Source: a bacterium
GTDB taxonomy: Bacteria > Hinthialibacterota > Hinthialibacteria > Hinthialibacterales > Hinthialibacteraceae
Direction: 5' to 3'
DNA length: 64,000 bases
NCBI GenBank assembly: GCA_016125385.1
Contig: WGLV01000002.1
Span: 186,001 to 250,000, forward strand
Every line of letters begins with the position of its first letter. Positions within the stretch are counted from its first letter, which is position 1. This document shows, one piece after another, positions 1 through 64,000 of the stretch. The translations under genes were made by a program, and so were the position numbers. The notes below the pieces were generated by a model. It did no database searches and was not told where the DNA came from. It saw nothing but the letters and a program-made list of their open reading frames with translations.

Positions 1-2
1 AG

Positions 3-239
3 ACATCCAGTGCTCTGGGATTGTCCTGTAATTGCGGCGTATGTGTTACGTCGTCCGTTCTCTCGGTCATCATTATCGCGATGAACCTGCGAGAATTCGC
101 CAAGCTGGATTGGGGAACGTTAACCTGGATTAGCGCGGCGTTGATTCCCGTGCTTGCGGTGATCTGTGCGTTGTTATCACGCCGGCGAGCCTGTGCGGCG
201 CCTCAAACCGAATCATCAAAAGGAGAATCAAACTCATGA
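3..239 (+). CDS. C-terminal end of a membrane protein, probably an RND/MMPL-type exporter (partial)
   Basis: The reading frame is open from the left edge to a TGA at 237-239, so this is the 3' end of a longer gene. A TTG at 21 exists but nothing marks it as a start. The visible part has two hydrophobic stretches separated by a short NLREFAKLDWG loop, then a charged tail, like the last two helices of an RND/MMPL permease. The stop overlaps the next start as ATGA, so the genes are translationally coupled. The neighbours, a LolA-like protein and an outer-membrane barrel, commonly accompany MMPL-type permeases, and the family call rests mainly on that. The motifs that would prove it lie outside the window. 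Confidence 0.5.
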   Translation, partial: TSSALGLSCNCGVCVTSSVLSVIIIAMNLREFAKLDWGTLTWISAALIPVLAVICALLSRRRACAAPQTESSKGESNS

Positions 240-1036
240 AACCGATCGTCCTCGTTATTGCAACCGTAACGCTGATGTTTTCCGTGACGTTCGCCGCGTT
301 CAGCCAGGACGCTCCGTCCGCGGATGAGATTGTCGCCAAAGCCAATCACGCCGCATATTACCAGGGCAAAAGCGGCCGCGCCGACGTCAAGATGACGATT
401 ACCGATTCGCAGAACCGTACCCGGGAACGCGAGTTCACCATCCTGCGAAAAAACATGGATGAAAAAGACCAGGAGCAGCGCTTTTTCGTGTATTTCAACA
501 GCCCGGCCGACGTACGCAAGATGGTATTCATGGTTTGGAAACACATTGGCCAGGATGACGACCGTTGGCTTTACCTGCCCGATCTCGATTTGGTCAAGCG
601 CATCGCCGCTTCAGACAAGCGCACCAGCTTCGTTGGCTCCACGTTTTTTTATGAAGACGTGTCCGGGCGGAATCCCGCGCTCGATACGCATGAACTGGTT
701 GAAACCACGGATGTATATTACGTCTTGAAAAGCACGCCGAAAGACGCCAAAGGAGTTGAGTTCGCGTATTACAAAACATGGATTCATAAAGAAACCTTCA
801 TCCCGGTCCAGACCATGTATTACGATGAATCGGGTAAGGAATACCGTAAATACACCGCGCTGGCAGTCGAGCCCGTCGACGGGATTCAAACCGTGGTCAA
901 AGGACAGATGGAAGACCTGCGTTCGGGAACAACCACGGTGAATGAGTACGCGAACGTGAAATACAATCTCGACTTTCCCGACGATATTTTCAGCGAGCGC
1001 TATTTGCGCAAACCGCCGCGTGAATACCTGCGCTGA
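236..1036 (+). CDS. Outer-membrane lipoprotein-sorting (LolA-like) periplasmic protein
   Basis: A 266-residue protein with a signal peptide (KPIVLVIATVTLMF, cleavage near FAAFSQD). The mature part fits the LolA-like fold of the outer membrane lipoprotein-sorting family: an early helix (SADEIVAKANHAAYYQG), then beta strands with the WLYLPDLDLVKRI and GSTFFYEDVSG blocks typical of these proteins. Members are thought to carry lipids or lipoproteins through the periplasm beside RND/MMPL permeases. AGGAGA lies about 10 bases before the ATG, and the start overlaps the upstream stop (ATGA). It is followed after 18 bases by a barrel protein, so the three genes look like one export unit. The cargo cannot be read from sequence. 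Confidence 0.85.
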   Translation: MKPIVLVIATVTLMFSVTFAAFSQDAPSADEIVAKANHAAYYQGKSGRADVKMTITDSQNRTREREFTILRKNMDEKDQEQRFFVYFNSPADVRKMVFMVWKHIGQDDDRWLYLPDLDLVKRIAASDKRTSFVGSTFFYEDVSGRNPALDTHELVETTDVYYVLKSTPKDAKGVEFAYYKTWIHKETFIPVQTMYYDESGKEYRKYTALAVEPVDGIQTVVKGQMEDLRSGTTTVNEYANVKYNLDFPDDIFSERYLRKPPREYLR

Positions 1037-1054
1037 CGCCGAAAGCGAATCATC

Positions 1055-2533
1055 ATGAATAAAACATCGTTGCTCGTTATTTTGTTCGCATCGTTTCTGA
1101 TTCCGGGGAGCGCGCAGGATGGCGCTCCCCCTTTGCCTTCCGGGCTCGGGGCCGGATCCCAAGCGGCGTCTCAGCCCGCACTGCCCGCTGGGCTGGGAGG
1201 AGGGAATACCTTATCGGGAGACGGGCCGGCGTTACCGTCTGGCCTGAATGCTTCAGATTCGTCCGGTCCCGTATTACCCGCTGGACTTTCGGAATCCTCT
1301 ACCAGCGAATCCACGCAAGATGGAGCGCCTTCGCTCGATTCGTTTAAGCCTTTCGGATTTTCTGTTCACGGCTTCATTGAAGCGCGGGGCGGTATGCGAA
1401 CGCAAAACGATCCGTATATCAGTAAGGATGCGAGTATTCTTGAACCGCGTCTTCAATTAGAGACCGAACGGACTTTCAGCGGTTTCGCCTTCGATACCGC
1501 CGCCGACTTTTATTACGATGGCGTGCTGGATGACGCATTGATCGATCTGCGCCGCGCCAGCGTGTCGTATTCGCCGTTCGATTTCATGGATATTCGGATG
1601 GGCCGGCAGATTCTTACATGGGGAACCGGTGACATGATTTTTATCAACGATCTGTTCCCTAAAGACTGGCAGGCTTTTTTTATTGGCCGCGACGTGGAAT
1701 ACCTCAAAGCTCCGTCCGACGCGCTCAAGACGAGTTTCTTTACGGACTGGTTTAACGTCGATGTCGTATATACGCCACAATTCGACAACGACCGCTATAT
1801 TCGAGGGGAGCGCCTCAGCTACTGGAGCGACGCGCTGGGGCGGCGCGCCGGAGAATCGGACCCAGTTATCGTGAATAAACCCGATGACTGGTTTCAGAAT
1901 GATGAAGCCGCCCTGCGCATCTATCGAACGATCGCTTCGTATGAAGTCGCGCTGTATGGCTATCGCGGGTATTGGAAGAGCATGGCCGGGCAAGACCCGC
2001 TCTCGGGCGCCGCGCTGTTTCCTCCCTTGTCGGCTTATGGCGCCAGCGTCCGGGGAAGCGTTGGACCGGGCATCGGCAACCTGGAACTGGGCTATTATGA
2101 CTCAGAAGACGATTCACATGGCGACAATCCATTCATCCGTAACAGCGAGTTCCGCTTTCTGGCGGGATACGAACAGGAACTCGCTAAAAACCTGACCGGC
2201 GCGGTGCAGTATTATCTCGAAGCAATGATGGATTACGGCGCTTACCGGAATACCTTGCCCGCCGGAATCCGCCCTCATGATGAAAACCGTTACGTACTGA
2301 CTTTTCGTCTCACCAGGCTGCTATTCGATCAGGATCTCACCCTCTCGTATTTCACTTACTACAGCCCTTCCGATCAGGACGCGTACATGCGATTCAACGC
2401 GCATTACAAGGTCACTGACGCGCTGGCGGTGGAAGCAGGCGCCAATTGGTTTCTGGGGCGTGAAGAGAATACCTTCTTCGGTCAGTTTGAAAAAAACACA
2501 AATGTTTATGCGGCTGTGAGATACTCTTTCTGA
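1055..2533 (+). CDS. Outer-membrane beta-barrel protein with N-terminal Pro-Ser/Ala-Gly-Leu repeats
   Basis: 492 residues. A signal peptide ends near GSAQDG. Residues about 25-90 are low complexity with four LP(S/A)GL units in a Gly/Ser-rich linker. From about residue 100 (FGFSVHGFIEARGG) to the end come alternating polar and aromatic strands finishing in VRYSF, the terminal Phe used for BAM insertion. The core resembles DUF1302/alginate-export-like barrels encoded beside MMPL permeases and LolA-like proteins, as here. I infer that it is the outer-membrane exit or receiving barrel of the export set. The repeat region could be a flexible periplasmic tether. It is the last gene of the run; a 200-base gap follows. 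Confidence 0.75.
   Translation: MNKTSLLVILFASFLIPGSAQDGAPPLPSGLGAGSQAASQPALPAGLGGGNTLSGDGPALPSGLNASDSSGPVLPAGLSESSTSESTQDGAPSLDSFKPFGFSVHGFIEARGGMRTQNDPYISKDASILEPRLQLETERTFSGFAFDTAADFYYDGVLDDALIDLRRASVSYSPFDFMDIRMGRQILTWGTGDMIFINDLFPKDWQAFFIGRDVEYLKAPSDALKTSFFTDWFNVDVVYTPQFDNDRYIRGERLSYWSDALGRRAGESDPVIVNKPDDWFQNDEAALRIYRTIASYEVALYGYRGYWKSMAGQDPLSGAALFPPLSAYGASVRGSVGPGIGNLELGYYDSEDDSHGDNPFIRNSEFRFLAGYEQELAKNLTGAVQYYLEAMMDYGAYRNTLPAGIRPHDENRYVLTFRLTRLLFDQDLTLSYFTYYSPSDQDAYMRFNAHYKVTDALAVEAGANWFLGREENTFFGQFEKNTNVYAAVRYSF
1133..1291 (+). repeat. Coding repeat: four degenerate LP(S/A)GL units
   Basis: Within the barrel gene the hexapeptides LPSGLG, LPAGLG, LPSGLN and LPAGLS occur at irregular spacing of about 13-20 residues. 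The DNA copies differ at synonymous sites, so this is a maintained protein repeat and not a recent DNA expansion. Confidence 0.8.
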
Positions 2534-2733
2534 GCCTCGTATTGATCGTGAAAAGCAAGTTTGTTATTGCCGAAATATGTAATGCATGATGATCCCGACG
2601 AATTGAGCCCGGTGCGTCCGCGCGTCTAGGGACGCGTTGGATTTGTGGTACGATTGTAAGGTTTTTATGCATCGGACAGGGGCCGCGCCGTGAATGCGGC
2701 GGACCATTCGATTCAGTTTGGGAGGATCATCGC

Positions 2734-4398
2734 ATGCAGAACTTCGAAGTGTTAGACGTCGTTGTTTTTTGTATTTACTTCGTTACCGTGATCGGGATCG
2801 CCTATTGGGTTTCTCGCAAGCCCGATTCGGAACGAACCTCGGAAGACTTCTTCCTCGCGGGCCGCGCGTTGCCGTGGTGGATCATCGGCGCCTCGCTGAT
2901 CGCCTCCAATATCTCGGCGGAACAGATGATCGGTATGACGGGCTCGGCGTACGTCAGCGGCATCGCCATTGTTTCGTATGAATGGATGGCGGCGGTGACG
3001 CTTCTCATTGTGGCCAAGTGGTTTTTACCGACCTTCCTGAACATGCGGATTTACAGCATGCCGCAGTATCTCGAAAACCGGTTCGACTATCGCGTCAGCA
3101 TGGGGCTGGGCGTGTTCTGGCTGCTGGTTTACGTCTTCGTCAACCTGGCTACGGTTACCTATCTGGGCGCGCTGACGCTTCAGACGGTCATGGGGCTGCC
3201 CCTGATGTATGGCATTATCGCGCTGCTTGTCATTTCAGCCATGTATACGCTGTACGGCGGTTTGTCGGCGGTGGCGTGGACCGACTTTATTCAGGTCGCC
3301 GTGTTGTTTCTTGGCGGAACTGTGGTCACCATCTTCGGGCTGCACGCGCTGGGTCAGGGCGGTCTGGCGAGCGGCTTTATGGAATTATGGAAAACGAATC
3401 CCGACAAGTTCCACACCGTGTTGCCGTGGTATCACAAAGATCTCCCCTGGATCGGAGTTTTCTTCGGCGGACTGTGGATGGCCAACCTGAGTTACTGGGG
3501 ATGTAATCAGTACATTACCCAGCGCGCGCTGGCGGCGAAAAACATCAACGAAGCGCAGCTCGGGCTCGTCTTCGCGGCGTTTCTCAAAATTATTGTTCCC
3601 ATCGTGGTCATGCTGCCCGGCATCATCGCTTTCGCGCTGTATCAACACCTCATCCCCGAAGGCAAGCCGGATCAGGCCTATCCCACGCTGATTCGCGAGC
3701 TGGTCCCCGCCGGATTCACCGGCCTGATCATCGCGGCGTTGATCGCCGCTATCGTTTCATCGCTTAACTCGATGACAAACAGCACCGCCACCATCTTCAC
3801 GATGGATATCTATCGTAAGATCAACCACAATGCTTCCGAACGCAATCTGGTTTTTGTGGGCCGTGTGACCTCGGCGCTGGTTCTGTTTATCACCATCTTC
3901 ACCGCGCCGCTGCTGGCCAGTCAGGAACAGGTGTTCCAGTACATTCAGGAATACACTGGCATGGTATCGCCTGGCGTGGTCGCGATCTTCTTCTTCGGCC
4001 TGTTCTGGAAACGAACCACCTCGGCGGCGGCGTTGACCATGGTGATCCTTACGATTCCTGTCTCCATCGTTCTCAAGGTTCTGCCCACCTGGATTTTTTC
4101 TCATCTGGAAACGGCATACGCTGTTGCACCATTCGTCAACGGCGATCCCAATTTTGGCGCTTACTCCGGTTTCGCCAACCTGTTGTTTTATGTGGGCCTG
4201 TTCTTCCGCCCGTTCCTGAACCAGATGTTTGTGGCGTTTATCATTCTCGCGGTGATTGGCTATTTTGTTTCGCTGGTCACCAAACAGCACGTGGTTCGTG
4301 AAGACGAAAAAGTATCTTATCGAACCTCCGCGATCTTCAACGTCACGGCGATTTTCGCTCTGGGCGTTCTCGCCGTACTGTACATCACATTCTTCTAA
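2734..4398 (+). CDS. Sodium:solute symporter, SGLT-like (SSS family)
   Basis: A 554-residue inner-membrane protein with about 13-14 hydrophobic helices. SSS hallmarks are the first helix (VVFCIYFVTVIGIAYWVSRK), the unwound region ASNISAEQMIGMTGSAY, and the late IAAIVSSLNSMTNSTATIFTMD segment, whose Ser/Thr residues form the Na2 site in vSGLT-like proteins. It is therefore predicted to take up a sugar or other small solute with Na+. The start has GGGAGG about 10 bases upstream. A terminator follows at 4423-4457, so it is monocistronic. A secreted GH5 enzyme follows on the same strand, which makes an oligosaccharide-derived sugar a sensible substrate, though this is inference. Confidence 0.88.
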   Translation: MQNFEVLDVVVFCIYFVTVIGIAYWVSRKPDSERTSEDFFLAGRALPWWIIGASLIASNISAEQMIGMTGSAYVSGIAIVSYEWMAAVTLLIVAKWFLPTFLNMRIYSMPQYLENRFDYRVSMGLGVFWLLVYVFVNLATVTYLGALTLQTVMGLPLMYGIIALLVISAMYTLYGGLSAVAWTDFIQVAVLFLGGTVVTIFGLHALGQGGLASGFMELWKTNPDKFHTVLPWYHKDLPWIGVFFGGLWMANLSYWGCNQYITQRALAAKNINEAQLGLVFAAFLKIIVPIVVMLPGIIAFALYQHLIPEGKPDQAYPTLIRELVPAGFTGLIIAALIAAIVSSLNSMTNSTATIFTMDIYRKINHNASERNLVFVGRVTSALVLFITIFTAPLLASQEQVFQYIQEYTGMVSPGVVAIFFFGLFWKRTTSAAALTMVILTIPVSIVLKVLPTWIFSHLETAYAVAPFVNGDPNFGAYSGFANLLFYVGLFFRPFLNQMFVAFIILAVIGYFVSLVTKQHVVREDEKVSYRTSAIFNVTAIFALGVLAVLYITFF

Positions 4399-4422
4399 TC
4401 AAATCTCTATGACGCAAAAGAG

Positions 4423-4457
4423 GCGTCTCTCGTCATCGGCGAGAGAGGCTTTTTTTT
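4423..4457 (+). terminator. Rho-independent terminator after the symporter
   Basis: Ten-position stem (4423-4432 with 4440-4449, one mismatch), 7-base loop and a run of eight T. It lies 25 bases after the symporter stop and before the GH5 gene. Confidence 0.85.
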
Positions 4458-4534
4458 ACGCGCCCATTGATTCAAAACGCTTCCGCATTGGACAATAGAT
4501 TACGTAACTACATCCAACCTGGAGGAAAAACAAC

Positions 4535-5701
4535 ATGACGTTCCCTCGAATTTTTCGCACCATGCTGATCGCCGCGATCTGCGCGCTGTCGCTGATCACC
4601 GTTCAATCCGCTGGCGCTTCGCCCGCCTCGGAAACCCTGAACGCCCGCTTTGGCAAACTCGCACGCGGCGTCAACCTGATGGGGTGGATGTGGTATGGCC
4701 GCAAACCGCTCCAGCCGTTGACCGCCCGCTTTACGGATGAAGACCTTTCGCTGATGAAAAATATCGGCTTGACGCACGTCCGCGTGCCGATCGAGATGGT
4801 GAACGTATACGACGCCAACAGCGATGACCTGTTGAACGAGGAAAACGTCGCCGTCCTGGATGAAGGAATCAAAACGCTGCTGAATCATGGTCTCGCGGTC
4901 GTGGTTGATCTGCACAGTATCTCGCTTGAACAGAGCGGTGGCAGCAACTATTCGGGGCCGCTCGACAGCGATCCCGAATTCGTCGAAACCTTTATCGCGT
5001 TCTGGTCATCGTTCGCCAGACATTTGAGCCAACATGATCCGGACTGGGTGTTTCTCGAACCAATGAACGAACCGACGTTTCGCGGCAAACCCGAGGCGTG
5101 GGCGCCGATTCAAAAACGCCTCATCGCTGCTATTCGTAAAAGCGCGCCCGATCATACCATACTCGCCACCAATGCTCTCTGGTCGGGGTTGGGAACGTTT
5201 CTCAAACTCGAGCCGCTGGATGATCCAAACATCGTATACAACTTTCACTTTTATGAGCCGTTTCCCTTTACGCATCAAGGCGCGACCTGGTCGAGCGACA
5301 ACGTGAAGACGCTGCGCGACGTGCCGTACCCTTCATCGCCGGAAGCGGTGCAACCCGCGATTGAGCACTCGGAGGCGGAATCGGCGAAACAGATGGCGAA
5401 AAAATATGGCGATGAACGCTGGAACGCAGCAAAGATCGATGAAACCATCGTCAGGGCGGATGAATGGGCAAAGAAGTATGGCGTGCGCGTGACTTGTAAC
5501 GAGTTCGGCGCCTATCGCCGATTCGCCGCGAAGGACGACATCGCCCTATGGCATCACGATGTGGTAGCCGCGCTGGAAAAATACGGAATCGGATGGACCA
5601 AGTGGGAAGCGGACGGCGGCTTTGGAATGTTTATCAGGCGCGATGGCAAAATGACCCCAGATGAGAGCGTGGTTAAAGCGATGGGGCTGAAAGTCGAGTA
5701 A
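4535..5701 (+). CDS. Secreted glycoside hydrolase family 5 (cellulase-type) enzyme
   Basis: 388 residues with a signal peptide cleaved near AGASPAS. The TIM-barrel GH5 pattern is clear: RGVNLMGW near residue 45, THVRVP, VVVDLH, then LEPMNEP with the acid/base Glu179, FHFYEPF near 240, and CNEFGAYRR with the nucleophile Glu323, closing with a Trp strand (GWTKWEADGG). Both catalytic glutamates are present, so it should be an active retaining beta-glycosidase in the periplasm or outside. Clan GH-A members with this layout act on beta-glucans, mannans or related chains; the subfamily cannot be set by eye. The RBS is CTGGAGGAAAA before the ATG. The terminator upstream implies its own promoter in 4458-4534. 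Confidence 0.9.
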   Translation: MTFPRIFRTMLIAAICALSLITVQSAGASPASETLNARFGKLARGVNLMGWMWYGRKPLQPLTARFTDEDLSLMKNIGLTHVRVPIEMVNVYDANSDDLLNEENVAVLDEGIKTLLNHGLAVVVDLHSISLEQSGGSNYSGPLDSDPEFVETFIAFWSSFARHLSQHDPDWVFLEPMNEPTFRGKPEAWAPIQKRLIAAIRKSAPDHTILATNALWSGLGTFLKLEPLDDPNIVYNFHFYEPFPFTHQGATWSSDNVKTLRDVPYPSSPEAVQPAIEHSEAESAKQMAKKYGDERWNAAKIDETIVRADEWAKKYGVRVTCNEFGAYRRFAAKDDIALWHHDVVAALEKYGIGWTKWEADGGFGMFIRRDGKMTPDESVVKAMGLKVE

Positions 5702-5706
5702 GTCCG

Positions 5707-6483
5707 TCAGACCAGGTATTCCCTGCGGCGGTCGCGTAGCGCGGGAAAACGCTCGCGGTATTCGCGCGGCAGGGCGGAATCGAGATCGGCGCGGACGACG
5801 GTTTCTTCATTGCCGCCGTCCGCGATGATTTCACCCAATGGATTGATAATCAAACTTCGGCCTGAATAGGAGGTGATGGGGTCGGCTCCGACGCGATTGA
5901 CTCCGATTACGTAAGCCTGATTCTCAATCGCCCGCGCTTGCAGGAGCGTCATCCAGTGGGCCTCGCGTGACGCGGGCCAGCAGGCGATGACGATCAACAG
6001 GTCTGCGCCGAGTTGTGAACCGTGGCGAAACAGTTCTGGAAAACGCAGGTCGTAGCAGATGAAAGGGGCGGCGGTGAAATCTCCCAGTGAAATTGTGACG
6101 ATTTCTCCACCGGGTTGATAGTGGTTGTTTTCGTTGCCGTATGAAAACGGGTGCATCTTGCGGTAACAGGAAGTGATCTTCCCATCGGGAGAGCAGACCA
6201 GCGCTTCATTCGCGCCAAACCCGTTTTCCGCTTTTCTCACCACGCCTCCGATAACCCATGCCTGACGCTTTGCGGCCAATTCCCGTAAAAATACAGCAGT
6301 TGGGCCGTCTTCTTCTTCAGCGATGGTGGAGACGTTCATGCTGAATCCGGTCGAAAACATTTCAGGTAAAACAATCAATCCACCCGGTCCGATGGATTGA
6401 GCGTCGAGCAAGGCGTCCACTCGCTTGAAATTCGCCGGTTTGTCTTCCCACTGAATGTTGAGTTGAACGCCGTTTACTCGCAT
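5707..6483 (-). CDS. Carbon-nitrogen hydrolase, omega-amidase type (YafV/Nit2-like)
   Basis: 258 residues, the usual length for the nitrilase superfamily. The catalytic triad is visible: Glu41 (LPEMFSTGF), Lys109 (CYRKMHPF) and Cys143 (ICYDLRFPE). The EMFSTGFSM and KMHPFSYG blocks match omega-amidases, which hydrolyse 2-oxoglutaramate or the alpha-keto succinamate analogue to the keto acid and ammonia. It starts 5 bases after the stop of an aminotransferase, so the two form a transamination plus omega-amidase couple that drives glutamine-dependent transamination, for instance of 4-methylthio-2-oxobutanoate in methionine salvage. A broader amidase role cannot be excluded. Confidence 0.85.
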   Translation of the reverse strand: MRVNGVQLNIQWEDKPANFKRVDALLDAQSIGPGGLIVLPEMFSTGFSMNVSTIAEEEDGPTAVFLRELAAKRQAWVIGGVVRKAENGFGANEALVCSPDGKITSCYRKMHPFSYGNENNHYQPGGEIVTISLGDFTAAPFICYDLRFPELFRHGSQLGADLLIVIACWPASREAHWMTLLQARAIENQAYVIGVNRVGADPITSYSGRSLIINPLGEIIADGGNEETVVRADLDSALPREYRERFPALRDRRREYLV

Positions 6484-6488
6484 GAGAA

Positions 6489-7667
6489 TTACTCTCCAAC
6501 AATGGTTTGCAGACCTTCTCGCAGCCGGCGCGCGCCTTCCAGCGCCTGTTCTTTTTCAAGCGCGCCGTATGATACGCGAAGATAGGCGTATTCGTCGTCT
6601 TTCATGCCAAACGCCTCGCCCGGCATGACCGCGACGCGGTGTTCCTTAACCAGACGTTCCGTCAGGCGCATGGAATCAAGGCGCGTCTTCACTCGCAACA
6701 AGAGGTAAAACGCGCCCTGAGCGGACGGGACTTTACACTGGTCGTTCAGCGCCGACAGTTCATCCTGCAGCACCTGCCTGACCACATCGTAACCGGGAAG
6801 GCGGCTTCGGCAATACGCCGCGCCAGCTTTCAGGCAACCAATGGCGGCATGTTGCGAGGTCAACATGGGGCAGATGAGGATCGTGTCCTGTATTTTCTTG
6901 ATGGAAAGTTGCAACCGCTCAGGAAACGTCATATAGCCGATGCGCCAGCCCGCGAAACCGTACGCTTTCGACAGCGAAAACAGGCTGATGGTGTGCTCGC
7001 CCGCGCCGTCGATCGAGCCGGGCGAAAAATGCGTTACATCGCCGTATGTGAAATACTCGTACGCTTCATCGTGAATATGATACACGCCCCGGTCGCGGCA
7101 CAGCCGATTGATTGCGCGCAGCGTCTTTTCAGAGTATACGGCGCCGCTGGGGTTGTTTGGAGAAACGGTTAACACCGCCCGCGTGTTTTCATTGAACGCA
7201 TTGTCAATTCCGCTGATTATGGGTTGGTAGTTCTCATCGGTGGCGACGGCGACCGGCGTACAACCCGCGATGCGTACCGCCATTTCGTGATTGAAATAAT
7301 AAGGCTTGAGAATAACGATCTCGTCGCCGGGATCGGTGATCGCCAGCACCGCGTTGACAAAGGCCATATTGCCGCCGGCGGTGACGCACAACCGGCTGGG
7401 TGAATCGGAGCCGGTTTCGATTCCGTTTTCAAGTTGAAGTTTAGCGGTCAGCGCTTCAATCAGGGCGGGTAAACCATCGACGGCATGATACTTGTGTGTA
7501 GAGGGTTCGTTCAGCAAAGCGGACAGATTCTCGAATGCTTGCGGCGGCGGTGGATAATACGCAACGCCCTGCCCGAACGAAATCGTTCCCTGCGTTTCAC
7601 GCACCCATTGTCCCACGATGGGGATGACCGGATCCTGCACGTTGGCGATACGAATCGCTTCGAACAT
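6489..7667 (-). CDS. PLP-dependent aminotransferase, class I/II (YbdL/KAT-like)
   Basis: 392 residues, fold type I. The PLP residues are Asp200 (HIHDEAYEYF), Lys234 forming the Schiff base (SLSKAYGFAGWR), and the carboxylate-binding Arg in the C-terminal domain (YLRVSYG). SPNNPSGAVY is the conserved NPxG block. With the omega-amidase 5 bases downstream, it probably uses glutamine or methionine-type substrates, as kynurenine/glutamine transaminases do. The alternative is a general aspartate or alanine-type aminotransferase. It begins with ATG at 7667; the DUF2062 gene upstream is only 34 bases away and may be cotranscribed. Confidence 0.87.
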   Translation of the reverse strand: MFEAIRIANVQDPVIPIVGQWVRETQGTISFGQGVAYYPPPPQAFENLSALLNEPSTHKYHAVDGLPALIEALTAKLQLENGIETGSDSPSRLCVTAGGNMAFVNAVLAITDPGDEIVILKPYYFNHEMAVRIAGCTPVAVATDENYQPIISGIDNAFNENTRAVLTVSPNNPSGAVYSEKTLRAINRLCRDRGVYHIHDEAYEYFTYGDVTHFSPGSIDGAGEHTISLFSLSKAYGFAGWRIGYMTFPERLQLSIKKIQDTILICPMLTSQHAAIGCLKAGAAYCRSRLPGYDVVRQVLQDELSALNDQCKVPSAQGAFYLLLRVKTRLDSMRLTERLVKEHRVAVMPGEAFGMKDDEYAYLRVSYGALEKEQALEGARRLREGLQTIVGE

Positions 7668-7701
7668 CGATCATCGGCTCCAGGAGAAATTGAATCTGAG
7701 A

Positions 7702-8277
7702 TTACGGCGTCAGACGAGTGGATTCCGGTTCCACCGCGTTCTTCTGGCGTTCGTTCTGCCGCTGCAACTTTTTGGCGCGGTACGATTTGACGATCTGGTT
7801 GGTGATAAAGAATGTCGCCAGCGCGCTGATAATCGCGGAGGCGACCGCGCCCACCACCAGCGCGAGCAGCAGTTCGCCATGCGCGCGCCAGTTAAGCAGA
7901 ATCGTCCAGAGATCGGCGATGCTGTCCGGGTATTGATAGTCGATGGTGATGCCCGCCAGCGAACAGCCCAGCCATATCTGAATCGGATAAAGAAAGGGGA
8001 TCGTTATTGGATTGGTGATCCAGACGCCCAGTACGGCCGCAATGCGATTGATACGCAAATAGGAGGCGAGTAAAAACGCGACGATCATTTGCGGCCCCAT
8101 CGGCGTGCATAACCCGATAAATACGCCAAGAGCCGCGCCCGCCGAGATTTGTTCGGGGGCTCCCTCCTGACGAATCAGTTTCAGATAAGCGTATCGTAAC
8201 GGGCGCTGTATCATGCGAGCGGCCAGACGTGACGGATCAAATTGGCGCCATCGCGGCATCGGGCGGCGTATGGGCAC
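7702..8277 (-). CDS. DUF2062 inner-membrane protein
   Basis: 191 residues. The DUF2062 core is seen at residues about 40-130: SAGAALGVFIGLCTP, then a hydrophobic helix, LGVWITNPITIPF and another helix near LLLALVVGAVASAI, followed by a basic tail. DUF2062 proteins are small membrane proteins of unknown role, often beside lipid or cell-wall glycosyltransferases. The frame opens with GTG at 8277, directly against the T tract of a terminator and without an RBS; an ATG six codons later (8259) also lacks a clear RBS, so the start is uncertain. The aminotransferase follows 34 bases downstream with no evident functional link. Confidence 0.8.
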   Translation of the reverse strand: MPIRRPMPRWRQFDPSRLAARMIQRPLRYAYLKLIRQEGAPEQISAGAALGVFIGLCTPMGPQMIVAFLLASYLRINRIAAVLGVWITNPITIPFLYPIQIWLGCSLAGITIDYQYPDSIADLWTILLNWRAHGELLLALVVGAVASAIISALATFFITNQIVKSYRAKKLQRQNERQKNAVEPESTRLTP

Positions 8278-8310
8278 AAAAAACGACAGGCGTTTGGGTT
8301 CCCGCCTGCC
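8278..8310 (-). terminator. Rho-independent terminator after the oxidoreductase gene
   Basis: On the minus strand an 8-bp stem (8303-8310 with 8285-8292, one G-T pair), a 10-base loop and six T at 8283-8278. It ends transcription from the gene at 8350-9510 and abuts the GTG of the DUF2062 gene. Confidence 0.85.
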
Positions 8311-8349
8311 GTATCTGTCAATATAGAACGTTTCTTCTTTGAATCAAGT

Positions 8350-9510
8350 TCACGCCGATTTCAGCGGATTTTTCCGGTTCACAAGAGGAAGGTTAATACG
8401 GCCTTTTGAAAAATGCGACTGGTAAACCGCTGAGAGCATTTCGATCGTCCAGCGCGCGTCTACCGCGCTGCATAACGGCTCTCCGCCGGTTTCAATGGCA
8501 TGGATCAGATTGACGATGGGATGCTTTTCAAAATCGGGAACTTGGGCGTTTTGCGGTTCGGGCAGAGGTTTCCATTGCACTTCGCATTCATAATGCGCGG
8601 GGAAGGGCGAATCCCAATACGCTGCTTCCAACCCCGATTGATAGGCTAAAATCCGCTTGGTCCCATATAATTCAAAACGCCATTTTTCCCGTTTGGAAAA
8701 ATTCGTATTCCAGTGATCGGGGGCGGTTACTGAGGTCCAGCTGGTATGAACGTTGTGGGGAAAATTGAATGAAGAACGAATTGTATCGCCCGCGACGATC
8801 ATCGGCTCCTGGCCGCGATGAGCATCGTCACGCACAGCGTCGCGGCCATCTACAGCGACGTACGCCAGACACCATGAGGGATCGCCGAAGTACCAGCGCA
8901 TCTGGTCGAAATCGTGGGTTCCCAACACGATCAGGTCTTCGCCGCCGGCGCGCTGATCCTGCTTTCCGTTGACTCTCATTTCCAGCACGGTTCCGAGAAA
9001 ACCCTCATCCAGCAATCCTTTGATTTGCCTGAACAGCGGCATGAAACGCCGCGAATGCCCAACGCCGACTTTCACCTGGCTACGTTTCGCGGCGTTCACG
9101 ATCGCATCCGCTTCATCGACTGTTTCGGTAATCGGTTTTTCCATATAAATGTGGACGCCCCGTTCGATGGCGTCGAGCGCCATATCTTTGTGACAATCTG
9201 GTTGCCGGGGACCGATGCAGACCAGATCGGGCTTTTCCCGATCGAGCATTTCCCGATAATCGCGGTACAGCCGCCTGGCGCCGGATCGCTCCTGCGCCTT
9301 GCGTCCGCCTGATTCATCCTGATCGGCCACCGCCACGACCTCGACGTTCGGCAGCCCTGTGCAGACGACGTCGAAACCATGTCCGTAATCGCCGCCGCCC
9401 ATCCTGCCGATAATGGCGGCTTTGTAGGTTTTTGATTCCGCTCGTCCCGCGATGGCGAATGTACTGATCGCGGCGGCTCCGGCCTTCAGCGTTGTCCGGC
9501 GTGTCGGCAT
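8350..9510 (-). CDS. Tat-exported Gfo/Idh/MocA family oxidoreductase
   Basis: 386 residues. The N-terminus MPTRRTTLKAG then a hydrophobic stretch is a twin-arginine signal, so the folded, NAD(P)-bound enzyme is predicted to act in the periplasm. The Rossmann part starts at AAIIGRMGGGDYGHG. The EKP motif with its conserved Lys is at residues 124-126 (YMEKPITET). The C-terminal alpha/beta domain includes GTHDFDQMRWYFG, giving the His/Asp pair usual in this family. Family members oxidise or reduce sugars, or hydrolyse glycosides by a redox mechanism; the substrate is unknown. It is monocistronic: a terminator lies directly downstream and a divergent guanylyltransferase gene upstream. Confidence 0.88.
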   Translation of the reverse strand: MPTRRTTLKAGAAAISTFAIAGRAESKTYKAAIIGRMGGGDYGHGFDVVCTGLPNVEVVAVADQDESGGRKAQERSGARRLYRDYREMLDREKPDLVCIGPRQPDCHKDMALDAIERGVHIYMEKPITETVDEADAIVNAAKRSQVKVGVGHSRRFMPLFRQIKGLLDEGFLGTVLEMRVNGKQDQRAGGEDLIVLGTHDFDQMRWYFGDPSWCLAYVAVDGRDAVRDDAHRGQEPMIVAGDTIRSSFNFPHNVHTSWTSVTAPDHWNTNFSKREKWRFELYGTKRILAYQSGLEAAYWDSPFPAHYECEVQWKPLPEPQNAQVPDFEKHPIVNLIHAIETGGEPLCSAVDARWTIEMLSAVYQSHFSKGRINLPLVNRKNPLKSA

Positions 9511-9713
9511 GGTAAGAACTCCATAATTGATATCCTGTTGACGTACAGGGATTGGTTTTATTCTTCATTCAGGATTTACGCAAAAATTACCTGTCCTGTC
9601 AAATGAAATTCGTTCCACGTTCAGGCGCTAGTCTGTACGCTGGTTCCGGCTATATTGATGGCCAGGGCGGCGCAAGTCGCCGTGACATAAATGATCCACA
9701 GAGGAGCAGGGAA

Positions 9714-10826
9714 ATGGGTATGCCCGCGGTATGCGTGATTATGGCGGGAGGAACCGGAGAGCGTTTCTGGCCGGTCAGCCGTCGTTTACGGCCCAAACAG
9801 TTATTAAGACTGACCAGCGATGACCGAAACATGCTTGAAGAATCCGTTGAACGCATAGCCAGGCTATTGCCGCGTGAAAACATCTTTATCGCGACCAGCG
9901 CGGCGTTACGCGGCGTGATCGCTGAGGCGCTGCCCAATCATCCTGAACGCAATATCATTGGGGAACCCATGCGCCGCAACACGTCAGGTTGTCTGGCGCT
10001 GGCGGCGGCGCAGGTTCGGGCCCGGTTTGAAGGGGAAGACGTTCTGATGGCGGTGACCACCGCCGACCATCTGATCGGTGAAGAAGATCGTTTCGCTCAA
10101 ACCGTGAACGCCGCGCTGCGATTCGCTGAAGAGAACGATGCGCTGGTCACTATTGGCGCTCATCCCACTCGGCCCGAAACCGGATACGGATACATCGAAA
10201 TCGCTGGATTGAACAAGCCCATTCGTGATGATGACGGTGTCCCGGTCTATAAGGTCGCGCGCTTTCTGGAAAAACCGAATCTGGAAGACGCGGAACGCTA
10301 TCAGGCCAGCCGTTTTTATTACTGGAACAGCGGAATGTTTTTCTGGCGGACATCGGTTTTCATTGAAAGCCTGTCTCAGGCGCAACCCGTTTTCGCTGAG
10401 GGAATCAGCGCGATGACGGCGGCGTTGAAAAAAACTCCGCGGGACGACGAAGCGATCGAGCGTGTTTTTGAGACGTTTCCCGATATCTCGATTGATTACG
10501 CTCTGATGGAAAAAGCCGATAACGTCTACGTGGCGCTGGGCGATTTCCGCTGGGACGACATCGGCGCGTGGGATTCGCTCGCGCGAATCCGCCCGCGCGA
10601 TGATGAACGTAACGCCGCCGTGGGAGACCCCGTGTTGATCGATTGCGCCAACACCGTCGTCTACAATGAACGAGGCGCCGATGAAATGGCGGTTTGCGTG
10701 ATCGGCATGGACGAAATCATCGTTGTCACTACTCATGACGCTGTTTTGATTTGCCCCCGTGATCGTGCACAGGACGTTCGCAAGGCGGTGGAGGAATTGA
10801 AAAAACGCGGCGCCAGTCAACTCTGA
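9714..10826 (+). CDS. Mannose-1-phosphate guanylyltransferase (single-domain ManC/GMP type)
   Basis: 370 residues from ATG 9714, chosen because GAGGAGCAGG lies just before it and the nucleotidyltransferase fold begins at once (VCVIMAGGTGERFWPVSR). The frame is open upstream to 9552 but those 54 codons look non-coding. Also visible are RPKQLLRL, TTADHLI, FLEKPN and FRWDDIGAWDSL. It makes GDP-mannose from mannose-1-phosphate and GTP, the donor for mannosyl, fucosyl and rhamnosyl units of surface glycans. The C-terminal phosphomannose isomerase domain of long ManC proteins is absent, as in the roughly 360-residue form. No other GDP-sugar genes adjoin it. Confidence 0.9.
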   Translation: MGMPAVCVIMAGGTGERFWPVSRRLRPKQLLRLTSDDRNMLEESVERIARLLPRENIFIATSAALRGVIAEALPNHPERNIIGEPMRRNTSGCLALAAAQVRARFEGEDVLMAVTTADHLIGEEDRFAQTVNAALRFAEENDALVTIGAHPTRPETGYGYIEIAGLNKPIRDDDGVPVYKVARFLEKPNLEDAERYQASRFYYWNSGMFFWRTSVFIESLSQAQPVFAEGISAMTAALKKTPRDDEAIERVFETFPDISIDYALMEKADNVYVALGDFRWDDIGAWDSLARIRPRDDERNAAVGDPVLIDCANTVVYNERGADEMAVCVIGMDEIIVVTTHDAVLICPRDRAQDVRKAVEELKKRGASQL

Positions 10827-11001
10827 CGTTGTGAATAACTTCAACCCACCATGCCTTATTCATGTTGGTGTTGTCGAACCACCGACCTCCTTCGGCCTCC
10901 GTTTTCATCCCGATGGAATCCGGGTAGCATGTTGACGTTTACACGTTCGACCCATTGAATCGGTCCAACGGGCGATCAGGTCAGCGTATTGGAGTCCACC
11001 G

Positions 11002-13965
11002 ATGGCGGGGCTGTCACGCTTGAATCGAATCAACCCATTCATCTATCTGCTTTTTACCATTACCGGCGGAACGTCGCTGATTTTTCAAGTGACGTGGAAC
11101 CGCGATCTGACCCTGATCTTTGGCGGAACACGGCCTGCCGTCAGCGTCATTCTCTCCGCGTTCATGACCGGTCTCGCGTTGGGCGCCTGGTATTGGGGCC
11201 GCCGTTGCGAGACCGTCCAGCGTCCATTGCGCCTCTATGGGTTGCTTGAACTGGGCGTGGCGTTTTTTGCGCTGTGTTTTCCCGTGGCGCTTCGCTGTGT
11301 GGACGGCGCTTATATCAACGCCGCGCGCGCTCTGGGCGATGGCCCCGCGCTTCAATTCGTAAGAATCGGCTTCGCGTTTTGTCTGCTGTTGATCCCCACG
11401 ACCTTTATGGGGGGAACGCTGCCCGTGCTGGTGCGCCACTTGGTTTCGGCGCAGCGCCAGATGGAGAGCCGTCTCCCGTTGTTGTACGGCATGAATACCC
11501 TGGGTGCGGCGGCCGGGGCCATGCTGGGTGGATTTATTCTATTGCCCGCGCTCGGAGTCATTCATACCCAGTGGCTGATTATAGGCATGAATGCGCTGGT
11601 TGGTTGCACCGCGTTATGGCTGGACCGGGCATTGACGCCGCGCAGCGCGGCGATTGACGCGATGGTCAGTCAATTGCATCAGCAAGGCGCGATCAATGAG
11701 GATGAGTTTACCTTGCGGCTGGCGTTCTGGGCGACGGCGGCGTGCGGTTTTTCTTCGCTTGCGATGGAAGTGTTATGGACAAGAGCCCTGGTGATCGCAT
11801 TGGGCTCGACCACGTATAATTTTACGCTGATGCTCTCCGCGTTTTTGAGTGGAATCGCTATCGGGGGGCTCTTATACCGCCTGCCCGCGCTGCATCGGGG
11901 CGGCCTGGTGAATCGCCTCTGCGTGGCGATGTTTTTCATTGGCTTATTTATCATTCTCGGCGCTCAGTTCGTCCCTTCGATCCCCGGAGCGGCTTTGCGT
12001 TTTAACCAGTGGGTGTATGGCGGTTTTTCCGGCGTACGTCCTCTTACTGGATTCACCATCAGCTTTGTGGTGATGTTCATCCCCGCCGCGTTGTTCGGAG
12101 CCGCGTTTCCCATGGCGGCTGAAGCGCGCAGCGCGTTGCAACATCGGTACGGAAAATCGAGCGGCGAAAGCGTACTGATCAATACGCTGGGCGCGGCGTG
12201 CGGCGCGCTATCGGCGGGGTATTTGTTGATCCCCATGCTGGGATTGCAGAAAAGCATGTTGCTTGCCGGCGTGATTCCCGTAATTTATGCGTCGTGGATG
12301 TACGCGTCGGGTGAAACCGCCGAAACGGGAGAGCGTCGGCCGATGATTTACGCCACTGCCTTAACGGCGATCATGGCGATCGTTCCGTTCGTGGCGCCGG
12401 AGTGGAACCGTCAGGTGCTCGGATCGTTTCGCAATAACGTCGGTCATGCCTTTCTGACGAGAGAAGGGGAGATCGACGTTGAGCGAGCCGTATCCGGATC
12501 GACTGTGGTGTATTACCGTGAAGGCGTCGAGGCGACGGTTTCCGTGACGCAGAGCGACATGATGCGCTCGTTATTAATCAATGGTAAAACGGTCGCCACT
12601 GACAGCATTCATGGACTCGGTTTACAGAAACTGATGGGACACATCCCCTGCCTGCTGCATCCAGATCCGCGCAAAGGGCTGGTGATTGGTCTGGGTGCTG
12701 GCGTGACTTCCGGCGCGGCGGCGATTTACCCCACAATGGAATCGCTCACCATCGTGGAGATCGAACCGGCGGTGATCGGCGGCGCCATGCGCTTCGATTA
12801 TTGCAACAATAAAGTCCTCAAACGCCCTAATGTCCATCCATTGATTCAGGATGGGCGAAACTATCTTCGCGTAACTAATGAAACCTTCGACGTAATCACC
12901 GCCGACCCCATACACCCGTGGGCGGCTGGTTCAACGTACCTGTATACCCGTGAGTATTATCAGGACGCTCGCGCACGTCTGAAGCCCGGCGGCGTCATGT
13001 GTCAGTGGCTTCCACTTTATGAACTATCGACGGAGAACATCCAGTCGTTGACCGCCGCGTTTCTCGCGGTATTCAAACACGTGCAATTGTGGAGAACCTA
13101 TTTCGATTGCATTCTGGTTGGATCCGACTCTCCGTTGACCGTCGACGCGGATTCGATTCGCGCAAAAATGAATTCAGGTGAAGTGAAAGACGATCTGCGC
13201 TCAATCGATATCGGCGACCTGAACGCTTTCCTCTCGCTCTATGTGACGGATGAAACGGAATTAAACCGATTTTGTGCGGGGGCCACCGTGAATTCAGACG
13301 ATAACCTCCACGTGGAATTCACCAGTCCATACACTGTGGGAAGCAATACGTTAAGCCAGAACATGCGGGCCGCGTCAAGCATGGTAAATACGCCGAGTTC
13401 GATCGTCGCACCCGATGGCGTTGAGCGGGATTTATGGCTTGATGAGCTGAAGGCAGCCCAGCGCGTTGAGACCGGCCTGGTTATGTACAAGACGGAACGG
13501 ACTAATGAGGATGGCGAAGATCATGAGCCCTCCGCCGCGGAAATCACGGAACTTACGGGATTGTATAACCGCGCGCCCGATTCGCTTCGCGTTCGACGCG
13601 CCATGTACGATCAGCTCATTAACCGTTCGTACGCGAGTTTGCGGCTCGGTGAACGCGAACAGGCGATATCGATGTTGACGAAGGCCACGGAACTATTTAC
13701 GGCGGATGGCATGGCGAATAATCAGCTCGCGGTGCTGTACGCACAGGGGGACCGGCTTGATGAAGCCATGCGGGAGGCGGACCTTGCCGTGAACCGTTCG
13801 CCGCGAGTTTCGGCCGCATGGATCAATCGCGGCGGCGTTTATGAAGCCGCGGGGCGCTTGGATGAAGCTCTCGATTCATATCGTCAGGCGCTGGCGTTGA
13901 GACCGGGATACAAACTGGCGATGCAGAAAATCATCCTGCTTCAAAGAAAAATGCGTCTTGGTTAA
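11002..13965 (+). CDS. Fused membrane / spermidine synthase-like / TPR protein
   Basis: 987 residues. Residues 1 to about 480 hold some 11-13 membrane helices in two halves, each opening with a related motif (TGGTSLIFQVTWNR and CGFSSLAMEVLWTRAL), as in the MFS-like part of fused spermidine synthases. Residues about 550-740 form a spermidine synthase-like methyltransferase fold: VIGLGAGVTSGAAA (glycine loop), TIVEIEPAV, QDGRNYL, and ADPIHPWAAGSTYLYTREYY at the active site. The last 100 residues carry at least two TPR repeats (AWINRGGVYEAAGRLDEAL). The usual family name does not prove polyamine synthesis; membrane-linked aminopropyl transfer is possible. GGAG sits 7 bases before the ATG. Confidence 0.85.
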   Translation: MAGLSRLNRINPFIYLLFTITGGTSLIFQVTWNRDLTLIFGGTRPAVSVILSAFMTGLALGAWYWGRRCETVQRPLRLYGLLELGVAFFALCFPVALRCVDGAYINAARALGDGPALQFVRIGFAFCLLLIPTTFMGGTLPVLVRHLVSAQRQMESRLPLLYGMNTLGAAAGAMLGGFILLPALGVIHTQWLIIGMNALVGCTALWLDRALTPRSAAIDAMVSQLHQQGAINEDEFTLRLAFWATAACGFSSLAMEVLWTRALVIALGSTTYNFTLMLSAFLSGIAIGGLLYRLPALHRGGLVNRLCVAMFFIGLFIILGAQFVPSIPGAALRFNQWVYGGFSGVRPLTGFTISFVVMFIPAALFGAAFPMAAEARSALQHRYGKSSGESVLINTLGAACGALSAGYLLIPMLGLQKSMLLAGVIPVIYASWMYASGETAETGERRPMIYATALTAIMAIVPFVAPEWNRQVLGSFRNNVGHAFLTREGEIDVERAVSGSTVVYYREGVEATVSVTQSDMMRSLLINGKTVATDSIHGLGLQKLMGHIPCLLHPDPRKGLVIGLGAGVTSGAAAIYPTMESLTIVEIEPAVIGGAMRFDYCNNKVLKRPNVHPLIQDGRNYLRVTNETFDVITADPIHPWAAGSTYLYTREYYQDARARLKPGGVMCQWLPLYELSTENIQSLTAAFLAVFKHVQLWRTYFDCILVGSDSPLTVDADSIRAKMNSGEVKDDLRSIDIGDLNAFLSLYVTDETELNRFCAGATVNSDDNLHVEFTSPYTVGSNTLSQNMRAASSMVNTPSSIVAPDGVERDLWLDELKAAQRVETGLVMYKTERTNEDGEDHEPSAAEITELTGLYNRAPDSLRVRRAMYDQLINRSYASLRLGEREQAISMLTKATELFTADGMANNQLAVLYAQGDRLDEAMREADLAVNRSPRVSAAWINRGGVYEAAGRLDEALDSYRQALALRPGYKLAMQKIILLQRKMRLG

Positions 13966-13995
13966 ATTCAGGGTTCCCTTCCGTTATATGGGGAT

Positions 13996-14021
13996 TATAA
14001 TATGCATATAAAATGCAAGAT
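13996..14021 (+). promoter_or_regulatory. Promoter -10 overlapped by a palindrome resembling an NsrR box (ygbA-type gene)
   Basis: TATAAT at 13996-14001 is a perfect -10; no convincing -35 is seen. From 13999 a 23-base interrupted palindrome runs: AATATGCATAT, one base, AAATGCAAGAT. It matches the enterobacterial NsrR half site AANATGCATTT in inverted repeat with three mismatches. Overlap with the -10 would suit a repressor. Naming the regulator is inference. Confidence 0.5.
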
Positions 14022-14040
14022 ATGCGTAAAGGAAACCAAC

Positions 14041-14406
14041 ATGGCTTTTTTCACCTCTGCATCCAAAACGCTCCCTTCTCGCCGGAAAGGGCCCGCCGAT
14101 CCTGCTGTCGTCAAACTGAATCAGGACGTACTCACAACTTTCGTTGAAGTGTATTGCTGGAAAAACCACCGGCGTGAACGCGGCGATCTGTGTCCTCAAT
14201 GCGACGATCTTCTGCGTTATGCCTGTCAACGCGTCGAACGTTGCCCATACGATCCCAAGCCCAAGTGCAAAACATGCCCGACCCATTGTTACAAACCCGA
14301 TTACCGCAGCCGTATGAAAGAAGTTATGCGTTATTCGGGGATGTACTTCGTCAAACGAGGACGCATCGACTGGCTGATCAAATATTTCTTCTCGCCATCC
14401 ATTTGA
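14041..14406 (+). CDS. ygbA: YgbA-type nitrous-oxide-stimulated-promoter family protein
   Basis: 121 residues from ATG 14041, which has AAAGGA 7 bases upstream. The longer frame from 14002 would start inside the promoter -10 region, so I reject it. The Cys-rich core is characteristic of the YgbA_NO family: VYCWKNHRR, LCPQCDDLLRYACQRVERCPY, CKTCPTHCYKPDYR, then KEVMRYSGMYF. Eight or so cysteines suggest a bound metal or iron-sulfur centre. In enterobacteria ygbA is induced by nitric oxide under NsrR and supports growth under nitrosative stress. Here it is a single gene with a -10 overlapped by an NsrR-like palindrome. Confidence 0.85.
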   Translation: MAFFTSASKTLPSRRKGPADPAVVKLNQDVLTTFVEVYCWKNHRRERGDLCPQCDDLLRYACQRVERCPYDPKPKCKTCPTHCYKPDYRSRMKEVMRYSGMYFVKRGRIDWLIKYFFSPSI

Positions 14407-14428
14407 CCGCATAGCCGCCATCAATGAA

Positions 14429-14460
14429 AATCGCCGCCCGGCGCGAGCCGGACGGCGATT
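14429..14460 (-). terminator. Long hairpin between convergent genes, probable terminator
   Basis: A 14-position stem with a single mismatch and a 4-base loop. On the minus strand it is followed by TTTT, so it most likely ends the gene at 14485. It also sits 22 bases after the YgbA-type gene stop. Confidence 0.7.
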
Positions 14461-14484
14461 CATGTATTCAATTCTGATTATCGA

Positions 14485-17021
14485 TCAATACAACATGAAA
14501 TCATCCACCGACGCGGGCGGCTCCACGCCGAGAACGTAGGCGATCGCCTGATTGGTAAGTTGCAATCCCGCTGAATTCAGCGTGTTGAAGTTGTTCTGCG
14601 AGAAACTCATGACACGGATGCCTGGAACCACGTTTCCGTTCACGGTCGCGCCCTTTTCGATTACCCACAACCGCGCCCGGGAAGGATTGCCCGGATCTGT
14701 TGCGAGAACGCGAACGCCGTCTGGAGGATTATCCATATAACCCATACCGAATACGGACGTCGATACTTTCAGCACGCCCTTATCGAATCCCTGGGTGATG
14801 GGATGTGTGTTATCCACGATTTCGATACTGTCGCCGTCCGAGGTTCCGTTTCCAATTCCAGTTTGGAACAGATAATCGTCGCCAACCGCCTGTTCAAATG
14901 ACAATTGGGGAACCGGGCTGTTAACATGATAATTCATCCCAGCGATATTGCCTGAACCCACCGTTTCGCTGATGATGGCGGCGTCGGCTCCAGTCAGATC
15001 GGCGGGCATTTCAAATCCGGCGCTGTTGGTATCGTCAAACACGACGATGGTTACGCCAAATGTGGCTTGGATATCCGTATTTAACAATTGATCCGAAAGC
15101 CCCGTATCCGAGATTCGTCTGAACAGGTAGACGGTTTTGTTCAGCGTCTGGCCGACCACGCCCAGTGAGGCTTCCCCGCCAGTGAGGATTGTCGGGTCCG
15201 CTCCGACGGTGATTGAGCCGCTGAAGGTATGGATACCGGTCACTCCATCCTGCTTCGTCAGCGTATACGTCAACGTTTGTTCGGCGCCGGTCTGGCCGGT
15301 CATATCCCAAGTGATACTGCCGTCGGCGTTCAGGTTGGCTTGCCCGGCGGAGGTGGTGATCCCGCTGACGTCAAAACCGGCGGGCGGGTTTTCCGTAACC
15401 GTTGATTTGGCTGAGACGCCCGAAGCAACGTAACCGGTAACAGTAACCGTGGTTGAATTTTCGCCCGGATCGAGCAGCGAATCGGCGATGGATCGCGTTG
15501 AAAGCGCTCGCGAACCGAACACGTAACTTCCAAGATTCAAACTTGAAGTTCCCACAATGGCGAGCCATTCAATGCTGGCGCTGTCTTCACGAATCGCGAG
15601 ATGAACGGTGTGTTCGCCGGCGGAGAGGTCAAATGGGCGTGGATCGAGATTTGGATTTTCGCTTTCCACCCACTCCCTGGCGAAGTTTTTACCGCTATTG
15701 ATGTTCCAACGGCTTGAATCGTCTCCAGCAGGATAGTCGTCGATTCCAAAGTGCCATGAGTCGGAGTTCCCGTCTTCACCGCGCACATTGCCGAACAGAT
15801 AGTAAGTTCCCGCCTTGCTGACGTTCAACGTGTATTCGAGGGAATTTGATGCTCCACCGCGCACGGCCATCACCGCGACGCCATTATCGCTACGAGGATC
15901 GACGAGTAGCCCGAAACTGTCTTCGCTGCCTTCACTGGGGACCCCGCTGTTTGCGTAAAAGACTGTGGGAAGAACCGGGTCGACCTGAACTGTGGAAGGC
16001 GTGGTCGCAATGGAGGGCGTCTTGGGCAGAATCGTGTCGCCGCCGATATAACTCTCACGGTTCACGCCGTCGTTGAAGACGCCTTTCCAGATTACTGTGG
16101 GGCCGTCACCAACGCTCACGTCGTATGTCAGTGTGGCGTCGCCGCTCATTCCGTTGAGCGTCCATGTGAGCGAACCGTCCGCGTTTGTGCTTAATTCGCC
16201 GCCGGTGACGCTCGCGTTGGAGATAATCCCTCCGCGAATACGTTCCGTGATGACCGCGTCGGCCGTCGACCCAGAGCGGACGCTCGCTTTGACGGTGACG
16301 CCGGTCAATGTGGAGTCAGCAGAGAACGTGTCGGTTGGCAACGTCCGTTCAACATAAAGTGGTAATTCTTCGATCTTCACTTCATTGAATTCAAACTGGC
16401 CCAGCCCATCGTTATTCTGTGCGGTCGCGGCCAGCCCCACCAGAACCGGATCGGTCATGGGGATCACTTCCGTCTGCCGGTACACCCATTGGTCATTTAT
16501 ATCTCGCGTATAGAAGTGGATGCTGTTCCCGATGCGTTCCAGCCGGACCAGGCCGATGTTGTCATCCGTGAAGCCGCCTTCAGTGTCGCCGTCATAGATC
16601 GTGGCGCCGCCTTTTACGCTTCGAGCGCGTGGGAACATGCTGCCCGCCGCCGCGTTTGTGTTTGACCCGGGAATCGTATCGCTGGTGCGTAGATACGAGG
16701 CGTGCGGAGAATCCGGGTCCAGCGACTGACGGATCATCAGGCCGCCTTGCCCAACCGCTTCAATCGAGAAAGGATCGGCTTCAATGGCGAAACTCCCGGT
16801 CATTTCCTTGTAGACGAAATGGAACGAATCGGTGAATGTCTGACGTCCGATTTCAGCGCCGACGGCGTCGACAAGGTAGCTCCCGTTGTCGAATTCGGCG
16901 AGACCGGGAACGCCCGGGTCGCCTACATCCACGTGGTCGTCAAAGATGCCGAGAGGTTCCTGCGCCTGGATGGTCATGCATGAACAGTGATGGCGAGTAC
17001 AAAAAGAGATGCTTTTTTCAT
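14485..17021 (-). pseudogene. Multi-module secreted beta-sandwich protein; signal peptide split by an apparent 1-base frameshift
   Basis: The main frame (16977-14485, 830 residues) has a concanavalin-like N-terminal domain (to about 205), two related beta modules (STVTENPPAGF and ITERIRGG blocks, each ending NADGS(L/I)TW), a malectin/CBM-like domain between them, and a Rossmann-like end resembling glutamine-amidotransferase folds. It begins MTIQAQEPLG with no RBS. Upstream, ATG 17021 with a perfect GGAGG RBS opens MKKASLFVLAITVHA and stops at TGA in another frame. One extra base near 16977 would join them as a normal signal peptide cleaved after IQA. So the gene is either a fresh pseudogene or a sequence error; everything downstream is intact. 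Function is unknown, probably surface or glycan binding. Confidence 0.7.
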
Positions 17022-17150
17022 CGTAAATCCTCCCATAAAAGAATAGAAAATGATGAAGACCGTCACTCCTTCTATAAAATCCTGAAAAATAACAACAATG
17101 TCAACTGGTTTATTGATTTTCCGGTTATCCAGATTGTTTTTGAGAGATTT

Positions 17151-18344
17151 TCAGTTTTCAACGTCACATGCGAGACGCAAGCCAATGAACTGGCTTCGGT
17201 TGCCCGGAGTTTGGCCGCCGCGGAATGTAACGCGGATGGATTCAGGTGGAAGCGAGACGCAACCGCCGCGAATGACGCGCTCCGCGCTTGATTGCCTGGC
17301 GAAGGGGTTCGTCGGGTCGAGAATCGTGTACGCGTCGACGTGATACCAGTCTTCACACCATTCCCACACGTTTCCCAGCATGTCGTAAAGACCCCATGCG
17401 TTTGGCTTTTTCTGACCGATGGGGTGCGTCATGCCCTTGCTGTTGGCGGATGACCAGGCGAACGAATCCAGATCGCCGGAAGTCAGCGTGGTTCCATCCG
17501 CTGCCGAATCCCAAAGTCCTCCGTCGGCCCGGGCGCAATACTCCCATTCCGCTTCGGTTGGCAGGCGGTAGCCGCCGTGAGATTGCTCGTTCAGTTTTTC
17601 AATAAATCGCTTCGCTTCATACCAGGTGATCGACTCGATTGGAAGATCTCCACCTTTGAAAGACGCGGGATTGCGCCCGCCCATCACCTTCCGCCATTGA
17701 TCCTGAGATATTTCGCGGGCGGCGATCAGAAACGGACGGGCGAGAGTCACGTCATGTACCGGCGTTTCGCACGTATATAAATCCGACCAGGCGTTGTGTT
17801 CTTTCAACATCGCGATTTCATTTTCGCTCGTCCCCATGCGGAACGATCCGGCTGGAATCTTCACGAAAGTCATCCCATCCAGTTCGAGGCTTTCAAAATC
17901 GCGAGCGATTTTCTTTTTGATTTGAACGATGGTGGTTTGGAGTTCATCCGACGCTTTCTGCTGGTCAAGCAGCATGGTTTCAATTCGCTTCGCGGTGTCT
18001 TGACCACTACTTTCATTTTCGGTGAGTTGTTTACGGATTGTTTCGACGCCGGACCTTAATTCATCCAGTGTTTTTTGAAACGATTCTTTCGCGGCCTGAA
18101 TGAACTGGTTTTGCTCCGTCGCCTGTTTTTGCAGATCGGCGATCGCCTGTTTTTGCTGTGTGATGACATCTTTCAGCATCCTGATGGTCTGTTGTTGTTG
18201 GCGTATGACGCTTTCAAGCCGCTGGATGGAAGGCGGCGCGGCCGCTTCCGCTGTGGCGGATTCCACTTCATCCGCGTGCGTGACGGCGCAAAAGAGATTG
18301 AGCGCGATCAGCGCCCACAGGGGGATGGGGTATAGCCTCATCAT
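17151..18344 (-). CDS. Exported coiled-coil protein with SUMF1/formylglycine-generating-enzyme-like domain
   Basis: 397 residues: signal peptide (to about HADEV), a Gln-rich coiled coil at about 38-148, then a SUMF1/EgtB/PvdO-type domain at about 155-395 (IPAGSFRMGT, RLPTEAEWEYCARA, GNVWEWCEDWYH, RVIRGG, GLRLACD). The C-x4-C pair that binds copper in true formylglycine-generating enzymes is missing: after RVIRGG only one Cys occurs. So it should not activate the nearby sulfatase. Such domains otherwise serve as binding or C-type-lectin-like modules. The start follows the DUF1501-like gene's stop after 13 bases with no strong RBS, which suggests coupling. It belongs to the surface module with 18358 and 19985. 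Confidence 0.85.
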   Translation of the reverse strand: MMRLYPIPLWALIALNLFCAVTHADEVESATAEAAAPPSIQRLESVIRQQQQTIRMLKDVITQQKQAIADLQKQATEQNQFIQAAKESFQKTLDELRSGVETIRKQLTENESSGQDTAKRIETMLLDQQKASDELQTTIVQIKKKIARDFESLELDGMTFVKIPAGSFRMGTSENEIAMLKEHNAWSDLYTCETPVHDVTLARPFLIAAREISQDQWRKVMGGRNPASFKGGDLPIESITWYEAKRFIEKLNEQSHGGYRLPTEAEWEYCARADGGLWDSAADGTTLTSGDLDSFAWSSANSKGMTHPIGQKKPNAWGLYDMLGNVWEWCEDWYHVDAYTILDPTNPFARQSSAERVIRGGCVSLPPESIRVTFRGGQTPGNRSQFIGLRLACDVEN

Positions 18345-18357
18345 TGTATTTACAGGA

Positions 18358-20007
18358 TTACGCCTTTTTGATGAACTTCATCGGCGGACGCTCGTTGCGG
18401 CCTTTGCCTTCAGGGTTGATGTCAGCCAGGTAAAGCGCGGTCGCGTATACGTCGCCGTGGTCTGGCGTAAATGATTTTTCGCTTTTACTCCGGCCTTCAA
18501 CCAGGTCGCCGGTGAGCGGATTGTACGCCGGGTCGGTCGAACCATCCGGCAGAATGGGAATCGGCATCAGCGTGTTTTCGCCCGAGCCGCCGTATTGCGC
18601 GCCGCCTTTCACCTTGCCACCCATGAAGAAGCATGATGATACCGGCCAGTGTTGAGAGATGTCCTGATTGAGGATCATCTGCTTTTTTTCTTCCTCCGGG
18701 ATGTTCATCTCTTCGATTTTGTCGACGTCGCCGTGTATGGTTCGTCCAAATTCGGAGGTGATGACAAGGGTGGTGAAGTCGAACAGGCTTTTTCCTGTGT
18801 CTTTGTATTGCGTATCTTTAAGCAGTTGAACGAACGTTTTCAATGGTTTCCAGAGGTCATCATTCATCTTGTCGGTCGTGTCGCGCTGACCGACCGGCGT
18901 CCCGTCGGGTTTCCACAGGTTGCGCCGCGAATTGTGATCGTCGAAACGCCGAATGTCGCGGCTTTCGATCCATGATGCGCAGGTGTAACCACGTTTCATC
19001 AATTCATACGTCATCATCGCCTGAACATTGGCGGCGGGCGAAAATTTCGTACGCGCCTTATTGCCGTTGATGCTGCGATAGGTTATCAGTTCATCCGCCG
19101 GGGTGATCTCGAACAGTTCCTTCAGGCGCGTATCGCTGAACAGCTGGTTGAGCGACGCGCGATCGAGCTGCTGGCCGCGTTCAATCAGGTTCGCGTAGAT
19201 CGATTTCGCCGAATGATAGCTGCGTACCGCGTCGCTTTGAGCGTCGTCGAGAATATTCTGCTCCAGCCCGCCGAGAAACGATTCGATCTGGCTGTTGACC
19301 TGATCGGTCGACATGCGGTGCATCCGGTTGAGAAAGTCGCGCAGGTTGTCGGGCGTGCCCGCATAAATGGTGTGTGCGTGAGAGGGGCCCAGCGCGGCGT
19401 AATAACCCCGGCGGCCGGTATATTGCACTTCGTTCAGCTCTCCGTCTGAAAGCCACCAGTGCCAGGAGATGTTGGGCAGCAGGTAAGGCTGTCCATAGAC
19501 TTCGGCGAACGCCTGCATCACCGAGCGCTCGTCGTCCTGCCGCTCGTCGGTCAACCGCAGATTATAGTTCCCCATGTGACAGCGCAGGCGTTCGCGCGAG
19601 TGGCCTGAACCGGTGTACATAGAACCGACGATCGCCATGTCGGGAAACAGCGCTTCGCCGTCGCGCGCGAGATAGCCGTACCGGATGCCGTTTTTTTCGT
19701 AAATCCCGTAACCGTCTTCGCCCCATTTCAACACGCGGTAGCGTTCGTGCGAGATATCCGACGAACGGTTGATCACGTTGTTGGGCGTCATCACGGGGTT
19801 GAACATGTCGTAGCCCATCCACCCGCCTTCGATAAACCAGTAGACAAGAAAGTGCGGGTTATCGCTCGCGTTGTTGTGATCGGCGGCCATTGAGTCGGCG
19901 CGAACCTCCAGCGGCATGCCGAAACGCATGAAGTAGGCCAGAAATTGCGAGCAAGTCAGGGATGCGGAGCCGTTTGCTATCTGTTTAATGAACTGACGCC
20001 GTCTCAT
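18358..20007 (-). CDS. Tat-exported DUF1501-like protein
   Basis: 549 residues from ATG 20007, preferred over 20037 because GGAG lies upstream and MRRRQFIKQ then begins a twin-arginine signal. The body resembles DUF1501 proteins: HFLVYWFIEGGWMGYD near the start, a GHSRERL block, and late TSEFGRT followed by QHWPVSSCFFMGGKVKGG, the alkaline-phosphatase-superfamily-like core of that family. Its role is unknown. DUF1501 genes usually pair with cytochrome-containing PSCyt/DUF1588 genes, and here the start overlaps the end of such a gene by 23 bases, so the two are translationally coupled. The sequence is more divergent than typical DUF1501. Confidence 0.8.
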   Translation of the reverse strand: MRRRQFIKQIANGSASLTCSQFLAYFMRFGMPLEVRADSMAADHNNASDNPHFLVYWFIEGGWMGYDMFNPVMTPNNVINRSSDISHERYRVLKWGEDGYGIYEKNGIRYGYLARDGEALFPDMAIVGSMYTGSGHSRERLRCHMGNYNLRLTDERQDDERSVMQAFAEVYGQPYLLPNISWHWWLSDGELNEVQYTGRRGYYAALGPSHAHTIYAGTPDNLRDFLNRMHRMSTDQVNSQIESFLGGLEQNILDDAQSDAVRSYHSAKSIYANLIERGQQLDRASLNQLFSDTRLKELFEITPADELITYRSINGNKARTKFSPAANVQAMMTYELMKRGYTCASWIESRDIRRFDDHNSRRNLWKPDGTPVGQRDTTDKMNDDLWKPLKTFVQLLKDTQYKDTGKSLFDFTTLVITSEFGRTIHGDVDKIEEMNIPEEEKKQMILNQDISQHWPVSSCFFMGGKVKGGAQYGGSGENTLMPIPILPDGSTDPAYNPLTGDLVEGRSKSEKSFTPDHGDVYATALYLADINPEGKGRNERPPMKFIKKA

Positions 20008-23000
20008 AAATCTTTGTCTCCAGACCCAGATATTCATTGCTGGTCATGATGGCTTTGATGAGGGCTTTGATGGTAAAATCGTTTTCATGAACGCTGAGCC
20101 ATAGCCGGTGATAGAGCCCGCGCTCGTCTTCATCGGCGCGCATCTCGCGCCCGAAATAAAAATTAAAATGCGTGTTAATGATGGTGCGGATGAAGCGCTC
20201 CTGATTTTGCGCTTTCACCGCGAAAGCCTCCATGCCGTAACCCGGGTAGGGATACGACGCCACCAGTTTCTGATCGCCGTCGTCGATCGGCATACCGCGC
20301 TCGTCGTGAATGCGATATTGTCCCTCGTCGTCCCATCGCAGCCGCTGGTAGGCCAACGGGGTGAGCAGCTTGTGGCAGCTGTAACACGCACTGTCGGGAT
20401 CGGTGGTGGCGGCGGCGGTGACTCCGTCGCGCTGATCGATGATCTCGGGCGGTACTTCAAAGATATAGCCAAGAAACTTCTCAGCCACCATCGCGGGATA
20501 ATTGAAGTGCGGCAGACCGGGTTTACCTTTGATAAAGCCTTTCATGGTGAGCAGACCAGTGTGGCCGTAATACTCGGGCCTGCCACGCTTTTCAAAATTT
20601 TCATCCACGGTGTAATCGGCGGTGAGAATCTCCTGAAACGGCCGGTCATGATAGGCGATGTAACACCACAAACGGGCGGGTTCGTCCTCTTCGGGCGTTC
20701 CCTGGCTTTCGAGATACAGACGGATCCGGTGAAAATAAAATGTTTCAAATTCTCTCGACGCCAGATATCGATCGATCATCTCTGAAAGCGGCGCGCCGTT
20801 TTTCAGCGCGCCGATCTCGCCGCTTTTCGGTGGACGCCCAACGAGGTCCTGAGCGATCTTTACCAGCAGCAGCTGGTTCTTCGCCGCGCCGCTGGCTTGT
20901 GCGGTGGATGGCGGGAGCGTGAAAGTGAAATCGGGGTGTTTGACTAACGCGCGCACAAGCGCCTCCCACGCGGTCTGCCGTGCGCTGGGGGCTGGAGCGG
21001 TGAACGTGATCGACGCCGCGTGAGGATCGGCGATTTTCGCCTGAGGACCGCCGATCTGCTTCCATACAAACGCAAGCGAACTCCCCTGAATATCGTATGC
21101 GGCGGCGGCGCTTAACGTTATCTCGCCGCCCGCGGGTACGCGATGGGGATATTGAATCGGGACGATAGGCGACGATGCGGCGGCGTGAACGATGATTGGA
21201 ACTCGCGTTTCGTTGCTTTCCTGACCGGGAAATCCTACGCCCACCCGATAGAATTCGTCTTTCTTCCATCCCTTGTTTTTCGCGGGCGAATACCGGATGG
21301 CGAGTTCGCCCTTGCGCTCGTTTTTATCGTTGACGGTGTGGTCGCCGGTAATGTTATATGGGCGAAACGAATATTCAGTGAACTCTGGCCAATCTTTAAC
21401 GCCGTCCGCGTCCGGATCGTCGACGATCAGATCGGCGGCGGCGCCGCCGCTGGTGGGCGTAAAGCGTACAGCGTCCGCGGTGACGCGCTTGGTGGTTCCG
21501 GTATTGTTGATCTCGACAAAGTGTTCGGGGCCATCGAATCGGAAAGCGGTGTTCAGGTCCCAGAACGCGATCGTATCGACGGTCTGATCGATGATGAATC
21601 GCGCCTCTCCGGCGGGCGGCGATGCGGGTGGTTCGGGATGAATGAGATGAGATGGATCGTGTGAAAACACTTCGGCGAGCGCGCCGCGCGCGTATTCGCG
21701 TTTATCGTCCTTCATCCAGTTCAGATAGATTTCATATACACCGTCCTGTTTGACCGCGATGGGAATCTCGATCTGGCATTCACCCTTATGCTCATCGTCG
21801 TCATCGAGATAGCGGTTATCGCCGCGCCCTCTGAACATCCACGGCCCTTTCATCTTCAATGCGGAGTCGTTCAATCCGATGGTGAGCGTATCGCCTTGGC
21901 CGACGATCTCCAGGGAATGAAACGTGACGTGTCCCACCGTGTCGCGGTTGGTCAGGGTGAATAGCTGACCGTCATCATTTGCATTGAAATGAAATCGCTC
22001 GCCGATTTGTACTCTGGCGCGGCGCTCATCGGACGTGTTCAGGTCGATGGCTTGCTGATAGAGCCCCTGATCGCGGTTGCGCACGTCAACGGTCAGGCTA
22101 CGCGTAGTGGGAATACCCGCGTCGCCGGTGACGGTGACTTCAAATGACAACGTATAGTCCTCGCCTGATGCGCTTTCGTCTGTGTGATACAGCGCCTGCA
22201 TCATGCGGAACGCGGCGGCGATTTCCGCCTCGCTTGGATTACGGAACAACATCCGCTGGTATATCGCCGTGATCGCGCTTCGGTACTCGTTGTCCGGAGA
22301 GTCCATCTCCAGCGGCGATTGTTGCGGCAGACTGATTCCTTCGAAGGGCCCGGACTGATTCAGGTACGCGTTGGAGGCGACGTCCGTTCCCAGCAGATCG
22401 AGCCCGGTTAGAAATGACGCTGACGGCGTACTGCTCTCGTTGAAACGCAATTGAAAATCCGCGCCTTTGAAGAGATGGATGTTTTCCGCGAAACGGTCGC
22501 GTTCGTTGCGGCGCCAGTCATCGTGAAATATCGTATCGATTTTCTTGCGCAACTGATAATAAGTTAAAAATGTATTGCCACCGGTTGCGGCTGGCGTGGC
22601 GCTCTGATCCGAATAGGGTTTGAGCAGGTTCGGAGGGAAGCGCTCGTCCCAGCGGGCGTCGATCGCCCCGGCTTTGGCGAAAAAGTCGTGACTGAACCGC
22701 TTTACGGCTTGAACACTCGATTCGGGCCACGCGTCGAACGGCTTGGGCGGCATGCGGACTTCGGGATTGGCTGCGCTTACTTTGGCAAGAAGCGATGATG
22801 GGTTTTCTGGATTAAAATAATCGCGATCCATCAGATGCTGAAAAGTGATTTCGCCATCAGGTCCGAATTGCACTGGCGTTTGTTCGGCTGAAGCGTGACA
22901 GGTCAGGCAATTCATTCCTCCTTGATTGAACAGCGGCCAGATTTCGCTCTCAAACCGGGCCGCGAACGCCGCGCGCGTTTCATTCGAAATGGCGGGATGA

Positions 23001-23422
23001 TCCATAAGGAGCTGCGCCGTCGTTGCCGGGGTGGATTTCTGGAGATTCTGCTGCGCGCTGGTTTCATCGGAGGGGGGGACCGGCGTCTGGGGCGATTTAT
23101 CCGGCGTGGATTTCCCCAGTGATTGGATGACTTTCAGCGCGCGGTTGTATAACTCGATCTTTTTTTGCAGCGCTTCGAGTTCATTCTGTTTCAGCTGAAT
23201 GGATTGATTGGTTTGAGATAGAGCGTTCTCAACCTGTTTACGCAATCCATCCGGTTGGCTGGCGGCGTAATCGAGCGCTTTGAGGAATTCGTCGAGCTGA
23301 TCCGGATTTGGGTTTTCGGGCGCACCCCCACCTTCAGCGCCGAACACTGAAACGGTGCAAACCACCAACACTGCCATGAATCCGATCAGCCAGGTTGGAC
23401 AAAGGATTGGGCGATGCCACAT
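19985..23422 (-). CDS. Giant secreted diheme c-type cytochrome protein (DUF1588/DUF1592-like)
   Basis: About 1145 residues from ATG 23422, chosen over 23491 because a signal peptide (LIGFMAVLVVCTVSVFGAEGG) then begins properly. Order: Lys/Glu coiled coil (about 40-100), first heme site CLTCH at 172-176, a DUF1592-like helical region, cadherin- and golvesin-like beta domains (VEINNTGTTKRVTADAVRF), a PKD-like fold (ITLSAAAAYDIQGSSLAFVW), another helical region and a DUF1588-like end with the second heme site CYSCH at 1013-1017. It is presumably a periplasmic or surface electron-transfer or polymer-modifying protein. The gene is coupled to the DUF1501-like gene downstream. The role of this family is unproven. 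Confidence 0.8.
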   Translation of the reverse strand: MWHRPILCPTWLIGFMAVLVVCTVSVFGAEGGGAPENPNPDQLDEFLKALDYAASQPDGLRKQVENALSQTNQSIQLKQNELEALQKKIELYNRALKVIQSLGKSTPDKSPQTPVPPSDETSAQQNLQKSTPATTAQLLMDHPAISNETRAAFAARFESEIWPLFNQGGMNCLTCHASAEQTPVQFGPDGEITFQHLMDRDYFNPENPSSLLAKVSAANPEVRMPPKPFDAWPESSVQAVKRFSHDFFAKAGAIDARWDERFPPNLLKPYSDQSATPAATGGNTFLTYYQLRKKIDTIFHDDWRRNERDRFAENIHLFKGADFQLRFNESSTPSASFLTGLDLLGTDVASNAYLNQSGPFEGISLPQQSPLEMDSPDNEYRSAITAIYQRMLFRNPSEAEIAAAFRMMQALYHTDESASGEDYTLSFEVTVTGDAGIPTTRSLTVDVRNRDQGLYQQAIDLNTSDERRARVQIGERFHFNANDDGQLFTLTNRDTVGHVTFHSLEIVGQGDTLTIGLNDSALKMKGPWMFRGRGDNRYLDDDDEHKGECQIEIPIAVKQDGVYEIYLNWMKDDKREYARGALAEVFSHDPSHLIHPEPPASPPAGEARFIIDQTVDTIAFWDLNTAFRFDGPEHFVEINNTGTTKRVTADAVRFTPTSGGAAADLIVDDPDADGVKDWPEFTEYSFRPYNITGDHTVNDKNERKGELAIRYSPAKNKGWKKDEFYRVGVGFPGQESNETRVPIIVHAAASSPIVPIQYPHRVPAGGEITLSAAAAYDIQGSSLAFVWKQIGGPQAKIADPHAASITFTAPAPSARQTAWEALVRALVKHPDFTFTLPPSTAQASGAAKNQLLLVKIAQDLVGRPPKSGEIGALKNGAPLSEMIDRYLASREFETFYFHRIRLYLESQGTPEEDEPARLWCYIAYHDRPFQEILTADYTVDENFEKRGRPEYYGHTGLLTMKGFIKGKPGLPHFNYPAMVAEKFLGYIFEVPPEIIDQRDGVTAAATTDPDSACYSCHKLLTPLAYQRLRWDDEGQYRIHDERGMPIDDGDQKLVASYPYPGYGMEAFAVKAQNQERFIRTIINTHFNFYFGREMRADEDERGLYHRLWLSVHENDFTIKALIKAIMTSNEYLGLETKIYETASVH

Positions 23423-23591
23423 GTCCAATCTTCCCCTTATTGTTGAATAGCAATACAAACTGTAAAAACAAAAATTGATGAGATATTTCACTTATTTAAT
23501 CATAAATAGAAAGAAATGCTATGGGATATTCTGTGGAATCAATGCTTAGAATTTAGGGAGGGAAGTGGAAGATAGCCAGCGTGACGATGCC

Positions 23592-23619
23592 CCCCGGGCG
23601 GAATTTATTCCGCCCGGGG
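23592..23619. terminator. Perfect 13-bp GC-rich inverted repeat after the sulfatase gene
   Basis: Bases 23592-23604 and 23607-23619 are perfect reverse complements with a 2-base spacer. No T run follows on either strand, so it is a strong hairpin but not a classic intrinsic terminator. It lies 12 bases beyond the sulfatase stop. Confidence 0.55.
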
Positions 23620-23631
23620 AGAAGTGAAATA

Positions 23632-25521
23632 TCATGCGCTGAAAACGTCTATCAGGCGCTCAAACATCCGGCCGGGGTAACCCTTATAACGATCGGGAAC
23701 GTTATCTGGCTGACGTGACATCGATTTCAGCGCGTCAAGCGTCGAACGTGCTTTGTCACCGATATGATCGATGGCGTTCAGCGCAAGCAATGAGACGAAC
23801 ATCCCGTTTCGATCGGGCGGCGTCAGTTCGAGCAATACGGGCAAGGCGAGTTTCAGGCCATCGTCTCCTCCATACCGGCCCAACGCCTCCGCCGCGATGA
23901 CGCGCACATAGGGTGATTTGTCTTTCAACGCCGATCCGAGTTGAGCGTGAGCCTGCCTCACCGCTTCCTCGCCGCGCATCTCGATTCCCAGTGCGGCCCA
24001 GTATCGCATCGCTGAGTCGGAATCATTCAGCGTATCAAGCAGTTGGGGTAAGGCGCCTTCGCGCGTGGAAGCCAATTGCGCCATACCAATAATACGATCC
24101 GCGTCGAATTGCGCCGTATCGTGCCCCAACTGGTAAGGCGATGAATTTCGTGAACGTTCAAACATCTCGCCTTCGGGCAGAAAGCCGACGTCTTTGATCT
24201 CGACCGACCATGCCGTCAGTGCGCGGCTCAGTTCTTCGCGAATGGCCTGATGATCCGGCGACTGGGCGAGATTGTTTACCTCGTCTGGATCGCTTTGCAG
24301 ATCGTATAGTTCTTCAACCGGTTTCTCCTCCCAGAAGTACGTTTTCGGCGGCTTGAGCTTGCCCGCATCGTACATTTCTTTCCAAACGCGTGTAGTCGGC
24401 GTCTGAAACATGTAGTCCAGGTATTGTCCGTATATCAGGTGAGGCATGTAATTGCGGATGTAAACGTACCGCTGGTCGCGGATGCTGCGCACCATATCGT
24501 AACGCTCGTCCATTCGGCCTCGGAATCCAAACGAAAACTCCGGCGCGGCTTCTGTATATGTGCCAAGAAAGGCGCGGCCCTGCATGTGTTCGGGTGGTTT
24601 TTGTCCCGCGAGGCTGATGACCGTGGGCGCCAGGTCGACGAATCCGATAAGCCGGTCTGATGAACCCCCTACCCGGTAATCCGCCGGGCGCAGATGTTTG
24701 AATTTGTCGGGAATGTATACAACCATTGGAACGCTGAGTCCTGAATTGTAAGGCCAGCGTTTACAGCGCGGCATCCCGGGGCCATGATCGCCGTAATAGA
24801 AAATGATGGTGTTGTCGACGAGCCCGTCTTCTTCCAACTGGCTCATAATCTCGCCCGCCTGCGCATCCATTTCCGTCATCTTGTCGTAATACTCGGCCCA
24901 ATCCTGACGCGATTCCTTCACATCGGGGTGATAGGCGGGAACACGTACTTTGTCTGGGTCATGGACCCACTTGTGCGGGCGTTTTCTGATCTGGCTCTCA
25001 TGGGTGGTGGTGAAATTGAAGATGGCGAAGAACGGCTTGCCTTGCGGGCGATTGCGCCAGTGTGCTTTATTGCTGCATTCGTCCCACACTTCGCCGGGCT
25101 CGACCAGGTTGTAATCGGTTTTGACGTTATTGGTACAGTAATACCCGGCATCGCGCAGGTATTGCGGATACATTTTCATGCCAGGCGGCAGAGGTACCAT
25201 GCTTCGCATGTGTTCGGCGCCCAGGCAGGGCGGATACATGCCCGAGATGATAGTGGTGCGAGCCGGTGCGCACACCGGGGCGTTCGACCAGGCGTTGGTG
25301 TAGATCACGCCTCGCTTCGCCAGCGCGTCTAGATGCGGGGTATCGGCGAAGGCATCGCCATAACAGCCCATTTGCGGGCCGTTGTCTTCGCTGGTGATCC
25401 AGAGGATATTCGGTTTTTCTTGCGTTTGCGCCGAGGATGACGACGACATCAGCAAGGCGCTGGCGGAAACGGCGGCTCCGGTTTCCGCGATAAAACGGCG
25501 GCGATTGATTCGTTCAGGCAT
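23632..25521 (-). CDS. Tat-exported sulfatase with C-terminal HEAT repeats
   Basis: 629 residues from ATG 25521, which has GGGGAGG 6 bases upstream; the frame extends to 25617 but has no such site. Residues 1-31 are a Tat signal (RRRFIAETG). The S1-type sulfatase core follows: ITSEDN with metal Asp46, the modified-cysteine motif C84-A-P-A-R88, YYGDHGPGMPRCK, and the C-terminal subdomain ending near 520. HEAT-like repeats (about 530-620: MRYWAALGIEMRG, YVRVIAAEALGRYG) are appended. Cys84 needs conversion to formylglycine by an FGE outside this window. It resembles heparan N-sulfatase and related polysaccharide sulfatases; the substrate is inferred to be a sulfated glycan. Confidence 0.9.
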   Translation of the reverse strand: MPERINRRRFIAETGAAVSASALLMSSSSSAQTQEKPNILWITSEDNGPQMGCYGDAFADTPHLDALAKRGVIYTNAWSNAPVCAPARTTIISGMYPPCLGAEHMRSMVPLPPGMKMYPQYLRDAGYYCTNNVKTDYNLVEPGEVWDECSNKAHWRNRPQGKPFFAIFNFTTTHESQIRKRPHKWVHDPDKVRVPAYHPDVKESRQDWAEYYDKMTEMDAQAGEIMSQLEEDGLVDNTIIFYYGDHGPGMPRCKRWPYNSGLSVPMVVYIPDKFKHLRPADYRVGGSSDRLIGFVDLAPTVISLAGQKPPEHMQGRAFLGTYTEAAPEFSFGFRGRMDERYDMVRSIRDQRYVYIRNYMPHLIYGQYLDYMFQTPTTRVWKEMYDAGKLKPPKTYFWEEKPVEELYDLQSDPDEVNNLAQSPDHQAIREELSRALTAWSVEIKDVGFLPEGEMFERSRNSSPYQLGHDTAQFDADRIIGMAQLASTREGALPQLLDTLNDSDSAMRYWAALGIEMRGEEAVRQAHAQLGSALKDKSPYVRVIAAEALGRYGGDDGLKLALPVLLELTPPDRNGMFVSLLALNAIDHIGDKARSTLDALKSMSRQPDNVPDRYKGYPGRMFERLIDVFSA

Positions 25522-25720
25522 GGTATGCCTCCCCAGAATAGATATCTGATTATCGAAAATTCCACCGTCCGCGTCTACCCGCCGGTTTTGACTGGTAATT
25601 TGAGTGAATGGCGCCACAATGACCTCCGTCCGCCTCCTTGTTACCTCGCGACCCTGTCACGCCTCCTGATGGCGGATTTATGAAATCGATCATCCAACTA
25701 AATCGGAATACGGAGGAGAT

Positions 25721-26125
25721 ATGAGCGACATTACTCTTGAGCAGGCGCGTAACGCCGTCACTGCCGCAATTGAAAAGACGAAAGAAATCGGCGCGAAAAT
25801 GGATATCGCCATTGTTGACGCGGGCGCCAACCTGAAAGCCTTCGCCCGCATGGATGGAGCCTGGCTTGGTTCCATCGACATCGCCATCAAAAAAGCGAAA
25901 ACCGCTCGCTTTTTTGATATGAACACGGGCGCCATCGGCGAACTCTCTCAGCCGGGCGGATCGTTATACAACATCGAACACTCCAACGGGGGATTGATTA
26001 CGTTTCCGGGCGGGATTCCCTTGAAGAACGCCAGCGGCGAAATCATCGGCGCGATCGGCGTTTCCGGCGATACGGTGGAAAAGGATCATGCCGTGGCCGA
26101 AGCGGGAGCGGGATCAATCAAGTAG
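25721..26125 (+). CDS. GlcG/HbpS family (DUF336) heme-degradation-type protein
   Basis: 134 residues with the family pattern: [19 protein letters not shown] helix, [56 protein letters not shown] and the closing [11 protein letters not shown]. There is no signal peptide, so it is probably cytoplasmic. GlcG/HbpS proteins form octamers; some bind heme or cobalamin, and others lie in glycolate or diol catabolic operons, so a precise role is not given. The RBS GGAGGA is close to the ATG. It is a single gene with its own terminator at 26157-26179, convergent with the DUF4403 gene. Confidence 0.85.
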
Positions 26126-26156
26126 GTCGATTCAAGCATGACGTAAATATAAAATA

Positions 26157-26179
26157 GGCCGCTTGCGCGGCCTTTTTTT
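26157..26179 (+). terminator. Rho-independent terminator of the GlcG/HbpS-type gene
   Basis: Six-bp GC stem (26157-26162 with 26167-26172), 4-base loop TTGC, then seven T. An A-rich stretch on the left gives the reverse strand a weak U tract as well, so it may also stop the convergent DUF4403 gene. Confidence 0.9.
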
Positions 26180-26183
26180 CGAG

Positions 26184-27584
26184 TTAAAAGAGCGTCCAAT
26201 CAGGAATCGCGGTGGGAAGCGTCTCGATCGTGGCGACGGACGGAGTCGCAGTCAATTTCAGCCAGAGTCCTTCCGGTAAAGCCTCAGCTGATTGTGGTGT
26301 GATGTCCTCAAACCGCAGCCGCCAGTGAAATTCATTCCCCGCGTCCACCTCAAAACCATCATCCTGCATTAAATCAATCAAGGATTGATAATCAAACGTC
26401 ATCTCGCTCTCCGCCCACTCAATGAAGTCGGCTTTGTACAGCGCGAGCAAGTTTTGGAGTAATGGAAATGAAGATGAAAACTGAATATCCATAACCGATA
26501 TGGAAATACGCCTGTCGTCTACGCTCAGTTCGGGAACGCCAGTCAAAACAGCCTTGACCGGAGCCTGATTACCCAGTTGATCGAATAGTATCAATTGCGT
26601 TGAAATTTGCAGGACGCCGTCTTGCCCGGTAAGCAGCACGGATTCGATTCGGATCTGGACCTGATCGTTTAACGGGATAGTTCCATCCGTCAGATTTTCT
26701 CCGATAAGCCGCGACGCCTCGTCATATCGAATCAGCACCGGCAGATGGATGTTGTCCGGCTCTGGTGGATCGGTAATCAGCAGATCGGGCAGGGAGCCGC
26801 TTTCAATCGTACTTTGCGCATCGCCCGCGATGAGCAGGGGGTGCGCCTTAAGCGTGATGGATGATTGCGCGAGCCCGCTGACGAACTGGATGGGACTCGC
26901 GTATACCGATTCCGGGTTAATTTGAAGCGTGAGGTTATCGTCCAAAACGAGAGGCTTGTTCAATTCAACCCAAAGGCGCTCACCCAGGGGCCTTAATTCT
27001 TCCCGCGATGTCTCCTCGACTGACTGATTGATCTGGGCGATCAGGTCGCCGGCTTCTTTTTGAAACTGATCGTCGATGACGCCGGTGATGTCGATGTTGA
27101 GAAAAGTTACCTTGCAGCGATTGATATAATCCGAACTCATGGTCGCGTCAGAGACCAGTCCCCATGACGCATCCCAGGCCAGCGGCGTGTTGAGAGTAAA
27201 CAGCACCCGGCGCGGATCGCTTGTGCTTCCGCATGATGTCGTCAGATAGCCAATGAATGGGAATTTATCGCGCGATGAAACCTTGAGCCAGTAATGATAC
27301 TCAGCGGTCAACGATAGAAGGTCGTTTTCCCCATTCCATTCGATGGGAAGGCCGGGTTTCCAGAGTTTGTACTGGTATCTGAAATTCGACTCGGTGACCC
27401 AATCCTCAGACTGGTCGATGACTTGAGGCAGAACGGCGTCGAGGTCTTGCTGGAAGCGATCCAGCCCGATCGACAGAGGGATCGTGACATAAGACGCCTC
27501 GTCTGGCGGCGTCCGCGCGTTGGCGGGCGCTATTCCGTCGAGCCATAATATTGCCATGAGCAAAACAATTCCGCTTAAACGCAT
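26184..27584 (-). CDS. DUF4403 family exported protein
   Basis: 466 residues with a signal peptide (GIVLLMAILWLDGIAPANA). The DUF4403 pattern is visible: YVTIPLSIGLDRFQQDLDAVLPQ, a tubular lipid-binding-like repeat of strands, NTPLAWDASWGLVS and the repeat with C near 160 (INRCKVTFLNIDI), LWVELNKPLVLDDNLTLQINPESV, and the second half with LPVLIRYDEASRLIG. This family resembles BPI/TULIP-like lipid-binding tubes and probably works in the periplasm or on the outer membrane; the exact function is not known. The RBS AGGAGGAAGG precedes the ATG. It shares a strand with the CBM9 gene 112 bases upstream and may follow it in one transcript. Confidence 0.75.
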   Translation of the reverse strand: MRLSGIVLLMAILWLDGIAPANARTPPDEASYVTIPLSIGLDRFQQDLDAVLPQVIDQSEDWVTESNFRYQYKLWKPGLPIEWNGENDLLSLTAEYHYWLKVSSRDKFPFIGYLTTSCGSTSDPRRVLFTLNTPLAWDASWGLVSDATMSSDYINRCKVTFLNIDITGVIDDQFQKEAGDLIAQINQSVEETSREELRPLGERLWVELNKPLVLDDNLTLQINPESVYASPIQFVSGLAQSSITLKAHPLLIAGDAQSTIESGSLPDLLITDPPEPDNIHLPVLIRYDEASRLIGENLTDGTIPLNDQVQIRIESVLLTGQDGVLQISTQLILFDQLGNQAPVKAVLTGVPELSVDDRRISISVMDIQFSSSFPLLQNLLALYKADFIEWAESEMTFDYQSLIDLMQDDGFEVDAGNEFHWRLRFEDITPQSAEALPEGLWLKLTATPSVATIETLPTAIPDWTLF

Positions 27585-27696
27585 ATCCTTCCTCCTATGA
27601 GCCGATTTGTGCTCATAACATCGTAATTGATTCGAATACGGCTATGATGTTCCGTTAAAATTCGGAGCAGTTGCTCTCTCTATTGTAGTAGGAGGA

Positions 27697-29787
27697 TTAG
27701 AAAGTGTAGGTGAGTTTGGTGAAAACGCTGTTACCGGTTTCTTCACGGTCGCTGACCTGATTAAAGACCAGATACCAGTGAGCGTTGTGGACGAACTCCC
27801 ATCCGTAAATGATGCTGATGTTGCCCACGCCGCGATCTCGATTCTGCAGCGATGACTTGATCCACATCGTGTCGGAAAAATAGTAATCGAAAACGATCCG
27901 GTTTAACCATACGGTGTCGGCTCCGCCAGTGGGTTTGTCTTCCTGCCGTATGGTGAATTCATAACGGATGGGCCAACGTTCGAACGGTTTGAAGTTTTTC
28001 CCGATGCTGATTTCGTTGTAATCAACCTCTTCAAACTCGCCGCCGCCCCAATTCAATTCGACGCGCTTCCAGAAATCGGAATTGAAAAACGATACGCCCG
28101 CGGTGGTGCGCAGGTTGTCGTATGGCGCGTGATAATCGATTTGCTGTCCCGCTTGCAGACCGAAATCATTGGGGAACACAACGCTGGAATTAAATGTATA
28201 GTCGCGCAGAATTGTGGAACCGTCTTCGTTTTCATACAGCCTCCAATCGGCGTTGACATTAACGCTTTTATACCAGCGTTCATCCGATTGATGGCGATAA
28301 CCCGCGTTGATGCTGGGGCCGAAAATATCCTGCCGTGGCGTATACCCCAGCACGGGGTTGAACTCTTTGGAAATCGCGTCATACCCCACTTCGACCCGCC
28401 AGGGATATCTGTCGTATTCGATGGAGTTAAATCCCAGATAGTCGTAACTGTCTTTGGTGACGGTTCCGGTTTTGTCTTCGAGGCGTTCATCAGCCAGCGC
28501 GGTCTGAAAGTGATACTCCCAGTCGTCATTAATAAACAGGTCGCCGTCCATGCCTGCGACGCGCGAGTGTCCGCTGTCGAATTCCGACATATTGAGATAA
28601 TACCCAAGCGTTGAGCGCTCGCCGACGTTTTGTGTGGCGCGGAACACGGTCGAGTCGCCGTTGTAGACGCCGTCGTGTACGGTGTCGCCCTGGATATTCA
28701 GCAATGAAAACTTGTAATCCCTCCACTCGCCGCTGATGCGCGCCCCCGCGTCGATATTGGTGAAACGGCGGCTGTAATAGAGCTGTTTCCGCATGCGCAA
28801 TAACTCTTCACCTTCACGAAAAAAACGGCGCTTTTCGGTAAGAAAACGCTCGGTGTCGCGCAGTTCAATCGTGTCGTCGTCCGCTTCCACCTGACCGAAA
28901 TCGGGGTTGAGCGTCCATGACGACGTGATCGACGGAGTCAGCCGTACGCTGAGGTCGGCGCCGCTCTGATAGAGAGACGACACGTCGCCGTTTACATCCA
29001 TGCGTGAACTGACATAGGGCGTGAATTCCCAGTTGCGGTCGAACTGGCTGTCGGCCAGGTCGAGCCCGGTCAGGTGTCCGAAGTGGCGTGGCTTGTAGTA
29101 ATCGGTGGGATTGTAACTCCAGAAACTGGTGACGTCCGTGCTGCGCTGAACCCGAGTGAAATTCAGGCCCCAGGTTTGATTGTCGGCCTGAAAATAATTC
29201 ATGACGGAGAGCGGGATGCTCATTTCGAACACCCAGCGGTCTTCGAGTATTTTCGCCTCCAGTTCCCATTCAGCTGTCCAGCCGATATTGAACTGTCCCG
29301 ATGGCCCTTCATTGGCGTCGTAGCGCGTTCCTAGAGGATTTGTAAAAAACGCGTACTTGGAGCGATGGCTGTGGGTGGGATCGAAATGGACCTCGACGAA
29401 ATCGTCTGCGTCGAATGATCGATCCTCGCGGCGTTCAGTGGCATGAATCTGGCTGATGTCATCGTCGAAGCATTCGCCGGCGATATAGACGTGGGTACGC
29501 GTGTAGGCGACGCGCATCACCGATTGTTGCGCGGCGGGCTGCTGGGTACGGATATCGATGAAATTGGTGGCGGCGTCGCACTGGCTCCAGAAGGGCTCAT
29601 CCAACACGCCGTCAACCATGATCGGCTCATCGGTGCGGAACGCGCGCACGGAAGGAACCGGGGCGTTCGGATCTTTATGCGCGGCGGCGATCGAAGGGAA
29701 TAAACATATTCCAGCGATCAGGAATACAAAAAAACAGGCCTGAAATTCACGAGGTGAACGTGTGATTGCGTCTGGATGCGATGTCAC
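27697..29787 (-). CDS. CBM9-type carbohydrate-binding / DUF5916-like outer-membrane barrel
   Basis: 696 residues, GTG start. A signal peptide ends at FPSIAAAH. Residues about 40-240 are a CBM9-like domain (EPIMVDGVLDEPFWSQC, VYIAGECFDDD, DDFVEVHFDP, WTAEWELEAKI, VFEMSIP), followed by a beta-barrel region of DUF5916 type ending in the Phe-terminal KLTYTF. Proteins with this layout sit in the outer membrane of many Bacteroidota and Planctomycetota-like lineages; they may bind or transport glycans. No in-frame ATG fits the signal peptide, so the GTG at 29787 is used, with only a weak GCAGG upstream. Confidence 0.82.
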   Translation of the reverse strand: MTSHPDAITRSPREFQACFFVFLIAGICLFPSIAAAHKDPNAPVPSVRAFRTDEPIMVDGVLDEPFWSQCDAATNFIDIRTQQPAAQQSVMRVAYTRTHVYIAGECFDDDISQIHATERREDRSFDADDFVEVHFDPTHSHRSKYAFFTNPLGTRYDANEGPSGQFNIGWTAEWELEAKILEDRWVFEMSIPLSVMNYFQADNQTWGLNFTRVQRSTDVTSFWSYNPTDYYKPRHFGHLTGLDLADSQFDRNWEFTPYVSSRMDVNGDVSSLYQSGADLSVRLTPSITSSWTLNPDFGQVEADDDTIELRDTERFLTEKRRFFREGEELLRMRKQLYYSRRFTNIDAGARISGEWRDYKFSLLNIQGDTVHDGVYNGDSTVFRATQNVGERSTLGYYLNMSEFDSGHSRVAGMDGDLFINDDWEYHFQTALADERLEDKTGTVTKDSYDYLGFNSIEYDRYPWRVEVGYDAISKEFNPVLGYTPRQDIFGPSINAGYRHQSDERWYKSVNVNADWRLYENEDGSTILRDYTFNSSVVFPNDFGLQAGQQIDYHAPYDNLRTTAGVSFFNSDFWKRVELNWGGGEFEEVDYNEISIGKNFKPFERWPIRYEFTIRQEDKPTGGADTVWLNRIVFDYYFSDTMWIKSSLQNRDRGVGNISIIYGWEFVHNAHWYLVFNQVSDREETGNSVFTKLTYTF

Positions 29788-29906
29788 GGCTGCCTGCGTC
29801 CCATTTTTTCAAGTGCAAAGAAATTTTTCAGCAAATGACTTGGTCGATAAAACCGGAACAACCATACCACGTGAAACGCCGGCGCCCAATACCCCCGCAC
29901 ACCGGC

Positions 29907-30758
29907 TCAGGCCTGGACGCAGGTCTGGCGCTGCTGACCAAGGCCTTCAATGCGCACATCGATCACGTCGCCTGATTTGAGGAAGGTCGGCGGCTTCATC
30001 CCCATCCCGACGCCGGGCGGCGTTCCGGTGGTGATAATGTCTCCGGGCAGCAGCGTCATGAACTGGCTGATGTAATGAATCAGGAAGGGTGGCTTGAAGA
30101 TCATGGTGCTGGTATTTCCGGTCTGGCGGCGCTGACCGTTCACATCAAGCGACATGGCGAGGTTGTTTACGTCGCCGAGTTCGTCCGGTGTGGCCAGAAA
30201 GGGTCCCATCGGCCCGAAGGTGTCATGACTCTTGCCTTTCACCCACTGCCCGCAATGGTCTTTCTGAAATTCACGTTCGCTTACGTCGTTCATGATGGCG
30301 TACCCCCCGATATGAGAGACGGCGTCATCCAGTTCGACATACTTGGCGCGGCGACCAATCACGAAGCACAGTTCAACTTCCCAATCGGTCATCACTGATT
30401 TTCGTGGTATCTCGACATTGTCGTTCGGCCCGCAAAGCGCGGTGCTCGACTTGGTGAAGATGAGAGGTTCGCCGGGAGGGGTGGCGTTGGTCTCTTTGGC
30501 GTGGTCGAGATAATTGAGACCGATGGCGATAATCTTGCTGGGCCGCGCCACCGGAGACCCCAGCCTGACGCCTTCCGGAGCTGTGGGAGCGTTCGCCGCT
30601 TCACCGTCGAGCAGGCCGGCCAGCCGTGAAAGACCGCCATCGGCGAAAAACGCTTCGTTGTAATCTTCAACCCAGGCCGAGACGTCCAGAATCGAGCCGT
30701 CTGAATTCAGCACGCCGGGTTTTTCGCTTCCAAAATCGCCGAATCGGACCAGTTTCAT
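29907..30758 (-). CDS. Fumarylacetoacetate hydrolase family C-C hydrolase, likely 2,4-diketo-3-deoxy-sugar-acid hydrolase
   Basis: 283 residues. The FAH core from about 75 has KIIAIGLNYLDHAKE, the metal site TDWEVELCFVIG with both Glu, and NDVSEREFQ with the Asp, then PGDIITTGTPPGVG. FAH enzymes of this size cleave acylpyruvates or 2,4-diketo-3-deoxy acids. L-2,4-diketo-3-deoxyrhamnonate or fuconate hydrolases yield pyruvate and L-lactate. It starts 39 bases after an SDR in the same operon, and a LarA-like racemase gene is the first gene, so a deoxy-sugar-acid product (pyruvate plus lactate) fits. Ureidoglycolate lyase or plain acylpyruvase is the alternative. Confidence 0.85.
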   Translation of the reverse strand: MKLVRFGDFGSEKPGVLNSDGSILDVSAWVEDYNEAFFADGGLSRLAGLLDGEAANAPTAPEGVRLGSPVARPSKIIAIGLNYLDHAKETNATPPGEPLIFTKSSTALCGPNDNVEIPRKSVMTDWEVELCFVIGRRAKYVELDDAVSHIGGYAIMNDVSEREFQKDHCGQWVKGKSHDTFGPMGPFLATPDELGDVNNLAMSLDVNGQRRQTGNTSTMIFKPPFLIHYISQFMTLLPGDIITTGTPPGVGMGMKPPTFLKSGDVIDVRIEGLGQQRQTCVQA

Positions 30759-30797
30759 CGTTGGCTCCTTGCCTTATTAGAGAGTGTCGCTGAATCG

Positions 30798-31589
30798 CTA
30801 CCCCATCAGTTTGCCGCCCGAAAGCGGGAACGCGTCGCCGGTATGCATGGCGCCCTCATCGCTGGCGAGATATAACGCCAGCCAGGCGACTTCATCCGGA
30901 GAACCCATGCGGCCGATGGGCTGATAGGCGGAAAGCTGGGCGAACACCTCGCTCTCCCGCCCCGGATAATTCTTGCTCAGATAATCGTCAACGAAAGGCG
31001 TATGGATGCGCGTGGGGCAGATGCAATTACAGCGGATCCCTTTGCCGACATAATCCATCGCGATACTTTTCGTCATCATCATCACCGCGCCCTTGGAGGC
31101 GCAATACGCAAAGCGATCTTTTACCGCGATCAGCGATGCAATGGAAGCGATGTTGACGATCACCCCGCCTCCGCGTTCCAGCATGGAGGGCAGCGCCGCG
31201 CGCGTCATAAGAAAGACGCCTCGCGCGTTAACGTTCATCAGCCGGTCATATTCCTCTTCCGGCGTGTTTAATAAATCGCCAACGAATCCCACGCCCGCGT
31301 TATTCACCAGAATATCGATTCGTCCAGATTGCGACAGAACATTTTTAACCGCCGGGCCGAGAGATTCCGGGTTTGTTACGTCCGCCCTTTGGGCGTGCGC
31401 CCGGCCACCCGAGTCCGTGATGCCGGATGCGGTCTCGTTTGCGCTCTGTTCATTCACATCCAGCGCCCAGACTTCCGCTCCGGCGGATGCGTAAACCCGG
31501 GCGATGCTTCGTCCGATGCCCGATCCCGCGCCCGTGATAACGGCGACGCGATCCTGCAATGAAAAGAGAGGGCGAGCAGAGTCCGGCAT
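30798..31589 (-). CDS. SDR family NAD(P)-dependent dehydrogenase
   Basis: 263 residues from ATG 31589, 5 bases after the transporter stop, with AAAGGG upstream; the open frame to 31664 overlaps the transporter and is rejected. Classical SDR signs are complete: TGAGSGIG, DVNEQS, NNAG, the catalytic Ser in NIASIASL, YCASK, and GGKLMG at the end. Within the operon it is the natural candidate for oxidising 2-keto-3-deoxy-sugar acid to the 2,4-diketo acid that the FAH enzyme cleaves, as LRA5 and LRA6 do in the non-phosphorylating L-rhamnose route. This substrate is inferred from context only. Confidence 0.85.
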   Translation of the reverse strand: MPDSARPLFSLQDRVAVITGAGSGIGRSIARVYASAGAEVWALDVNEQSANETASGITDSGGRAHAQRADVTNPESLGPAVKNVLSQSGRIDILVNNAGVGFVGDLLNTPEEEYDRLMNVNARGVFLMTRAALPSMLERGGGVIVNIASIASLIAVKDRFAYCASKGAVMMMTKSIAMDYVGKGIRCNCICPTRIHTPFVDDYLSKNYPGRESEVFAQLSAYQPIGRMGSPDEVAWLALYLASDEGAMHTGDAFPLSGGKLMG

Positions 31590-31594
31590 CTCGA

Positions 31595-32956
31595 TTACCC
31601 TTTCTGAAAGAGCGATAACACCGAGCGCGCCGCCATGAAGCCGATGGAAAGCAGACTGATCCACAGTGCGGCGTCATACAGGGTAGAGGGCTTCATCGCG
31701 GGGTCGTTGCGCACGTATCGCGACAGAATCGTCTGATACGCCACAACGATCAGAAACAGCGAATTCACCACGCCCATGATCACGACCAGTAACAGCGGCT
31801 GCTGGACGAACGCGTAAATCAATCCGCTGGCGATTGCGAAAACCCATGCCATCCCGGCGGCTGCTCGTCGCCGCGCCGCCGGGCTGTGCGAGTCGATCCA
31901 GCGCAGGATTCCAAAATAATCGGCCCACATCCGTGAAAAACCGGCGATGTTGGCGAACACTGTTGAAAACAACACGGTAAAGGCGCAGAGCATAAATACG
32001 ATTCGGGTGCTTTCGCCAAGCACCTGAGTAAAGATTTCCGATAACTGTTCGATGAAGGCGTTGCCGTCCTGTAACTGATCGGCGCGTGATTGCAACACCG
32101 CAGCGCCCAGAATATAGAACGCCAGCGTGGCGATGGTAAAAATCACCATCGAAACCAGCGCGTCGACGATCATCACGCGCGTCCATCCATGGGCGCGTCG
32201 CTTCCAGTCAGGCGAATCATCGCGCGGGCCGGTCCATGCGGCGTATCCTTTTTCCAGACACCAGTAGGGATAGAGCGAAATCTCGCCCGCCGCCACGCCG
32301 GTGATGCCGAAAGCCGCCACGGCGAGGGGCAACAGGTTGTGAGGGAGATGAAACTGGAGACCTGACATCAGATCATTGGATGTAAATCGATATTCCGTGC
32401 CCTGAATGCGAAACACACAATACAGAATGGTCGCAATGAAAACGCCGTTCAGGATCATGGCGATGGTTTCGATCGATTCATACCGTCCCAGTGAGACGAT
32501 GACGCCGAGCAGGATCACCAGAACGACAGCCCACATGATCGCGGGAACGGCGGGAAACAGAAACGTCCCCACCTGCGCGGCGCCGCCCAGTACGCCGGCC
32601 TGCCCCGCGAAGTTAAAGAGCAGAAAAAACAACGCGACCAGTACCGTCCAGTGTTGACGGCCGATGAATAACGCGCCGTGACGATTCCACGATTGAAGCG
32701 TGGTTTCGCCGGTGAGAATGCAGGCGCGCCCGTATTCAACCTGAACGGCGGTTTTCGCCAGACACCCGAATAAAATGACCCACAGCAGGGCGAAGCCAGC
32801 CCTGGTGCCCAGCGTGGTGGTGGCGATCAACTCACCCGAGCCTACGATGGCGGCGGACAGAATGATTCCTGGACCAATAAAGCGCAACGCGCCGAACCAG
32901 GTTTTGGGCGGTTCCTTGATCTGGACGGCGTCGTGAAAGCGATGCGGTTGATTCAT
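31595..32956 (-). CDS. NRAMP-fold transporter lacking the canonical metal-binding motifs
   Basis: 453 residues from ATG 32956 (GGGGA 6 bases upstream; the longer TTG start at 32977 has none). About 11 helices in the NRAMP/APC order. The first helix reads GPGIILSAAIVGSGELIATT, which lines up with [20 protein letters not shown] of metal transporters, so DPGN is replaced by GSGE. The helix-6 MPH site is replaced in GVAAGEISLYPYW. Both ligand sets for divalent metals are thus altered, and an organic acid or other solute is more likely than Mn or Fe. It lies between a LarA-like gene and the SDR/FAH pair. Automated names will call it a divalent metal transporter. Confidence 0.8.
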   Translation of the reverse strand: MNQPHRFHDAVQIKEPPKTWFGALRFIGPGIILSAAIVGSGELIATTTLGTRAGFALLWVILFGCLAKTAVQVEYGRACILTGETTLQSWNRHGALFIGRQHWTVLVALFFLLFNFAGQAGVLGGAAQVGTFLFPAVPAIMWAVVLVILLGVIVSLGRYESIETIAMILNGVFIATILYCVFRIQGTEYRFTSNDLMSGLQFHLPHNLLPLAVAAFGITGVAAGEISLYPYWCLEKGYAAWTGPRDDSPDWKRRAHGWTRVMIVDALVSMVIFTIATLAFYILGAAVLQSRADQLQDGNAFIEQLSEIFTQVLGESTRIVFMLCAFTVLFSTVFANIAGFSRMWADYFGILRWIDSHSPAARRRAAAGMAWVFAIASGLIYAFVQQPLLLVVIMGVVNSLFLIVVAYQTILSRYVRNDPAMKPSTLYDAALWISLLSIGFMAARSVLSLFQKG

Positions 32957-33007
32957 AAATGTTCCCCGAACTAACAAAACAGGTCAGAGCATCCTACCGG
33001 AAATCGT

Positions 33008-34285
33008 TTACCGCGTCCAAGGCAAAAGCGGCAGGTCGCCCTCCGGAGTAAATTCCATTTCATGCAACTCGCCGATCGATTCCACATGGGGATGCTCGCG
33101 CAGTTCAGGCAGCAAGGCCTCTGACGCCCGCAGATGAATCAGATTCAGCGTGTCGGAGATATGCAGCATGCGCAGCGACGCGGCGTCCACGTCGCCGATG
33201 GATCGCACCATCCAGTCGAACATTTCGCGGTCGGTATCGAAGTTCAGGGGGATATCGGCGCAGAGCGCGTTCCGTGACGTCACTGCATTAACGTAGGTGA
33301 CGCGTTTGTCCATTTTTTGCAGAACGCGCTGACCGCAGAAGTCGGCGAGACCGACGCCAACCGCGTTGCCGTTGGTTTCGGGCGTGATGTCCATTACGGC
33401 GATTCGAGTGATGTCTGGCGCGTCGTTCCATCGCCGGTTGATGCGATAGCGGCGTCCGGTGACATTGGGGTCGAGCCCCACGCCGCTGATGTTTTTGCCG
33501 ATACGATCGACGATCAGCGCGTCAGCCCGCTCGATCGGCAGCGAGGGCATCCATTCACGCGCCTGACGAATCCACTCTCGTTCATGGTGAATCAGAGCGT
33601 CCGCCGACGACCAGTTCAAACTGGCGGTTTCATGATACGCGTTTTCAAGAATCGCCAGACCGCCGAGTATCTTGCCTGTCTGAATGGCGACTCCGGCGAT
33701 GGTTTCAATCAGGTGAACGTGATCGAAGTCCGTTGTGCGGCTGTGAAACGTGCGCGCTCCATCGACCTTGCCAAGCCCGACCGCGATCATTTTGAGGATG
33801 CCGCTTTCGATGGCTCCGTTAAAATCCGTATGCGGCTTGATGCGGTTTATCACGATGACGCCGTCCGATTCAAACGCGTCACGGGAAAAAAACACCGGAA
33901 CGCCATCGCCCGTTTGGCCAAGACGAACCGTTTCGATGGAAGAAATGATTGGCGCGCCTGTCCGGTCCTCACGGAGACCGTATTCGAGCAGGATATCGCG
34001 CTGCGCTTCCGCGGCGCCTCCCCCGTGTGAGCCCATTGCGGGAATCAGAACCACGCTCGCGCCGCGTTCTTTCAGTGCACTCACCACGGCGGCGGCGATC
34101 TCATCCAGGTGGCTGATGCCCCGGCTGCCGCATGCGACGGCGATGCGCTTGCCGCTGAGATCCTCCGCCCTCAGACCTTCGCGCACCGCGTTCAACGCGG
34201 CGGTGTGAACGTCCTCCAGCCTGGGGCGGGGAAAACGTTGAACGATATCGGCCATTTGTGGCGTACTTGTCATGGCGGCGCTCAT
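33008..34285 (-). CDS. LarA-like (DUF2088) racemase-type protein
   Basis: About 425 residues from ATG 34285; the frame also opens at a TTG (34306) and has further ATGs at 34273 and 34255, and none has a good RBS, so the start is uncertain. The N-terminal LarA-like domain shows KRIAVACGSRGISHLDEI, LIPAMGSHGGG, and NRIKPHTDFNGAIESGILK. KPH matches His174 of lactate racemase, but the GYSGGxK motif carrying the pincer Lys184 is changed, the nearest Lys being three residues later. So it is a LarA-superfamily protein of unclear nickel-pincer use. Such homologs racemise short alpha-hydroxyacids. It is the first gene of the four-gene operon. Confidence 0.78.
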   Translation of the reverse strand: MSAAMTSTPQMADIVQRFPRPRLEDVHTAALNAVREGLRAEDLSGKRIAVACGSRGISHLDEIAAAVVSALKERGASVVLIPAMGSHGGGAAEAQRDILLEYGLREDRTGAPIISSIETVRLGQTGDGVPVFFSRDAFESDGVIVINRIKPHTDFNGAIESGILKMIAVGLGKVDGARTFHSRTTDFDHVHLIETIAGVAIQTGKILGGLAILENAYHETASLNWSSADALIHHEREWIRQAREWMPSLPIERADALIVDRIGKNISGVGLDPNVTGRRYRINRRWNDAPDITRIAVMDITPETNGNAVGVGLADFCGQRVLQKMDKRVTYVNAVTSRNALCADIPLNFDTDREMFDWMVRSIGDVDAASLRMLHISDTLNLIHLRASEALLPELREHPHVESIGELHEMEFTPEGDLPLLPWTR

Positions 34286-34459
34286 TTCACGAGATTGATA
34301 TGGCAAAGACTAACCGGATTCATCTCTCGAATAAATCCCGCGCTTTGTCAGGTTACGTGAATATTTCACCAGCGAACACTTCAAACGAAAGCGATTTCAG
34401 CCGATGATTGAAAAGGATGCAATCCGTTGCGTTCTGCCAATCGCGATAAGGAGTTTGAC

Positions 34460-37210
34460 ATGCGCGTGGTTACCCTGTTGTTCGTTTCAATTGGAATTCT
34501 GTTGCCGCCGGTATCGAGCGCCTGGGCTGAAACCGCCTGCTGCGTTGAAAGCGCGACGATTGAATCAAGCACGAAGACGCTCGACTTTACGCTGAAAAAC
34601 CTTTTCGATCAAAAAGAACTATACGGCAAGACGGCGCAAAGCATGGCTTGGTCTGATGATGGCCGCTATCTGGCATTCCGCTGGAACGTGCATGACGTCA
34701 CCGGTTATGACGTGTGGGTCTATGACGCGGAAGAAAAACAATGCAAACGCCTGACTTCGCCGGAGACTTTTGCGCCCTTTGATAAAGAAGCGGGCGAAAT
34801 CGTCCGCGCGGCCAAGAAATCCGATGAGAAAAAAGAGAGTGATGGCCAACCGCCTGAGTACAAAGGCGTCGACTCGTTCGTGTGGTCGAAAACCGCTCCC
34901 GAGATGCTCCTGCGTTACAAAAACGACGTCTACCGCATGACCGTGAACGACGCCACGCCCACGCGGCTGACCAAGACCAGCGATGCGGAGAGCGATTTTG
35001 AATTCACTCGCGACGGCGGCGGCTTTATCTACCGGCGCGGCTCGTCGCTCTATCGCGTTCAATTCGGCGAGTCATTTGTTGAAGAGATCATGCCTCAATT
35101 GCCGGATGGCCGAACCGTGGAGCGAAAAATCCTGTCGCCCGATCAGAGTTGGATGGCCGTCGTGGCCACCCGCGAGCAGGGCGAAAAACCCGAAACGCGC
35201 AAAGTTCCATACGTGACCTTCCGCGAGCGATTCGCCAAACTCAAAGAGCATGACCGACCGCTCGCTGAAGACCCCGAACCGCCCGGTAAGGAAACCTGGG
35301 TGTATCTGCAGAAACTCGGCGGCCCCATCGATTCGGGGACGGATGCGGAAGCCGTCGAGGTTTACCATCATGAGGGCGGCGCCGATCGTCATTACGATCT
35401 CTCTAATCCGGAGTGGTCGAAGGATGGATCCCGAATCGTCTTCAGGGTGTACGATCGCGATACGGAAGATATTTTCATCTATACCGCCAAAGTCGATTCG
35501 GAAGATAAGGCTCAGCTCATCCAACACTCGCGCAACAGCGGCGGCGCACGGTCTCCGTTTCGCGTCGATCCCGTCTTTACCCCCGATGGCCAATCCGTCG
35601 TCGCCTCGTTTGATGACAGCGGGTTTCGCCAACCCTGGCTGATCAATCCGCTTACAAGGGGTAAGGTTCCGGTCATGCGCGGCGAGTTCGACGCTGATTT
35701 CATCTCGTTCAGTGACGATGGCGAGACGATGTTCGTCCTGGCCAATCGCGAACATCCCGCGCAGAAAGACCTGTACGCCGTGCGGTACAAGACGGGAGAA
35801 ATTACTCGTCTCACCCATCTCGATGGGGTCCATTCCAACCCTGCGATCTCAAAAGATGGCAAACGCTACGCCGCGATTTTCACCAGTTGGGATCAGCCTC
35901 AGGAACTCGCGGCGGGTTGCGTCGATTGTGAAAAAGAGTCCATTTTGACCCGCTCGCATCCGGGGGGAATCAGGCAATTGAACCTGCTCAAACCACAGTT
36001 GTTTTCATACAAAAATCAGCACGGCCAGACCATATATGGGATGTTGTTCCTACCGCCTGATTTTGATCCAGCCGATCGCCGACCGTTGATGATCTATGTC
36101 TATGGCGGTCCCTTGAACGCCTCCAGCATGGTGAATTACGGTGGTTTCGGTACGTACAATTATCGCTTCCCGATGTACATGGCGCGCCGGCATGGCTACA
36201 TCGCGGCGGTGATCGATCCGCGCGGAAGTTCCAACTATGGTGAAGCGTTTGAAACCGCCAACTGGGAGCATCCCGGCAAGCCACAGGTAGAGGATCTCTC
36301 CGATGGCGTACAGTATCTGGTGAAAACCTACGGCGCCGATCCAAACCGGGTCGCGCTCTATGGCTGGAGTTTCGGCGGCTTCGTTACCCAGATGGCGATG
36401 TACACCAAGCCGGATGTGTTCCAGGTTGGCATGGCCGGGGCCGGCCCCACCGAGTGGGAAAACTATTACGGCAGTTATACCGAACTCACCATCAGCGGCA
36501 GCCGCGTCAACCAGCCCGATCAGAAAAAGTTTTCCCTGTTACCGCTGGCGAAAAACCTGAAAGGGCGGCTGATGCTGGTTCATGGCATCGAAGACGACAA
36601 CGTGTTGTTTCAGGACACCGTCAAAGTCTATCAGGAGTTGATGAAAGCAAAAAAAGGCGAGCATGTCGAACTGGTGCTCGATACCACCGGCGGTCATCAC
36701 CTCGGCGGTGATGTGGAATACACTTACATCTTCTGGTTGTTTGAAGATTTTCTGCTTCGAACGCTGGGGCATGGCAACATCGATCTCGCCGGTTCAAAGC
36801 CCGCGTCCGCGTCATCCAACCTCGACGCATCGGGTGCGTCTCTCGCCAATGATGGAAATCCCTTCAGCGTATGGTCGCCCGCTGTGGAAGACGCCACGCC
36901 CTGGTGGCAGGTCGATCTGGGCGAGTCCTATGAACTGTCGGGCGCCGATGTGATATGGGATCTCGATCCCGCGCCGGTCAAGTATATCCTTAAGGGATCT
37001 CTCTATGGCGAATCGTGGGACGTACTCGCCGACCGGTCGGACAATACTGATGATACGCCCAATCAGCGGCTTTATTTCGACGCGGCTAACGTCCGTTATC
37101 TGCGGGTGGATATTCAGGAACGCCCGAAAGACGGCTCCCCCGCGATTAAGGAATTCCATGCGTTTCAAAAGCGCCATCCCGGCGCGCCGGGCGCGAACGG
37201 TGGAGAATAA
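34460..37210 (+). CDS. Secreted S9 prolyl-oligopeptidase-type peptidase with C-terminal F5/8C (discoidin-like) domain
   Basis: 916 residues from ATG 34460, which has AAGGAG 6 bases upstream; the frame reaches back to 34427. Signal peptide to about SSAWAETA. A beta-propeller spans about 60-500 (WSDDGRYLAFRW, DGSRIVFRVYD, FSDDGETMFVLANREH). The alpha/beta-hydrolase domain carries the triad Ser637 (GWSFGG), Asp712/713 (HGIEDDN) and His746/747 (GGHHLGG). The last 130 residues add a discoidin/F5/8C fold (SVWSP, WWQVDLGESYELSGADV, LRVDIQE). DPP4-like peptidases release N-terminal dipeptides; the extra domain suggests surface or glycan attachment. A Nudix gene follows after 24 bases. Confidence 0.88.
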   Translation: MRVVTLLFVSIGILLPPVSSAWAETACCVESATIESSTKTLDFTLKNLFDQKELYGKTAQSMAWSDDGRYLAFRWNVHDVTGYDVWVYDAEEKQCKRLTSPETFAPFDKEAGEIVRAAKKSDEKKESDGQPPEYKGVDSFVWSKTAPEMLLRYKNDVYRMTVNDATPTRLTKTSDAESDFEFTRDGGGFIYRRGSSLYRVQFGESFVEEIMPQLPDGRTVERKILSPDQSWMAVVATREQGEKPETRKVPYVTFRERFAKLKEHDRPLAEDPEPPGKETWVYLQKLGGPIDSGTDAEAVEVYHHEGGADRHYDLSNPEWSKDGSRIVFRVYDRDTEDIFIYTAKVDSEDKAQLIQHSRNSGGARSPFRVDPVFTPDGQSVVASFDDSGFRQPWLINPLTRGKVPVMRGEFDADFISFSDDGETMFVLANREHPAQKDLYAVRYKTGEITRLTHLDGVHSNPAISKDGKRYAAIFTSWDQPQELAAGCVDCEKESILTRSHPGGIRQLNLLKPQLFSYKNQHGQTIYGMLFLPPDFDPADRRPLMIYVYGGPLNASSMVNYGGFGTYNYRFPMYMARRHGYIAAVIDPRGSSNYGEAFETANWEHPGKPQVEDLSDGVQYLVKTYGADPNRVALYGWSFGGFVTQMAMYTKPDVFQVGMAGAGPTEWENYYGSYTELTISGSRVNQPDQKKFSLLPLAKNLKGRLMLVHGIEDDNVLFQDTVKVYQELMKAKKGEHVELVLDTTGGHHLGGDVEYTYIFWLFEDFLLRTLGHGNIDLAGSKPASASSNLDASGASLANDGNPFSVWSPAVEDATPWWQVDLGESYELSGADVIWDLDPAPVKYILKGSLYGESWDVLADRSDNTDDTPNQRLYFDAANVRYLRVDIQERPKDGSPAIKEFHAFQKRHPGAPGANGGE

Positions 37211-37234
37211 AGCCATTCGTGATGAGGAGATGAG

Positions 37235-37804
37235 ATGAGTTCGTTGCAGTTCGATCCCGCGCATCGCGCCGAACGGGTGATCCAATTTTGCCCGCGTTGC
37301 GGCGCCGGAGGTTTTGAGCCGCGTTCAGACAAGCGCTTCGATTGCCATGCGTGCGGGTTCGTTTATTACATCAATGCCTGTGGTGCTGTGGCGGGAGCGA
37401 TTCGCGACGATCGGGGGCGAATTCTTTTTACCGTGCGGGCGAAAGAGCCCGGCGCGGGGATGCTCGATCTGCCGGGTGGATTCATCGACCACGGCGAAAC
37501 GGCGGAAGACGCGCTTCGACGCGAGATCGGCGAGGAACTTAATCTCGAACTCACCCGATGGAAATACATCTGCTCGCTGCCTAATCAATACCCGTTCGGT
37601 GGATTCATTTATCACACCATCGATCTGTTCTTTCTTTGCGAAGCGAAAGACCTCGCTCATCTGAGCGAGAGCGACGAGGTGACGGAATGGAAGTTCATCC
37701 ACCTGAGAAACGTACGGGAAGACGAGATCGGCTTTGAATCGATTCGCAATGTGATTGCAATCATGCGGCTGGATGAATCGATGGGACGGCTCCACTTCGA
37801 TTGA
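37235..37804 (+). CDS. Nudix hydrolase with zinc ribbon
   Basis: 189 residues. A zinc ribbon with Cys19, Cys22, Cys37 and Cys40 (FCPRCG, CHACG) is followed by a Nudix fold; the Nudix box starts at LPGGFIDHGETAEDAL and continues RREIGEELNL, all catalytic Glu present. Nudix enzymes of this layout (NudC-like or ADP-ribose-type) hydrolyse nucleoside diphosphate derivatives; the substrate is not evident. GAGGAGATGAG precedes the ATG. The next gene starts 12 bases later, so it is in the operon with the zinc dehydrogenase. Confidence 0.88.
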   Translation: MSSLQFDPAHRAERVIQFCPRCGAGGFEPRSDKRFDCHACGFVYYINACGAVAGAIRDDRGRILFTVRAKEPGAGMLDLPGGFIDHGETAEDALRREIGEELNLELTRWKYICSLPNQYPFGGFIYHTIDLFFLCEAKDLAHLSESDEVTEWKFIHLRNVREDEIGFESIRNVIAIMRLDESMGRLHFD

Positions 37805-37816
37805 AAGAGAAACATC

Positions 37817-38851
37817 GTGAAAGCACTGGTACTTACCGAATACAACAAGTTCGAGATTCAACAAATGCCCACGCCCGAACTTGGTGAAGACGACGTCCTC
37901 ATCGAAGTAAAAGCATGCGGTATTTGCGGCAGCGATGTTCACGGGATGGACGGAAGCACCGGCCGCCGCATTCCCCCTATCGTTATGGGGCATGAGGCCG
38001 CTGGCGTGATCGTGGAGACCGGCTCGCTCGTTAAGGGGTGGCGCACCGGCGATCACGTCACGTTCGATTCGACGGTATATTGCGGCTCCTGCTGGCATTG
38101 CCGGCGTGGAGAAATCAACCTGTGCGATCATCGTATGGTGCTGGGCGTTTCGTGCGGTGAATATCGGCGGCACGGCGCTTACGCCGAATACGTCGCGGTT
38201 CCCCAGCGCATTCTGTATCGGATTCCCGGCAACGTTTCGTTTGAACGCGCCGCGATGGTCGAGCCGCTTTCCATCGCCATGCATGCCGTGAGTCTAACGC
38301 CGATCACGCTGAACGACTGCGTGTTAGTCGTTGGCGCCGGGATGATCGGCCTGCTGGTCATTCAGGCCGCGATCGCGGCGGGCTGCGGGCAGCTCATCGC
38401 GGTCGATCTGGAATCGGAAAAACTAGAACTCGCGCGCCAGCTTGGCGCTTCGATCGTGCTCAATGCCAATGAATGCAACGTGGCGGATGAAGTGAAGCGG
38501 CTAACCGAAGGGCGCGGCGCCGACGTCGCGTTTGAAGCGGTGGGCGCTTCCACTTCGGTGAACGTCGCCGTTCATACCTTACGCAAGGGCGGAGCGTTGA
38601 CGCTGATCGGCAACCTCGCGCCAACCATCGAGTTCCCTTTACAGGCGGTAGTAACGCGTGAACTCCGCGTGCAAGGCTCGTGCGCCAGCCGGGGCGACTA
38701 CCCCGCCTGTCTTGATTTCATAAGCCGGGGCAGGGTAAACCTTGATCCTGTCCATAGCGCTTCCGTGCCGCTTGAAGCCGGGGCTGAATGGTTCCGGCGG
38801 CTGTACAACAAAGAAAAGGGTTTGATGAAAGTCATTTTGAATCCAACGTGA
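37817..38851 (+). CDS. Zinc-dependent medium-chain dehydrogenase (polyol/sugar-acid type)
   Basis: 344 residues, MDR superfamily. The catalytic zinc site has Cys37 (GICGSDVHG) and His59-Glu60 (MGHEAAG). The structural zinc cysteines are CGSCWHCRRGEINLC. The Rossmann glycine motif is VVGAGMIGLL, and DLESEK at the end of its second strand favours NAD(H). Relatives are sorbitol, threonine, L-idonate and galactitol-1-phosphate dehydrogenases. Location before an SDR and a KdgF-like cupin suggests oxidation of a sugar acid or polyol. The start is 12 bases after the Nudix stop and the SDR follows after 24 bases. Confidence 0.88.
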   Translation: MKALVLTEYNKFEIQQMPTPELGEDDVLIEVKACGICGSDVHGMDGSTGRRIPPIVMGHEAAGVIVETGSLVKGWRTGDHVTFDSTVYCGSCWHCRRGEINLCDHRMVLGVSCGEYRRHGAYAEYVAVPQRILYRIPGNVSFERAAMVEPLSIAMHAVSLTPITLNDCVLVVGAGMIGLLVIQAAIAAGCGQLIAVDLESEKLELARQLGASIVLNANECNVADEVKRLTEGRGADVAFEAVGASTSVNVAVHTLRKGGALTLIGNLAPTIEFPLQAVVTRELRVQGSCASRGDYPACLDFISRGRVNLDPVHSASVPLEAGAEWFRRLYNKEKGLMKVILNPT

Positions 38852-38875
38852 TCCACTCAATTGGAGTCATTCTTT

Positions 38876-39664
38876 ATGTCCACATCCTTGTTCGATTTAA
38901 CGGGGAAAATCGCTCTGGTGACGGGAACCAGCCGCGGGCTTGGTCAGTATTTCGGCCGAGCTCTTGCGCGCGCCGGCGCCGATCTGATCATTACCAGCCG
39001 CACATTGGATTCATTGCGTGAATTCAAAGCGGAAATCGAAGCGCTCGGCCGCAAGGCGTTTCCGCTGGAACTTGACGTAACCGATTACGATAGCATCCAG
39101 CGAATGACGGAATCCGCGCTCGCCGAGTTCGGCCGAATCGACATCCTGGTCAATAACGCCGGATGCAATCGCCGAAAACCCGCGATGGATGTAACTTGGG
39201 ACGATTGGAACACCGTACTTGATACGAATCTGCGTGGAACCTTTTTCGTGGCGCAGGCGGTGGCGCGCGGCATGATTGAACAACGCTATGGACGCGTGAT
39301 CAATATCGGCTCGGTGACCAGCGTGGCGGGTTACGCCGGACTGGGACCATATTGCGCCAGCCGGGGTGGAGTCAAACAACTTACTATGAGCCTTGCCGAC
39401 GATTGGGGGCCCTACGGTCTTACCGTCAACTGTCTCGCGCCGGGCTGGTTTAAAACCGCGCAGAATGCGGTGATGTATGAAAACCGGGAATGGGTCGAAT
39501 ATCTCTGCGACCGCATCCCGCTCAAGCGGCCCGGTCAACCGAACGACCTCGACGGCGCGGTGGTCTTTCTTGCTTCCGACGCCAGCGCATACATTACCGG
39601 ACAGACGCTGCTTGTCGATGGCGGCATCTCGACTGGAGCGACGCGCGCGCTGCCCAGAAAATAG
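38876..39664 (+). CDS. SDR family dehydrogenase (gluconate 5-dehydrogenase/KduD-like) with YxxxR in place of YxxxK
   Basis: 262 residues from ATG 38876; the TTG at 38861 is rejected as GGAG there is the RBS. Starts FDLTGKIALVTGTSRGLG like gluconate 5-dehydrogenase and KduD proteins; NNAG, GSVTSVAG and the closing LLVDGG are normal. The active-site motif reads YCASR instead of YCASK: codon CGG replaces the catalytic Lys that lowers the Tyr pKa. The residues after it (GGVKQLTMSLADDWG) are as usual. The enzyme may be slow or use another base, or Arg may stand in. Probable substrate is a keto sugar acid because of the neighbouring KdgF-like cupin. Confidence 0.85.
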   Translation: MSTSLFDLTGKIALVTGTSRGLGQYFGRALARAGADLIITSRTLDSLREFKAEIEALGRKAFPLELDVTDYDSIQRMTESALAEFGRIDILVNNAGCNRRKPAMDVTWDDWNTVLDTNLRGTFFVAQAVARGMIEQRYGRVINIGSVTSVAGYAGLGPYCASRGGVKQLTMSLADDWGPYGLTVNCLAPGWFKTAQNAVMYENREWVEYLCDRIPLKRPGQPNDLDGAVVFLASDASAYITGQTLLVDGGISTGATRALPRK

Positions 39665-39682
39665 TGTATTCAGGAGCACAAA

Positions 39683-40003
39683 TTGAATTGGATTCTGCTC
39701 GTTATCGCCGGGCTGTTTGAAGTCGCGTGGGCGATAGGATTGAAATACTCACATGGCTTCACTCGAACCACTCCTACGGCGTTTACGGTTGTTTGCATGG
39801 CTTTCAGTTTCGTACTGCTTGCTCAAGCGTTAAAAACTATCCCGGTGGGCACGGCGTATGCGGTGTGGACCGGGATCGGTGCGGCGGGAACAGCCGTTTT
39901 GGGGATATGGTTGTTCGGCGAGTCGCGCGAATTAGCCCGGATTCTCTGTCTGCTGCTGATCGTGTGCGGAATCGCGGGCTTGAAAATCACTTCGTCTCAA
40001 TAA
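39683..40003 (+). CDS. SMR family exporter, Gdx/SugE guanidinium type
   Basis: 106 residues, TTG start with AGGAG 7 bases upstream. Four helices; Glu13 in [16 protein letters not shown] is the proton/substrate carboxylate, and the sequence around it ([12 protein letters not shown]) matches the Gdx clade rather than the multidrug Emr clade. Gdx dimers export guanidinium in exchange for protons. Unlike many gdx genes it has no room for a guanidine riboswitch: it starts 18 bases after the SDR stop and is followed by the cupin after 10 bases. So here it rides in a sugar-acid operon, which is odd. Confidence 0.88.
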
Positions 40004-40013
40004 GGAGGCATTC

Positions 40014-40334
40014 ATGATCGTTTCTCCTGATCAAGTGGAATTCGTTGCGCCTTCACCCGGAGTCGAACGCCGCGTACTGGCTACTGGCGGAGGCTTGATG
40101 TCAGTGGAATTCCGCTTTCGCAAGGGCGCGGTGGGCGCCGTGCATAGCCATCCTCACCAGCAGGTAGGATATATAATATCTGGGCGATTTGAGTTGGAGA
40201 TGAATGGTGAAAAACAGGTCGTATCGGCGGGTGATTCATACTATGTTCCGTCCGGCGCACCGCATGGCGTGGTCGCGCTGGAAGATGGCGTTATATTTGA
40301 TGTTTTTACCCCTCAACGCGAGGATTTCAAATAA
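40014..40334 (+). CDS. Cupin protein, KdgF-like
   Basis: 106 residues, a single cupin barrel. Metal ligands are in HSHPHQQ (residues about 43-49) and the later PHGVVALEDGVIFDVF. The run HSHPHQQVGYIISGRFELE, AGDSYYVPSGAPHG and the ending VFTPQREDF closely follow KdgF, which turns unsaturated uronates into linear keto forms in pectin and alginate degradation. The RBS AAGGAGG is ideal. With the SDR and zinc dehydrogenase it makes a uronate-processing set likely. A bidirectional terminator follows at once. No lyase gene is adjacent. Confidence 0.82.
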   Translation: MIVSPDQVEFVAPSPGVERRVLATGGGLMSVEFRFRKGAVGAVHSHPHQQVGYIISGRFELEMNGEKQVVSAGDSYYVPSGAPHGVVALEDGVIFDVFTPQREDFK

Positions 40335-40342
40335 CAAAACAA

Positions 40343-40369
40343 AAAAGCCCTCTCAATGAGAGGGCTTTT
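40343..40369. terminator. Bidirectional Rho-independent terminator
   Basis: Perfect 12-bp stem (40343-40354 with 40358-40369), 3-base spacer, A-rich left and T-rich right flanks. It serves the cupin operon on the plus strand and the APS kinase gene on the minus strand. Confidence 0.92.
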
Positions 40370-40393
40370 CATTGGTGGCTTTCGAAAGATCGC

Positions 40394-40948
40394 TTACCAC
40401 TCGATGTAGCCGAGGTCACGCAGTTTATTCAAAATTTTTTCCGCGCTTTCTTCGGGCGATTCTTTGTCGGTGTAGCAGGTTACTTCAGGATTCAGCGGCT
40501 CTTCATACGGGTCCGAGATTCCGGTGAATTCCTTGATCTCGCCCGCGCGCGCTTTTTTGTAGAGTCCCTTTACATCGCGCTGTTCGCAGATATCCAGTGG
40601 CGTATCGACGAAGACTTCAACGAAATTGCCAATCATCTTGCGGTTCTCGTCACGGATATTGCGGTATGGTGAAATCGCCGCCGCGATCGCCACGACGCCG
40701 TTGCGCGTCAGGATATGGCAGACGAAACCAATGCGGCGGATGTTCGTGTCGCGGTCTTCCTTTGAAAAACCCAATCCCTTGCTGAGATTGGTGCGCACCA
40801 CGTCGCCGTCAAGCACTTCGTGTTTGATACCGCGCTTTTTGAATTCCCGCACCAGCACGTCGCTGATTGTGCTTTTCCCTGATCCGGAAAGCCCCGTAAA
40901 CCAGACGGTAAACCCTTTATACGAGCATGATCGTTGTTCGTCGGACAT
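40394..40948 (-). CDS. cysC: Adenylylsulfate (APS) kinase
   Basis: 184 residues, the single-domain length. Walker [10 protein letters not shown] is at 19-27, [20 protein letters not shown] and [10 protein letters not shown] follow, and [13 protein letters not shown] carries the conserved Ser. CysC phosphorylates APS to PAPS, the donor for sulfotransferases and for some assimilatory sulfate reduction. No ATP sulfurylase or PAPS reductase gene is next to it, so its partners must lie elsewhere. The start is ATG 40948 with GGA close upstream. The terminator at 40343-40369 follows, so it is probably monocistronic. Confidence 0.93.
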
Positions 40949-41197
40949 AAAATTCCACGATTCCTTTCTTCAAATGGCTTCATTGATTTTTGCTGATGAG
41001 TGAAAAGTCTACCTTCAAAGTAGAAATCGTCAAGAATAGCGGGATGCACAAAGATATGACTGAAATGGATAGAACAGGAGGGGGGGAGTGAAAATGACCG
41101 GCTTGAGGGCGCAATTCCCGTTTCCGGTCGAAATTAAGAGCGTATGCTCAAAAATTGGGATCGGCTGAATACGGCAACCGGCGGAAAACGTTCGCTT
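40949..41197. other. Intergenic, APS kinase / Rrf2 gene
   Basis: About 250 bases with no credible gene on either strand. It holds the leader of cysC and the region downstream of the Rrf2 gene. No clear promoter or terminator is seen beyond a G tract near 41080-41090. Confidence 0.5.
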
Positions 41198-41650
41198 TCA
41201 GATGTAGTACATCGGCGAATTCATGTTTTCCTGCCGCCGGGCGAGTTCCTCGAACGAGACATCGTCGATAACGCGTTCAATGGCGTCGCGAACGTCCGTC
41301 CACACCGAACGAAGAACACAGCCGGTTTTATGGGCGCATCCGCCTTCACCGTCATGATGGCCGTTTTCGTTGCACTTGAATGGCAACAATGGTCCGTCGA
41401 TCAGGCGGATCACTTCACCCAGCGATATGTCGCGTGGATGCCGGGCAAGTCGATACCCGCCGCCCGCGCCGCGTCGGCTTTCCACCAAACCTGACCTTTT
41501 CAGTTCAAGTAAAATCTGAACGAGGAAGGGATGGGGGACTGACTGTTCGTTGGAAATCTCTTCCAGAGTACGTACTTCTTCCGAATCGTACGCCTGTGCG
41601 AGGTCCAACATGGCGAGGATGGCGTATTCCCCTTTTGCTGAAATTCTCAT
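41198..41650 (-). CDS. Rrf2 family transcriptional regulator with three-Cys cluster motif
   Basis: 150 residues. Winged helix: MRISAKGEYAILAMLDLA, TLEEISNEQSVPHPFLVQILLELKRSGLV, SRRGAGGGYRLARHP. After LPFKC come GGC and TGC, i.e. three Cys spaced C-x11-C-x5-C, the position of the iron-sulfur ligands of IscR and NsrR but with a longer first gap (IscR C-x5-C-x5-C). An Fe-S sensor is therefore likely. Targets cannot be read; it could sense iron, sulfur or nitric oxide. The upstream region (41651-41827) is AT rich and has a TTGACA at 41794-41799 on its strand. The neighbouring cysC hints at sulfur control but there is no shared operon. Confidence 0.85.
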   Translation of the reverse strand: MRISAKGEYAILAMLDLAQAYDSEEVRTLEEISNEQSVPHPFLVQILLELKRSGLVESRRGAGGGYRLARHPRDISLGEVIRLIDGPLLPFKCNENGHHDGEGGCAHKTGCVLRSVWTDVRDAIERVIDDVSFEELARRQENMNSPMYYI

Positions 41651-41827
41651 GATGCTTCACCTCAACTGCCGTACAAGGATGCTTTGAGCTTATGGACACT
41701 ATATCACTTTTTTTTTGAAAGTGGAATCATTCGATGTAAATAATTTTAGTAATTTTTCTAAGTTGTACCCTCAATAATATAACGCTTTTACTGTGTCAAT
41801 CGGGCAATTGGATAATGGAACCGATGA

Positions 41828-43165
41828 CTACTTTTTCGTATCCACAATTTTTTCAATGATTTCAGTAAGAGTATCGAATACCGCCGCAGGCTGGGATGAA
41901 AGTAGTCCATCCGGATCAGTTTGGCCCGCGACCCCGGATAAAACCGCCGCGCAGGGCGAACCCATCGCCTGAGCCGCCCAGATATCCGCCTGGGCGTCTC
42001 CCACGATCAATACATGGTTGAGCGCCTCCGATTCGCTTTGAAACTCAACCAGATCCTTGTTGGAACGGACTGGAAATAATGCGCGCAAAAAAATAAATGG
42101 ATGCGGTTTGCCGATCCGCGCTTCCATGCCGGATTCGCGCAACTCCGTTTCCGCCTGCTCGACTTCGTCATGGGTGGCGATGCGATCGGGGGCGAAATAC
42201 TTTAAAGCGTCCCAGCGTTTTAACGGAGTGAGAATTTCGCGACGCGGGCGTCCGGTGGCGATCCCGATTTCAATGCCCGCGTTCTTCAGTTTTTGCAGGG
42301 AGAGGTGGGTCGAGCCTCGCCCGAGCAAGGGCTCTTCCTGATGAATCAGGCCCGGCTTGGGGCCGAACGGCAAGGCGACGCCATAACTTTCGTGATAGAG
42401 TTCGCCGCCCAGATACCAGCTCTGAAAAATATCGCGGGCGTCGCGCCAGAATTCGGTCGATCGTCCAAACCACCGCTGGGCATGATTTTCGTTACCGGGC
42501 GTCATGCCGTTCAGCGCGTCCAGCAGTTCGAGTCCACGCCGATTGGATGGAATAGCCTCCCGAACCAGGCGCTCTGGTTGGTTGTACGGCGCCGCGATTC
42601 GTCCCATGCGGCGGAAATAATCGCCCCACAGATGAAGGTCGCGCGCGCGCAGGAACTCATACTCGCGTCTTTGCCGTACGCAGTCGATCAGGCGATCCCA
42701 GGCGGGCGCCAGGCATTCTTTCAGCGCGCCTTCGTCGATTCGATTTACGTCGCGCATCGAGGCAAGGTCGCTATCACCCGCTCCTTTGGCGATCAGTGAA
42801 AAATAGATGAATAATGGTGAAAGCAGCGGCGCCAGATAAAGCCCCAGGGCGAGATAGGCGAGATCCCAGTTGCTGTTGATACCTCGAATTTTGCAGGCGG
42901 CGATCAGAGCGTTGGGCAGGTATTTTCGCTGCTCAGTGCGATCGCCCCGGCTCAGTTTTTTGTAGAACAGATCGACGACGGGGGTGTATTCAGCCGGATT
43001 GAGCCCCAGATAGGCTGGGCTTTCCAGAATCTCGCGGACCGTCAGGCCCGCCGCATCCCAATACGCCTCCTCGCTGGTCAAAACGCCGTCCATGTCGAGA
43101 AGTACGATACGGATATTCGGCCAGTCGATGGTTTGGCGAGAGTCTTCTTTTTTTAATAAGGTCAT
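41828..43165 (-). CDS. HAD-superfamily hydrolase with very large cap insertion
   Basis: 445 residues. HAD motifs: I LLDMDGVLTS (Asp24, Asp26), II GIATGRPR, III KPHPF and IV LIVGDAQADIWAAQAMG. Motifs I and II are separated by about 270 residues, an unusually large cap with hydrophobic patches (YLALGLYLAPLLSPLFIYFSLIA), whereas usual HAD phosphatases have 50-130. A membrane-associated or specialised substrate is possible. It follows mqnE by 40 bases and probably shares its transcript. The substrate is unknown; the phosphoglycolate-type C-terminal core resembles PGP/HisB-like HADs. Confidence 0.75.
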   Translation of the reverse strand: MTLLKKEDSRQTIDWPNIRIVLLDMDGVLTSEEAYWDAAGLTVREILESPAYLGLNPAEYTPVVDLFYKKLSRGDRTEQRKYLPNALIAACKIRGINSNWDLAYLALGLYLAPLLSPLFIYFSLIAKGAGDSDLASMRDVNRIDEGALKECLAPAWDRLIDCVRQRREYEFLRARDLHLWGDYFRRMGRIAAPYNQPERLVREAIPSNRRGLELLDALNGMTPGNENHAQRWFGRSTEFWRDARDIFQSWYLGGELYHESYGVALPFGPKPGLIHQEEPLLGRGSTHLSLQKLKNAGIEIGIATGRPRREILTPLKRWDALKYFAPDRIATHDEVEQAETELRESGMEARIGKPHPFIFLRALFPVRSNKDLVEFQSESEALNHVLIVGDAQADIWAAQAMGSPCAAVLSGVAGQTDPDGLLSSQPAAVFDTLTEIIEKIVDTKK

Positions 43166-43205
43166 GGCGCCTGTGGCAGATCCGTGCGTGAACAGGAAAC
43201 CGCCG

Positions 43206-44300
43206 CTACGCGGTAACGGCGGGTAACGGGGCTTCTCGCATAACGGGGTTGAACAGAGTGTCGCGCTCTACGGGAACCCGGCCCGCTTCTTCAATCAGGC
43301 GGCGCAATTTCGATACCGTCATGATCTTGGGTGAGGTCGAACCCGCCATGTGGACGATCTTCTCATCAATGACGGTCCCGTCGAAGTCGTCCGCGCCGAA
43401 TCGCAACATAACCTGCGCGGTCTTGACTCCCAGCATGGTCCAGTACGCTTTGATGTGGGGAAAATTATCCAGATAGATACGTGAAACGGCGTGGACCCGC
43501 ATGTCTTTCATGCCCGTGCCCAACACCCCGGTCAGGCGGGTGTTTTTCGGCTGAAAATGCAGCGGGATGAACGTCATGAATCCGCCGGTTTCGTCTTGCA
43601 GCGGGCGCAGGTGCGCGAGGTGGTCGACGATCTCTTCCGGCTCCTCGACGTGGCCGTAAAGCATCGTCGCATTGCTGTGCAGGCCAAGCCGGTGCGCTGT
43701 GCGATGCACTTCGAGCCATTCATCAACGTACAACTTGCCTGGGCACATCTTGTCGCGCACACGTTCAGCGAACATCTCGGCGCCGCCGCCTGGCAACGAG
43801 CCCAGCCCGGCGTCGATCAAATCGTTCAGCACCTGCTCAATGGAGCGTTTCGACAGGCGAGCGAGGTGAGAGATTTCCACGGCGGTGAAACACTTCAGGT
43901 GTACGTCGGGATAACGCTCTTTCAGTGCGCGCAACATGTCGAGGTAGTACGAATAGGGCAGGTCGGGATGCAGCCCCCCTACCACGTGAAACTCGATGGC
44001 GCCTTGAGCGGCGCCTTCGTCGGCGCGTTTCAGCATCTCGTTGATGGAATACTCGAAGCCGCCGTCTTCGCCCGGCTTGCGCGCGAAAGCGCAGAACTTG
44101 CAGTCGTCAACGCAGATGTTGCTGTAGTTGATGTGGCGGTTGACGATGTAGTACGCGTTGTTCTGGTTCCAGCGCCGGCGTACGGCTTCCGACATACGGC
44201 CCAGAGCGTGGATGTTGGGCGTGTGGTAGAGAAAGAGGGCTTCTTCTTCAGAGATGCGCCCGCCCGCGAGCACTTTGTCTTCGATTTGTTTCAGATCCAT
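43206..44300 (-). CDS. mqnE: Aminofutalosine synthase (radical SAM)
   Basis: 364 residues. The [4Fe-4S] ligands are Cys63, Cys67 and Cys70 (ICVDDCKFCAF). Family blocks follow: RHINYSNICV, GAIEFHVVGGLHPDLPYSYYLDMLRALK, CFTAVEISHLARL, LGSLPGGGAEMFAERVRDKMCPGKL, NATMLYGHVEEPEE and GGFMTFIPLHFQPKNT. MqnE joins 3-[(1-carboxyvinyl)oxy]benzoate to the adenosyl radical, the second step of the futalosine route to menaquinone. This implies the organism makes menaquinone without MenF-type genes. The other mqn genes are not in the window. It runs into the HAD gene after 40 bases. Confidence 0.93.
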   Translation of the reverse strand: MDLKQIEDKVLAGGRISEEEALFLYHTPNIHALGRMSEAVRRRWNQNNAYYIVNRHINYSNICVDDCKFCAFARKPGEDGGFEYSINEMLKRADEGAAQGAIEFHVVGGLHPDLPYSYYLDMLRALKERYPDVHLKCFTAVEISHLARLSKRSIEQVLNDLIDAGLGSLPGGGAEMFAERVRDKMCPGKLYVDEWLEVHRTAHRLGLHSNATMLYGHVEEPEEIVDHLAHLRPLQDETGGFMTFIPLHFQPKNTRLTGVLGTGMKDMRVHAVSRIYLDNFPHIKAYWTMLGVKTAQVMLRFGADDFDGTVIDEKIVHMAGSTSPKIMTVSKLRRLIEEAGRVPVERDTLFNPVMREAPLPAVTA

Positions 44301-44439
44301 ATCGTTTCAGTCCGGCCGTGCAAGCCGCATAGGTTTCATGATTTCGGCGCGAAGAAAACGCCGGACCTTTATTATACGGGACATTTCAATTTGAGCCAGT
44401 TGAGCGCGGCTGGGTGGCAAAAGGATTGTAAATCCGAAT

Positions 44440-44943
44440 TCAGAACAGATTCACGATCAGTTGAACTTCGCCCTTGTTGAGGCGCAGTTCGCGGGCGATC
44501 TGTTCGGGCGACCAGCCGCGCTGGTGCAGTTCGATGATCTTGTCCTTGGAATGGTGCCGGACGCCATGTTGGGGGGGCAGGGGAGTGATGCGAGCCGTGT
44601 ACATCGGTTCGGGGGCGGCGGTGGCGTATGATTGCGGTTCCGGCGCGGGCGCGGCTGCTATCGCGGCGGTTTCGACGCGCTCGGCGATACGGCGGCTGAG
44701 CGTGCGGATCGCTTCGCTTTGCAGGGAAATCTTCTGCATCTGCGATTCGGTGTAGTATTCGATATTCGAAACCAGTTCGGTGAGCGATTTCTGCAGGGCG
44801 CGAAGGTCGTTGGGGGTAATCGCGGGAATCTCGGGACGGTTGTCACGGTCACGGATCAATTCATGGACCTGTCGCTTCAAATGGACAAGCCATAAAAACA
44901 GACTGACTACCAGAATCAGCAGTACGACTTCCATGACTGACAT
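44440..44943 (-). CDS. SwrB-like (DUF6115/DUF2802-type) single-TM coiled-coil protein
   Basis: 167 residues: N-terminal helix (VVLLILVVSLFLWLVHL), coiled coil about 25-90, Pro/Ala linker, and a short C-terminal helix-turn-helix-like end (KDKIIELHQRGWSPEQIARELRLNKGEVQLIVNLF). This TM, coiled coil and end motif, and the length, match SwrB of Bacillus, which activates flagellar type III secretion and is encoded immediately after sigD. Here it lies downstream of a FliA gene with one small gene between. The role is inferred by architecture and position. GAGG is 7 bases before the ATG. Confidence 0.7.
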   Translation of the reverse strand: MSVMEVVLLILVVSLFLWLVHLKRQVHELIRDRDNRPEIPAITPNDLRALQKSLTELVSNIEYYTESQMQKISLQSEAIRTLSRRIAERVETAAIAAAPAPEPQSYATAAPEPMYTARITPLPPQHGVRHHSKDKIIELHQRGWSPEQIARELRLNKGEVQLIVNLF

Positions 44944-45060
44944 TGCGGTTCCTCAACCAGACGAAGCAATCTGAAATAAAGTACGATCCCTGACGAACGG
45001 CGCGCAGGACGCGCCATGCAAACCGTCCAAAGAATTACTGCGTATGATTACTTTAATGCG

Positions 45061-45390
45061 TTATGCTTCTACGTCAAGATAATTTCCATGAATTCCATCT
45101 TTTGCACGTTTTTTTGCAACTTTTTCTTCTGCTTCTTCCTCAATCGTTTTTGCGCGGCGGCGGGTTCGGGGGCGCCGGCGGCCCGCCCGGTCCTGATCCT
45201 CTTCACGGATGCCCTGTTTTTCGTCTGATTCCTCGCCTTCCTGCACGGTGGTGTTTTCTTCCAGAACTTCTTCCTGAAATTCGTTGTTGATGGCGATGGG
45301 GGCGTGTTGAATCTGGTGAGTCTGCGCCTGACTGAATTGTTGATTCAGCGGCATATTCGCGAGCTGGTTTTGTAAATCCGCGAGTCTCAT
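45061..45390 (-). CDS. Small charged cytoplasmic protein between fliA and the SwrB-like gene
   Basis: 109 residues from ATG 45390 (AGGGAG upstream; the longer start at 45450 overlaps fliA). The N-terminal 40 residues are Gln-rich, the rest is Glu/Lys/Arg-rich and disordered, ending HGNYLDVEA. No domain is recognised. Similar small basic-acidic proteins with a terminal LDI/LDV motif are found next to fliA in several flagellar operons, so I infer a flagellar association. It starts 57 bases after fliA's stop and is followed by the SwrB-like gene after 117 bases. Confidence 0.65.
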   Translation of the reverse strand: MRLADLQNQLANMPLNQQFSQAQTHQIQHAPIAINNEFQEEVLEENTTVQEGEESDEKQGIREEDQDRAGRRRPRTRRRAKTIEEEAEEKVAKKRAKDGIHGNYLDVEA

Positions 45391-45446
45391 GGTTCTCCCT
45401 CGCGATGACAAAAATTCGGCGGCGGGGCGCCCGTGGGCCGGGGAGG

Positions 45447-46259
45447 TCACACGAACATATCTTGCTGCCAGGTCGCCAACTTTCCGCGCAGTCTGAGCAT
45501 CGCCTTGGTGTGGAGTTGACAGACGCGCGACTCAGTAACGCCAAGTACTTCGCCGATTTCTCGCAAGGTTAATTCATCATTATAGTACATCACTACCACC
45601 AGGCGCTCTTTGTCCGGCAGGTTTTCGATCGCCTGGGTCAGTAGTTCGATGATTTCGTCTTTTTGAATCTGATCGCGCGGGTCGTCGACTTTACGCGACG
45701 GCGTCACGTCGGCGCGGGTAGCGACGCTGTCTTCAGAGATGCGAAGCACCTCGTCGAGCGAGAGCAGCGCGGCCCGGCTGGCGTGATGCAGCAGCCGTTG
45801 CAGTTCATTCACCTCCACGCCCAGCTTGCCCGCGATTTCACTTTCGTTGGCGGGCCGTTGCAGTTCGGTTTCCATCTCGGCGAAGGCGGCTTGCAGTTTA
45901 TTGACCTGTTGCCGTAACGATCTTGGAATCCAGTCAACGGCTCGCAATTCGTCGATGATGGAGCCTTTGATTCGGGGGATGGCGTAGGTGACGAACTTGA
46001 CATCGCGGCGAGGATCGAAATTATCGATGGCGGCCAGAAGCCCCATCACGCCGCTTGAATAGAGGTCGTCGTAGTCGAGCACTTCGCTTTCGATGTGCGA
46101 GACGCTCAACATGCGGTTTATCACGTATTTGACGAGGTGGATATATTTTTCAGCAAGTTTTTCGCGGGCGTCATACGAATTGTTCTGGGTGTATTCGACC
46201 CATAGGCGCTTTTCTTCCTCAGCGGATACTTTTTCTCGGCTCACGTCATAATAGCGCAT
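45447..46259 (-). CDS. fliA: RNA polymerase sigma factor FliA/WhiG type (sigma-28)
   Basis: 270 residues. Region 2 has LVKYVINRML, YDDLYSSGVMGLLAAIDNFDP, KFVTYAIPRIKGSIIDELRAVDWIPRSLR; region 3 ELQRPANESEIAGKLG; region 4 TLREIGEVLGVTESRVCQLHTKAMLRL. This pattern, with DELRAVDWIPRSLR, is typical of FliA/SigD. It directs late flagellar and chemotaxis genes, which are not in this window. AGGA lies 10 bases before the ATG. No FlgM is seen here. The cluster continues with a charged protein and a SwrB-like protein. Confidence 0.93.
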   Translation of the reverse strand: MRYYDVSREKVSAEEEKRLWVEYTQNNSYDAREKLAEKYIHLVKYVINRMLSVSHIESEVLDYDDLYSSGVMGLLAAIDNFDPRRDVKFVTYAIPRIKGSIIDELRAVDWIPRSLRQQVNKLQAAFAEMETELQRPANESEIAGKLGVEVNELQRLLHHASRAALLSLDEVLRISEDSVATRADVTPSRKVDDPRDQIQKDEIIELLTQAIENLPDKERLVVVMYYNDELTLREIGEVLGVTESRVCQLHTKAMLRLRGKLATWQQDMFV

Positions 46260-46412
46260 GGGCGAATCATCCTAATCGCGTCTCGGTCAGCAGGTTAATT
46301 CGCCAGGCCGGTTTGAGAATCGCGATTGTAATGTGCTCTCTTTCAGGATACTCCCGTGTATGAATGCTTCCATTCAACGGATTGTGAATGGAGTGATATT
46401 CATTTTAACCGA

Positions 46413-46913
46413 TTATTCGTATTCTTCATCCGCCATCTGCCGGTGTTGCGCCTCAACCTTGATCGCCCGAACGCCGTTATCTTTCAGATTCTGAATCATG
46501 CGTTCAGTCAATTTCGCTCCTTCACGAACCAGCAGGGCTCCATCCGAGTTGGTTACCGCATTTACGGATATCATATTGGGTTGAAGTTCATCCACGGACA
46601 TTTCGAGAATGAAGCGCTTGTTGGGGTCGGCTTTAAGCTCGTCCATCCTTTTCTGCGCTTCGGTCCGGTATGACTCCACCAGCGCCGGTTCAGCCACCTT
46701 TTCGTAATACATACCCCACAGATATCCGAGCAGACCGAAACCCATCAACGCCAGCACGGAATTTCTGAAGGCCAGGTTGAAATCCATCCCATTGCCAATG
46801 ATAGTACCCGCCAATACAACGGCAAAGCCAATAACGGCTGTGACCGCGAATATGCGTTGACGCATGATCGCGATGTCACGGTAGAGGCGGCGCTTGTCCA
46901 TCGGTGATTGCAT
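46413..46913 (-). CDS. Small two-helix membrane protein upstream of fliA
   Basis: About 166 residues from ATG 46913 (ATG 46901 is also possible). The frame extends to 47048 but a strong promoter at 46942-46970 lies inside it, so those codons cannot be translated from that transcript. Two hydrophobic helices (VTAVIGFAVVLAGTI and FRNSVLALMGFGLLGYLW) are followed by a soluble tail with LLVREGAKLTERMIQNLKDNGVRAIKVE, a short repeat-like motif seen at the ends of several signalling proteins. No family is recognised with certainty. It is 153 bases upstream of fliA and may start that transcription unit. Confidence 0.65.
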   Translation of the reverse strand: MQSPMDKRRLYRDIAIMRQRIFAVTAVIGFAVVLAGTIIGNGMDFNLAFRNSVLALMGFGLLGYLWGMYYEKVAEPALVESYRTEAQKRMDELKADPNKRFILEMSVDELQPNMISVNAVTNSDGALLVREGAKLTERMIQNLKDNGVRAIKVEAQHRQMADEEYE

Positions 46914-46941
46914 GAAACAGGCGTTGTCCTTTTTAAGCGAA

Positions 46942-46970
46942 ATTATACCACGAGCAATAGGTAATAACAA
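46942..46970 (-). promoter_or_regulatory. Sigma-70 type promoter of the fliA region
   Basis: On the minus strand TTGTTA (46970-46965), a 17-base spacer and a perfect TATAAT (46947-46942). Transcription would begin near 46935 and reach the two-helix protein, then fliA. It also decides the start of that protein. Confidence 0.75.
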
Positions 46971-47190
46971 TAATCGAATTTTGCAAGCTTTAAGAAGGAT
47001 GAGTGAGAGTATTTTCGAGATTGAGGGGCGGCGCGGCCCTTCCGGCATCTTGAAAGTCTTGCAGGCGCATTGTAACGCGAAATCAATCGCCAGGCGACAT
47101 TAGAAAGCCGTTTTTTATCGTCAACCCGAAAGATAGATCAAGATGCGGTTTTCGAGATGGTTAGGCGTCGATTCATGAAGCGGGTCTACA

Positions 47191-48336
47191 TTAAATCGGC
47201 TCATCCATGATTTTCGCGATGCCGCTGATTAACATTTTCAGTGTATACCACCTTAACATCTGGTTTCGCGCCCATACCAGCGGCGCCGATTTCACGGTCA
47301 TGATGTTTCCCAATCTCCGGGAAGTTCGCTGTGCGGATTCCGCCCGCTTTCGATGGCGCTTTTCGAAGAGGCGCAAGGCTTTTTCAATGAACCGCGCATC
47401 AGTACGCGACAGTTCATCATTTAACACGGCGGCTGATTCCATCGCCATTGATGCGCCGATGCCCGCCGTTGGTAAAAATCCAACCGCGGCGTCACCAAGC
47501 AGAACAACACGGCCTTTAACCCATCGCTGAGTGTGGCAGTCGTGAAAATCCCAGAAGAATGGGGCCTGTTCATCCTTAATCGCATCCAGAATCGCTTGAA
47601 TCCGGGGTGAGATACTCGGCCCATTCCGCCCTCGCAGGTCTTCAATATATTGATGGAATCCTTTTGCTTTGAGCGATTGGATAGGGCCGCCCACAAAAAC
47701 GCCAAGCCTGCCGGATGTCGGATACAACCCGATAAATCGGCCTGCGTCCCAGTATTCCGTATATTTGTCGTTGGGCGCCAGATTCGAGTCGACCCAGGCG
47801 ACCCATCCTCCCCACCCGGTTTTTCGGTAGGCGTAATCCTGTTCCTCTAAAACTAGCGCTCGCGTATCGGAGTGCAGCCCATCCGCGCCCACAACCAGAT
47901 CGAAACGATCGGTGGAACCATCATGGAACTCGACCTCGACTTGCGAACTGGTCTGGTTGATGGCCCTGACGGTTGTACCCATCCGAATCGGGATGTCGCC
48001 GGATGCTTTGCGCAATAAGTCGATCAGGCCGGGGCGGCTGATACCCTGAAGGGGGCCATATTCTGTGGTTAAGGGTTGAAGGTCGTAATCATGAATCACA
48101 TCGCCGCGCCAGTTTTGAATGATATATTTTCTCATTTCGACGCTTTGATCCAGAAAATCGTCAAAGACGCCCAGACCATGCAGAACGCGGGACCCAAGAT
48201 AATATAATCCAAGCATATATCCGGAATGATCGAAACGATCGGCTCGCTCAATGACGACCGGCGTTATACCCCGGCGATGCAACAAGGCGGACAACGTCAG
48301 ACCGGCGACGCCCGCCCCGATTATCAGAATACGCAT
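47191..48336 (-). CDS. FAD-dependent monooxygenase
   Basis: 381 residues from ATG 48336 (AGGAAGGAGG just upstream). Three flavin-binding motifs: GAGVAGLTLSALLHRRG near the N-terminus, GADGLHSDTR near 160 and LLGDAAVGFLPTAGIGASMAMESA near 290. This is the PHBH-like group A flavoprotein monooxygenase pattern, which hydroxylates aromatic or other substrates with NAD(P)H. It resembles polyketide, aurachin or zeaxanthin-type enzymes and the substrate cannot be fixed. murQ lies 109 bases upstream on the same strand; a common transcript is possible. Confidence 0.85.
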   Translation of the reverse strand: MRILIIGAGVAGLTLSALLHRRGITPVVIERADRFDHSGYMLGLYYLGSRVLHGLGVFDDFLDQSVEMRKYIIQNWRGDVIHDYDLQPLTTEYGPLQGISRPGLIDLLRKASGDIPIRMGTTVRAINQTSSQVEVEFHDGSTDRFDLVVGADGLHSDTRALVLEEQDYAYRKTGWGGWVAWVDSNLAPNDKYTEYWDAGRFIGLYPTSGRLGVFVGGPIQSLKAKGFHQYIEDLRGRNGPSISPRIQAILDAIKDEQAPFFWDFHDCHTQRWVKGRVVLLGDAAVGFLPTAGIGASMAMESAAVLNDELSRTDARFIEKALRLFEKRHRKRAESAQRTSRRLGNIMTVKSAPLVWARNQMLRWYTLKMLISGIAKIMDEPI

Positions 48337-48445
48337 GCTTCCTCCTTCCTGCTTGATTCGAATGGCCGCATTTATAAAACGAGGGAAAGAGGGTTTGTGT
48401 AATTCATGCGAAGGGAAGGGCAATCTGGTTAACCAGCGCGGTGCG

Positions 48446-49369
48446 TTATTCGGCGCCGGATTCTCGGGGAATGAGGTCCTGTATCCGGCCTTGTTGCTGC
48501 TCGATCAGGCGATTCGCTTCATCCGCGGTTACGCCGATGAAGTGCATCACTAGTGCGGTCTTTAATCGCCCGTTCGCGGCTTGAATCAGGCTGTTCGCCT
48601 CATCGTAGGAGATCCCTGTGAGTGAAGAGAGTATGCGTCGCGAGCGGACCTCAAGCTTGTAGTTCGTCGCGGTCAGATCGACCATCAGGTTACGGAATAC
48701 TTTACCAATGCGCACCATCGCGGCGGTGGTGATGATGTTGAGCGTCAGTTTAGTGGCGGTTCCCGCCTTCATACGGGTCGAACCCGTGATGACTTCAGGC
48801 CCCACCAGCAAGGGAATGATGACGTCGACGTCCGGCATGTGATCGGGGTTGCTATGACAGGTGATGAACACCGTTCGGGCGCCGCGCTTACGCGCTTCGC
48901 TCAATGCGCCGTGAACGAAAGGCGTGAGTCCCGATGCGGCGATGCCCGCCACCACGTCACCGCATCGAATGTTGCGTTCTTCCATCGCTCGTGCGCCGTC
49001 TTCCGGCGAGTCTTCCGCGCGTTCAACCGCATGCCGAAGGGCGTCCCAACCACCCGCGATGACACCCTGAACCATGTCAGGATGAGTGCCAAACGTCGGA
49101 GGACATTCCGCCGCGTCGAGCACTCCCAACCGACCGCTGGTTCCGGCGCCCACGTAAATTAACCGGCCCTGATTGCGAAAGGCTTCGACGGCGTAGTCGA
49201 CGGCTTGAGCGATTTCGGAGAGGACGCCGTCCAGCGCCGCAAAAGCGAAATGGTCTTCCGTGTGAATGAGTTCGACTATTTCCCGGGTGGAGAGTTTGTC
49301 GATGTTTTCCGAGCGAGGATTGCGCTGTTCGGTGAGCAGTGAAGCCAGCGTTTCCGGCGTCCGCTTCAT
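48446..49369 (-). CDS. murQ: N-acetylmuramic acid 6-phosphate etherase
   Basis: 307 residues, full length. SIS-type fold with LIYVGAGTSGRLGVLDAAECPPTFG, GGWDALRHAVERAEDSPEDGA, CHSNPDHMPDVDV, and TRMKAGTATKLTLNIITTAAM. MurQ cleaves the D-lactyl ether of MurNAc-6-phosphate, giving GlcNAc-6-phosphate and D-lactate, in peptidoglycan recycling. Its ATG overlaps the stop of RNase G as ATGA. No murK, anmK or MurP gene is adjacent. Confidence 0.95.
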   Translation of the reverse strand: MKRTPETLASLLTEQRNPRSENIDKLSTREIVELIHTEDHFAFAALDGVLSEIAQAVDYAVEAFRNQGRLIYVGAGTSGRLGVLDAAECPPTFGTHPDMVQGVIAGGWDALRHAVERAEDSPEDGARAMEERNIRCGDVVAGIAASGLTPFVHGALSEARKRGARTVFITCHSNPDHMPDVDVIIPLLVGPEVITGSTRMKAGTATKLTLNIITTAAMVRIGKVFRNLMVDLTATNYKLEVRSRRILSSLTGISYDEANSLIQAANGRLKTALVMHFIGVTADEANRLIEQQQGRIQDLIPRESGAE

Positions 49370-50886
49370 GAAATTTCCTCAACGATCTGCTCGAAGTGCA
49401 GATCGGCGCCTGGCAGGATTTTCAGTGAGGCGTTATAGCGCGTCTGCAGCGCTTCCTGCTGTTCGGCGTAATCTTCCTTGATTTTCGACGCCAGGCGCGG
49501 ATGAACCCGAAGCGTGACGCTTTTCGCGTTTTCTTCTTTGCATATCTCCTCGAATGTCCTGAAAATTTTGATAATCATGGTTTCGGACGAGAGGATGAAG
49601 CCTTCACGTTTGCAGTACGGGCAGGGTTGAGTTGTTGATTTGTTCAGACTTTTACGCACGCGTTTGCGCGTCATCTGCAACAGGCCCAATTCGGTTAGTG
49701 GATACAAATGAGTCCGCGACCGGTCGCGTTTCAGATGCTCGACCAGATGGGCCATCAGTTGATCCTGATGATCCTTTTCTCTCATGTCGATAAAGTCGAC
49801 GATGATGATGCCGCCCAGATTGCGCATACGTAATTGTCGTGCGATTTCGCCCGCCGCGTCCATGTTGGTGCGGAAGACGGTCTCCTCCAGATTATGCTTG
49901 CCCAGATACCGGCCGGTGTTGACGTCGATGACGGTCATTGCTTCGGTTTCATCGATGACGATATACCCGCCGCACTTGAGCCATACCTTACGGCTGCGCA
50001 GATTGTTGATGTCGGTTTCAAGGCCGTAGGTGCGGAAGATGGGCGTGCTGTCGTCGTAAAAGGTAATCTTGTGAACCGCGTTGGGCGCCTGCTTTTTTAC
50101 GTACTCTACGACTTCGGTGTACAACTGGGGGTCGTCGACCACCAGCTCCTCAATACCGTCGCTGATCAGGTCGAGAATCAACAGAAATACCATTCCGGGA
50201 ATCTGATAGATCAGCGATGGGGCGCCCGTGGTTTCGCTGCGATGTTGAATGCGTTCCCATTCTTTCAGCAGATAATCCAGATCGTTGCGGAACTCTTCAT
50301 CGCCCATGTCTTTCCCAGCGGTCCGGACGATGGCGCCCATGCCGTCGGGAAGCAGGGCTTCCGCCAGGTTTTTAAGCCGTTCGCGTTCTTCAAGGTCTTC
50401 GATACGGCGCGAGACGCCTACGTGGCTGGTACAGGGGAGCAGTACGAGATAACGCCCGGGCAGAGAAATATTGGTGGTGACGCGGCTACCCTTGGCGCCG
50501 ATCGGCTCTTTGTACAGCTGGACGTTAATCTGTTGTTGTTCCTGAATCAGGTCGGTGATGGCGTATGGCGTGGGGTCCGGTTTGGCGGATGTTTCTTCTC
50601 CACCGGTTTCTTCTGTGAAGGCGCTCTCGTCTTCTGTAAAATACCCATACTCGTCGAGTTGGGGATAAAGATCGTTTACATAGAGAAACGCGTTTCGAGG
50701 CAGACCGATGTCGATGAACGCCGCCTCAATGCCCGGGATGATCGAAGTGACGATCCCCTTATATATGTTGCCGACGATCCGCTGTTCGTCTCGCCGCTCG
50801 ATGGCGTATTCAGCCAGTTTGGAATTTTCGAGCACCGCGATACGAATCTCGTAGTCGTCAGCGCTTACCAGTATCTGCCGTTGCAT
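49366..50886 (-). CDS. rng: Ribonuclease G/E family endoribonuclease
   Basis: 506 residues, the RNase G length without the long RNase E tail. N-terminal S1 domain (VGNIYKGIVTSIIPGIEAAFIDIG), the metal-binding aspartates in VIDVNTGRYLG and IIIVDFIDM, and the zinc link CPYCKREG. It processes rRNA 5' ends and turns over mRNA. An insertion of acidic residues follows the S1 start (about 75-100), giving a slightly different S1 module. The gene is followed at its stop by murQ and preceded by a TIGR03960 gene 58 bases upstream. Confidence 0.93.
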   Translation of the reverse strand: MQRQILVSADDYEIRIAVLENSKLAEYAIERRDEQRIVGNIYKGIVTSIIPGIEAAFIDIGLPRNAFLYVNDLYPQLDEYGYFTEDESAFTEETGGEETSAKPDPTPYAITDLIQEQQQINVQLYKEPIGAKGSRVTTNISLPGRYLVLLPCTSHVGVSRRIEDLEERERLKNLAEALLPDGMGAIVRTAGKDMGDEEFRNDLDYLLKEWERIQHRSETTGAPSLIYQIPGMVFLLILDLISDGIEELVVDDPQLYTEVVEYVKKQAPNAVHKITFYDDSTPIFRTYGLETDINNLRSRKVWLKCGGYIVIDETEAMTVIDVNTGRYLGKHNLEETVFRTNMDAAGEIARQLRMRNLGGIIIVDFIDMREKDHQDQLMAHLVEHLKRDRSRTHLYPLTELGLLQMTRKRVRKSLNKSTTQPCPYCKREGFILSSETMIIKIFRTFEEICKEENAKSVTLRVHPRLASKIKEDYAEQQEALQTRYNASLKILPGADLHFEQIVEEIS

Positions 50887-50944
50887 TGTGTTTTTTTGTA
50901 CCTGACGTCAGCGCTATTCGCGCGTTGCTTCGTGGCGGATGTTG

Positions 50945-53527
<2,583 letters not shown>

Positions 53528-53733
53528 GAAATCAACTTCCTGTTATGAATTCGTTGTGTGTGGCCGATGGATGTTCGTCTTGATGGGCGCCATGAGCGTT
53601 TTGTTATATTGTGCGGCGATAAAACCAGATTGACAGTGTACCGTTGAATTCCAATCCGAAAAGTGTAAACCAGCGCGCGCGTTGGTGAATCGGGTGGAAC
53701 GCCCGGCCCCGATTCGCCCTGAAGATGAAATTA

Positions 53734-53759
53734 AAAAAGGGGCGAGAAGCCCCTTTTTC
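53734..53759 (-). terminator. Rho-independent terminator of the ABC-exporter operon
   Basis: Stem GGGGC/GCCCC (53740-53744 with 53750-53754) with 5-base loop, A-rich and T-rich flanks extending the pairing. It follows the DUF4340 gene on the minus strand by 24 bases. Confidence 0.88.
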
Positions 53760-53783
53760 ATTGCTGAATGCGATTGGATTCAA

Positions 53784-55226
53784 TCAGTTCGTGGAATCGT
53801 CCGACGACTCTCCGCTGGAGGCATCCTCGCCCGCGGGAGCATCCGGCTTTTCCACCGGCGTGATGTTGACCAGTTTCACCTTATCAAGCAGAAGCATGAT
53901 CTCTCCGCTTGAGACGCTGTAGATCTCCAGTGGATTCTCCCGAGCGCCGTAATACACGGTCGTTTCCCGCGTTGACGACGCATCGCCGATAGTCTGTTTG
54001 GCCAGAGCGATCGTTTCAGTTCCCGCGTCGCTCTGTAGCTCGATGGTCAGATCGGGGTGATCGAGGCCGTAATCGGTTGTGGCGCCCTGAACGAAGTCCG
54101 ACGCCTCCAGATCGACGATGCCGCGCACCAGTTCTGAAACCTTGCTGTAATCGGCTTTGCCCTGCTGTGGCGCCAGCGACATCCAGTCGCCGCCGTCTTT
54201 GCTGGCTTCCAGGATGGTCTCGCCGGCGGAAACAATCTTGAATTGTTTCACGTCCCACGAATGAGTGCTGGCGATCTTGGTCTGGCGCAGGTCTTTCCAC
54301 GTAATGGGCATGTCGTTGAAATCATTGGGCGTGATCGCAAAGACCGTTTTTTGCCCTTCGCGGCTGGCATAGACGTAATCGGTGGTCTCACTGGTTCCGC
54401 CGAGTACGATCGCCCGCGAAGCCCAGCTGGATTCCGCACCAGGGTCCCCCGTCCAGAAGGCGACGCGCGTCGCTGGTTCGGCGAGCCCGTAGGTGGCCGG
54501 AATGTCTGGATTCTCGTCGATGAATTGCTTGATTTCCGCGCTCTTCATCCGATTGATGAAGGTCCTCAATTTGGATTCATTGGCGCGGCCCTGCACCGGA
54601 TCGGTAATGACCCATTCATTCTCGCCGCGTTTTTCAACCGTGTAAGCGATTTGGGGCGTTTTGACCTCGATTCGCTGCACCTTGTCGGTTTCGAGTTCGA
54701 CTAGCGTTTTGTCGCGTAGTTCGAACAGCGACTTATTCGCCGTGTCATGCAGACTGGAGCCGACGGTGACAACATCGCTGGCGCCGCCCACTCTCGCGAA
54801 ATAGCGGCCTGAAACCGGCGACTTGGCGCCGATGAACACCGTATCGGAACGGCCATCCGTCGCCGAAAGCACGACCGTCGCGCTGGGGATGTCGAGACCA
54901 AACGGCTTCATATCGTCCGCCGCCTCGGCGACTACGCGTTGCCGTTTGGAGGTGGAATAGTTGCGCGCAAGGTTATCCCATGCGTTTTTGTCGCCAGCGG
55001 TTTCAAATGGCTCGACGATCTTCCAGCGATCGCCCTCGCGTTGCGCCTTAAACTCGCCGTTTTCGTTGCCGACGGCGATCGTATTGACTTCGTCCTGCTT
55101 CAGAGCGGTGATTTGCGCGTCTTTTTCCTCGCGCTTTTCCTCCTTTTTGCGATGAGAGTCATCGAGGTAGAAGGTCAGCGCGATCACCGCGCATACCGCG
55201 ATGAGAATCAGCGTGTTCTTTTTCAT
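53784..55226 (-). CDS. DUF4340 exported protein of a GldG-type ABC exporter
   Basis: 480 residues with one N-terminal helix (ILIAVCAVIALTFYL) then a highly charged stretch and repeated DUF4340 units: WKIVEPFETAGDKNAWDNLARNYS, DTVFIGAKSPVSGRYFARVGG, VYASREGQKTVFAITPNDF. DUF4340 proteins are encoded after GldA/GldF/GldG-like ABC genes, as here (19 bases after the GldG-like stop), and probably form part of the extracytoplasmic complex. An acidic tail closes it. RBS is GAGAGGAACG. Confidence 0.87.
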   Translation of the reverse strand: MKKNTLILIAVCAVIALTFYLDDSHRKKEEKREEKDAQITALKQDEVNTIAVGNENGEFKAQREGDRWKIVEPFETAGDKNAWDNLARNYSTSKRQRVVAEAADDMKPFGLDIPSATVVLSATDGRSDTVFIGAKSPVSGRYFARVGGASDVVTVGSSLHDTANKSLFELRDKTLVELETDKVQRIEVKTPQIAYTVEKRGENEWVITDPVQGRANESKLRTFINRMKSAEIKQFIDENPDIPATYGLAEPATRVAFWTGDPGAESSWASRAIVLGGTSETTDYVYASREGQKTVFAITPNDFNDMPITWKDLRQTKIASTHSWDVKQFKIVSAGETILEASKDGGDWMSLAPQQGKADYSKVSELVRGIVDLEASDFVQGATTDYGLDHPDLTIELQSDAGTETIALAKQTIGDASSTRETTVYYGARENPLEIYSVSSGEIMLLLDKVKLVNITPVEKPDAPAGEDASSGESSDDSTN

Positions 55227-55245
55227 GTCGTTCCTCTCAGTCGCT

Positions 55246-56871
55246 TTATCCGCGCATGCGTTTGAAAACCAGCACCACGCAGCCGAAGACGGCTACGATC
55301 AGGGGCAGTACGACCAGCGAACACCACCAGATGATGTTGGCTTCCAGCGGCTTCAACATCAGCGGCTGGCCCGCATCATCCTTGGGGCGGATCGAAATCA
55401 GATCTTCCTGCTTTACCAGCCAGTTGACTGAATTGAGGAACAGATCCATGCCCTGAAGATAGGTTCGGTTGGAGATGAAGTCCGAATCGCCAAAGACGAC
55501 CATCCGCATCTGCGGGGTTTCTTTTTTGACAGTGACGTTTTCATCGCCGGTGGCGTCCTCGATTTCCGCGTCGTCCGCTTCGGGAGAAGCGTTTTCGATG
55601 TCTTTCGACACCGCCACAGCGATGGAAATCGGGCCCTTGATGTCCTGGCCTTCATCCAGCCCGGCTCGGCCTGTGTTTTTCAGGTCGGCCAGATCGGTTT
55701 CAGCCCAGCTCTGCGGACTGGTCTTGATCAGCTCGGTGACGTCTTCTCCGTCGGGGATGCGATCCGCTTTCATAACGCTGCGGACTTTCATGAAACTGAT
55801 GGCCTGCGCGCCCTGTTCGCCGAACGCCTTGGTGATGGGGTGATCGCCCAGCGAGTTCATGAAGGGAGCCAGTGGGCTGCCGCCCAGCGCCTGCATCAGC
55901 GGGTTGTTTTCCAGTACGTAATCGTCGCCCAGCTTGACGCCGTAGTCGTTCTGCAGAAACGGCTCAAGCGCCGAATGGGTTTCGGGGTCGATCAGAAAGA
56001 TGGCGTCTCCGCCCTTGTCGAGATAGCGCTTTAACGCGGCGGTTTCCGTATCGAAGAAGGGACGTTTGGGACCTGCGACGACCACCACGGCGGCGTCGTC
56101 CGGCACGTCTTCGTTTTCAAACAGCTTGAGTTCCTTCACCTCGAAGCCATCGTCTTTCAGCATGTCGTTCATGCCGCCCAGCCCGTCTCGGGTGTCACGG
56201 TCTTCGATGGATGGCTCGTCGTGTCCGGTGGTAAAATACACCACGCGGCTCGCGCCCCGCGTCACCTTCATGATGGCGTTGGTGAGGTTTTCTTCGGTGA
56301 TGGGTGAGACTTTTTCATGCTTCTCGCCCTTGCGGACGTATACCGCGCCCAGCGTTACGGGAGCCAGTTCCTGAACTTTTTGCGGTTCGCGCTCCGGATC
56401 GAGAAATTCGTAATGAATTTTGCCTGAATGGTATTTATACAATTCCAGCAGATTCTTGGCGTTCGCCTGCTCGGCGGGCGGGCCGCTGGGATTGATCAGG
56501 TATTGCAGGTCGATGTCGTCATTCAGTCCCTGCAACACTTTCACGGTTTGCGACGCCAGGGTGAATTTCTGTGCCTGCGTGAAATCGAACCGGGCGTTAT
56601 GCCGATCGAGCAACAGGTACAAAAACACTACGATGACCAGAAAGACGATGACCGAAACCGCCATATTGGCGCCTTCGACCGCCTTACGCCCGGTCAGTTT
56701 CGCCGTCAGAAAATTGATATTCATCCCCACCCAGGCCAGCGTGGAGGCCGAGCCAACCACCAGCGGGATGAGGGAATACACGTCGATCTGCAACCGGATC
56801 GCCCACAAAAGCAATCCAAGGGCGATTAAAAAGACGCCCGCGATAATTAATATGTTTCGTTTTGATTGCAT
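55246..56871 (-). CDS. GldG-like ABC-exporter auxiliary protein
   Basis: 541 residues. Helices at about 10-35 and 60-90, then an extracytoplasmic part with GldG features (FTLASQTVKVLQGLNDDIDLQYLI, LLELYKYHSGKIHYEFLDPE), a GATase-like region (VVVVAGPKRPFFDTETAALKRYLDKGGDAIFLIDPE), MRMVVFGDSDFISNRTYLQG, and a last helix near ANIIWWCSLVVLPLIVAVFG. It is the accessory subunit of GldF/GldG exporters, linked to gliding or surface secretion. A Glu/Asp-rich insertion is near residue 435. It starts 5 bases after the permease stop. Confidence 0.87.
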   Translation of the reverse strand: MQSKRNILIIAGVFLIALGLLLWAIRLQIDVYSLIPLVVGSASTLAWVGMNINFLTAKLTGRKAVEGANMAVSVIVFLVIVVFLYLLLDRHNARFDFTQAQKFTLASQTVKVLQGLNDDIDLQYLINPSGPPAEQANAKNLLELYKYHSGKIHYEFLDPEREPQKVQELAPVTLGAVYVRKGEKHEKVSPITEENLTNAIMKVTRGASRVVYFTTGHDEPSIEDRDTRDGLGGMNDMLKDDGFEVKELKLFENEDVPDDAAVVVVAGPKRPFFDTETAALKRYLDKGGDAIFLIDPETHSALEPFLQNDYGVKLGDDYVLENNPLMQALGGSPLAPFMNSLGDHPITKAFGEQGAQAISFMKVRSVMKADRIPDGEDVTELIKTSPQSWAETDLADLKNTGRAGLDEGQDIKGPISIAVAVSKDIENASPEADDAEIEDATGDENVTVKKETPQMRMVVFGDSDFISNRTYLQGMDLFLNSVNWLVKQEDLISIRPKDDAGQPLMLKPLEANIIWWCSLVVLPLIVAVFGCVVLVFKRMRG

Positions 56872-56876
56872 GGGTC

Positions 56877-57665
56877 TTACCCTCTCCAGCGATTGGATTC
56901 CAGAACGCGAAGCGTGAAGAACAGAAAGAAGGTGGAAAACAGCACGTAGTAGGCGACGTGCCCGGTGTCGATCACGCCCTTGCTGAAGTCTTCAAAATGC
57001 GAGAAGACGGAGATTTCGTTGCACAGATTCCCGATGAATCCCGGCTGAATCTCGTCGACGAATCCGATCATCCACATCACCAGCAACACCGCGAACGAGA
57101 TCAATCCCGCCACGATCTGGCTGTCGGTCAATGAGGATGCGAACAGTCCGAACGCCAGAAACGCCGCGCCAACCAGAAAAACGCCGAAATACGACGCCAG
57201 CAAAGCGGGCCAGTACGTCTGTTCTACGAAAATTGAGGATATCGCCGGGTAAGCCAGCGTGATGATGAGCATGACGGCGTAAACCGTCAGACTGGCGAGG
57301 TATTTCCCCATCAGCAGCTCGATGTCCTTGATGGGGTAGGTCATCATCAGTTCGAGCGTGCCAAGCTTCTTTTCTTCCGCTAATAGCCGCATAGACATCA
57401 TTGGAATGATGAACAGCAGCACGAAGGTCATGACGTTCGTCAGGCCCAGCAGCACCAGTTCTGTGTAGTTGGGCATCTGATTCGCCATGCCCTGCCGCAT
57501 GCTCATCATCTGAATGTATTCCTTACTCCACTGGATGTAGTAGGAGAAATACATATTGAAGAACACGCCGCAGACGATCAGAAACAGAACGTAAAGAACG
57601 TACGCCAGGGGAGAGAAGAAGAAGCTGCGCAATTCGCGCTTGTAGACGGCCCAGGTATTGTTCAT
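56877..57665 (-). CDS. ABC-2 type permease (GldF-like)
   Basis: 262 residues, six helices; N-terminal VYKRELRSFFFSPLAYVLYVLFL is the classical ABC-2 start with the preceding cytoplasmic helix. TNVMTFVLLFIIPMMSMRLLAEEKKLGTLELMMTYPI is the coupling-helix block. It forms the channel with the ATPase encoded upstream, whose end it overlaps by 4 bases (ATGA). It belongs to the four-gene exporter operon; the export substrate is unknown. Confidence 0.92.
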   Translation of the reverse strand: MNNTWAVYKRELRSFFFSPLAYVLYVLFLIVCGVFFNMYFSYYIQWSKEYIQMMSMRQGMANQMPNYTELVLLGLTNVMTFVLLFIIPMMSMRLLAEEKKLGTLELMMTYPIKDIELLMGKYLASLTVYAVMLIITLAYPAISSIFVEQTYWPALLASYFGVFLVGAAFLAFGLFASSLTDSQIVAGLISFAVLLVMWMIGFVDEIQPGFIGNLCNEISVFSHFEDFSKGVIDTGHVAYYVLFSTFFLFFTLRVLESNRWRG

Positions 57666-58618
57666 TTTACCTCTCCTCCCTTGTCGCCCGCCACGATGTC
57701 GACGAAGACGTCTTCCAGCGTTGGCTCCAGCGAGCGGATTTCATACAGCGGCCAGCCTTTGCCGACCAGCCGGTTGGCGATTTCCGGACGAAGTTCTTTA
57801 TCGGGATCGGTATCGATGTTGACCTGACAGAGTTTATCCGATCCGCCCAATAGCATTGCTTCGATCCGCTGAATGCCCTGGATGTCATCGAGCGCTGGAT
57901 TGACCTCTTCTGAAGGGGCCTTCACCGTGACGCGAAGCCGGCGGGTTTTGCTCATCCGGCGCGACAACTCGCCCACTGCGTCGGAGGCAACTACATGGCC
58001 TTTGTTGATGATCAGAACGCGGTCGCAGATCATGCTGACTTCGGGGAGAATGTGAGTGGAGAGAATGACGGTGCGGCGGCCCGCCATGTTTTTGATCAGC
58101 TCGCGTATTTCGCGGATCTGGTTCGGATCGAGCCCAACGGTGGGTTCATCGAGAATCAGCACCTTCGGGTTGCCGATCAGCGCCTGAGCCAGACCCACAC
58201 GCTGCCGGTATCCCTTGGACAACTTGCCGATGGTGCGATGAGCCACTTCCATCGTTCCGGTTTCTTCCAGCGCTTCGCGGATGGCGGCGCCGCGCTTGTC
58301 CGATGGAATCCCTTTGATCTGGGCGGCGAACGATAGAAAGCCCGTAACGTCCATGTCGAGATAGAGCGGCGTGTTTTCGGGCAGGTATCCAATAACCTGA
58401 CGTACCGCCAGCGGCTCGTCTTTCACATTGCGGCCGTCAACGATGGCCGTACCGCTGGTGGGCGGCGTGTAGCCGGTGATGATGCGCATCGTCGTCGTTT
58501 TGCCCGCGCCGTTCGGACCCAGAAAGCCGAGAATCTCCCCCTCGTTGACCGTGAAGGAGACGTCTTCCACCGCGGTAACGCGGCTGAAGGTCTTTCGTAT
58601 GTTTTCTACGGTGATCAT
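57662..58618 (-). CDS. ABC transporter ATP-binding protein (GldA-like)
   Basis: 318 residues. Walker A GPNGAGKTTTM, signature LSKGYRQRVGLAQALIGN, Walker B VLILDEPTVGLDP, H-loop STHIL. The remaining 90 residues form a regulatory domain with ACT-like pattern (DTDPDKELRPEIANRLVG). It powers the exporter encoded by the following three genes. GAGG CCGTT ATG is a good start. It is the first gene of the operon; its promoter must lie in 58619-58751. Confidence 0.93.
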   Translation of the reverse strand: MITVENIRKTFSRVTAVEDVSFTVNEGEILGFLGPNGAGKTTTMRIITGYTPPTSGTAIVDGRNVKDEPLAVRQVIGYLPENTPLYLDMDVTGFLSFAAQIKGIPSDKRGAAIREALEETGTMEVAHRTIGKLSKGYRQRVGLAQALIGNPKVLILDEPTVGLDPNQIREIRELIKNMAGRRTVILSTHILPEVSMICDRVLIINKGHVVASDAVGELSRRMSKTRRLRVTVKAPSEEVNPALDDIQGIQRIEAMLLGGSDKLCQVNIDTDPDKELRPEIANRLVGKGWPLYEIRSLEPTLEDVFVDIVAGDKGGEVK

Positions 58619-58989
58619 AACGGCCTCGCGTATCTCCCTGTCAGATTGGTTGGCAAGGTTGAAACATTGGACGGACGAGGCCCTGAAGGTGAGAAAACGT
58701 GTGGCGCGGCCTGCCCGATTCGGCTCAACGCTTGCAAGGGTCTACACAAAAGAAAAGACCTGATGAATAAGGTCTTTTCATGAGTCAAAATCATAATCCC
58801 GAACGTATTGAATCCGCGTTCGGGGCGCTCGCCGGAAACCGCTTTTTTGAGTTGGATTCCGATCGCGGCACGGTTATCCCCTACGAATGATCACGCTGGG
58901 GAGTAACGCGATTTTTTGATGATAAGATGCGTAAATATTTTCGTCTACCCGGCTCGCGGATGGAATTGTGGCGGATTTGATGGGGCGAT
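58619..58989. other. Intergenic region, exporter operon / response regulator
   Basis: 371 bases without a credible gene on either strand. It contains the terminator at 58752-58779 and the leader of the exporter operon (58619-58751). The stretch 58780-58989 shows no further structure that I can see. Confidence 0.6.
58752..58779 (-). terminator. Rho-independent terminator of the response regulator gene
   Basis: Ten-bp stem (58752-58761 with 58770-58779), 8-base loop, T-rich on either side of the stem. It lies about 210 bases past the response regulator stop on the minus strand, so it leaves a long 3' leader. Confidence 0.72.
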
Positions 58990-59919
58990 TCAAGATGAAG
59001 CGGAAGTCTCGTTCGATTGGGGAACGGTTTTTTTGACCAGTGTGATGCGATTGCCTTTTTCGTTAAATCGCACTTCGTCCATAAACGCTTGAATCAACAG
59101 AAGCCCGCGCCCGTGATTGGCCATGATTTCATGGTCTTCAAACGATTTTGGAATCCGGCTCCAGTCAAAACCGGCTCCCTCGTCTTCAATATGATACACC
59201 ACATGAGAGCGGTTCAGCGTCATATCAACTTTGACGCAGCGGGAGCGAAAAGGTTCCGCTTCCGCACGTTCTTTGACCAACTGGTTGAAACGCGCGACTT
59301 CATCCAGGCTGGAGCCCTTCATCGTGGAGGGAATTTCCAGGTTGCCATGAATAATCGCGTTGACCAGCGCTTCATCGAGCGCCAGCCTGATGTTCGTCAG
59401 ATCGTGCGCTGAACACACGCCCACGCGAATCAGTTTATCGGTAATCAGATCGATTAAGGGAAAGGTATATTTGAGAATATTGGAGATGACGTACGATTGA
59501 GTCTCCGTCTGAAAGTGCTCGAATATCTGCTGTTCAAGCCGCTCTTTCATCCGGACCCGCAACACTTTGGCGGCGACGGTATGAACCAGTTTGATTTCCT
59601 GCGGTTTCATCAGGAAGTTGGAGGCCCCGAGCCGTAATGCTTCAATCACGTCTTCGCGGCGTCCATAGCCAGTCAGAATAATGACGGGAATGTCTTCTTT
59701 GATGCGGCGCAACTCCGCAAGCAATTCGATGCCCGACATGCCGGGCATGCGCAGGTCGGTCAAGACGAGGTCAACCTCATGGTTGGTGAAAACGTGGAGG
59801 GCTTCTTCGCCGTTGGCGGCGGTCAATATACGGTAATTTCCCGCCGAACTGAGGATATCGACGAGCAACTCACGGATCATCTGCTCGTCATCAACTATGA
59901 GTATCGCGCCTTCGCTCAT
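58990..59919 (-). CDS. Response regulator with anti-sigma-type (RsbW-like) ATPase domain
   Basis: 309 residues. Receiver domain 1-120 with the acidic pair Asp10/Asp11, phosphoacceptor Asp55 (LVLTDLRMPG), Thr in ILTGYG and Lys105 (LMKPQE). An alpha-helical linker follows (KVLRVRMKERLEQQIFEHF). The C-terminal HATPase_c_2 domain has an N box (DEALVNAIIHGN), DEGAGFDW and NHGRGLLLI. It looks like a REC-controlled serine kinase / anti-sigma switch, or a histidine-kinase-like output. No anti-anti-sigma or phosphatase gene is adjacent. The epimerase gene lies upstream, 124 bases away, on the same strand. Confidence 0.87.
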   Translation of the reverse strand: MSEGAILIVDDEQMIRELLVDILSSAGNYRILTAANGEEALHVFTNHEVDLVLTDLRMPGMSGIELLAELRRIKEDIPVIILTGYGRREDVIEALRLGASNFLMKPQEIKLVHTVAAKVLRVRMKERLEQQIFEHFQTETQSYVISNILKYTFPLIDLITDKLIRVGVCSAHDLTNIRLALDEALVNAIIHGNLEIPSTMKGSSLDEVARFNQLVKERAEAEPFRSRCVKVDMTLNRSHVVYHIEDEGAGFDWSRIPKSFEDHEIMANHGRGLLLIQAFMDEVRFNEKGNRITLVKKTVPQSNETSASS

Positions 59920-60043
59920 ACCGGGCTTCTTCGGTGAATGGTTTCTTTCAATAAATGGATGACGAGGTATTCTACATTACAAGCCAGTTCGAACACAACA
60001 CTTAAATATCTTACTTTCACACAAGCGCTATTCAATCCAGAAA

Positions 60044-60994
60044 TCAATTGATAGGAATATCGGGCCGTTTGTAGGCTTTTCCCCACTCGATGCACTTTCG
60101 GATGCCTTCCGATAGTGGAGTTGCAGGATTGTAACCCAGCAGATTTCGCGCCAGCGAAATGTCGGCGATGTACCTGGTAACTTCGCCCGCCTGAGTGGGT
60201 TTGAAACTGATGTTCGGATCGATTCCGAGCGCTTCGCCGATCAGATTCGCCAGATCGACAAGACTGTTTCCCTGACCATACGCGAGGTTGAACGTCTGGT
60301 TTTTCACTTCGCCGGATAGCAGTTTTTCGATGCCCAGCAGAATCCCCTGCACGCAATCGTCGACATAAGTGAAATCCAGCGTCTTTTCCTTGCCGAAAAT
60401 TACGATCGGTTCGCCCTGGCTGATGCGATGAATAAATAACGGAGTGACCCTTTCCATGCGATCAATATCGTTGTCGTAGCGGCCGTACACGTTACTGAAT
60501 CGGAACACGATATACGGCGTGCTGTAACATTGGGCGTATGAATAGATAAACGCCTCACCCGCGATTTTACTGGCCGAGTAGGGGCTTTCCGCCACGACGA
60601 AGTCGGCGCAGGATTCATTGGTGATGTGCCGGTGGATATCGCCATATACTTCGCGGGAACTGGCGAAGATGATCGGAATGCCCGCCAACCTCGCCGCTTC
60701 AGCCGCCCTGAAGGTCATCGTCACGTTTTCAAGCGCTCGCGAAGGCTCCCTGACCAGCTCGAACACCTTGGCGTGAGCCGCCAGATGAACGATAAGTTGA
60801 ATATCATAGCCGGTGATGAGCTCCAGTATGCGTGATCCGCAATCGGTGGTCATGTCGACGATTTTGGTGGGCAGTTCGGTGGTCCACGGATTGTGGCGCT
60901 TGTCGATTCCAAGAATGGAATCACCGCGTTCAAGCAGCCGCAAACCCAGATTGGTGCCGATTTGACCGCTGGAGCCTGTAATCAGAATATTCAA
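60044..60994 (-). CDS. NAD-dependent epimerase/dehydratase (extended SDR)
   Basis: 316 residues, TTG start with AAGGAG 8 bases upstream. Cofactor loop GSSGQIG near residue 7, LAAHAKVFE, the active site SSREVYG and YSASK, then FRFSNVYGRYDNDIDRM and GEVTRYIADISLARNLLGY. It belongs to the UDP-glucose 4-epimerase/UDP-glucuronate decarboxylase class that makes nucleotide sugars for surface glycans; which sugar is not evident. It sits alone between the coiled-coil gene and the response regulator. Confidence 0.9.
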   Translation of the reverse strand: MNILITGSSGQIGTNLGLRLLERGDSILGIDKRHNPWTTELPTKIVDMTTDCGSRILELITGYDIQLIVHLAAHAKVFELVREPSRALENVTMTFRAAEAARLAGIPIIFASSREVYGDIHRHITNESCADFVVAESPYSASKIAGEAFIYSYAQCYSTPYIVFRFSNVYGRYDNDIDRMERVTPLFIHRISQGEPIVIFGKEKTLDFTYVDDCVQGILLGIEKLLSGEVKNQTFNLAYGQGNSLVDLANLIGEALGIDPNISFKPTQAGEVTRYIADISLARNLLGYNPATPLSEGIRKCIEWGKAYKRPDIPIN

Positions 60995-61163
60995 CTCAAA
61001 TGCTCCTTCTCGCTGGTTTGAAACAGATATTATTTCCGCATGAAAACGGGGCGGATTGATCGAACGTCACCCAACCGCCCTGAATCATGGATGACTTCTG
61101 CGCATCTTGCGTTCGCGGCGCCGCTTCGTCAAGCCGGGAAGCCGATTCCCGGGATGAGGCGCA

Positions 61164-61194
61164 TAAAAAAAGGCCGGCGGTCGCCGGCCTTTTT
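61164..61194 (-). terminator. Rho-independent terminator of the coiled-coil protein gene
   Basis: Thirteen-bp perfect inverted repeat (61167-61179 with 61182-61194), GC-rich core with A and T runs, a tight 2-base spacer so the true loop is wider. On the minus strand T6 or more follows. It lies 20 bases past the stop. Confidence 0.9.
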
Positions 61195-61214
61195 CTATTC
61201 GATGCCTGTTCTCT

Positions 61215-62753
61215 CTAATACAAACTGAAACCCAGCGCCTGCGGGGTGCGTTGTTCGGGGTCGGGCGATGGCGAGGCGGGAGGCGCATTGCCTTCCTGCG
61301 AGGAAGCCGATGGCGTTGAGTTGATCGCTACCGACCCGCTTGAAGCCGGGCTGACGCGGTCGATCTGATTTTGCGCGTCGTTGATCATCGTTTCGATCTG
61401 GCTGACGGCTTTTTCCAGCGAGGGCGCCGCGTCGGGCGACTGCGATTGCATCACTTTTAACTGGGGCAGAATGGCTTCAGCGATCATGGTTTGCGTCTGG
61501 CGCAGGGTCGAAGAGAACTGATCCAGCGAACTCTGAATATTGATCGCCGAGCTCATGCCAAGGTCGGATGAATCAGGAGAAAGTCCCTGCAAAACCGTGG
61601 AGAACGACTGGATCGTCGCTGTGAGGTTTTGCAGTTGTTCGGATGTTTCATCATGGCTGAGCGCGAGGTCCGATTTAATCTCGGCGCGGGTTCCTTCGAG
61701 CCCTTGCGTGTTCACGTAAACCGCGTTCAGAACGGATTCGGACGCTTCTTTCAACGATTGATTGATCAGAGCAAGGCTTTTCTGCAGCTGGGAAATCTGT
61801 TGAGTAAGTTGAGCGGTCATCTCATCCGTACGGGTTTGCATCTGCTTCCACTGGGCGTCGTAGGCCTCGCGGAACTGCGGCATGGTGTTCTGGATGTCTT
61901 CCATCGAACCGCGAGCCGCGGAAACGTTCTGGTGCAGTGAATCGATCTGGGTGGCCATCCCCTTCAACTGGCTGAGAATGGTCTCTGAACCGCCCTGTTC
62001 CTGACTCTGGAATCCGTTCAGCGCGCCGGCCAGCTGTTTGAACTCTTCGCGTGAGGTCGCGCTGTCGCTCGAAACAAGTTCCTGTAATGATTTCATCGAA
62101 GAGGTCACCGCGTCCGACAGCACCGAGCGGGTCTGCGTTACGTTATTGCCGACTTCTTTGACCGAGGTCAGGATTTCTTTGCTGTACTTGCTTTGATTGG
62201 TATCCAGTTTCGCCAGCGCCGATTGCAACGATTCCGATTGCTGGCTCTGATTCTGATCGATATGCTGAGCGAGCTGTGCCGCGAGGTTTTTGTTTTCAGA
62301 TGCGATTTTTTGCAGGACCGCGTTTTGAGAGTCGCTGAGATCGGTTTTGATCGATTGAGCCAGACTTTGTTGCGACTGATTAACGGAGTCCTGATACGAA
62401 GCGAGTTTTTCCATGGTGGCGTCGAAGCGTTGCCCGGTCGTCTCCGTCATTTCCAGCAATCCCTTCGCCAGAACCGACGACGTGTCATTGACGCGTTTTA
62501 TCAGATTGCCTTCCAGTTGTTTTTGATTATCGTCAACGTGAGATACGATGGTTTGCGTGTTTCCGCTGAGCTGATCTTCCATCCCTTGAAGACGGTAATC
62601 GACGTAGGCGGCCATACCCATCCATGAGCCGACGATGACTACGCCTGTCATGAGTAGTCCCGATGCGTATCCGCGTCCGGTCAGACCTTGCGGTTGCGGC
62701 GATTGCTTCATCTGGTCTCGCGTCTCCTGGTTGATTTCGGGGTTAGACGTCAT
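61215..62753 (-). CDS. Single-TM coiled-coil protein, unknown function
   Basis: 512 residues, with one helix at about 31-52 (LLMTGVVIVGSWMGMAAYV). Most of the rest (60-450) is coiled coil, Gln/Ser-rich, with repeating 7-residue spacing (SQQSESLQSALAKLDTNQ, SLALINQSLKEASESVLN), resembling a methyl-accepting-chemotaxis-like signalling rod but without a receptor domain, HAMP or the conserved hairpin tip (EIxxI). The end is disordered (PASPSPDPEQRTPQ). A large rod on the cytoplasmic or periplasmic side is implied. The RBS AAGGAGTAAGG is well placed. It follows a 634-base intergenic region and is probably its own unit. Confidence 0.65.
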   Translation of the reverse strand: MTSNPEINQETRDQMKQSPQPQGLTGRGYASGLLMTGVVIVGSWMGMAAYVDYRLQGMEDQLSGNTQTIVSHVDDNQKQLEGNLIKRVNDTSSVLAKGLLEMTETTGQRFDATMEKLASYQDSVNQSQQSLAQSIKTDLSDSQNAVLQKIASENKNLAAQLAQHIDQNQSQQSESLQSALAKLDTNQSKYSKEILTSVKEVGNNVTQTRSVLSDAVTSSMKSLQELVSSDSATSREEFKQLAGALNGFQSQEQGGSETILSQLKGMATQIDSLHQNVSAARGSMEDIQNTMPQFREAYDAQWKQMQTRTDEMTAQLTQQISQLQKSLALINQSLKEASESVLNAVYVNTQGLEGTRAEIKSDLALSHDETSEQLQNLTATIQSFSTVLQGLSPDSSDLGMSSAINIQSSLDQFSSTLRQTQTMIAEAILPQLKVMQSQSPDAAPSLEKAVSQIETMINDAQNQIDRVSPASSGSVAINSTPSASSQEGNAPPASPSPDPEQRTPQALGFSLY

Positions 62754-63387
62754 GATCCCTTACTCCTTCGGTATATATGTGATTCGGCGGCGAATTCCGT
62801 TCGGCGCCGGTTTGGGCTGCTCGGCCTGCTTTACATCTCGATCCAGCACGTCATGACGCCGATCATGGTTTACATGAGCCGCATATCTGACGTAAGTCGA
62901 AAAATGAAAACGGTTTCGCAGTCAGTTGATGCGATGAAGGAGGTGGAAAAACAGGGTAAGGCCAATAATCCCTGAATGGAGAGATTGAGCGTGGATAGCC
63001 CGTGGATATGCCATCGGAGGCATACTCACCGGCTGTATGGGTGGCGGAAATTCGCCACGGAAATCCATATATCCTGAGCGGTCAAATGACCGTAACGAAC
63101 TCAAAATCGGGGATCGATTGGTGAAGCCGTAAAAACCCTGATTACCAAATCGTCATCGCCTCAACCAAATGCATCCCTCAACCCCGATTTGATTCATAGC
63201 GCTATCATGCCAAGGGTTGACCGCGCTGTCAATGAATTTCTGAGCGAAAAAGATGTTTTTTGGCTTATTATCTTGACAGGGCGGTATGAATGATTTCAAA
63301 CTCTCAAAGGGTAAAAGTTGAGTTTGATATGTATAATTTAATGGGGAAGGCGCCACGTTTTTATAAATATCTGATACGGACTCTCAT
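62754..63387. other. Long intergenic region between divergent genes
   Basis: 634 bases without a convincing gene. It carries the RBS region of the coiled-coil gene (left) and the leader of the sensor gene (right). TTGACA occurs near 63272 on the plus strand and TATAAT near 63332, but they are 50 or more bases apart and neither has a good partner, so no promoter is claimed. A short frame with LTGC near 63035-63050 resembles a lipoprotein signal but has no start codon. Confidence 0.55.
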
Positions 63388-64000
63388 ATGGATTCCAGCT
63401 TCAAAGTTCATATCCGCAATCGATTCACTCTGCTTACGATCATTCTGCTCTGGTTGCTTTCGGAGCTGGGTCGATTTCTATTTATATTCTGTACTATGCA
63501 GGAATAGAACAGGAGCGCTCTTTACTGGCCGATACGGCGAACAGCCTCGCCAGTTTCATCAATGCGGTTGCTCAAGACGATAGCGCTACAGATAGTCAAT
63601 CTTCAACCGCGGCTTTTGAGGAGACCTTGTCAAAAATTCGAACAGGGTATTCCGAGTTTAAGGGATTGGGAGAAAGCGGTGAAATTCTGCTGGCGCAACG
63701 AAATGATGGTGGATTCAATTATCTGTTGCGGCTGCGGTATCGTACCGACAAAGGCGCCTTTTCAATCCCGTTCAACTCAAATTTAGCGGAACCAATGCGG
63801 CGCGCCTTGTCCGGCCAATCCGGTTCCATGATTGGTTTGGACTATCGGGGCGCCAAGGTGTTGGCTGCTTATCAACCGCTTGACCGGTATGGACTTGGTC
63901 TTGTTGTAAAAATCGATTTGGCTGAAGTTCGCCGCCCTTATCTGATAGCGGGAATATTATCTCTCGTGATTGGGATGGCTTTTGTTCTCATAGGGGCTTG
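63388..64000 (+). CDS. Membrane sensor protein with N-terminal extracytoplasmic domain (partial, apparent frameshift)
   Basis: The gene begins at ATG 63388 (MDSSFKVHIRNRFTLLTIILL) and this frame ends at a TAG near 63507. From about 63447 the next frame takes over and stays open to the window's end: ALVAFGAGSISIYILYYAG, then QERSLLADTANSLASFINAV, a PAS/dCACHE-like extracytoplasmic domain (GLGESGEILLAQRN, GLDYRGAKVLAAYQPL) and a second helix at the right edge. The two parts read as one TM segment, so a single base appears to be missing at about 63446. No start codon is in the second frame. The cytoplasmic output, kinase or cyclase, lies beyond the window. Confidence 0.65.

Follow-up and report, generated by a model that had tools for sequence, protein, structure and literature searches.

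Genome comparison showed that two genes of the 64,000-nucleotide stretch of DNA analyzed here (the window), encoding a diheme giant cytochrome and a DUF1501-like protein, form an obligate pair, as judged from their co-occurrence, their fixed order, and their matching trees. A third gene, encoding a SUMF1-like protein, follows this core in the window and in a few other loci. The module is a variant, rare but real, of the unexplained and widespread PSCyt/DUF1501 systems rather than a new category. The initial annotation, which had described three exported proteins of such a system, was mostly right and is partly supported, but it treated as fixed a subunit that is optional.

The features of the module are listed in Table 1. 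As first described, the cytochrome and DUF1501-like ORFs share 23 bases, 13 bases separate the DUF1501-like stop from the ATG of the SUMF1-like gene at 18344, and all three products carry export signals, which were identified by inspection (Sec-type for the cytochrome and the SUMF1-like protein, Tat-type, with RRRQFIK, for the DUF1501-like protein). These signals speak for export, but not specifically for the surface location given at first. The size of the overlap follows from the DUF1501-like ATG at 20007, which is preceded by GGAG; an alternative start for this ORF lies at 20037. The sulfatase gene upstream of the cytochrome gene is context outside the conserved core. On the other side of the module, an 830-aa protein (14485-16977, minus strand) has extracellular-type (Big_9-like) sequence but, read from its first ATG, lacks a signal peptide, and its start may be wrong or lost.

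Table 1. Features of the three-gene module and its neighboring sulfatase gene (window positions; residues are those of the encoded protein).
Feature	Position	Strand	Basis or remark
Diheme giant cytochrome, 1145 aa, core gene 1	19985..23422	-	ORF; ATG at 23422, stop at 19985
Charged helical N-terminal segment, residues 60-106	23105..23245	-	Absent from relatives (alignment)
Heme-binding motif 1, CLTCH, C172-H176	22895..22909	-	Invariant in 15 aligned sequences
Golvesin-C-like stretch, residues 605-655	21458..21610	-	PF25275, 22.3 bits, below cut-off of 31.6
PKD-like stretch, residues 767-811	20990..21124	-	PF22352, 24.8 bits, below cut-off of 27
Heme-binding motif 2, CYSCH, C1013-H1017	20372..20386	-	Invariant in 15 aligned sequences
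DUF1501-like protein, 549 aa, core gene 2	18358..20007	-	ORF; alkaline-phosphatase-superfamily fold
Twin-arginine-type export signal, MRRRQFIK...	19903..20007	-	Inspection; RR kept in all relatives
EFGR motif, residues 419-422	18742..18753	-	Aligns with the sulfatase Asp-His metal motif
SUMF1-like protein, 397 aa, optional third gene	17151..18344	-	ORF; FGE-sulfatase domain, 156 bits
Coiled coil, window-specific, residues 38-154	17883..18233	-	Hydrophobic periodicity 101.5 degrees, p about 2e-4
FGE-like domain without the two copper cysteines, residues 159-392	17169..17870	-	FGE-sulfatase, 156 bits, cut-off 23.3
Neighboring sulfatase, CxPxR-type motif, 209 bases upstream of the cytochrome gene	23632..25617	-	PF00884, 126 bits

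A search of 84,980 species genomes recovered 18 relatives of the DUF1501-like protein (54-61% identity), from Planctomycetota, Verrucomicrobiota, and Armatimonadota. The cytochrome gene lay upstream of the DUF gene in 17 of these 18 loci and elsewhere in the genome in the eighteenth; at one locus (L043), an extra ORF was found between the two. On further sampling, the DUF protein was detected in 17 of 291 Armatimonadota, 4 of 392 Planctomycetota, and 1 of 388 Verrucomicrobiota genomes, counts that overlap with the first 18 relatives. Both core genes, usually in single copy, were present in all of the first 18 genomes and in 15 of the 16 newly found ones, that is, in 33 of the 34 other genomes with the DUF gene. 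All 27 neighboring pairs were encoded on one strand with the cytochrome first, and eight of them had a 4-base overlap. The pairing is regarded as old.

The cytochrome and DUF protein trees contained the same supported groups. The simplest reading of these trees would be that the core pair reached the window genome by transfer, because the window groups with Armatimonadota in both of them though a search of the 13 remaining genomes from the window's own class yielded no orthologue. The window family was not found in a search of viral contigs. Neighbors of the core vary, since glycan genes lie beside some loci only and others adjoin unrelated genes, such as one encoding a TrkH transporter.

In the cytochrome, all four heme cysteines and both histidines were invariant among the 15 aligned family members. 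M224, which is also invariant, is likely to be the sixth ligand of heme 1, and an invariant histidine, H972 or H1085, is a possible sixth ligand of heme 2. Golvesin-like and PKD-like domains had been placed between the heme sites, and both Pfam matches were indeed found there, below their curated cut-offs, with counterparts in eight and seven of the 15 family members, respectively. The relatives are 37-45% identical to the window protein over residues ~121-1132. The periodicity of residues 60-106 was marginal (p about 0.05), which weakened the idea that the cytochrome and the SUMF1-like protein had gained paired coils. In the assembly of another locus (L033:5516-8608), a frameshift or an error divides the cytochrome gene between two ORFs.

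The N-terminal heme region (residues 155-403) is homologous to canonical PSCyt2-type proteins (hhalign E 1.3e-8). In the window cytochrome, DUF1549 scored 13.9 bits, below its Pfam cut-off of 29.8, and PSCyt1 and DUF1553 were not detected; DUF1588 scored 15 bits (cut-off 27), and DUF1592, DUF1585, and DUF1587, the last being one of the planctomycete-specific domains, were not detected. Across the family, weak sub-threshold matches to the PSCyt2, PSD1, PSCyt3, PSD2, and cytochrome c models were observed, and in several members the C-terminal heme region gave weak matches to DUF1588 and DUF1585. The placement of the system near the PSCyt/DUF1501 systems, as a divergent relative, stands, but not its narrower assignment to DUF1588, since the likeness to PSCyt2/DUF1549-PSD1 and to PSCyt3/DUF1588-PSD2 is about equal and all of it falls below cut-off. 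These profile comparisons place the cytochrome among the planctomycete-specific cytochromes, on a divergent branch outside both named architectures.

The SUMF1-like gene followed the core pair in the window and at four further loci (L038, L039, L044, and L048), i.e., 5 of the ~35 loci examined, with tight spacing in the window, L044, and L048. The proposed trio thus recurs but is not fixed, and it is better described as a two-gene core with an accessory; missing at most loci, the third gene cannot be essential to the chemistry. A SUMF neighbor was found at none of 85 canonical DUF1501 loci (77 on IMG/VR contigs and 8 in this genome, by a motif test in the available flanks that also misses the truncated L039 gene). 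This contrast with the four further loci, together with the strand and order kept at 27 loci, argues that the association is beyond chance.

Alternatively, the SUMF1-like protein could stand outside the module, as a separate carbohydrate-binding or structural protein hitchhiking in the operon of some lineages. Its presence at so few core loci would fit this explanation, as would its orthologues encoded away from the core in two Armatimonadota genomes (L054 being one of them) and the abundance of SUMF-like genes, of which this genome has 12. However, five of the seven orthologues (those of the window, L038, L044, L048, and the unlinked L054) formed one clade with 100/100 support against 18 further SUMF-like proteins, among them the ones encoded in this genome, and this single orthologous subfamily is distributed over two separate clades of the core tree. 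The tight spacing and the lack of such a neighbor at canonical loci also speak against a hitchhiker, and so does the fact that all orthologues were found in core-bearing genomes, which were the only ones searched for them. We thus regard a passenger gene as unlikely.

The DUF1501-like protein matched PF07394 with 24.7 bits, under the curated cut-off of 27, and 17 of the 18 family members matched it at E <= 0.01. Homology to canonical DUF1501 proteins extends over the full length (hhalign profile-profile E 2.5e-10 over 418 columns) at about 20% identity. In an alignment of 60 sequences, including a canonical set of 41 proteins from IMG/VR contigs and one from L041, the window family shared with canonical DUF1501, in register, RRxF, a GG strand, SMxT..H, DxH, EFGR, D..HW, and DxxAT. 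H136, D356, H358, and F420-G421-R422 were invariant across these 60 sequences, and E419 and D449 were near-invariant. In most relatives (N-termini in L031-L048, e.g., L041:9926-9990), a conserved Cys-x-[hydrophobic]-Asp motif lies about 20 residues before the twin-arginine signal, so that their Tat n-region is of unusual length and includes a cysteine that is conserved; this motif is absent from the window protein. Dozens of viral-labeled IMG/VR contigs (L073-L149) encode ordinary DUF1501 proteins, which suggests either host contamination of the collection or phage carriage.

A first structural model, built with the 18 close relatives only, reached a pLDDT of 59.6 and gave no significant fold match, whereas the addition of the 42 canonical sequences raised the pLDDT to 79.5, with a pTM of 0.83. 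All 50 Foldseek matches listed from the PDB belonged to the alkaline-phosphatase superfamily (best E 4.8e-4, probability up to 0.99), and they included alkaline phosphatases, LtaS/LtaP, sulfatases, and phosphonate hydrolases. The TM scores to solved structures were only 0.2-0.4, so that homology is supported while the model is approximate. A sulfatase profile aligned to the protein with an E of 1.3e-5, placing EFGR on the Asp-His metal motif and DVYATAL on DLAPT. These alignments and the model identify the DUF1501-like protein as a divergent homologue of DUF1501 over its full length, with an alkaline-phosphatase/sulfatase fold.

The sulfatase nucleophile motif CxPxR, searched for as C.[PA].R, was not found in the DUF1501-like protein, and the Asp-His/Asn metal pair of sulfatases is also absent from it, with the Glu-Phe of EFGR at the aligned site. 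The fold is therefore sulfatase-like, but any chemistry of the protein differs from sulfatase chemistry, which indicates that DUF1501 proteins group with sulfatases by fold without sharing their chemistry. One could nevertheless propose a hydrolytic system, in which the DUF1501-like protein would work as a metal-dependent hydrolase of the phosphatase/sulfatase type and the cytochrome would serve as a scaffold or a redox sensor. The superfamily fold is consistent with this proposal, and H136, D356, H358, E419, and D449 could form a metal site. The missing CxPxR motif and the altered metal pair argue against it, as does the strict conservation of both hemes, which a scaffold would not need, and we consider a hydrolytic system improbable.

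The SUMF1-like protein had been described as having lost the copper cysteines of formylglycine-generating enzymes and gained a coiled coil. The two copper-binding cysteines are indeed absent, but from all orthologues covering that region as well, so that they are lacking throughout the subfamily rather than lost in this genome. The view that the protein is no sulfatase activator of the FGE type was confirmed; a working FGE serving the neighboring sulfatase, as might be proposed from the score of its FGE-sulfatase domain and the adjoining CxPxR-type sulfatase, is highly improbable and was rejected, because these cysteines are missing from every subfamily member covering the region and the sulfatase is not a conserved neighbor.

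The coil first proposed is strongly periodic and is restricted to the window, since it was missing from all relatives. The N-terminus of the protein differs among the orthologues, with nothing extra in L044 and L048, a CBM_4_9-like segment without heme in L193, and a CxxCH motif with a CBM_4_9-type segment (28.0 bits, cut-off 25.9) in L038, where the ORF is frameshifted in the assembly and its pieces were read apart. In L054, the protein has an intact CIFCH and a CBM-like part, the latter without a Pfam match. The combination of a single CxxCH with a CBM_4_9-like segment in a SUMF protein, found in these two Armatimonadota loci (L054:1501-3108, minus strand, and L038:11700-13400), was not met elsewhere.

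Several observations link the module to glycans. At L044, the cytochrome-DUF pair is directly followed, in an operon-like arrangement (11239-16322), by genes for the SUMF-like protein, a 3-keto-disaccharide hydrolase (PF06439), and two sulfatases. These neighbors, the CBM-like modules, and the upstream sulfatase of the window support the link, and PSCyt genes are also reported to be associated with both sulfatases and carbohydrate-binding modules (PMC5615132). Two observations weigh against a role in redox chemistry on glycans, in that glycan genes lie beside only part of the loci and no redox enzyme is encoded within the module.

With about even confidence, we propose an exported electron-transfer module in which a complex of the cytochrome and the DUF1501-like protein would serve redox reactions related to glycans, a non-catalytic docking subunit with the FGE fold being optional. 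The two core proteins would most likely assemble into a single complex, either periplasmic or exposed on the outer face. Given its fold and altered active site, the DUF1501-like protein would most likely bind the substrate or catalyze a chemistry other than sulfate-ester hydrolysis, while the cytochrome would relay electrons between this site and the electron chain of the envelope. From the neighboring genes and the fused carbohydrate-binding-like segments, the substrate is likely a sulfated or otherwise decorated glycan, or a glycan fragment. The SUMF1-like protein may be an optional docking subunit with an interchangeable N-terminal module, and the window coil, which would replace the heme/carbohydrate-binding-like module of Armatimonadota, probably serves in oligomerization or tethering. 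More speculatively, and with a rather low probability, a disabled FGE may still recognize a disabled sulfatase-fold protein, this ancestral FGE-sulfatase partnership having been reused for a diheme electron-transfer complex on glycans, with swappable heme, carbohydrate-binding, and coiled-coil arms.

Planctomycetota and Verrucomicrobiota have many PSCyt/DUF1501 genes, to which no function has been assigned (PMC5615132). As a small single-copy branch of two or three proteins in fixed order, the family described here is therefore a tractable test case for these systems, and its fused heme and carbohydrate-binding-like modules and the L044 operon would point to a testable redox role on glycans.

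A literature search found no paper on DUF1501 together with DUF1588, and PSCyt2 and PSCyt3 genes lie next to distinct unknown families (He et al. 2017, PMC5615132). The canonical PSCyt2/DUF1549-PSD1/DUF1553 pairs, several of which are also present in this genome, resemble the window core in that a large exported cytochrome is followed by a Tat-exported DUF1501 protein, and their N-terminal heme region is homologous to that of the window cytochrome. In contrast, the window cytochrome has its second heme at the C-terminus, a long and beta-rich middle, and PSCyt domains below cut-off; its DUF partner is remote from canonical DUF1501 proteins, and a SUMF-like third gene is optional. PSCyt3/DUF1588-PSD2/DUF1585 proteins have DUF1552 as their partner. 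They share a C-terminal heme region with the window family, as seen in the weak matches of several members, whereas the window partner is DUF1501-like and not DUF1552, and the window cytochrome has no detected DUF1592 or DUF1587.

Cbp2D of Cellvibrio japonicus, in which a DUF1587 region is combined with a c-type cytochrome domain that can reduce polysaccharide monooxygenases (PMC8981238), is also a multi-domain exported c-type cytochrome protein tied to polysaccharide use. Its domain set is different and no DUF1501 partner has been described for it, and it is likened here, as is PorK below, as a precedent with no family assignment. PorK/GldK is part of the type IX secretion system, whereas the partners of the window SUMF1-like protein, a cytochrome and a DUF1501-like protein, are unrelated to that system; no lipobox was seen on inspection of its signal peptide, unlike the lipoprotein signal of PorK/GldK, and the NCBIfam GldK model gave 71 bits against a cut-off of 350. 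The likeness lies only in the FGE-like fold without both cysteines, which in PorK constitutes a structural docking hub (PMC12421860).
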